Part shown: piece by piece, positions 1 through 32,709 of the stretch
Position numbering within the stretch: position 1 is the first letter of the stretch
How the letters are laid out: each line of letters opens with the position of its first letter
Assembly: GCF_030696805.1 (NCBI RefSeq)
Contig: NZ_JAUYRO010000115.1
Location: 1 to 32,709 of the forward strand
DNA: 32,709 nucleotides
Source of the DNA: Methyloversatilis sp.
GTDB lineage: Bacteria > Pseudomonadota > Gammaproteobacteria > Burkholderiales > Rhodocyclaceae
Direction: 5' to 3'
Program-made: the position numbers and the translations under genes
Notes under the pieces: model-generated
What the model was told of the DNA's origin: nothing
What the model saw: only the letters and a program-made list of their open reading frames with translations
The model's database searches: none

Positions 1-23
1 GGGGAGTGGCCGCGGAGGTTTCT

Positions 24-104
24 ACCCTCTCCCGCATCAGCGGGAGAGGGTGGCGCGAAGCGCCGGGTGAGGGCGAAGGCGATGGCGAAGGCGATGGCGT
101 GGCG
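24..104. repeat. Hairpins followed by a GGCGAA/GGCGAT tandem repeat
   Basis: Positions 24-35 and 40-51 form perfect 12-bp inverted arms around the loop ATCA. A second small hairpin (GGCGC-GAA-GCGCC) follows at 52-64. Then comes a GC-rich 12-bp unit, GGCGAAGGCGAT, repeated twice at about 71-94. Hairpins of the CTCTCCCGC type followed by 'gggtgaggg' are common dispersed intergenic repeats in high-GC proteobacteria. This one lies just past the stop codon of the J-domain gene on the minus strand and could help end its transcript, but there is no T-tract. Confidence 0.6.
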
Positions 105-119
105 GCGCGAACTGGCTGG

Positions 120-1220
120 TCAGAACGGCGTGTCGAACTCCGGATAGGCCCGGCGACGCATGCGGACTGTCTTCAGCCAGGCCTTCAGTTCCTTCGGGTC
201 GGTGGCGACTTCGATTTGCTGCTGCAATGCGGCGATCTGGCCCTGGCAGTTGCTCATGTCCTGCTGCAGCATCGGCAGCAGGTCCTGGGGATCGATGGCC
301 ACGAAGGGCGGCAGGCCGAAATCGATCATGAGCTGTTCCTCGATGGACAGGATTTCCATGTCCAGATCATCCAGTTGCCCTTTCAATATCTTGATGTAGT
401 GCTTGAGGCGCTCGGGAGCGATGGCGGCCAGGTGGTCCTGGTCGATATGTTCCAGTTCGAGTTGCAGTTCGAGCAGTTGCAGCAGGTTGCCATTTTCATA
501 GGCGGTGTTGGCCCGCTGCATCAGGGTTGTCTTGCGCGCCCGCTCCGCCGGATCGGGCTCCCGGTCAGGGTGCAGGGCGCTGGCAAGCTTGCGGAACACC
601 TCCCGGATGGACTGGCTCAACTGCTTTTCCTCGGCCTCCAGTCGGGCTTCACGCGCCTCTTCACGACGGCTCTTCTTGCGGCTTGAAGCGTCTTCTTGCT
701 GTGCCCGGAACCGGGCTTCCACCTGTTTGAGGATGTCTTCCCGCGAGCTCATGTCCACGTCGTCGCCCAGGTCCATGCCAAGCACGCTTTCCAGCATGGC
801 CTTCATGTCGTCCTGGCGCTCGGTTTCCTGCGCATCGAAATCGGACTGGCTGTGCTTGTTGAACAGCATCTTGATTTCGTCGTGATCCTTCTGCCCCAGC
901 ACGGCCTCGGCCAGTTCGACGATCAGGGCGGTCAGCTTGCTTTTTTCGCCCTTGGTCACACCCTTCTTTTCGTGAGCGGCATCGAAGGCCTGGGCGAGCT
1001 GGCTCTGAAGATCCAGACATTGCTCCTGCAGCGGCAACAGCTCGCTGGCGTACTTCTGCCTGAACACCGGCAGCGTCGCTTCCCAGTCACCCAGGCGGGC
1101 ACGGCGCGCTTCGATCTTCCTGATCAGGTTGTTGAAGGCTTTCTGGTCCCTGGTCAGCGGAACGGTGACGCGGGGTTCGATGTAGATGGGCAGGACGGGT
1201 TGATCGTTGAAAAGTGGCAT
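120..1220 (-). CDS. J-domain (DnaJ-like) protein
   Basis: This 366-residue protein is rich in charged and Gln residues and has long predicted coiled-coil stretches. A J-domain-like segment lies at about residues 200-255: a helix with REVFRKLASALHPDR, holding the diagnostic HPD tripeptide at 217-219, followed by a second helix with RANTAYENGNLLQL. The HPD loop is what J proteins use to stimulate ATP hydrolysis by DnaK/Hsp70. The N- and C-terminal parts have no Gly/Phe or zinc-finger region, so it is not DnaJ itself but one of the class III J proteins with unknown clients. The ATG at 1218-1220 opens the frame and nothing longer is available. It is transcribed away from tdm, from which it is separated by a repeat-filled spacer. 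Confidence 0.8.
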   Translation of the reverse strand: MPLFNDQPVLPIYIEPRVTVPLTRDQKAFNNLIRKIEARRARLGDWEATLPVFRQKYASELLPLQEQCLDLQSQLAQAFDAAHEKKGVTKGEKSKLTALIVELAEAVLGQKDHDEIKMLFNKHSQSDFDAQETERQDDMKAMLESVLGMDLGDDVDMSSREDILKQVEARFRAQQEDASSRKKSRREEAREARLEAEEKQLSQSIREVFRKLASALHPDREPDPAERARKTTLMQRANTAYENGNLLQLLELQLELEHIDQDHLAAIAPERLKHYIKILKGQLDDLDMEILSIEEQLMIDFGLPPFVAIDPQDLLPMLQQDMSNCQGQIAALQQQIEVATDPKELKAWLKTVRMRRRAYPEFDTPF

Positions 1221-1315
1221 GACAGTCGTAGATTGTCGCAGGCGGAAGTCGGGCGGCGAAGGTCTGAACAGAAAACCTTGCGAAGTTTAGCCTGCCCGGG
1301 TACCGTCTCCGCAAG

Positions 1316-1537
1316 GTAGGAGCGGGCCCTGCCCGCGATAGGGCGGTTGATCGGGCGATGGCGCGTGTTTCGAGGCCGTGATCGCCTGCAGGGGCGTAGC
1401 GGGGGTTTCGGCGAGCACGGCTCGCCGCCCGCAAAGCCGGCTGGCCATGCAGGGCCAGCCGTGGATAGGCTCCTACGAAAACCCGCACACCCCGACCCTC
1501 CACGACGTTTTTCGCAGGAGCGGGCCCTGCCCGCGAT
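1316..1537 (+). repeat. Composite REP-like element, copy A
   Basis: This is about 222 bp of structured non-coding DNA between the J-domain gene and the 3' end of tdm. It begins and ends with the same REP-type unit (AGGAGCGGGCCCTGCCCGCG, at about 1319-1338 and 1516-1535), itself a near-palindrome. Between the units are the block GGGGGTTTCGGCGAGCACGG and a hairpin, GGCTGGCC-atgca-GGGCCAGCC, at about 1438-1460. A second copy with the same order of parts lies at 5572-5781 in the opposite orientation. No ORF in it looks like a protein. Confidence 0.8.
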
Positions 1538-1561
1538 GGGGCGGTGGATCGGACTGCGTCT

Positions 1562-3844
1562 TCAGGCGCGAACCCGTGACTTTTCCGGGTCGTAGTGCGA
1601 GAAACGTACCTGCCTGGCGCCGATGCGTTTCTGGTGACCGTCGAGCTTGCCGATTTCGACCGTGGCGCCGGGTTCGACGGCCGACACGTCGAGTCGCGCC
1701 AGCGCGATCGTCTTGCCGAGGATGGGCGAACGGGTCGTGCTGGTGATCTGGCCGATCTGTGCGCGACCGTTGTAGATCGGGTCGCCGTGCGCCACCAGCT
1801 CGCTGCCGTCGATGTCCAGCCCGACCATGACGCGGGCCGGGTGGGCCTTGCGGCGTTCGAGCGCGGCCTTGCCGACGTAGTCGTCCTCCTTGTCGGCCGC
1901 CACGGCAAAGCCGATGCCGGCTTCGAACGGATCGGTCTGGTCGCAGAAATCGTACTCGGCGAACATCAGCCCGGCTTCGATGCGCAGCATGTCGAGCGCG
2001 GCCAGACCCATCGGCGCGATGCCGTAGGGCTCGCCGGCGCGGGCCACCGCGTCCCACACCTGCACGGCGTGCTTCGGATGGCACCACACCTCGTAGCCCA
2101 GTTCGCCGGTGTAGCCGGTGCGCGACACGACGACCGGGCAGCCGTCGATCTTGCCGACCGAGAAGCGGAACCACTTCAGTTCGTCCATCGATGCCTGCGC
2201 CGGCGGCGTGACCACGATGTCGCGCAGGATGTCGCGCGACTTCGGCCCCTGCACCGACAGGTTGTGCAACTGGTCGGTGGATGAACGCACCCAGGCGCGC
2301 AGGCCGTGCTGCGCCGCCAGTTCGCGCAGCCACACGCCGCACCAGTCGTCGCCGCACACCAGGCGGAAGTTGTTCTGCGCCAGGCGGAACACGGTGCAGT
2401 CGTCGATCATGCCGCCGTGTTCATGGCACAGCGCGGCATAGACGATCTGACCGACTGCCAGCTTGCGGATGTTGCGCGTGGTGGCGCGCTGCAGCAGCGC
2501 TTCGGCGTCCGGGCCGGTGATTTCGAACTTGCGCAGCGCCGACAGATCGATCATCGCGGCGCGCTCGCGACAGGCCCAGTATTCGTCGATCGGGCCGTTG
2601 GCAGCGAACGAAGTCTGCAGCCAGAAGCCGCGGTACTCGACCATGTTGCGGGTGAGCGCGGACGTGCGGGCGTGGAAGCCGGATTCGCGCGTCAGTCTGG
2701 GGGTGGCGTCGGGCGTCATGCGGTGTGCGATCCCTTTGGAAAAGTTGTTCGAGGCGTCATACACCCGCACGTGGATGTCGGTCGGATACCAGCCATTGGC
2801 CGGATCGATGTCATCGGGGCAGGACGACGAGGCGCAGACCAGATCGGTCAGCGCGCGCATCAGCACGTAATCGCCGGCACGCGACCACGGCTCGTCGAGA
2901 CCGATGCTGTCGTCGTGATTGACGATGGTGTTGTAGAAGAAGTTGATCGCCGGCCAGCCGGCCCGGCGCGCCACGCCCAGCGGTTCGAGCGCGTTGTTGA
3001 AGTTGTCGCTGCAGTTGGCGTGACCGGGATAGCCCATGTCGTCGTAGTACTTGGCGCTGCAGGCGAGCATGAAGGTGTCGTGCCGGCCCACGGTATCGCG
3101 CACCACTTCGACCAGTGCCACCTGCCGCTCGTCGTAATACTTCGACAGCAGGCCGGGCCCCGGACTGGCGGTGCCGGTCAGCGTGCGCGTGGTGGTCGGA
3201 TCAAGGTCGTATTCCTGACCGCGCGCCAGCGCAGCCGCGTCGAAGGCGAGGAAGTCGGAGCACTGCCGGCCATCGACGTCGATCACCTGGATGTAGTCGC
3301 CCGCCTTCACGCGGTAGGCGTGCGCCGTGCCGGCTGCGACCCGCAGGTCGAGCACCGGTTCGGCCAGCGGCGGCGGCGCCTGACCGCTGAGCGGCTCGGC
3401 GCGGACGATGTCGGCGATCAGTTCGGTCGGCGCGTCCTGCGCGTCGGGCGCCATGTCGGTACCCGGCGCGTGCAGCAGGCAGCGCACGGCGCCCGGTGCG
3501 CTGAAGTCGCAGCGCGCGCCGGGCAGGCTGTCGGCGCCGAACAGGCGGGCGCGCAGCAGGCGCCAGCCGGCGGGCGCGCCGTGCATCAGCGCAGCGGCCG
3601 GTGTGTCGGCGGTATCGACCGCGTCGAGTGCCATGCCCGGCAGCATGGCGGCCGCGAGGCCGGCCGGCCCGGCGAGGTAGAAATCACCCGGCTGCAGGCC
3701 TTCCGGGTCGATCAGCGTAACCCGGTCGCCGGCTGCCAGATCGAACGCGACCGCTGCACCGCCGGACGCGACAAGACGGACGTGCGCCGGACGCGGACGG
3801 GCGGCGATCGACGGGTTGAAAGAAGGTTCGACTATCGTGTTCAT
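1562..3844 (-). CDS. tdm: DUF1989-GcvT fusion, probable trimethylamine-N-oxide demethylase
   Basis: This 760-residue protein has two halves. Residues about 20-385 are of the DUF1989 (urea-carboxylase-associated) type. They carry the family's conserved cysteines in HANCSDNFNNAL (Cys278) and VCASSSCPDD (Cys337, Cys342), the probable zinc site. Residues about 395-755 form a tetrahydrofolate-binding GcvT/aminomethyltransferase-type domain (SRTGYTGELGYEVWC, LRIEAGL, GQITSTTRSP). This architecture and length match the known Tdm enzymes, in which the zinc domain splits TMAO to dimethylamine and formaldehyde and the GcvT-like domain traps the formaldehyde on THF. It lies 112 bp downstream of tmm on the same strand, which makes and supplies the substrate. 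No strong ribosome-binding site precedes the ATG at 3842-3844. Related DUF1989-GcvT proteins of other specificity exist, so the substrate call rests partly on the neighbour. Confidence 0.85.
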   Translation of the reverse strand: MNTIVEPSFNPSIAARPRPAHVRLVASGGAAVAFDLAAGDRVTLIDPEGLQPGDFYLAGPAGLAAAMLPGMALDAVDTADTPAAALMHGAPAGWRLLRARLFGADSLPGARCDFSAPGAVRCLLHAPGTDMAPDAQDAPTELIADIVRAEPLSGQAPPPLAEPVLDLRVAAGTAHAYRVKAGDYIQVIDVDGRQCSDFLAFDAAALARGQEYDLDPTTTRTLTGTASPGPGLLSKYYDERQVALVEVVRDTVGRHDTFMLACSAKYYDDMGYPGHANCSDNFNNALEPLGVARRAGWPAINFFYNTIVNHDDSIGLDEPWSRAGDYVLMRALTDLVCASSSCPDDIDPANGWYPTDIHVRVYDASNNFSKGIAHRMTPDATPRLTRESGFHARTSALTRNMVEYRGFWLQTSFAANGPIDEYWACRERAAMIDLSALRKFEITGPDAEALLQRATTRNIRKLAVGQIVYAALCHEHGGMIDDCTVFRLAQNNFRLVCGDDWCGVWLRELAAQHGLRAWVRSSTDQLHNLSVQGPKSRDILRDIVVTPPAQASMDELKWFRFSVGKIDGCPVVVSRTGYTGELGYEVWCHPKHAVQVWDAVARAGEPYGIAPMGLAALDMLRIEAGLMFAEYDFCDQTDPFEAGIGFAVAADKEDDYVGKAALERRKAHPARVMVGLDIDGSELVAHGDPIYNGRAQIGQITSTTRSPILGKTIALARLDVSAVEPGATVEIGKLDGHQKRIGARQVRFSHYDPEKSRVRA

Positions 3845-3956
3845 CAGATGCGGTCACCCGCAGTCCGGCGCCGTGCTGCAGGGGCGCGACGGACCGCAAC
3901 GGGGTTCATCGGATGCGGGCTCATCTGCGTTGATGCCGCCCGCACGCTGCAGCAGG

Positions 3957-5318
3957 TCAGGCGTGTTCCTGGTCGGCCGGTTCGTTCAGGTAGGCCTCGA
4001 GCGAATCATCGAGCGCTTCAAGCCACGTCGTATGGTGCGGCGTCGCCATGGTGCCGGTCATCAGGGAAGCGTAGCACTTGTTCCGGTAGCCCATGATGTC
4101 CTCGTACTTGTCGTTCTTCCACTCGAGGAAGGTCTTGTTGACCGCCGCGATATCGAAGCTCGGGTAGTCGGTGGCTTCGATCAGCTGGCCGATGTACTTG
4201 CCCTGGAACTCGAACATTTCCTGCGCCGTTTCCAGCGTCAGTTCCTCTTCGCGCCAGGCCATGTCTTCGGCATGCATGGCTTCCGGCGACGGCAGCGGGA
4301 TGCGGCCGAGCATGACGTCGCGTGCGTACCAGGCCTGGGCGTCGAACATGTTGAAGCTGTACCACTGGTCCTGCATGCCGAGATAGATCAGCGCCGGATT
4401 CTCTTCCCAGAACACGCCCTTGTAGAGGTTCAGCGGCCACAGGCGGTTGTCGGTCTTCAGCCGCAGCTCTTCCGGCAGGAAGGGGAAGTGGTGCTTGTAG
4501 CCGGTGCACAGGATGACCGCGTCGATGTGCTTGCTGCTGCCGTCGGCGAAATGCGCCATGTGGCCGTCGACGCGCAGCAACTGCGGCTTCTCGTCCCAGT
4601 TTTCGGGCCACTTGTAGCCCATCGGATTGGTGCGGTAACAGCTGGTGATGGAGCGCGCGCCGTACTTGTAGCACTGCGAGCCGATGTCCTCGGCCGAGTA
4701 GCTGGCGCCGATGATGAGCACGTCCTTGCCCTTGAATTCGAGCGCGTCGCGGAAGTCATGCGCATGCAGCACGCGGCCGCCGAAGGTTTCGAAGCCCGGA
4801 AAATACGGCACGTTGGGGGTCGAGAAGTGGCCGCTGGCCACCACCACGAAGTCGAAGGTTTCGGAGTAGGTGAGATCCTGCTCGTAGTTGTGCACGGTGA
4901 CCGTGAACAGCCGGGTCGCGTCGTCCCAGGTCACGTTGCGCACCGAGGTGTTGAAGCGGATGTGCTTGCGCACGCCGGCCTTCTCGACACGGCCCTTGAT
5001 GTAGTCCCACAGCACTTCGCGCGGCGGGTAGGAACCCATCGGACGGCCGAAGTGCTCGTCGAACGTGTAGTCGGCGAACTCCAGACATTCCTTCGGGCCG
5101 TTCGACCACAGATAGCGGTACATGCTGCCGTGCACCGGCTCGCCGTGCTCGTCCAGCCCGGTGCGCCAGGTGTAGTTCCACATGCCACCCCAGTCCGACT
5201 GCTTCTCGAAACACACCAGTTCGGGAATGTCTGCGCCCTTGGCCGCAGCAGACTGGAAGGCACGCAGCTGGGCCAGCCCGCTGGGGCCGGCACCGATGAT
5301 GGCAACACGCTTTTTCAT
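3957..5318 (-). CDS. tmm: Flavin-containing monooxygenase, probable trimethylamine monooxygenase
   Basis: This 453-residue protein has the full class B flavin monooxygenase signature. The FAD-binding GAGPSG is at residues 9-14. The FMO fingerprint FxGxxxHxxxF appears as [11 protein letters not shown] at 179-189. A second nucleotide-binding motif, [10 protein letters not shown], follows at about 202-211 for NADPH, and there is a late [10 protein letters not shown] segment. The length fits bacterial Tmm (about 450 residues), which uses NADPH and O2 to make TMAO from trimethylamine in the cytoplasm. The ATG is preceded by an AAGAGGAA ribosome-binding site about 8 nt upstream. Adjacency to tdm, the enzyme for the next step, strongly supports Tmm over a sulfide- or indole-oxidising FMO. 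The probable promoter and operator lie at 5447-5486. Confidence 0.88.
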
Positions 5319-5446
5319 GCTGTGGATTCCTCTTGTCAGTTCCGTTCGGGATACGGCTGCGACGGCGCCGCATGCGCCAGGTCGCCCGCCGGACGCCCGG
5401 CATCGCGCCGTACGTCAGGTGCAGCGAATGATGCGAAGCGCGACCG

Positions 5447-5486
5447 GTGCGGACAATTCTCAAGAGGAGTTACCCATTAGGGGGTA
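5447..5486 (-). promoter_or_regulatory. tmm-side promoter block with NarL-like 7-2-7 dyad
   Basis: On the plus strand TACCCATTAGGGGGTA spans 5471-5486. Read as heptamers this is TACCCAT, a TA spacer, then an inverted TACCCCC. The NarL heptamer consensus is TACYYMT, and NarL binds paired sites in a 7-2-7 arrangement. The first half fits fully; the second differs at one position. Eight nt nearer tmm is the 16-mer GTGCGGACAATTCTCA (5447-5462). The whole 40-nt block recurs in inverted orientation at 5825-5864 in front of the porin gene. It ends about 130 bp upstream of the tmm ATG. Which part is core promoter and which is operator cannot be settled by eye. Confidence 0.6.
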
Positions 5487-5571
5487 GGCGCCGGCACACA
5501 GCTCCATTGAGCTGTGCCGCGGAGGCGAATGGGCGCGCGAACCCGGCTGACGTTGCGTGATCAACGCGCCC

Positions 5572-5781
5572 ATCGCGGACAGGGTCCGCTCCTGCGAAGG
5601 GCCACACCGTCGCGGTTTTCGTAGGAGCCATCCCACGGTCGGCCCTGCATGGCCGACCGGCTCCACGGGCGGCGAGCCGTGCTCGCCGAAACCCCCGCTC
5701 CGCCCCCGCAGGCGATCCCCGTCTTCGAACACGTGATGGCGCATGAGCAACGCGCGCATCGCGGACAGGGTCCGCTCCTAC
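5572..5781 (-). repeat. Composite REP-like element, copy B (inverted relative to copy A)
   Basis: Read on the minus strand, this 210-bp stretch has the same order of parts as 1316-1537. There is a REP unit at each end (AGGAGCGGACCCTGTCCGCG type), the GGGGGTTTCGGCGAGCACGG block, and a central hairpin (GGTCGGCC-atgca-GGGCCGACC) with compensating base changes relative to copy A. It lies in the divergent region, between the two mirrored promoter blocks. Small ORFs in it are not credible genes. Confidence 0.8.
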
Positions 5782-5824
5782 GGCGGGCGAGCGGCGTCGG
5801 GAGTCTCTTGCTGCCGTCGTGCCT

Positions 5825-5864
5825 TACCCATTAGTGGGTAATCCCTTGTGAGAATTGTTCGCAC
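5825..5864 (+). promoter_or_regulatory. Porin-side promoter block with NarL-like 7-2-7 dyad
   Basis: TACCCATTAGTGGGTA at 5825-5840 is a near-perfect dyad (TTACCCA arms around TTAG) and reads as two NarL-type heptamers, TACCCAT and inverted TACCCAC, 2 bp apart. After exactly 8 nt comes TGAGAATTGTTCGCAC (5849-5864), which matches the tmm-side 16-mer at 15 of 16 positions on the opposite strand. That second element is itself a partial dyad (GTGAGAA-ttg-TTCGCAC). The block ends about 210 bp before the porin ATG, leaving a long leader (5865-6075) in which no gene or clear structure was seen. Confidence 0.6.
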
Positions 5865-6075
5865 GGCAGCGACGTTTCAATAATCGGTCCCACATCGAGA
5901 CCTCCGGACGCACTGGCGCGACCGGAGCGTTACCCCGCAGTGCACTCATTCCCGAGCATCAACGCATGGCCGCCGGCTTCCTGGCTGGCTGCCGTGACGC
6001 AAAACAGGCGGACGGCGTTGGGCCCGTCATCCGTCGTACAGATCGCCCGACAACCGTGGATCACAGGAGAGCACC

Positions 6076-6867
6076 ATGCATGAACGTATTCGTCACAAGA
6101 CCCTGAGCGCGCTGCTGCTGGGCCTGCTCGTCGCTCCGCTCGCCGCACAGGCGGAAGAGGCGCCGGCACCGTCGTACACGATCAGCGCCAACGTGGGCCT
6201 GTTCTCGCAGTACATCTTCCGCGGCATCAGCTACACGCAGGAAAAGCCGGCCGTACAGGGTGGCTTCGATCTGGCGCACGAAAGCGGGCTCTACCTCGGT
6301 GTTTGGGGGACCAATGTCAGCGATCTGGCGCTGTCGAACGCCACCGGCGAGATCGACGTGTATGGCGGCTATGCGAAGACGGTGGGCGACTTCCTGTTCG
6401 ACGTCGGCTTCCTGCAGTTCATCTTTCCGGGCGGCAAGTACGATCCGTCCGGTGAAAGCCTGAACACGCTGGAACTCAATGCCGCGGTGACCTGGAAGTT
6501 CATCCAGCTGAAATACTCCTACGCGGTGACCGATTACTTCGGGTTCAGCACGAAGGCGTTCGGCGCCGATTCGGACGGTTCGGACTATCTGGAAGCGAAC
6601 GCGAACTACGAGTTCATGGCGGGCTGGATCGCCAATCTGCACGTTGGTCACCAGAAGGTGAAGAATTATGACGACTACGACTTCACCGACTGGAAGGTCG
6701 GCATCACGAAGAACTTCGACGGTGGCTGGCAGGCAGCTGTGGCCTATGTCGACACCAATGCGGACAGTAACTTCTACACCATCTGCGACAACGTCGGCGG
6801 CGCGGCAACGCGCTGCAAGGACACCGGCGACAGCAAGTGGCTGCTGTACGTCAAGCGCACGTTCTGA
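6076..6867 (+). CDS. TorF-family putative outer-membrane porin
   Basis: This 263-residue protein begins with a clear signal peptide (hydrophobic SALLLGLLVAPLAAQA, cleavage probably after AQA at about residue 26). The mature part starts SYTISANVGLFSQYIFRGISYTQ, the hallmark of the conserved TorF/TIGR02001 family. It has alternating aromatic and polar beta-strand patterns, many Gly/Tyr/Asn residues, and a C-terminal Phe (YVKRTF) as in outer-membrane beta-barrels. AGGAGA at 6065-6070 places the ATG at 6076. It is followed 51 bp later by a permease gene, with a hairpin in between. The position beside tmm-tdm suggests outer-membrane passage of a small amine or N-oxide; that role is an inference. 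Confidence 0.8.
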   Translation: MHERIRHKTLSALLLGLLVAPLAAQAEEAPAPSYTISANVGLFSQYIFRGISYTQEKPAVQGGFDLAHESGLYLGVWGTNVSDLALSNATGEIDVYGGYAKTVGDFLFDVGFLQFIFPGGKYDPSGESLNTLELNAAVTWKFIQLKYSYAVTDYFGFSTKAFGADSDGSDYLEANANYEFMAGWIANLHVGHQKVKNYDDYDFTDWKVGITKNFDGGWQAAVAYVDTNADSNFYTICDNVGGAATRCKDTGDSKWLLYVKRTF

Positions 6868-6873
6868 TGACCG

Positions 6874-6899
6874 AAGGGCTGCCGCGACGCAGCCCTTTT
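6874..6899 (+). terminator. Hairpin with short T-run between porin and permease
   Basis: AAGGGCTGC (6874-6882) pairs perfectly with GCAGCCCTT (6889-6897) around a 6-nt loop, ending in a TTTT run (6896-6899). It could be a partial terminator that makes the porin more abundant than the permease, or a 3'-end stabiliser. The T-run is short. Confidence 0.6.
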
Positions 6900-6918
6900 C
6901 GCATAAAGGGGATATGAC

Positions 6919-8646
6919 ATGAGCAGCAATGCGGATGTGATCGGGGCGGCGCCGGTGCGGTCGGCCAGCCGTGCCGAAAGTGCGTCACTGCACCGGAAGA
7001 TCGACTGGACCGGTGCGTTCTGGGTGGCCAGCGGGGTGCCGGCGCTGGTGCTGTTTTCCATCGGTGCCATCGCGGCAACGGTGGGCAAACCGTCGTGGAT
7101 GGTGTGGGCGCTGTCGATCGGCTTCGGCTTCATCCAGGCCTTCACGTATGCCGAAATCGCCGGCCTGTTCCCGCACAAGTCGGGTGGCGCATCGGTGTAT
7201 GGCGCGGTCGCGTGGGTGCGCTACAGCAAGATCATTGCGCCGGTATCGGTGTGGTGCAACTGGTTCGCCTGGTCGCCGGTGCTGGCCATCGGCTCCGGGC
7301 TGGCAGCGGGTTACATCCTCGGCGCGCTGTTCCCGGCCGACGCGGCGATCAACACCTGGCAGCTGACGCTGGTCGATCTGGGTTTCATCAGGTCCGGCCT
7401 CGAGTTGCGCATCAACGCGACCTTCCTGGTCGGTGTCGTGCTGCTGCTGGCGGTGTTCGGCATCCAGCACGGTGGCATCCTGCGCTCGGCGCGCACGACC
7501 ATGGTGCTCGGCATCACGGCGCTGATCCCGCTGATGCTGATCGCGCTGGTGCCGCTGCTGTCCGGCGACATGCCGTCGGCCCACTTCTCGCCGATGGTGC
7601 CCATCGCGTGGGAAAACGGGCTGGTGGTCGATGGCTCGTGGAACATGGCGGGCGTCACACTGATGGCCGGCGGCCTGTTCATCGCCGCGTGGTCGACCTA
7701 CGGCTTCGAAACCGCGGTCTGCTACACGCGCGAATTCAAGGACCCCAAGAAGGACACCTTCAAGGCCATCCTGTTTTCGGGTCTGCTGTGTATCGTCGTG
7801 TTCACGCTGGTGCCGCTGGCCTTCCAGGGTCACCTCGGTCTGGGTGAAGTGGTCACGCCGCCGGTGGTCGAAGCGGATGGCACGGTGTCCGCACCGGCGG
7901 TCTACAGCGGCATGCTCGCACCGGCGGTCTACAGCGGCATGCTCGCACCCGAGGTGTACAGCGGCATGGGCGTGGCCAACGTGATGTCGCACATGGTGGG
8001 CGGCGGCGAAATGGTGGCAAACGTGCTGGTGGTCATGCTGGTGCTTGCGGTGCTGCTGTCCATCATGACGTCGATGGCGGGTTCGTCGCGCACGCTGTAT
8101 CAGGCGTCGGTCGACGGCTGGCTGCCGCGCTACCTGTCGCACGTCAACGAACATGGCGCACCGACGCGTGCGATGTGGACCGACCTCGGCTTCAACCTGA
8201 TCCTTCTGATGCTGTCGGACTACGTGTTCGTGCTGGCCTGCTCCAATGTCGGCTACATCATCTTCAACTTCCTGAACCTGAATTCCGGCTGGATCCACCG
8301 CATCGACCGCCCGGACTGGGAGCGTCCGTTCAAGGCACCGAACATCATTCTGGGTATCGGCGTGGTACTTGCCTTCGTCAATCTCGCGTTGATGGGTCTG
8401 GGTGCCGACATCTACGGCGCAGGCACGCTGACGGCCGGTCTGGTGTTCGCCTCGCTGATCATTCCGGTGTTCCTGTACCGCCATTACGTGCAGGACAAGG
8501 GTCAGTTCCCGGACGCGATGATCGAAGACATGCACCTGAATGACCAGTTGCCGTCAGGCGGCAAGCGCGCAGGGGTGCTGCCTTATGTGACGCTGGCTGC
8601 CGGTGTCGTGGTGGTGGTGGTGTCGCACAGCCTGGCCGTGTATTGA
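6919..8646 (+). CDS. APC-superfamily amino acid/amine permease
   Basis: This 575-residue integral membrane protein has about 12 hydrophobic helices. The first begins near residue 33 after a polar N-terminus. Typical APC segments include the helix-1 region (WVASGVPALVLFSIGAIAA), AEIAGLFPHKSGGASVYGAVAW, and the helix-6-like WSTYGFETAVCYTREFKDPKKD. An AAGGGGAT ribosome-binding site precedes the ATG. Between two membrane spans, at about residues 325-351, it has a nine-residue tandem repeat (APAVYSGML type, three units) not expected in the family. APC carriers import or exchange amino acids and amines by cation coupling. The context (TorF porin upstream, tmm-tdm divergent, NarX/L pair downstream) makes a methylated amine, or an amino acid made from it, a reasonable but untested substrate. 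Confidence 0.85.
   Translation: MSSNADVIGAAPVRSASRAESASLHRKIDWTGAFWVASGVPALVLFSIGAIAATVGKPSWMVWALSIGFGFIQAFTYAEIAGLFPHKSGGASVYGAVAWVRYSKIIAPVSVWCNWFAWSPVLAIGSGLAAGYILGALFPADAAINTWQLTLVDLGFIRSGLELRINATFLVGVVLLLAVFGIQHGGILRSARTTMVLGITALIPLMLIALVPLLSGDMPSAHFSPMVPIAWENGLVVDGSWNMAGVTLMAGGLFIAAWSTYGFETAVCYTREFKDPKKDTFKAILFSGLLCIVVFTLVPLAFQGHLGLGEVVTPPVVEADGTVSAPAVYSGMLAPAVYSGMLAPEVYSGMGVANVMSHMVGGGEMVANVLVVMLVLAVLLSIMTSMAGSSRTLYQASVDGWLPRYLSHVNEHGAPTRAMWTDLGFNLILLMLSDYVFVLACSNVGYIIFNFLNLNSGWIHRIDRPDWERPFKAPNIILGIGVVLAFVNLALMGLGADIYGAGTLTAGLVFASLIIPVFLYRHYVQDKGQFPDAMIEDMHLNDQLPSGGKRAGVLPYVTLAAGVVVVVVSHSLAVY
7891..7971 (+). repeat. 27-bp in-frame tandem repeat (three units) inside the permease gene
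   Basis: Units lie at 7891-7917, 7918-7944 and 7945-7971. The first two are identical over 27 bp (GCACCGGCGG...CATGCTC); the third has diverged (GCACCCGAGG...). They encode APAVYSGML, APAVYSGML and APEVYSGMG in a loop between membrane helices. Exact identity of the first two units points to recent duplication by slippage. Confidence 0.95.
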
Positions 8647-8675
8647 GAAAACGCGAGTCTTTGTGTGCAGGACAG

Positions 8676-8718
8676 CCGGCAGCGGCAGCCCTCAGGGCTG
8701 TCGTCTGCCGGTTTTCCT
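8676..8718. terminator. Strong hairpin terminator between permease and narL-like gene
   Basis: CCGGCAG (8676-8682) pairs with CTGCCGG (8705-8711), and an inner stem CAGCCCT/AGGGCTG extends the hairpin almost without a loop. TTTTCCTTT follows on the plus strand. The genes on either side converge here, so it probably ends the permease transcript. Confidence 0.8.
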
Positions 8719-8755
8719 TTCCTGGCCCGACAGACGCAAGACGGTGCCGCGCGAC

Positions 8756-9406
8756 TCAGTCGTGGACCGCGGCCCGCCGGAACTGCGGGTTCTGCAGCGC
8801 CCACACGGCCGCCTCGAGGCGGCTTTTCATATTGAGCTTGCTGAGCACGTGCTTGATATGCACCTTCACCGTCGCATCGGAAATGCCGAGCACGCGCGCG
8901 ATTTCCTTGTTGCTGCGCCCATCCGACAGCAGGCCGAGAATTTCGCGCTCGCGTTCGGTCAGATCGGCGTGACTGGCGGCTGGCGGCGCGTTCAGCGCAT
9001 GGGCGAGCAAACCGGCGACACTGCCGTCGAGCACCACGGTGCCGGCCACCGACTGCTTGATACGCTGACACAGCTCCTCCGGCTCCATGTCCTTCAGCAG
9101 ATAGCCGTCGGCACCCGCCTTCATCGCATCCAGCACGTCGCGTTCGTCATCGGACACGGTCAGCATGACGCAGCGGCCGCGCAGGCCCGCCGCCTTGAGC
9201 CGGCGCAGCGTTTCGATGCCATTCACCGACTTCATGTTGAGGTCGATCAGGATCAGGTCGGGATCCGTCTCGGCGGCCAGCGCGATACCACTCACGCCGT
9301 CGCTGGCTTCGCCGGCCAGTTCGAGTTCGTCGTCGGCGCGCACCAGCTGTGCCACGCCCTTGCGGAACAGCGGATGATCGTCGATCAGCAGGATGCGTAT
9401 GCTCAT
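8756..9406 (-). CDS. NarL-like two-component response regulator
   Basis: This 216-residue protein has an N-terminal receiver domain, with acidic pair Asp9-Asp10, phosphoacceptor Asp55 in LILIDLNM, and a late conserved Lys in GADGYLLKDMEPEEL. A LuxR/NarL-type helix-turn-helix follows at about 147-210 (LTEREREILGLLSDGRSNKEIARVLGISDATVKVHIKHVLSKL). The phrases YLLKDMEPEEL, STVKVHxKH-like DNA-recognition helix and KSRLEAAVWALQ are strikingly like E. coli NarL. Its start overlaps the stop of the histidine kinase gene by 4 nt (ATGA), implying translational coupling. It could bind the NarL-like dyads at 5471-5486 and 5825-5840. Whether the signal is nitrate is unknown; no nitrate reductase genes are nearby. 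Confidence 0.88.
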   Translation of the reverse strand: MSIRILLIDDHPLFRKGVAQLVRADDELELAGEASDGVSGIALAAETDPDLILIDLNMKSVNGIETLRRLKAAGLRGRCVMLTVSDDERDVLDAMKAGADGYLLKDMEPEELCQRIKQSVAGTVVLDGSVAGLLAHALNAPPAASHADLTEREREILGLLSDGRSNKEIARVLGISDATVKVHIKHVLSKLNMKSRLEAAVWALQNPQFRRAAVHD

Positions 9407-11001
9407 GTCGTCACTTCGGAAAGTATGTCGGCCGGCAGCTTCTGCGGCGCAAAGGCCAGCTGCACCCGGGTGCCGCCACCCGGTCGGTGTACCACGGATA
9501 CCTCGCCACCGAGCGAGCTGGCGCGCTCGCGCATGATGGACAGGCCATAGTGGTTCGTCTCTGCATAGGGGTTGGTCAGGCCGCGGCCATCGTCATCCAC
9601 GATGGCGGTGAGCAGATGTCCGGGCCCGTAATGCATGCTGATCCAGACATGGTAAGCCCGCGCATGGCGCACCGTGTTCGACACCGCTTCGCGTATGACC
9701 TGCATGACGTGAAACTCCTCGTTCACGCCAAGCTGGCATCGGCCCAGATCGTGCACGAAACTGATGTCGAGACCGCTGCGCTGGGCGAACTCATCGACCG
9801 TGGCCTGCACCGACGACAGCAGGCCGCCCGGACCCATGCGCACGCGGAAGGCGGCGATCAGGTCACGCACCTCGCGGTAAGCGGCCGACAGCCCCTCGCG
9901 CAGTTCGCGCGCGGCCTGCGCGACATCGGCCGGGTGCTTTTCGCGATCGAGACCGCGCTGCAGCCGGGCCACCTGGATCTTCATGTAGGCGAGCGACTGC
10001 GCCAGCGAATCGTGCAGTTCGCCAGCGATCGCCGTGCGTTCCTCCATCAGTGCCACCCGCCTTTCCTCCTGGCTGCGGCTCACGCCGGACAACGCGAGTG
10101 CGGCGAGATGAGCGAAGCTTTCGGCCAGCTTGACCTGCGGGTCATCGACCCGCGCATGCTCGGGAAATTCGGCCACCAGCGTGCCGAGCGCCAGATCGCC
10201 GCGGCACACCGGCAGCACCAGCGAACTGGTCGGCCCGGTTACGCCCGGCGGCACCACGCGCGCGGTGATTTCGCGCGCCGCCGGCTGATCGGCCAGCTGA
10301 GCCAGAATGGCCGGCTCGCCATGGGTCGCCAGTACGGCGTCGGCACCCAGTGCCTGCCGCGCGACCATGCCCAGGCTGAGCGACACGGTGCGCGCGCCGA
10401 GCGCAGATTCCAGCTGGGCGAGGCCGCCGAGCAGGCTGAACGCCGACACTTCGCTGTTGGTGAAGGTGCGCGCCACCTGATGCAGCGTCTGCAGTTCCAG
10501 TGCCTTGCGCCGCAACTGTTCGGCCGTGACCTGCTGGCGCCAGCTCACTTCTGCCTCCAGCCCGGCCTGGCGCGCCGTCAGTTCGGCCAGGCTTTCGACC
10601 AGCCGTTCGATTTCGTCGCGCCCGCGCGCGCGGCTGCTTTCCGGCATCAGGCTCAATGCGGCCTCGCTGCGGCACACGAGCAGTCGATACGCCCGGTGCG
10701 CGATGAGCGTGCAACCAACGATGATGGCAAGCAGGCACAACCCCTGCAGCAGCAGCATCACGGCCACCCGTTCCAGCAATGCACGCTCGACGCCGGCCAC
10801 CACCTCGCACGGCGCCCCTTCGGCCGCCGCAGGCGCCGCACACAGTGCGACCATGCGGCCGAAAATCTGCGAAAACTGCCGCTCCACTTCGACACTGCCC
10901 CAGAAAGCCAGCGCTGCGCACAGCGCGCAGCCGGCCAGCATGACCGTCAATCCGGTATACAGCGGGTAACGCCTGCCGGCGCCTGAAAGGAAACGAATCA
11001 C
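9403..11001 (-). CDS. NarX-like membrane sensor histidine kinase
   Basis: With a GTG start at 10999-11001 (CAGGG about 6 nt upstream) the protein has 532 residues; an ATG at 11062-11064 would add 21 but would run further into the divergent gene. Two membrane helices (about residues 15-35 and 79-101) enclose a short periplasmic loop of about 43 residues with two cysteines. A linker and GAF-like region follow. The HisKA_3 domain has its phosphorylated His at about residue 330 (MEERTAIAGELHDSLAQSLAYMK), then a HATPase domain (EAVSNTVRHARA, DDDGRGL, HYGLSIMRERASSLGG). The kinase core is NarX/NarQ-like. The periplasmic sensor, however, is much shorter than NarX and has no recognisable nitrate P-box, so the ligand is unclear. 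It is followed by the overlapping response regulator gene. Confidence 0.85.
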   Translation of the reverse strand: MIRFLSGAGRRYPLYTGLTVMLAGCALCAALAFWGSVEVERQFSQIFGRMVALCAAPAAAEGAPCEVVAGVERALLERVAVMLLLQGLCLLAIIVGCTLIAHRAYRLLVCRSEAALSLMPESSRARGRDEIERLVESLAELTARQAGLEAEVSWRQQVTAEQLRRKALELQTLHQVARTFTNSEVSAFSLLGGLAQLESALGARTVSLSLGMVARQALGADAVLATHGEPAILAQLADQPAAREITARVVPPGVTGPTSSLVLPVCRGDLALGTLVAEFPEHARVDDPQVKLAESFAHLAALALSGVSRSQEERRVALMEERTAIAGELHDSLAQSLAYMKIQVARLQRGLDREKHPADVAQAARELREGLSAAYREVRDLIAAFRVRMGPGGLLSSVQATVDEFAQRSGLDISFVHDLGRCQLGVNEEFHVMQVIREAVSNTVRHARAYHVWISMHYGPGHLLTAIVDDDGRGLTNPYAETNHYGLSIMRERASSLGGEVSVVHRPGGGTRVQLAFAPQKLPADILSEVTT

Positions 11002-11002
11002 G

Positions 11003-12871
11003 ATGGCCCTGTATCTGTTTTCCGCATGGACGCTCGCCCTGATGTTTGCGGCCGTGGTCGGCACCTGGCACGGCGGCCACGCGGCCTACGGCCTGCCTGC
11101 CGCGGTCGGACTGGGCGGACTGCTGCTGGTGCTGATGTTGCGGCGACAGACATGGTCCGACGCGCCACTTCGCCGGCGCCCCGACGCCACTGCACAACAG
11201 ACGCAGTGGGCGGGTGAACTGTGCCACAACATTTCATCGCCCTCGGTCACGATAGAAGGGCCGACCATCAGTTTCGCCAACCAGGCATTTCTCGCGTTGC
11301 TCGACTACCGCGGGCGCGCCGACGAGGTGGTCGGGCTGCCGTTCACCAATCTGCTGCATCCGGTCGATCATGCCCGCTTCGCTGCGCTGGTCGCGATCGC
11401 CGCCGGCAGCAATCCGACGGCGGCCGAAAGCATGCTGCGCATGGTCAGCGCCACCGGTCTGCCGGTGAAGCTGCACGCCAGCATTTCGCCACTGCCGGCG
11501 GTCCCGGGCAGCCTGCTGATCCAGTTCAGCCCGGATGCCGCCGCCGTGCCGGCGCGCGACGACAGCGAACATGACATGCCGGTGGTGCTGGACCAGATTG
11601 ATCTGGTGCTGTTCAAGACCGATACCGAAGGCCGCATCGCCTACCTGAATCGCGCCTGGGAGCGGCTGACCGGGCGCAGCGTTGCCGACAGCCGCGGGCG
11701 GCTGCTGAGCGCAGCCGTGCACCCGGAGGAGCGCGACGGGGTGGAAAAATCGCTGCTGTCGGTGGCCAGCGGGCAGCTCGACCAACTGGTGAGCGAGGTG
11801 CGTCTGGTCGCCGCCAGCGGCAACGTGTTCTGGGTCATGCTGCGTGCACAGTCGTGCACCCTGCCCGACGGCGATCTGGCCGGCGTGGTCGGTACGCTGA
11901 CCGAGGTCACGCGCCGGCGCCGCAGCGAAGAGCTCGGCTCGAGCCGACGCTACCTGAACACCCTGCTCGCCAATGTGCCGGGCATGGTGTATCGCGGCCG
12001 CAACGATCCGGACTGGACGATGGAGTTCGTCAGCGACGGCTGCGTCGACCTGACCGGCTACGAGCCCTGGGAACTGGTCGACAACCGCCGCGTGGCCTTC
12101 GGAAACCTGATTCACCCGGAAGACCGCGAATTCGTGTGGTCTCAGGTTCAGGCCAATCTGGCGCAGCACAAGCCGTATCAGATTTCCTACCGCATCGCGG
12201 ATGTCAATGGCGTCTATCTGTGGGTGTGGGAACAGGGGCGCGGCGTCTTCTCGTCGCAGGGCGAATTGCTGGTGATCGAAGGCTTCATCACCGACGTGAG
12301 CGAGCGGCGCGGCGCCGAGGAACGCGCCCGTCGACGCATGTGGTTCGAAGCCCGAACCGGCATGACCAGCCGGCCCATCTTCGACGCGCTGCTGGCGTGG
12401 ACGCTGCATCAGTTCCAGGTCAGCGGCGCCCCGTTCGCGCTGCTGTGGGTCGATGTATTCGGCATGGAAGAACTGGTGCCGCACTACAGTCAGGAAGTGT
12501 CCGAACAGGTGCTGGCCGAGGTGGCGCGGCGTTTCCGTCCGGTCAGCTATCCGGGCGCCGCGGTCAGCTATCTGGAAAAGCATCAGTTCGCGGTGCTGCT
12601 GACCGACTTCAGGGCCGGCCAGGCCGCGCGCGAACTGGCTGGCTCCAACGAACTGATTCCGGCGGTATCTAAACTCGCGGCCCGCCTGATGCAGGAACTG
12701 ACCGCGACGCTGCGCGTGGGCGACAGCGAGGTGGTGATCGCCGCGGCAGCCGGCATCGCGCTGGGCGACGCGCGCTACATCGGCATCGAATCGATGTTCG
12801 AAGCCGCGCGCCGCGCCGCGACCCAGGCGGTCGAGCTGGGTTCCGGGCACTGCGAGTTCGCCGACGAGTAG
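11003..12871 (+). CDS. Membrane PAS-domain protein with degenerate GGDEF domain
   Basis: This 622-residue protein starts with two hydrophobic helices (about residues 3-22 and 30-47). At least two and probably three PAS domains follow: a weak one at about 75-180, one at about 195-305 (FKTDTEGRIAYLNRAWERLTGRS), and a PAS_3-type one at about 315-435 with a PAC motif (LWVWEQGRGVFSSQGELLVIEGFITDVSERR). The last 180 residues have the fold pattern of a GGDEF domain, but the active-site loop reads EKHQF at 525-529 where GG(D/E)EF is expected. It is therefore unlikely to make cyclic di-GMP and may act as a sensor or partner-binding protein. AAAGGAAAC is a weak ribosome-binding site about 10 nt upstream. 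The start lies 1 nt from the proposed start of the divergent kinase gene, so the two probably share a control region that lies within coding DNA. Confidence 0.8.
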   Translation: MALYLFSAWTLALMFAAVVGTWHGGHAAYGLPAAVGLGGLLLVLMLRRQTWSDAPLRRRPDATAQQTQWAGELCHNISSPSVTIEGPTISFANQAFLALLDYRGRADEVVGLPFTNLLHPVDHARFAALVAIAAGSNPTAAESMLRMVSATGLPVKLHASISPLPAVPGSLLIQFSPDAAAVPARDDSEHDMPVVLDQIDLVLFKTDTEGRIAYLNRAWERLTGRSVADSRGRLLSAAVHPEERDGVEKSLLSVASGQLDQLVSEVRLVAASGNVFWVMLRAQSCTLPDGDLAGVVGTLTEVTRRRRSEELGSSRRYLNTLLANVPGMVYRGRNDPDWTMEFVSDGCVDLTGYEPWELVDNRRVAFGNLIHPEDREFVWSQVQANLAQHKPYQISYRIADVNGVYLWVWEQGRGVFSSQGELLVIEGFITDVSERRGAEERARRRMWFEARTGMTSRPIFDALLAWTLHQFQVSGAPFALLWVDVFGMEELVPHYSQEVSEQVLAEVARRFRPVSYPGAAVSYLEKHQFAVLLTDFRAGQAARELAGSNELIPAVSKLAARLMQELTATLRVGDSEVVIAAAAGIALGDARYIGIESMFEAARRAATQAVELGSGHCEFADE

Positions 12872-12938
12872 GCATGCTGCCGGCCCGTTGCCCGTGACGG
12901 TTTCAGGCACGCGGAACGGCGCATATCAAGACGATGGC

Positions 12939-13736
12939 TCAACGTTCGCCGAGCAGCGACTGCACCGCAGCGGCACACGCTTGCGGCGCCTCCATCGGTA
13001 CCAGATGGCCGGTGTCCAGTTCGCGCCAGTCCTCACCCCAGAAGGCGCGGTTGGCGTCACGGCCGGCGAGGCGCAGTTCTTCCGACTGGCTGCCGGCGAC
13101 GAAACCGATGGGCGTGCCGCGCCGGCGCAGCGTGCGCACGGCACGCTGCGCCGCACGGTGCGCCAGCGTGGCGTAGATGTCGCGCTCGGCTTCGCGCGCA
13201 ATGGTCAGCGTGACACCCCCGCCGGGGTGATCGGTCAGCGCGGCGGCCAGGAAATCGTCGAGTACACCGGGCGCCCAGCGCTGCACGAAAGGTTTGTCCG
13301 CCAGATGTCGCCGCGCGTCTTCGCGTGATGGCCAGTGCATGCGCCGGCGGGCGGCGATCGGCGCCGGACCCATCTTGCGCGACAGGCCGCTGGCATGTGA
13401 TGCCGTCAGCACTGCGCCGCGCCAGCCGCCGACCAGCGGCGCATCGATCAGAACGACCTGCGCCACGCGCAGCGGCCGGCGCGCAGCGGCCATGGCGGCG
13501 AGATAGCCGCCCATCGAATGGCCCACCAGCGCGAGCGGGTCATCCGGCAGCGCGTCGACCCGGGCCAGCACCTGCGTCAGCAGGTTGCGCCAGCCGCGGC
13601 CGGGGCCGTGCGCGGCGCCGATCACGTCGATTGCATCGACCGGGTGGTGGCGCGCCAGTGCAGCGAGAAACTGGCGGTACACGCCGGCCGGGTAGCCATT
13701 GGCGTGCAGGAACAGGACAGGTTGGGCGGGCGGCAT
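12939..13736 (-). CDS. Alpha/beta hydrolase
   Basis: This 265-residue protein starts at the internal ATG 13734-13736 (MPPAQPVLFLHANGYPAG), because the fold's first strand and the HANG oxyanion segment begin there; a 20-residue upstream extension looks non-coding. The nucleophile elbow is GHSMGGYLA (Ser at about residue 91). An acid lies in the strand near GFVAGSQSEEL, and a late His is in ELDTGHLVPMEAP. It would hydrolyse an ester or similar bond in the cytoplasm; the substrate cannot be told. It converges with the PAS gene across a 67-bp gap. Confidence 0.85.
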   Translation of the reverse strand: MPPAQPVLFLHANGYPAGVYRQFLAALARHHPVDAIDVIGAAHGPGRGWRNLLTQVLARVDALPDDPLALVGHSMGGYLAAMAAARRPLRVAQVVLIDAPLVGGWRGAVLTASHASGLSRKMGPAPIAARRRMHWPSREDARRHLADKPFVQRWAPGVLDDFLAAALTDHPGGGVTLTIAREAERDIYATLAHRAAQRAVRTLRRRGTPIGFVAGSQSEELRLAGRDANRAFWGEDWRELDTGHLVPMEAPQACAAAVQSLLGER

Positions 13737-13877
13737 GGCACGAAGAAGAATACGCCGCGTACCGGGTCCGCGTGGCGCGATACCCGTTGTGCGCAATGCT
13801 GTTGAGTCAAGTCAATGCGTCAGGCGCGCCCGAGGCGCACACTGGCTGCAATCACTCACTACCGGAAGGAAGCAATC

Positions 13878-14270
13878 ATGAACAGGATCTGGGCCGCTCT
13901 GGCACTTTCTGCGTTGTCCTGTACGACCGCATGGGCCGACTCAACGTCGGGCCATGCCGGTTCGGCGCATCCGGCCGACGCGCTGAAGGACAAGGCGCCG
14001 GCCAACGTCGGCGGCAAGCCGGCGTTGCCGCCCGGCGTCACCCCGTCGACGCGCAAGGTGCACGCCGGGCACGAACACCCGGTGATCGAGGGGCACGACC
14101 ATGTACCGCAGAGCGCCACCGAGCAGAAGCTGGCGATGCCGATCGGCGTTCAGCCGTCGCAGCGCAAGATCCACGCCGGCCAGGAGCACCCGACGATCGA
14201 AAGCCACGACCATGTGCAGCCGAGTGCCACCGAAATGAAGCCGGCGCTGCCGCCGGGCGTCAAGCGCTGA
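13878..14270 (+). CDS. Secreted His-rich protein with 37-residue tandem repeats
   Basis: This 130-residue protein has a signal peptide with likely cleavage after AWA (residue 20). From Lys47 it consists of two 37-residue units (47-83 and 84-120) plus a partial third (121-130, KPALPPGVKR). Each full unit has the order PGV/IGV, RK(V/I)HAG(H/Q)EHP, IE(G/S)HDHV, then SATE. The His clusters (HAGHEHP, GHDHV) suggest metal binding in the periplasm, but no named family was recognised. GGAAGGAAG is a good ribosome-binding site before the ATG. It is a single gene, converging with the Kef-type gene after a 16-bp gap. Confidence 0.75.
   Translation: MNRIWAALALSALSCTTAWADSTSGHAGSAHPADALKDKAPANVGGKPALPPGVTPSTRKVHAGHEHPVIEGHDHVPQSATEQKLAMPIGVQPSQRKIHAGQEHPTIESHDHVQPSATEMKPALPPGVKR
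14016..14237 (+). repeat. Two 111-bp in-frame coding repeats
   Basis: Units at 14016-14126 and 14127-14237 encode residues 47-83 and 84-120 of the His-rich protein. They differ at many codon positions, so the duplication is older than the permease repeat. A third unit begins at 14238 but is cut short by the stop codon. Confidence 0.85.
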
Positions 14271-14286
14271 CGCAGCGCGGCAGAGC

Positions 14287-16023
14287 TCAGTCGGCGCTGC
14301 GGCGTTCGGCGTCGATCAGTTCGGCGCGCCGTGCGGATGGCATATCCAGTTGCGCCAGCACATGATCGCCCAACTGGAGCGCCGCTTCCAGCGCCTCCGG
14401 AATGACTTCGGTGGCGCCCGCTGCACGCAGTTCGGCCGCATGTGCGCCATCGCGCGCCCGGGCGATCAGCGGCAGCGCCGGGAACTCGGCGTGCAGGCTG
14501 CGCACCACGTGCCGGGCCGCGGCGGGATCATCCATCGTGACGACCAGCGCGCGGGCCCGACCGGCGCCCAGATGATGCAGCAGTGACGGGCTGCCGGCAT
14601 CGCCGACGATGACCGGCCGCCCTGCTGCGTGGTGGCGCGCCGCCGCTGCGGCGTGCCGTTCGATGGCGAGCCACGGCAGATCGGCGCGGTCCAGCACACG
14701 TGCCACCCGCTGCCCGACCCGGCCGAAGCCGGCAATGATGACCACATCGTCCTGCGCGGGCAGGCTTCGTGCGGCCGCACCGTCGCCCGCCGTGTCGGCA
14801 GCGCGATCGAAGCGCCGGTGCAGCGCACGGCCGGCCTTTGCCGCAAGTGGCGTCATGAACATGCTCAGCGTGGCCACCAGCAACATGAAATTGCCGGTCC
14901 GGGCATCCAGCAGACCGGTGCCAAGCGCGATGCCGATGACGATCAGCGCAAATTCGCCGGCCTGACCGAGCAACAGCGCCGCCTCGACGGCGTCACCGCG
15001 TGCCAGGCCGAACAGGCGGAACAGTGTAAAGAGCACGGCGCTTTTCAGCGCGTACAGGCCGATCACCGATCCCACCAGCCACAGCGCGTCGGCGGCCACG
15101 GTTATCAGATCAAGGCTCATGCCGACCGACACGAAGAACAGCCCCATCAGCAGGCCCTTGAACGGTTCGATGGCCTGCAGCGCGGCATGGCGATACTCGG
15201 TTTCGGACAGCATCAGCCCGGCCAGGAAGGCGCCGAGCGCCATCGACAGCCCGGCACGGCCTGTCAGTGCCGCGACGCCGAGCGCAGCGAGCAGTGTCAG
15301 CGCCATGAAGCTGTCGGCCTGCGTGGTGACCGACACGCGGCGGAACAGCGGTGTCAGCACGAGCCGGCCGAGCAGCAGGATGAGCGCCACCGCCAGAGCC
15401 GCTTTGGCCAGCGCGGTCAACAAAAGCCACACGAAGCCGCTCGCCGTGCCGCCCGCGCCATTACCCGCCATCAGGCCGAGCAGGATGAGCAGCGGAACGA
15501 AGGCGATGTCCTGCAGCAGCAGCACGGCAAAACTCGTGCGACCGACCGTCGAGCGCGTCTGACCCGCCTCGTCGAGCAGTTGCATCACCACCGCGGTGGA
15601 TGACATCGCGAGGCCGAGGCCGAGCACCAGCGCCGTCTCGTGGCCATGGCCGAACGCCAGCGCAATGCCGGCGATCAGCGCACCGGTGCCCAGCCACTGT
15701 GCGCTGCCCACACCCAGCACCCAGCGGCGCAACGACCAGAGCTGGCGTGCCGACAGTTCCAGGCCGATGACGAACAGCATGAACATGACGCCCAGTTCGG
15801 CCAGACCCCGCACGCCCTCGCCATCGGCGATGGTGAGCGCACCGAGCCAGGGCAGGTCGGCGGCCAGCCGGCCCAGACCATACGGACCGACCAGCGCGCC
15901 GGCGCACAGGAAGGCCACCACCTGGCTCACCCGGGCGCGCGCCAGCAGCGGCATCACCAGACCGGCGATGGCGAGAAACAGCAGCAGCGGCTGCAGGTGG
16001 GGCAATCCGGCGTGGGCGTCCAT
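14287..16023 (-). CDS. Kef-type monovalent cation:proton antiporter (CPA2) with RCK domain
   Basis: This 578-residue protein has about 12 membrane helices (to about residue 395), including the CPA2 patterns VVAFLCAGALVGPYGLG and GLGLAMSSTAVVMQLL. A cytoplasmic TrkA-N/RCK domain follows, starting VVIIAGFGRVGQRVARVL with a GxGxxG nucleotide-binding site, and ending in VIPEALEAALQLG. The length is near that of KefB/KefC. Kef systems expel K+ and acidify the cell when glutathione-electrophile adducts form, and need a flavodoxin-fold quinone reductase (KefF/KefG) for full activity. An NADPH-dependent FMN reductase of that fold is encoded two genes upstream. The FAH gene lies 48 bp upstream on the same strand. 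Confidence 0.85.
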   Translation of the reverse strand: MDAHAGLPHLQPLLLFLAIAGLVMPLLARARVSQVVAFLCAGALVGPYGLGRLAADLPWLGALTIADGEGVRGLAELGVMFMLFVIGLELSARQLWSLRRWVLGVGSAQWLGTGALIAGIALAFGHGHETALVLGLGLAMSSTAVVMQLLDEAGQTRSTVGRTSFAVLLLQDIAFVPLLILLGLMAGNGAGGTASGFVWLLLTALAKAALAVALILLLGRLVLTPLFRRVSVTTQADSFMALTLLAALGVAALTGRAGLSMALGAFLAGLMLSETEYRHAALQAIEPFKGLLMGLFFVSVGMSLDLITVAADALWLVGSVIGLYALKSAVLFTLFRLFGLARGDAVEAALLLGQAGEFALIVIGIALGTGLLDARTGNFMLLVATLSMFMTPLAAKAGRALHRRFDRAADTAGDGAAARSLPAQDDVVIIAGFGRVGQRVARVLDRADLPWLAIERHAAAAARHHAAGRPVIVGDAGSPSLLHHLGAGRARALVVTMDDPAAARHVVRSLHAEFPALPLIARARDGAHAAELRAAGATEVIPEALEAALQLGDHVLAQLDMPSARRAELIDAERRSAD

Positions 16024-16071
16024 CCGTCAAGCGTGCATCAGGTGCGGCCGGATCGTATTGACACAGGTCGT

Positions 16072-16845
16072 TCAGCCGGCGGGCGCGTACACATTGCCGA
16101 GCGTGCCGACCCCGGTGACGGTCACTTCGACGGTGCTACCCGGTTTCATCGGCAGTACGCCGACCGAGGTGCCGCAGCAGATCACGTCGCCGGGCAGCAG
16201 CGTCATGTCGCGCGAAATCATCGCGACCAGCTGCACCGGCGGAATGATCATGTCGGACACCGGATAGCGCTGGCGCTCGCGCCCGCCGACCGTGGTGACC
16301 ACTTCGGCATCGGCCGGCAGTGCATCGGTTTCGATGACCGGGCCGAAGCAGCCGAAGCCGTCGAAACTTTTGGCGCGGGTCCATTGCGCGAACGACGGGT
16401 CCTTGTCCACCAGTTCCAGCGCGCTCACATCATTGACGCAGGTGTAACCGAAGATGGCGTCGGCGGCCTGCGCCTCGTCCAGGTTGCGTGCCACCTTGCC
16501 GATGACCACGCCCAGCTCACCCTCGTAGAACACGCGACCGTCGAAGGCCAGCGGTTTCGGAATCGGCTGACCGTGCCAGTTCAGCGCAGTCGGCGAACGC
16601 ACGAGGAACAGCGGCTCAGCCGGTACGCTGCCACCGGCCTTCTGCACGGCCGCGTGGAAGTTGTTCACGATGATGATCATCTTGGAGGGCACGCAGGGCA
16701 TCAGCCATTCGACGCCGGCCAGCGGCACGGTTTCGCCGGTCACGCGAGGCACGCCGAACAGGTCGCCATCGAGCAGTTCAACGAGGTCGCCGGCTATGCG
16801 GCCCAGCCGTTCGGCGCCCTGATGGCGCACACGCAGGTATTTCAT
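16072..16845 (-). CDS. Fumarylacetoacetate hydrolase (FAH) family protein
   Basis: This 257-residue protein has the FAH catalytic-domain signature. The metal-binding acids sit in FYEGELGVVIGK and in YTCVNDVSALEL, followed by KSFDGFGCFGPVIET and the C-terminal pattern LLPGDVICCGTSVGV. Family members hydrolyse or decarboxylate beta-diketo acids in aromatic or sugar-acid breakdown. The substrate cannot be read from sequence. It lies between the FMN reductase gene (41 bp) and the Kef-type gene (48 bp) on the same strand, so probably in one operon. Confidence 0.85.
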   Translation of the reverse strand: MKYLRVRHQGAERLGRIAGDLVELLDGDLFGVPRVTGETVPLAGVEWLMPCVPSKMIIIVNNFHAAVQKAGGSVPAEPLFLVRSPTALNWHGQPIPKPLAFDGRVFYEGELGVVIGKVARNLDEAQAADAIFGYTCVNDVSALELVDKDPSFAQWTRAKSFDGFGCFGPVIETDALPADAEVVTTVGGRERQRYPVSDMIIPPVQLVAMISRDMTLLPGDVICCGTSVGVLPMKPGSTVEVTVTGVGTLGNVYAPAG

Positions 16846-16886
16846 TGTTGCTTCCTGTGAGTCGGACGGAATTGAGCGGAAAGAAA

Positions 16887-17522
16887 TCAGGGGCGCAGGC
16901 GCGCCGCCACATCGACCAGACGCATTGCCGTGCGGTCCAGCATCTGCTGCAGGCGCTCGTCGGCCAGACGGCCTTCGGACGTGAAGGCCGTGGACGCCCC
17001 ACCGACGGCCACCTGCTCGGACAGCACCAGTGCGCCGACCGACTGCAGCACCGCCCGCAGATGCACCAGACCGCGCAGGCCGCCCAGCGCACCCGGTGAG
17101 GCAGCGGCGAGCGCGGCCACCTTGCCGGCATACGGCACCGTACCGGCCTCGTCGCCGGCCGGGCGTGAAATCCAGTCCAGCGTGTTTTTCAGTACCGCGC
17201 TGAAAGAACCGTTGTACTCCGGCGACGCGATGAACAGGCCGTGATGCGACTTGAACAGTTCCTTCAGCGGTCGCACCCCCAGCGGCAGGCCGGCCGATGC
17301 TTCGAGGTCGCCGTCGTACAGCGGCAGCGGATGGTCGCGCAGGTCCATGAAGGTGGCTTCACCGCCCGCCTCTTCGACCGCACGGGCTGCCGCCAGCGCG
17401 AGCTTGCGGTTGAACGATGCCTCGCGTGTGCTGCCGGCGAAGCACAGGATGCGTGCCTTCACGCCCTCCTCCTCGGAACTGTTGCGGACGACGGCCAGGC
17501 TTTTGCTGTTCGGGTTGTTCAT
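16887..17522 (-). CDS. NADPH-dependent FMN reductase / quinone reductase-like flavoprotein
   Basis: From the ATG at 17520-17522 the protein has 211 residues and its start overlaps the ParA-like stop by 4 nt (ATGA). The family's usual start corresponds to a GTG at 17460-17462 (VKARILCFAGSTR), which has a strong GAGGAGG ribosome-binding site just before it; either could be used. The flavodoxin-like fold shows in FAGSTREASFNRKLA (phosphate loop), DLRDHPLPLYDGD, and the flavin-binding SPEYNGSFSAVLKNTLDW. It would reduce FMN or quinones with NADPH. It shares its fold family with the KefF/KefG partners of Kef antiporters, and a Kef-type gene lies downstream. Confidence 0.85.
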   Translation of the reverse strand: MNNPNSKSLAVVRNSSEEEGVKARILCFAGSTREASFNRKLALAAARAVEEAGGEATFMDLRDHPLPLYDGDLEASAGLPLGVRPLKELFKSHHGLFIASPEYNGSFSAVLKNTLDWISRPAGDEAGTVPYAGKVAALAAASPGALGGLRGLVHLRAVLQSVGALVLSEQVAVGGASTAFTSEGRLADERLQQMLDRTAMRLVDVAARLRP

Positions 17523-18145
17523 GGGGAGTCCAGCCAGTCGATGATGGGTTGCCACTGTTCGCGGTCGGTCTGAGCGCGCGAGCGGGACAGGTCGAAAATG
17601 CTCATGCCGTGCGCGGCCGTCTGCACGTACAGCTGCGAATTGCGCAGATAGCCCAGCACCGGCAGATCGAGCCCGGCGCAGAAACGCTCCAGTTCCTGCG
17701 CGGCGCGCGTGCGCGTGTCGACCCGCATGCCGACGATGCCGATGCGCACCCGCGCCGAGCTGATGCGCTTGTGCTGTGCCAGTTCGTTCAGGAACTCACC
17801 GGTGGCGAGGATATCGAAAATCGACGGCTGCACCGGCACGAGAATGCGGTCGACGCTGCGCAGCATGGTTTCGAGCCGCTTGCCGCGCAGGCCCGCGGGT
17901 GTGTCGATGACCACATGCGTGGTACCGCGCGGCGGGCGGGCCGGCAGGTCGGGTTCGATATCCCAGCCGGAAATGGGCGCCAGCAGCGGCGAGCGCAGTG
18001 CGAGCCAGTGGCGCGCCGACTGCTGGCGGTCGATGTCGCCCAGCATGACGCGAGCCCCCTGGGTGGCGTAGTGCGCCGCGACGTTGGTCGCCAGGGTGCT
18101 CTTGCCGGCACCGCCCTTGGGGTTCGCAACCAGTACGCTATACAT
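17519..18145 (-). CDS. Orphan ParA/MinD-like ATPase
   Basis: This 208-residue protein has a deviant Walker A box, PKGGAGKST, at about residues 9-17. Walker A' follows with VMLGDIDRQQSARHW, and Walker B-like HVVIDTPAG at about 77-85. Such ATPases dimerise on DNA or membrane to position plasmids, chromosomes or protein complexes. There is no ParB gene or parS-like array nearby, so it does not look like a partition locus. It lies 23 bp after an SDR gene and overlaps the FMN reductase start. Confidence 0.85.
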   Translation of the reverse strand: MYSVLVANPKGGAGKSTLATNVAAHYATQGARVMLGDIDRQQSARHWLALRSPLLAPISGWDIEPDLPARPPRGTTHVVIDTPAGLRGKRLETMLRSVDRILVPVQPSIFDILATGEFLNELAQHKRISSARVRIGIVGMRVDTRTRAAQELERFCAGLDLPVLGYLRNSQLYVQTAAHGMSIFDLSRSRAQTDREQWQPIIDWLDSP

Positions 18146-18168
18146 GCAGCGGCCTCAGGAAAGTACGC

Positions 18169-18828
18169 TCAGGAAAGTACGATTTCCCGCGCGAACTGGC
18201 CGCCGGGCTGTGAATGCAGGGTCCAGAACGCGTCGGCCACGCGGGCCGAATCGAGCAGGCTGCCTTCGCGCAGCACACCGGCGATCGTGACAATGGCGGC
18301 ATGTACGCCGGCCGGCGACAGTTCCTGATGCAGGCTGAACACCAGATTGCGCAGCGCGGCCTTCTGCACCGACAGCGAAGCCGCCGCCGCGACCGGTTCC
18401 ATCGCCAGTCCGCCGCCGGTGAACAGGATGCTGCCCTGACCGGCTGCACGCATCGCCGGCAGCACAGCACGCGCCGCGATCAGCGCGCCCAGTACGCCGA
18501 TGCGCAGATCCGCCGCAAGCGCTTCCGGGTCCAGCACCGAGGGTGCGCTTTCGCGCGGCACGGCGGCGTTGAACACCAGCACCTCGGGCGGCGGCATCGC
18601 GTGGCGCATGCTTTCGATGGCGCACACGATGGATTCGTCGCTGCCGGCGTCGGCCACGAAGCCCTGCGCTGTCACGCCGCGCGCAGCCAGTTCGTGTTCA
18701 TAGCGTTCGAGCTTGCCGGCATTGCGCGAAATCATCGCCACGCAATAGCCTTCGGCACCGAAGCGCCGTGCCACCGCGGCACCGACTCCGGTTCCCATGC
18801 CGACAATGGCGCACACCTTGGATCCCAT
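18169..18828 (-). CDS. Short-chain dehydrogenase/reductase-like protein lacking catalytic Ser and Tyr
   Basis: This 219-residue protein has an SDR Rossmann start (AIVGMGTGVGAAVARRFG, glycine motif at about 10-16) and the NAA motif (VLVFNAAVP, about 85-91). In the usual YxxxK position it reads LSVQK (Leu152, Lys156), and the Ser-bearing strand reads ILFTGGG. Two of the normal catalytic residues are therefore absent, and it may bind NAD(P)H without classic dehydrogenase activity. It is the first gene of a tight five-gene set with ParA, FMN reductase, FAH and the Kef-type gene. Confidence 0.8.
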   Translation of the reverse strand: MGSKVCAIVGMGTGVGAAVARRFGAEGYCVAMISRNAGKLERYEHELAARGVTAQGFVADAGSDESIVCAIESMRHAMPPPEVLVFNAAVPRESAPSVLDPEALAADLRIGVLGALIAARAVLPAMRAAGQGSILFTGGGLAMEPVAAAASLSVQKAALRNLVFSLHQELSPAGVHAAIVTIAGVLREGSLLDSARVADAFWTLHSQPGGQFAREIVLS

Positions 18829-18940
18829 ATCGTTTTTTCCCCCGGCCAGCGCTGCTGTGATGGCTGTTTGGTGTGGCTGCTACCTGTCACGGCCGTGTTG
18901 CTGGCCTCTTGCTGTCGCCCGATGCGTTCGCGTGTCGCGT

Positions 18941-19279
18941 CTATTTGTCCTTCGCTGCAGCACGCGCCGCGACCAGCGCACTGCGTCGTTCTTCATCGGC
19001 CTGCGCGATGGCCTGCTTCTGCTCCTCGGTCAGAAGCTGGCCACGCTGCTGTTCGATGGCCGCGACCACGCGCGCGGCTGGGTCGGTGATGCGGCCTTCC
19101 GCCGGCATCGCCGAACGCACCTGCGCGTCGGGCAGGCGGGTGATATCGACGATGCGACGTACGAACTGATCCTCGATCCGGCGCGTTTCCGCCTTCAGAA
19201 ACGCCGTCTGGGCAGGCGTCTGCGCGATGGCGGGTGAAAGCATGCAACAGCAGGCAAGCAGCGACAACAGAAACTTCAT
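18941..19279 (-). CDS. Small periplasmic protein of unknown function
   Basis: This 112-residue protein begins with a signal peptide (KFLLSLLACCCMLSPAIAQ, cleavage probably after AIA). The mature part is almost all helical and charged, with no Cys and a Lys/Ala-rich end (ARAAAKDK). The pattern of long helices with LLTEEQKQAIAQADEER loosely recalls periplasmic helical chaperone or metal-stress proteins such as Spy/CpxP, but their LTxxQ motif is only partly met. No family can be named. It lies 80 bp downstream of the QorA-type gene; the 112 bp between it and the SDR gene (18829-18940) show nothing recognisable. Confidence 0.7.
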   Translation of the reverse strand: MKFLLSLLACCCMLSPAIAQTPAQTAFLKAETRRIEDQFVRRIVDITRLPDAQVRSAMPAEGRITDPAARVVAAIEQQRGQLLTEEQKQAIAQADEERRSALVAARAAAKDK

Positions 19280-19359
19280 CGGGAATGCTCCGCAAGGTCA
19301 ATCGGTAAACGGCGTGCCACGCCAGGCACAGTGTGTTCCGCCAGCCCCCTCCCCGCACC

Positions 19360-20343
19360 TCACTCCGGCGTCAGCAAAAGGGAACCTGTGGTGAGCCGCG
19401 CGGCAAGCGCTTCATGCGCGCGTGCGCAGTCCTTCAACGCATGACGCTGCCCGATGGCGACACGCAGGGTGCCGTCGGCCGCCCGGGCGAACAACTCGTC
19501 GGCCGCGGCCAGCAGGTCGGCGCGCTGCGCAACGTAATGGAACAGCGTCGGCCGGGTCAGGAACAGCGAACCCTTCTGCGCGAGCAGTGCCGGTTCGAAC
19601 GCGGCCACCGGTCCGGAAGCGTTGCCGAAACTGACCATCATGCCGAGCGGGGCGAGGCAGTCCAGCGAGGCCATGAAAGTGTCTCGACCAATGCCGTCAT
19701 ACACCACGCGCACGCCCTTGCCACCGGTCAGCGCACGGACCTGCACCGGCAGGTCGGCCGGTGCCACACCGGTCAGGACATGTGCGCAACCGTGGGCGCG
19801 AGCCAGTTCGGCCTTGGCTGGCGTGCTGACCGTGCCGATCACCGTGGCGCCGAGCGCCTGCGCCCACTGGCTCGCTATCAGGCCGACGCCACCGGCTGCG
19901 GCGTGCAGCAGTACGGTGTCACCCGGTTCGATGCGGCAGGTACGACGCAACAGATACTGCGCTGTCAGCCCCTTGAGCATCAGTGCAGCAGCGGTGTCGA
20001 AGTCGATCGCATCGGGCAGGCCCACCAACCGGTCGGCCGGCAGGTTGCGCACCTGGGCGTAGGCACCGGGCGGGCCGCCGGCATAGGCCACGCGGTCGCC
20101 GGGTGCGATATCGGTCACGCCATCGCCGACCGCCTCGACCACGCCGGCAGCCTCCAGACCCAGCCCGCCGGGAAGCGGCATGGGGTAGAGCCCGGAGCGG
20201 TAGTAGATGTCGATGAAATTGACACCGATGGCGTGCTGGCGCACCCGGGCCTCGCCCGCCGCAGGGTCGGACAGTTCGACAGCGTCGTACTGCAGTACCT
20301 CGGGGCCGCCGGTGCGGTGCATGCGGACAGCGAAATCGGTCAT
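19360..20343 (-). CDS. qorA: NADPH:quinone oxidoreductase (zeta-crystallin type)
   Basis: With the ATG at 20341-20343 (MTDFAVRMHRTGGPEVLQY) the protein has 327 residues, the usual length for QorA; a much longer upstream open frame is antisense to the ParA gene. It is a zinc-free medium-chain reductase. The GroES-like half has GVNFIDIYYRSGLYP. The Rossmann half has LLHAAAGGVGLIASQWA, the AxxGxxG NADPH site, and later YDGIGRDTF. It would reduce quinones by one electron or reduce alkenals. It is divergent from the second ParA gene across a 108-bp gap in which no clear promoter was seen. Confidence 0.88.
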   Translation of the reverse strand: MTDFAVRMHRTGGPEVLQYDAVELSDPAAGEARVRQHAIGVNFIDIYYRSGLYPMPLPGGLGLEAAGVVEAVGDGVTDIAPGDRVAYAGGPPGAYAQVRNLPADRLVGLPDAIDFDTAAALMLKGLTAQYLLRRTCRIEPGDTVLLHAAAGGVGLIASQWAQALGATVIGTVSTPAKAELARAHGCAHVLTGVAPADLPVQVRALTGGKGVRVVYDGIGRDTFMASLDCLAPLGMMVSFGNASGPVAAFEPALLAQKGSLFLTRPTLFHYVAQRADLLAAADELFARAADGTLRVAIGQRHALKDCARAHEALAARLTTGSLLLTPE

Positions 20344-20451
20344 CGGGAGGGCAGGTTCCGGCACATGAGCGTGGATTCTACCGGCCAAGTTCATGGTGCA
20401 CTGCACTGTCGGTTTTGGCAGAATGCAGGATCGAGTCCACCGGAGTCCGTC

Positions 20452-21219
20452 ATGCGTCGTGTCGTGTTCAACCAGAAGGGTGGCGTCGGCAAGTCCACGA
20501 TCACCTGCAATCTGGCCGCCATCAGTGCCGCGCGCGGCCAACGCACACTGGTGATCGATCTCGATACGCAGTGCAACTCCAGCCACTACCTGCTCGGCGA
20601 TGCCGCCGACAAGGTGGAACTGGGCGCCGCCGATTTCTTCGACCAGATCCTCAATTTCAAGCTCACGCCGCGCGACACGGCCGAATTCATCAGCGACACC
20701 GGCCACCCGGGGCTGTCGGTGATGACCGCCAGCCCGCAGCTGGCCGAACTCGAAAACAAGCTCGAATCGCGTTACAAGATCTACAAGCTGCGTGAGGCGC
20801 TCGAAGCACTCGACGACTTCGACAACATCTACATCGATACGCCGCCGGCGCTCAACTTCTACTCGCGCTGTGCGCTGATCGCCGCCGAATCGGTGCTGAT
20901 CCCGTTCGATTGCGACGATTTCTCGCGCAAGGCGCTGTACACGCTGATCGAGAACATCGAGGAAATCCGTGGTGACCACAACGAAGGGCTGAAACTTGAA
21001 GGCATCGTGGTGAACCAGTTCCAGGCACGCTCCAGCCTGCCGGTGCGCGTGGTGCAGGAATTGCGCGACGAAGGCCTGCCGGTGCTCGAAGCGGCGCTGT
21101 CGTCGTCGGTCAAGGTGAAGGAATCGCACGAGGCGGCGCAGCCGCTGATTCATTTTGCCCCCAGCCACAAGGTGACGCAGGAGTTCGTGGCGCTGTACGA
21201 GCTGCTCGAAAGCCACTGA
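20452..21219 (+). CDS. Second orphan ParA-family ATPase
   Basis: This 255-residue protein has the deviant Walker A box NQKGGVGKST at about residues 7-16, Walker A' in LVIDLDTQCNSS, and Walker B in NIYIDTPPALNFY. It is longer than the ParA-like protein at 17519-18145 and clearly different in sequence (Soj/ParA style). No ParB gene follows. The next gene is 130 bp away and unrelated. The role may be positioning of a cellular complex rather than DNA partition. Confidence 0.87.
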   Translation: MRRVVFNQKGGVGKSTITCNLAAISAARGQRTLVIDLDTQCNSSHYLLGDAADKVELGAADFFDQILNFKLTPRDTAEFISDTGHPGLSVMTASPQLAELENKLESRYKIYKLREALEALDDFDNIYIDTPPALNFYSRCALIAAESVLIPFDCDDFSRKALYTLIENIEEIRGDHNEGLKLEGIVVNQFQARSSLPVRVVQELRDEGLPVLEAALSSSVKVKESHEAAQPLIHFAPSHKVTQEFVALYELLESH

Positions 21220-21349
21220 TGGCTAGGGTCATCGCGTTCGCGCAGCAGCGATAGCCGGAACCATTGTGTGCATGCCGGCAACTGCGACTGCCCGGGCGGT
21301 GGCGACTGAACGGTCGAACTCGCAGCCGCCTCGCCCTGTCTGAGTCGCT

Positions 21350-21847
21350 ATGCTGCGCAGCCTACTTTTCCTTCTGCTTTGTCTGGGCACCGTCGCCGCC
21401 GGAGCGGCCGGCAACTATCGCGCGGTGGTCGGTCTGGACAGCGGCTGGCCGCGCCGCTGCGGCAGCGCGGTGTCGATACAGGGCTGGGACATCCAGATCC
21501 TGCGCGAACGGGTGGGAGACGACGTGGCGGCGCGGGTGGAAGTCAGGCCACCGACCGGCGGCGGTGCGCTGCCGGTGCTTGCCCGGCTCGAAATCGGCCA
21601 GTTCAGGCCAGCCGTGTTGCTGGTGCCCAACGAAGGTCTGCTCACGCTGCCCGGCTTTGAAGCCGATGCACGGCTGGACTGGGCAACGCTGATGCGCAAC
21701 TTCATGTTCTTCGGCGGCACCCTGGTGCTCGGGCAGGTCGGCGGCGACATCGAAATCCCGTTCACCGGCCCGGCACCGCGCGACGTTACGGCGCAGTACC
21801 TGAATTGTTCCGGAGATCTGGCGGCGCCACTGCGCGGCGGCAGTTGA
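21350..21847 (+). CDS. Secreted protein of unknown function
   Basis: This 165-residue protein has a strong signal peptide (LRSLLFLLLCLGTVAAGAAG). The mature part is beta-rich, with two Cys (in RRCGSAV and LNCSGD) that could form a disulfide. No family was recognised. Its last 62 bp overlap, tail to tail, the 3' end of the gene on the other strand at 21786-22427. Start choice is uncertain because no good ribosome-binding site is seen. Confidence 0.6.
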   Translation: MLRSLLFLLLCLGTVAAGAAGNYRAVVGLDSGWPRRCGSAVSIQGWDIQILRERVGDDVAARVEVRPPTGGGALPVLARLEIGQFRPAVLLVPNEGLLTLPGFEADARLDWATLMRNFMFFGGTLVLGQVGGDIEIPFTGPAPRDVTAQYLNCSGDLAAPLRGGS

Positions 21848-22427
21848 ACCTGTCCTGCAGCGCGCAGCGCACCGCCTCGACCACCGCCGGTTCCAGCGCC
21901 CCCCCGCGCAGGCGGTCGCTCAATTCCAGCTGTACGCCCTGCCCGCGCGAGCCGCGGTTGCACACATTCGCGGCGTCCCGGCCAGGATAGCGGTGACCCG
22001 ACACCTGGGCACGCACACCGCGCACGAACAGCCGGTCGGCGATCGCGCAGGCCAGGGTGCAGTCGCGCCCGCCGAGCAACGCCCGCTGTCCGGTGTCAGC
22101 CACGCCATGTACCGCCAGCACCGTGTGGCAACCGGCGAGCAGCGCCAGCGCGCGCGGCTCGTCAAAATGCCGGCTGGTCAGGTGCAGGGTCTCGAAATTG
22201 AGTGACGGCAGACAGCCTTCGAACAGATAAAGATCGAACGCCTCGCCGGCAATTGCGCGCGCCACTTCCGAAGTACCGCGCTCGATGCGCCCGCCGTGCG
22301 GCGCGATCACGGCGATACCGCTGCCACGCGACTTCACCGTGATGCGGTAATCACGCCCATCGACGTGGGCAGCGGCCAGTTCGCCGAAATTGCGGTAGCG
22401 GTCGCGATGCACCGCAACGCCCTTCAC
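21786..22427 (-). CDS. Poly-gamma-glutamate hydrolase family protein (YjqB-like, DUF867)
   Basis: This 213-residue protein opens with a GTG at 22425-22427 that overlaps the stop of the upstream gene (GTGA). It has the family pattern: YRNFGEL near the start, IAPHGGRIERGTSEVARAI (His44, Glu49, probable zinc ligands), FETLHLTSRHFDEP, and AVHGVAD (His107). Known members are zinc enzymes that cut poly-gamma-glutamate, often phage-borne; no phage genes are near here. No signal peptide is seen. The convergent overlap of 62 bp with the secreted-protein gene raises the chance that one of the two ends is over-called. Confidence 0.8.
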   Translation of the reverse strand: MKGVAVHRDRYRNFGELAAAHVDGRDYRITVKSRGSGIAVIAPHGGRIERGTSEVARAIAGEAFDLYLFEGCLPSLNFETLHLTSRHFDEPRALALLAGCHTVLAVHGVADTGQRALLGGRDCTLACAIADRLFVRGVRAQVSGHRYPGRDAANVCNRGSRGQGVQLELSDRLRGGALEPAVVEAVRCALQDRFNCRRAVAPPDLRNNSGTAP

Positions 22428-23323
22428 TCGTCAGCGCCGATGGCGAACAGCTTTTCGATGCGCGCCATCGCCGGGTGCGCACGGCCGGAGCGGCGCAGTT
22501 CGGCGAAGTCGTCACGCAGGATGCGACGGAACTCGGCTTCGCCGCGCAGCGTGAGGTTGGCGGCATAGATCTCGCGCGCATTGCCGATCTGGCCGTTCAG
22601 CAACAGCGCGTGCGCGCGGTTGATCTGCGCTGCCTTGTACTCGGCGGCTTCCTTCGGCACCTGATCGGCCGCGCGCAGCACATCGTCGTAGCGGCCGAGG
22701 TTCAGGCAGGCCCACGAATAGGCAACCCACACGCCGTTGTCCTTGTAGCCGGACTGGATGGACCGGTCGAGCCACTGCGCCGCCTTCGCGTAGTCGGTCT
22801 GCGCGCCGCCGCCGCTGTATCGCTGGGCCAGATGGACGTACGCCGGCGCATAGCCGGCCTCGGCGGCCCGGTTGGCCCAGGCGAGTGCGATATCGGCCGC
22901 GACCGGGTTGGTGGTGTCGGCTTCGAGGTGGCGCGCCAGCAGCAACATGGCTTCCGCATCGCCGGCGTCGGCCGCCAGCAGGTACCAGCGGCGCGCCTCG
23001 GCATCATCGCGCTCGACACCCAGGCCGCTGGCGTACAGCTGACCGACCACCGCCTGCGCGCGCGCCAGTCCGCCCTGTGCCGCCTGCAGGGCGAGGCGCG
23101 CAGATGCGACGTCGTCCTTGTCCAGACAGGTGCCGAAGAAATGCCAGTCGGACAGCTGCAGCAGGGCCTCGGGACTACCTTCATCCGCGGCGGCGCGCGC
23201 CTCGGTCAGGGCCGTTTCGCATTCGCCCCGCAGATGCGCAGTGCGCCACTGATCGCTGGCCACGACCTGCCCGGCTACGCTGCACAGCAGCGCCGGGAAC
23301 AGGAGGGCGACGCACCGCTTCAT
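22424..23323 (-). CDS. Periplasmic Sel1/TPR-like repeat protein
   Basis: This 299-residue protein has a signal peptide (VALLFPALLCSVAGQVVA) and then Sel1-type helical repeats. Examples are SARLALQAAQGGLARAQAVVGQLYASGLGVERDDAEARRWYLLAADAGDAEAMLLLARHLE and the units after it to about residue 210. The last 90 residues are helical without clear repeats. Such solenoids bind partner proteins. It starts 1 nt after the uvrD stop (TGA-C-ATG) and its stop overlaps the next gene's GTG, so the three genes are probably co-transcribed. Confidence 0.82.
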   Translation of the reverse strand: MKRCVALLFPALLCSVAGQVVASDQWRTAHLRGECETALTEARAAADEGSPEALLQLSDWHFFGTCLDKDDVASARLALQAAQGGLARAQAVVGQLYASGLGVERDDAEARRWYLLAADAGDAEAMLLLARHLEADTTNPVAADIALAWANRAAEAGYAPAYVHLAQRYSGGGAQTDYAKAAQWLDRSIQSGYKDNGVWVAYSWACLNLGRYDDVLRAADQVPKEAAEYKAAQINRAHALLLNGQIGNAREIYAANLTLRGEAEFRRILRDDFAELRRSGRAHPAMARIEKLFAIGADE

Positions 23324-23324
23324 G

Positions 23325-25550
23325 TCAGACCGCGCTCAGCTTGGCCACCGCCAGCGCCAGCCACTTGACGCCTTCTCGACCGAAGTTGACCTGTACCCGG
23401 GCGTCCGAGCCGGACCCTTCCGCACTGACGATGACGCCACTGCCGAACTTCGCGTGGCTGACCTGCTGGCCGATGCGAAAACCGGTGTCGTTGCTCGACG
23501 GCGACTTGCGGCCGCTGCCGAAGGTCCGCGGGTTGCTGCTGGATGGCGGCGGCGGCACCGCCGCGTTGCCGAAGCTGCCGAAGCCACGCGCCGTGGCGGG
23601 CGGCGTCAGCCACTTCATCAAATCGGCCGGTATCTCGTCGAAGAATCGGCTGCGCAGGTTGTAGCGGGTCTGGCCATGCAGCATGCGCGACTGCGCGAAC
23701 GACAGGTAGAGACGGCGGCGCGCGCGGGTGATGGCGACGTACATCAGCCGCCGCTCCTCCTCCAGTCCCTCGCGTTCGAGAATGGAGTTCTCGTGCGGGA
23801 ACAAGCCCTCTTCCAGGCCACCAAGGAAGACCGCATCGAATTCCAGCCCCTTCGCCGAATGCACTGTCATCAGCTGCACCGCTGACTGGCCGGCATCCGC
23901 CTGGTGTTCGCCGGCTTCCAGCGAAGCGTGCGACAGGAAAGCCGCGAGCGGATCGGGCGGTGCGGCTTCGTCTTCGGCCGCCACCTGCGCATAGCCCTCT
24001 TCGGAAATGAAGTTGCTCGCCGCATTGATGATTTCATCCAGGTTGGCGATGCGCTCCTGCCCTTCCTTTTCGGCCTTGTAGTGCGCCCGCAGGCCCGACA
24101 GTTCCAGCACCTGCTCGACCATTTCCGGCAGCGTCAGCCCTTCACAGGCGAAGCGCAGCTGATCGACCAGATCAATGAAATGCCCGACTGACTGCGCAGC
24201 CTTGCCGGTCAGCAGGTTCAGCGCGCCGTACAGACTGGAATCGGATGCCTTCGCCGCGTCCTGCAGCTGTTCCAGGGAGCGGGCGCCGATGCCGCGGGTC
24301 GGGAAATTCACCACCCGGGTGAATGCGGTGTCGTCGTGCGGGTTGGCGATCAGTCTCATGTAGGCGAGTGCGTGCTTTACTTCCTGCCGCTCGAAAAAGC
24401 GCAGGCCGCCATAGACGCGGTAGGGGATGGCGGCCGAAAAAAGCGCGTGTTCGAGCACGCGCGACTGCGCGTTGCTGCGGTAGAGCAGCGCGATGTCGGA
24501 GCGCGCCGCGCCGTCATTGATCAGCGCCTTGATTTCCTCGACCACCCAGCGCGCTTCCTCGATGTCGTTGAACGCCTCGAAGACACGCAGCGGCTCGCCG
24601 CTGCCGGCTTCGGTCCACAGGTTCTTGCCGAGCCGACCGGTGTTCTGCTTGATGACGGCGTTGGCCGCGTCGAGGATGTTGCCGTGCGAACGGTAGTTCT
24701 GTTCCAGCCGGATGACGTTGTCGACATGGAATTCGCGTTCGAAATCGCGCATGTTGCCGACCTCGGCACCACGAAACCGGTAGATGCTCTGGTCATCGTC
24801 GCCGACCGCCATCACCGCTGCCTGATGTTCGGTGCCCAGACCGGCCAGCAATTTGAGCCAGCGGTACTGCAGCACATTGGTGTCCTGGAATTCGTCGACC
24901 AGCAGATGGCGAAAGCGCCGCTGGTAGTGCGCGCGTATTGGTTCGTTACGCATCAGCAACTCGTAGCAGCGAAGCAGCAGTTCGGCGAAATCGACCACGC
25001 CTTCGCGCTGGCACTGTGCCTCGTAAGCCTGATACAGCTCGACGCGCCGGCGTGCGAAATCGTCGAACGCTTCGACTTCGTGCGGCCGCAGGCCCTGTTC
25101 CTTGGCCGAATTGATGAAGTAGGTCAGCTCGCGCGGCGGAAACTTTTCGTCGTCGATGTTCAGCGCCTTGAGCAGCCGCTTGATCGCCGACAGCTGGTCG
25201 GCCGAATCGAGAATCTGGAACAGTTGCGGCAGGCCGGCTTCTTTCCAGTGCGCGCGCAGCATGCGGTTGCACAGCCCGTGGAAGGTGCCGATCCACAGCC
25301 CGCGCGTATTCATCGGCAGCATGGCGGTCAGCCGCGCCAGCATTTCCTTGGCCGCCTTGTTGGTGAAGGTGACCGCAAGGATGCCGTGCGGCGACACCTG
25401 CCCGGTCGAAATCAGCCAGGCAAGCCGGGTGGTCAGCACGCGCGTCTTGCCGGAGCCGGCACCGGCCAGGATGAGTGCCGACTGCGAAGGCAGCGTGACC
25501 GCCTGGAATTGCGGTTCATTCAGACCAGCGAGGAGCGGATTTGCGTTCAT
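23325..25550 (-). CDS. uvrD: DNA helicase II (UvrD/Rep superfamily 1)
   Basis: From the ATG at 25548-25550 (MNANPLLAGLNEPQFQAV) the protein has 741 residues. It has SF1A motifs: Q motif LNEPQFQAV, Walker A AGAGSGKTR, motif Ia AVTFTNKAAKEM, motif II LVDEFQDTN, motif III VGDDDQSIYRFRGA, motif IV RLEQNYRS, motif V LMTVHSAKGLEFDAVFL, and motif VI YVAITRARRRLYLSFA. The C-terminus has the UvrD/PcrA Tudor-like tail (VSHAKFGSGVIVSAEG). It unwinds DNA 3'-5' in mismatch and excision repair. The longer upstream frame would add 35 unlikely residues. It heads a tight three-gene run and is divergent from the MscS gene. Confidence 0.93.
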   Translation of the reverse strand: MNANPLLAGLNEPQFQAVTLPSQSALILAGAGSGKTRVLTTRLAWLISTGQVSPHGILAVTFTNKAAKEMLARLTAMLPMNTRGLWIGTFHGLCNRMLRAHWKEAGLPQLFQILDSADQLSAIKRLLKALNIDDEKFPPRELTYFINSAKEQGLRPHEVEAFDDFARRRVELYQAYEAQCQREGVVDFAELLLRCYELLMRNEPIRAHYQRRFRHLLVDEFQDTNVLQYRWLKLLAGLGTEHQAAVMAVGDDDQSIYRFRGAEVGNMRDFEREFHVDNVIRLEQNYRSHGNILDAANAVIKQNTGRLGKNLWTEAGSGEPLRVFEAFNDIEEARWVVEEIKALINDGAARSDIALLYRSNAQSRVLEHALFSAAIPYRVYGGLRFFERQEVKHALAYMRLIANPHDDTAFTRVVNFPTRGIGARSLEQLQDAAKASDSSLYGALNLLTGKAAQSVGHFIDLVDQLRFACEGLTLPEMVEQVLELSGLRAHYKAEKEGQERIANLDEIINAASNFISEEGYAQVAAEDEAAPPDPLAAFLSHASLEAGEHQADAGQSAVQLMTVHSAKGLEFDAVFLGGLEEGLFPHENSILEREGLEEERRLMYVAITRARRRLYLSFAQSRMLHGQTRYNLRSRFFDEIPADLMKWLTPPATARGFGSFGNAAVPPPPSSSNPRTFGSGRKSPSSNDTGFRIGQQVSHAKFGSGVIVSAEGSGSDARVQVNFGREGVKWLALAVAKLSAV

Positions 25551-25705
25551 CCGGCCGATTCTAACCGCGCAGCCCGCCACCACAGCGGTGGGCGATGACG
25601 GGCCCTCGCAGTGCCCGGCCCCTGCTTTCGATGCCGTCATGGCGGGAACCGACACGGCAGAGGGGTGTCGGGAAAGGAGACATCACTGCAAGGGAGACCA
25701 CAAGA

Positions 25706-29340
<3,635 letters not shown>

Positions 29341-29354
29341 CGCGGGAGAAACGT

Positions 29355-29870
29355 GTGACCGCCCCTGAATTCAAGGCCCGCCGCAGCCTGATCGCCGCCA
29401 CCGGCAGTGCGCTGCTGCTCGGCGCCTGCGGCTTCCACCTGCGCGGCGTGCGTGACCTGCCGTTCGCAACCGTGTTCATCAATGCCAGCCCCTACGCCGA
29501 AATGACGGCGCAGATCCGGCGCGCCATCAACGCCCAGAGCACGACCCGCGTCACCGACGAGCTCAAGGACGCCGATGCAGTCATCGACATCACGGAAAAC
29601 CGCGTCGAAAAGGTCATCCTGAGTCTGAACTCCGCCGGCCGGGTGCGTGAATACCAGTTGCGACAGCGCTTCGGATTCAAGGTCCGGAGCCCGAAGGGCG
29701 AGGAAATCGCGCCGGTGTCAACGATCGAAGTCCGCCGCGACATCACGTCCAACGACGTCGAAGTGCTGGCCAAGCAGGAAGAGGAACAGCTGCTGTACGC
29801 CGAAATGCAGGGCGATGTCGTGCAGCAATTGCTGCGCCGCCTGCAGGCCATCAAGAAGAAACCCGCCTGA
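29355..29870 (+). CDS. lptE: LPS-assembly lipoprotein LptE
   Basis: From the GTG at 29355 the protein has 171 residues. It has a lipoprotein signal with lipobox LGAC (Cys25), then the LptE pattern CGFHLRGVRDLPFATVFI and a late RRDITSNDVEVLAKQEEEQLLYAEMQGDVVQQLLRRL. LptE plugs the LptD barrel that inserts LPS into the outer membrane. GGGAGAA about 8 nt upstream is the ribosome-binding site. It lies between leuS and holA in the order usual for beta- and gammaproteobacteria. Confidence 0.93.
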   Translation: MTAPEFKARRSLIAATGSALLLGACGFHLRGVRDLPFATVFINASPYAEMTAQIRRAINAQSTTRVTDELKDADAVIDITENRVEKVILSLNSAGRVREYQLRQRFGFKVRSPKGEEIAPVSTIEVRRDITSNDVEVLAKQEEEQLLYAEMQGDVVQQLLRRLQAIKKKPA

Positions 29871-29875
29871 CCCGC

Positions 29876-30880
29876 ATGCAGCTGCGCGCCGAACAGCTCG
29901 ACGGCCACCTGAAAGGCTCGCTCGCGCCGCTCTACGTGCTGCACGGCGACGAGCCGCTGCTGGTCATCGAAGCGGCGGATTCGATCCGCACCGCGGCGCG
30001 GGCGCGCGGCTTCACCGAGCGCGAAGTGCTGGTAGTAACGCAGTACTTCAAATGGTCGGCGCTGGCCGAAGCGGCCGGCAACATGTCGCTGTTCGGGGGC
30101 GACAAGCTGATCGACCTGCGCATTCCGACCGGCAAACCGGGGCGCGACGGCGGCGACGTGCTGACGCGCTTTGCGGCCAGTCCGCCCGCCGGGACGGTGA
30201 CGCTGATCACGCTCCCGCAGATGGACTGGAAGGCGCAGAAGAGCGCCTGGTTTGCCGCGCTGTCGGCGACCGGCGTGGTGATGGAGCTGAACGCGCCTCC
30301 GCTCGACCGCCTGCCGGACTGGCTGGCCGCGCGCCTGTCTCGGCAGCAGCAAAGCGCGGATCGGGACGCGCTCGACTTCATGGCGACCCATGTCGAAGGC
30401 AATCTTCTGGCCGCCAATCAGGAAGTGATGAAACTCGGGCTGCTGCATCCGCCGGGCGAACTCACGCTGGAGCAGGTGCGAAATGCGGTGATGGATGTAG
30501 CGCGCTACGACGTGGAAGACTTGCGCCAGGCGCTGCTGGCCGGCGATGCAGCACGGGCAAGCCGGCTGCTCGACGGCCTGCGCGCCGAAGGCGTGGCCGC
30601 GCCGCTGGTGCTGTGGATCATCGTGGCCGAGCTGCGCACGCTGGCGACGGCGCGGGCTGAAATGGACGCCGGGCGCAGTGCCGACGAAGCCCTGGCCACT
30701 GCCCGCATCTTCGGTGCCCGGCAGTCGCCGTACCGACGCGCGCTGGCGCGGCTGTCATCCGCCGCCACACGCACGGCTCTGATGCAGGCGGCGCGGCTCG
30801 ACCGCATGATCAAGGGTGTTGCGCGCGGCGATGTGTGGGACGAGTTCCTGCAGATCGCGCTACGGGTGTGCGCGCGCTGA
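29876..30880 (+). CDS. holA: DNA polymerase III delta subunit
   Basis: This 334-residue protein belongs to the clamp-loader delta family. It has the N-terminal LAPLYVLHGDEPLLVIEAADSIR, FGGDKLIDLRIPTGKPG, and the middle ALDFMATHVEGNLLAANQEVMKL with VARYDVEDLRQALLAGD. Delta opens the beta sliding clamp and has no working ATPase site, as expected here. It starts 5 nt after the lptE stop. Confidence 0.93.
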   Translation: MQLRAEQLDGHLKGSLAPLYVLHGDEPLLVIEAADSIRTAARARGFTEREVLVVTQYFKWSALAEAAGNMSLFGGDKLIDLRIPTGKPGRDGGDVLTRFAASPPAGTVTLITLPQMDWKAQKSAWFAALSATGVVMELNAPPLDRLPDWLAARLSRQQQSADRDALDFMATHVEGNLLAANQEVMKLGLLHPPGELTLEQVRNAVMDVARYDVEDLRQALLAGDAARASRLLDGLRAEGVAAPLVLWIIVAELRTLATARAEMDAGRSADEALATARIFGARQSPYRRALARLSSAATRTALMQAARLDRMIKGVARGDVWDEFLQIALRVCAR

Positions 30881-30925
30881 GTTTTGCCACGGGTGCATGT
30901 GGATGTGTATGGGGGACGGGTTGCT

Positions 30926-30956
30926 GTTGGGCATCGCTGCGCTCACCCCAACCTAC
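30926..30956 (-). repeat. REP-like repeat, copy 1
   Basis: This is a 31-bp unit, GTTGGGCATCGCTGCGCTCA and onward to CCTAC. It has imperfect palindrome ends (GTTGGG...CCCAAC). It lies between holA and proA, inverted relative to copies 2 and 3. Confidence 0.9.
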
Positions 30957-30970
30957 AAAGACGAGCCCGT

Positions 30971-31176
30971 CCCGACCTGCGCAGTGTTATCGCCTTAACA
31001 AACTGGCTCCATCACCGCACCCGCGCCAAATCCGTAGGTTGGGGTGAGCGCAGCGATGCCCAACACACCACACCGCACCCGCCCCGACCTGCGTCGCAGT
31101 AGCGCCCCATCGACATCTCCTCATCACCGCACCCGCGCCCACCCCGTAGGTTGGGGTGAGCGCAGCGATGCCCAAC
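30971..31176 (+). repeat. Tandem 112-bp units each ending in a REP-like repeat (copies 2 and 3)
   Basis: Two units (about 30971-31064 and 31083-31176, period 112 bp) each begin CCCGACCTGCG, diverge in the middle, then share CATCACCGCACCCGCGCC. Each ends with the 31-bp REP-like unit (GTAGGTTGGGGTGAGCGCAG onward) at 31034-31064 and 31146-31176. The 406-bp space between holA and proA holds these repeats and no gene. Confidence 0.85.
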
Positions 31177-31286
31177 GACATCGCCCGACCCCCTCCTCCG
31201 GCAGAAACCGGTGGCACGCGGCCGCGCTTTCTGCTTTCATCCGCCTTTACCCGCAGTCACCGCTACAGAGCATTTCAGGACACAGG

Positions 31287-32543
31287 ATGGACATCAAGGA
31301 CTACATGAATAAGCTGGGCCGTCAGGCCCGGGCTGCTTCGCGCGTCGTTGCGCAGGCATCGACCGCGGTGAAGAACGATGCGCTGATGCGTATCGCCGCA
31401 CTGCTGCGTGACCGCGCACCTCAGTTGCTCGAAGCCAATGCGACCGACGTAGCCGCTGCGCGCGACAACGGTCTGGATGCGGCGATGATCGACCGCCTGA
31501 CGCTGACTGCCAAGGGTGTGGAAGCGATGGCGACCGGCCTGGAGCAGGTGGCCGCGCTGCCCGATCCGGTCGGCGAAATGACCGATTTCAAGCGCCGCCC
31601 CAGCGGCATCACGGTGGGCCGGATGCGCGTGCCGCTGGGTGTGATCGGCATCATCTACGAAGCGCGGCCAAACGTGACGGCCGACGCCGCCGCGCTGTGC
31701 CTGAAGAGCGGCAACGCCGCCATCCTGCGCGGCGGCTCGGAAGCCGCACGCTGCAATCAGGCGGTCGCCGCCTGCGTGCGCGACGGTCTGGTCGCCGCTG
31801 GTCTGCCGGAAACAGCGGTGCAGGTGGTCGACACCACCGACCGCGCGGCGGTGGGTGAGCTGATCACCATGCCGCAGTTCGTCGATGTGATCGTGCCGCG
31901 CGGTGGCAAGGGGCTCATCGAACGCATTTCGCGTGACGCCAAGGTGCCGGTGATCAAGCATCTGGACGGCAATTGCCATGTCTATATCGACGAGCAGGCA
32001 GATGACGACAAGGCGGTGCGCATCGCCGACAACGCGAAAACCCACCGCTACGGCACCTGCAATACGATGGAAACGCTGCTTGTGCATGTCGCTGCGGCAC
32101 CGCGCGTGCTAGGCCGGCTGGCCGACATCTATCTCGGCAAGGGTGTGGAACTGCGCGGCTGCGAACGTTCGCGCGCGCTGGTGCCGGCGATGACGGCTGC
32201 CACTGACGATGACTGGGCGACCGAATATCTGGCGCCCATCCTTGCCGTGCGCATCGTCGATTCGCTCGATGAGGCGATCGAGCACATCAACCGCTGGGGC
32301 TCGCAGCACACGGACGCCATCGTCACCGAGAATCACACGCGGGCGATGCGCTTCATCCGCGAGGTCGACTCGGCGTCGGTCATGATCAATGCATCGACCC
32401 GCTTCGCCGATGGCTTCGAATACGGACTGGGCGCAGAGATCGGCATTTCGACCGACAAGATCCACGCGCGTGGCCCGGTCGGCCTGGACGGCCTGACCAG
32501 CCAGAAATGGGTGGTGCTGGGGGATGGCCAGGTGCGGACCTGA
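31287..32543 (+). CDS. proA: Gamma-glutamyl phosphate reductase
   Basis: From the ATG at 31287, preceded by CAGGAT and with CAGGACACAGG upstream, the protein has 418 residues. It belongs to the aldehyde dehydrogenase superfamily. It has the conserved [35 protein letters not shown] and the catalytic Cys258 in [14 protein letters not shown]. It reduces gamma-glutamyl phosphate with NADPH in proline synthesis; proB is not in the window. It is separated from holA by the repeat region and probably has its own promoter there. Confidence 0.95.
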
Positions 32544-32554
32544 AGGTCCGTACC
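32531..32554 (+). terminator. Hairpin at the proA stop codon
   Basis: GGTGCGGACC (32531-32540) pairs with GGTCCGTACC (32545-32554) around TGAA, which contains the TGA stop. No T-tract follows, so it may protect the 3' end rather than terminate. Confidence 0.45.
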
Positions 32555-32609
32555 GCTGCCGGGGTGATCGTCCGTGCTTCGGGGAAAGGCGAGTCTTTCG
32601 GGAAGTCTT

Positions 32610-32686
32610 GTTGGGCATCGCTGCGCTCACCCCAACCTACGTGTGTCGCATCGCCGTAGGTTGGGGTGAGCGTAGCGATGCCCGAC
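32610..32686. repeat. Inverted pair of REP-like repeats (copies 4 and 5)
   Basis: Copy 4 (32610-32640) is identical to copy 1 in sequence and orientation. Copy 5 (32656-32686) is the reverse orientation with two base changes (CGTAGCG for CGCAGCG and CGAC for CAAC). They are 15 bp apart and can form a long hairpin, a BIME-like arrangement that could also act as the end of the proA transcript. Confidence 0.9.
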
Positions 32687-32709
32687 AGCACCGTATCACC
32701 CGGCATCGC

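Follow-up and report, generated by a model that had tools for sequence, protein, structure and literature searches.

A promoter element with three half-sites is the likely control unit of a methylated-amine regulon in Methyloversatilis

Introduction

Does a single regulator switch on both the oxidation and the transport of methylated amines in Methyloversatilis? The question was raised by a 32,709-nt stretch of Methyloversatilis sp. DNA, analyzed here in full and referred to as the window, in which two mirror-image blocks lie between the tmm-tdm genes and a divergent pair of porin and permease genes. The original prediction, made from the letters of this DNA, held that a NarL-like regulator encoded close by could act on both blocks and thereby control oxidation and transport jointly.

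Marine dissolved organic nitrogen includes a notable share of methylated amines, and regulators of their oxidation have been described from Ruegeria (available text of PMC13390433). There, the AraC-type TmaR activates tdm and downstream genes and mildly represses tmm, TmoR represses tmm, and TmaR homologues occur in Alpha- and Gammaproteobacteria (same source). Within the genus, an expression study of M. universalis FAM5 compared methanol with methylamine, and the terms trimethylamine, dimethylamine and two-component are absent from it (PMC5023235). No two-component system for methylated-amine oxidation was recognized in the open literature among the matches listed, as judged by titles and the starts of abstracts.

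Results

Genes and promoter blocks of the window

The genes of interest were assigned with profile models. The cut-offs given for tmm, tdm and the permease are equivalog cut-offs and that for the porin is a subfamily cut-off.

1562 to 3844, minus strand: tdm, TMAO demethylase (NF053776, 1237.8 bits, cut-off 1100)
3957 to 5318, minus strand: tmm, trimethylamine monooxygenase (NF058570, 836.4 bits, cut-off 675)
6076 to 6867, plus strand: TorF-family putative porin (TIGR02001, 166.2 bits, cut-off 47.15)
6919 to 8646, plus strand: TMAO permease (NF053774, 858.7 bits, cut-off 690)
8756 to 9406, minus strand: NarL-like response regulator, the proposed binder of the blocks (NF007935, 277.8 bits, NarL equivalog cut-off 250)
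9403 to 11064, minus strand: NarX-like histidine kinase without the nitrate sensor (GAF, HisKA_3 and HATPase_c domains); the true start is perhaps a GTG at 11001
11003 to 12871, plus strand: PAS protein with a degenerate GGDEF domain, the third member of a conserved trio

Domain scans of the window genes from tdm to an alpha/beta hydrolase gene detected no AraC-type or TmoR regulator. The kinase and PAS/GGDEF genes are divergent and their starts overlap or abut (region 10995-11064, with the PAS ATG at 11003 and the possible kinase GTG at 11001). Judging from alignments, this overlap seems to recur in other Betaproteobacteria, and the promoters of the two genes may therefore lie inside each other's genes.

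The two promoters to which the blocks are assigned consist of the following parts.

5428 to 5433, minus strand: putative -10 hexamer CATCAT of the tmm promoter, 17 nt from TTGTCC, at a position conserved in the genus
5447 to 5486, minus strand: tmm-tdm promoter block (dyad 5471-5486, third half-site 5465-5472, -35 region with TTGTCC 5451-5456)
5825 to 5864, plus strand: porin-permease promoter block (dyad 5825-5840, third half-site 5839-5846, -35 region TTGTTC 5855-5860)
5879 to 5884, plus strand: putative -10 hexamer AATAAT of the porin-permease promoter, 18 nt from TTGTTC

Both 40-nt blocks were recovered where they had been placed, in opposite orientation and each directed toward its own gene, and the earlier count of 32 identical positions out of 40 proved exact. 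When the 757-bp spacer was dinucleotide-shuffled 200 times, the top-scoring inverted pair of 40-mers never exceeded 27 of 40 (mean 24.0). The start of the dyad lies 168 nt from the tmm start codon in one block and 251 nt from the porin start codon in the other. The dyads read TACCCCCTAATGGGTA (5447-5486 block, minus strand) and TACCCATTAGTGGGTA (5825-5864 block, plus strand), followed by the 8-nt sequences ACTCCTCT and ATCCCTTG, respectively, and then by TGAGAATTGTNCGCAC in both blocks. The proposed layout of an inverted heptamer pair, 8 nt and TGAGAATTGTNCGCAC was therefore upheld, but the 8 nt are no neutral spacer, as a conserved third half-site lies within them. Also located between the blocks is a 55-nt direct repeat (5548-5602 and 5734-5788, 84% identity) with GGACAGGGTCCGCTCC, which looks like a dispersed intergenic repeat.

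Anatomy of the element

The inner structure of the element was examined in an alignment of 27 sites across genera, selected from pattern matches and from reading of upstream regions, several of them from one genome. The TA at either end of the dyad was invariant, the third half-site (TA[AC]NCC) overlapped the last TA of the dyad with block positions 17, 19, 20 and 22 conserved at 1.0-1.5 bits, and within ATTG the AT was invariant, the second T was present in 26/27 sites and the G in 23/27, part of this conservation being built in by search patterns that fix some of these letters and with which most sites were found. The -10 region, on the other hand, was in no search pattern. A -10-like hexamer (AATAAT, CATCAT or CAGAAT) was found behind all 23 genus sites examined, 17-18 nt from the TTG-starting hexamer of ATTG. 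Across the 27 sites the mean best -10 match was 3.56 of 6 compared with 2.14 in shuffles, none of 1000 shuffles scoring as high; spacings of 16-19 were allowed and 17 or 18 was always best.

Genus sites thus display features beyond the dyad, 8 nt and TGAGAATTGT, namely the -10-like hexamer and the third half-site. In Methyloversatilis the element consists of a 16-nt TACYC..GRGTA dyad, the overlapping third half-site, RATTG and a -10-like box 17-18 nt on. Since cross-genus conservation falls on RATTG, which keeps a fixed spacing to a -10-like box, TGAGAATTGTNCGCAC most plausibly represents a -35 region, and with the -10 at its usual distance we infer that the dyad is centered near -58. A Fur-, CRP- or FNR-type site in TGAGAATTGTNCGCAC was considered by eye against the consensus sequences and rejected on the same grounds.

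Distribution in the genome, the genus and the family

The dyad alone carried no genome-wide signal: at up to 3 mismatches it matched 7 places in its own genome, 4 of which were the two blocks read both ways, compared with 28 matches for the reversed pattern. It was rejected as a signal in its own right, being no commoner than the reversed control. The dyad together with RATTG, unlike the dyad alone, was distinctive. When the genome and its relatives were scanned for the dyad plus downstream sequence, as the original prediction had proposed, the full element turned up 36 times, spread over 11 of the 13 genus genomes, and not once in the 382 other genomes sampled from the family; the reversed pattern had no match in any genome scanned.

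Three copies are present in the genome of the window, before tmm, before the porin gene and, on another contig (C58:159-192), 115 nt before dmmD in a dimethylamine monooxygenase operon. This operon comprises, in order, a GcvT-like gene, a DmmA/reductase fusion and an oxidative N-demethylase subunit gene, and it is the GcvT-like gene that we take to be dmmD. The window itself holds no further element, the next non-overlapping place reaching 1.2 bits with the cross-genus matrix described below, and autoregulation of the kinase and PAS genes through the element was rejected for want of an additional site in the window.

Among the other genomes of the genus, G005 has no tdm match over the cut-off and carries the element before dmmD and before a TMADH-like gene, which is of the OYE type and reaches no equivalog cut-off. 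We presume this gene to encode a trimethylamine dehydrogenase. In G001, G003 and G010 (L084, L093, L094, L132), a universal stress protein gene next to a PilT/PilU-family gene has a variant of the element in front of it. Separately, a copy in G004 (C1:517990; L066 9491-9524) has a -10-like AATAAT and no obvious gene behind it, and possibly belongs to a small RNA or a decayed promoter. Of the 13 genus genomes, 10 have both sites and regulator and 2 have neither, a correlation that is confounded because these two also have no tdm match over the cut-off.

The element beyond the genus

If the element serves tmm, sites should be conserved upstream of this gene in relatives, and this was observed in the genus and, in looser form, in other Betaproteobacteria. 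In other Betaproteobacteria, such forms were found ahead of tmm, dmmD, TMADH-like, permease or porin genes, and in Methylophaga they stand ahead of dmmD. For example, the tmm/dmmD spacer of Derxia gummosa contains two mirrored blocks, and blocks are again mirrored in a divergent spacer of a metagenome-assembled genome (MAG L152). A loose core pattern gave 19 matches in 835 kb of loci compared with 1 in the reversed sequence; these fall at 16 distinct places, three being repeats of the same places in a second locus (L069, L070), and two have no dyad (L165, L168). Within 59 named loci (L149-L207), 11 of 19 core matches are followed at 77-148 nt by a tmm, dmmD, TMADH-like, permease or porin gene. 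The other 8, most of which have no dyad, do not precede such genes: seven have no dyad or no such gene, and at L149 a full dyad stands before a gene of no assigned identity. Upstream regions were also read by eye, and a dyad was seen in 11 of 29 regions from 15 loci. Among these are TACTCCCAAGGGAGTACGCCATCAAGAGAATT-like sites before dmmD in four Methylophaga loci, and no clear site was seen by eye in the upstream regions of Methylophaga permease genes, Aquabacterium genes and Azohydromonas genes.

A wider scan covered 37 hand-chosen genomes, 17 with a kinase match (including G078 and G104) and 20 without a kinase among the matches listed. It returned 14 sites in 8 of the 17 kinase-bearing genomes and none in the 20 others (Fisher p 0.0006, on genomes chosen by hand), and all 14 sites stood directly before a methylated-amine gene. 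The reversed pattern gave 2 matches, both in the group without a listed kinase. Six of the 8 site-bearing genomes are also among the named loci, so that the two scans overlap. Of the 17 kinase genomes, all but G714 were checked for methylated-amine genes near the kinase, and three (G475, G772 and G147) have none there; the fixed pattern found no match in G148, G144, G190, G078 and G104 despite the presence of kinase and methylated-amine genes on one contig. The fixed cross-genus pattern also misses the Methylophaga-type form (dyad, then GAATTT) and the permease promoters of the Zoogloea clade. In the latter (L071 4240-4325 and L072 1930-1990), TACTCC half-sites, about 13 nt apart in L071, are repeated in one direction before RATTG, a different arrangement accompanied by a more distant regulator and seen in these two loci only.

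A matrix was built from 20 sites of other genera, selected from pattern matches and upstream reading with several from one genome. It scored the window blocks at 39.0 bits (5825-5864) and 36.2 bits (5447-5486), compared with 10.4 bits for the best of 20 shuffles; it holds no Methyloversatilis site and is not fully independent, most other-genus sites having first been found with patterns derived from the window blocks.

The blocks could, in principle, be copies of a spread or duplicated repeat rather than a regulatory element, as the spacer between them does hold repeats, including the 55-nt direct repeat. We hold this to be extremely improbable: in its own genome the full element stands before methylated-amine genes only and at no unrelated place, all 14 sites of the wider scan stand before such genes too, and the length of the intervening DNA differs among members of the genus.

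The regulator and its site

The consensus of the NarL heptamer is TACYYMT, and the dyad had been likened to the 7-2-7 form of NarL sites. This likeness was borne out at heptamer positions 1-6, which fit in most of the 27 sites; position 7 is C in 14 sites and T in only 6. The regulator encoded near the blocks proved NarL-like as well, scoring above the NarL equivalog cut-off (see the gene list). Its recognition helix, TVKVHIKHVL, compares with TVKVHVKHML in the solved NarL structure 1a04, and TVKVH.K is kept in the linked regulators listed, that is, those associated with methylated-amine genes.

In a tree of 67 regulators out of 76, from which five identical copies and four distant sequences had been removed, the regulators beside 12 PilJ-type kinases form a group apart (91/80). 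Those labeled as linked fall into two groups, one of them recovered in just 10% of bootstrap trees, and a single origin of the linked regulators would thus lack tree support; the label was given by clade and covers contigs with no visible methylated-amine gene. A regulator from a genome titled Martelella alba (L194) groups tightly with Sodalis in this tree, and the genome is possibly misnamed.

The kinase and its sensor

While the C-terminus of the window kinase is NarX/NarQ-like, the sensor part is different. The NarX model aligns only from position 198 and the NarQ model from 325, and the domain scan found neither a PilJ nor a HAMP domain in this kinase. These two domains were present in 0/5 linked compared with 5/5 unlinked kinases scanned. 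Similarly, the P-box of nitrate-sensing kinases (described in the available text of PMC8199190) was found in 0/7 and 0/29 linked kinases and in 10/12 PilJ-type NarX relatives unlinked to methylated-amine genes; the larger test took 29 of 32 linked kinases (L150, L159 and L192, whose reading frames are broken or truncated, were dropped) together with 12 of the 37 unlinked kinases. The P-box was likewise found in 0/25 of the remaining unlinked kinases, comprising 19 from Methyloversatilis or the Zoogloea clade, which lie on contigs where no methylated-amine gene was seen, and six distant ones. Its absence from these 25 means that lack of the P-box marks clades, not linkage alone. In most betaproteobacterial kinases the two predicted membrane helices are separated by a short loop, and 6/7 aligned sequences show a cysteine pair; in four Methylophaga kinases together with L265 and L266 the loop spans about 105-120 residues by a simple hydropathy scan.

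These data bear on whether the system is an ordinary nitrate switch, in which NarX/NarL would adjust methylated-amine oxidation to nitrate. The regulator does pass the NarL equivalog cut-off, and E. coli NarL acts on TMAO respiration (PMC8199190 and PMC2718512, in the text available). Set against this, the window kinase has no PilJ or HAMP domain, the P-box is confined to the unlinked NarX relatives in the comparison above, the regulators beside those 12 relatives form their own tree group, and the three sites of the genome all serve methylated-amine genes. We give nitrate control very little credence. As the kinase has no nitrate P-box, the pair is probably a methylated-amine switch.

Linkage of the regulatory genes to methylated-amine genes

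A total of 74 loci (65 and nine others) were examined. Methylated-amine genes lie near the kinase in 32, and all 32 also have the PAS gene; the PAS gene is present in 15 of 37 other loci with a kinase match, and five loci gave no kinase match. In 29 of the 65 loci a kinase match is located no more than 10 kb from methylated-amine genes; the scan that yielded these loci relied on two short peptide patterns and is not exhaustive. Regulator, kinase and PAS protein thus form a conserved trio that accompanies these genes in Beta- and Gammaproteobacteria. The PAS protein has a GGDEF domain without the GGDEF letters and is for this reason probably not a cyclase.

The trio is not always adjacent. The regulator lies at least 95 kb from the cluster in five relatives (G001, G002, G004, G005 and G010), and G003, which carries the catabolic genes and four sites, lacks both kinase and regulator. 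The left flank, where the trio lies in G001, is followed in G003 by a transposase gene and a gene for a PQQ-dehydrogenase; the right flank is on a separate contig. The PQQ-dehydrogenase gene by the left flank (L262, G003 C65) has low third-position GC and stands with an integrase-core transposase gene. Given sites without the pair in this genome, another protein may serve them, the loss may be recent, or the assembly may have a gap.

The first of these options corresponds to a general alternative, namely that the blocks bind another regulator, whose gene lies elsewhere, and that the NarL-like pair is near by for another reason. Besides G003 and the five relatives with a distant pair, it draws on Ruegeria, where the genes for trimethylamine use are run by the unrelated TmaR (AraC-type) and TmoR (PMC13390433, available text). 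Nevertheless, the dyad is of the NarL heptamer form, the NarL recognition helix is kept and the trio accompanies these genes in two classes of Proteobacteria, and we regard a different regulator as unlikely. Two candidates were rejected individually: the acetate regulator CrbR, as the motif differs by eye from the ACTU sequences in Table 4 of PMC5715377 (available text), and RpuR, whose site is a direct repeat (PMC9100948, available text).

Discussion

The element, its targets, its conservation and its linkage to three regulatory genes are established at the level of sequence, and the element is most likely a promoter-activator unit through which the NarL-like regulator controls a methylated-amine regulon. 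The proposal that the nearby regulator could control oxidation and transport together survives the computational tests of site conservation, site form, recognition helix and linkage. To the earlier reading of this DNA we add dmmD as a target, the third half-site, the -35/-10 reading, the different kinase sensor and the spread to other families.

We consider it quite probable that both blocks are sigma70-type promoters with a NarL-like activator site, through which an amine-triggered pair switches tmm-tdm, porin-permease and dmmD. Each block would be a sigma70-type promoter with one activator site for the regulator encoded at 8756-9406. The kinase, of NarX/NarQ descent with a different sensor, would phosphorylate this regulator when a methylated amine or its product is present, and the divergently encoded PAS protein probably acts together with the kinase. 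The phosphorylated dimer would then bind the 7-2-7 dyad centered near -58, aided by the third half-site nearer the promoter, and recruit RNA polymerase to a weak TTGNNN-17/18-NANAAT promoter. As a result, tmm-tdm, the porin and TMAO permease genes and, through the third site, the dmmD operon would be turned on together. In this scheme we infer the binding of the regulator to the element, activation as the direction of control, the -58 position and the inducer.

Comparison with described systems helps to separate what is familiar from what is new. As in E. coli NarX/NarL, a regulator of the NarL equivalog with the same recognition helix is paired with a TACYYMT-type 7-2-7 site upstream of a sigma70-type promoter. 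In contrast to that system, the kinase described here has a different sensor and no P-box, the regulon concerns amine catabolism, and the dyad, near -58 by our placement, is accompanied by a third overlapping half-site. E. coli NarL dyads work at -44.5, -67.5 and -77.5 (ogt promoter) and just upstream of the -35 element at yeaR (PMC7419079, available text). The Ruegeria pomeroyi TmaR/TmoR system similarly has tmm, tdm and dmm genes under control, whereas the present system has a two-component pair, with a single type of site ahead of each operon. Pseudomonas CrbS/CrbR shares a LuxR-type response regulator, an imperfect inverted repeat just upstream of an RpoD promoter and a catabolic regulon, but ACTU sequences such as TACTACCATCGTCGAAT are a different motif and the CrbS kinase is an SLC5 symporter fusion (PMC5715377, available text). 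The NarL-type site and regulator are of a known kind, the sensor is different, and the regulon and the half-site arrangement are new.

With somewhat less assurance, we favor a broader view in which a nitrate-type two-component system was retooled into methylated-amine sensing, its sensor replaced and a PAS/degenerate-GGDEF partner added. Such a system would be shared by Betaproteobacteria and some Gammaproteobacteria and would act through a three-half-site element conserved in form across pathway enzymes, be they Tmm-Tdm or TMADH-like. A family of nitrate sensors would then have acquired a new signal, and the switch would offer a candidate part for a trimethylamine-responsive biosensor. The predicted kinase, regulator, site and target list make the control of trimethylamine and dimethylamine use testable in Betaproteobacteria and Methylophaga.
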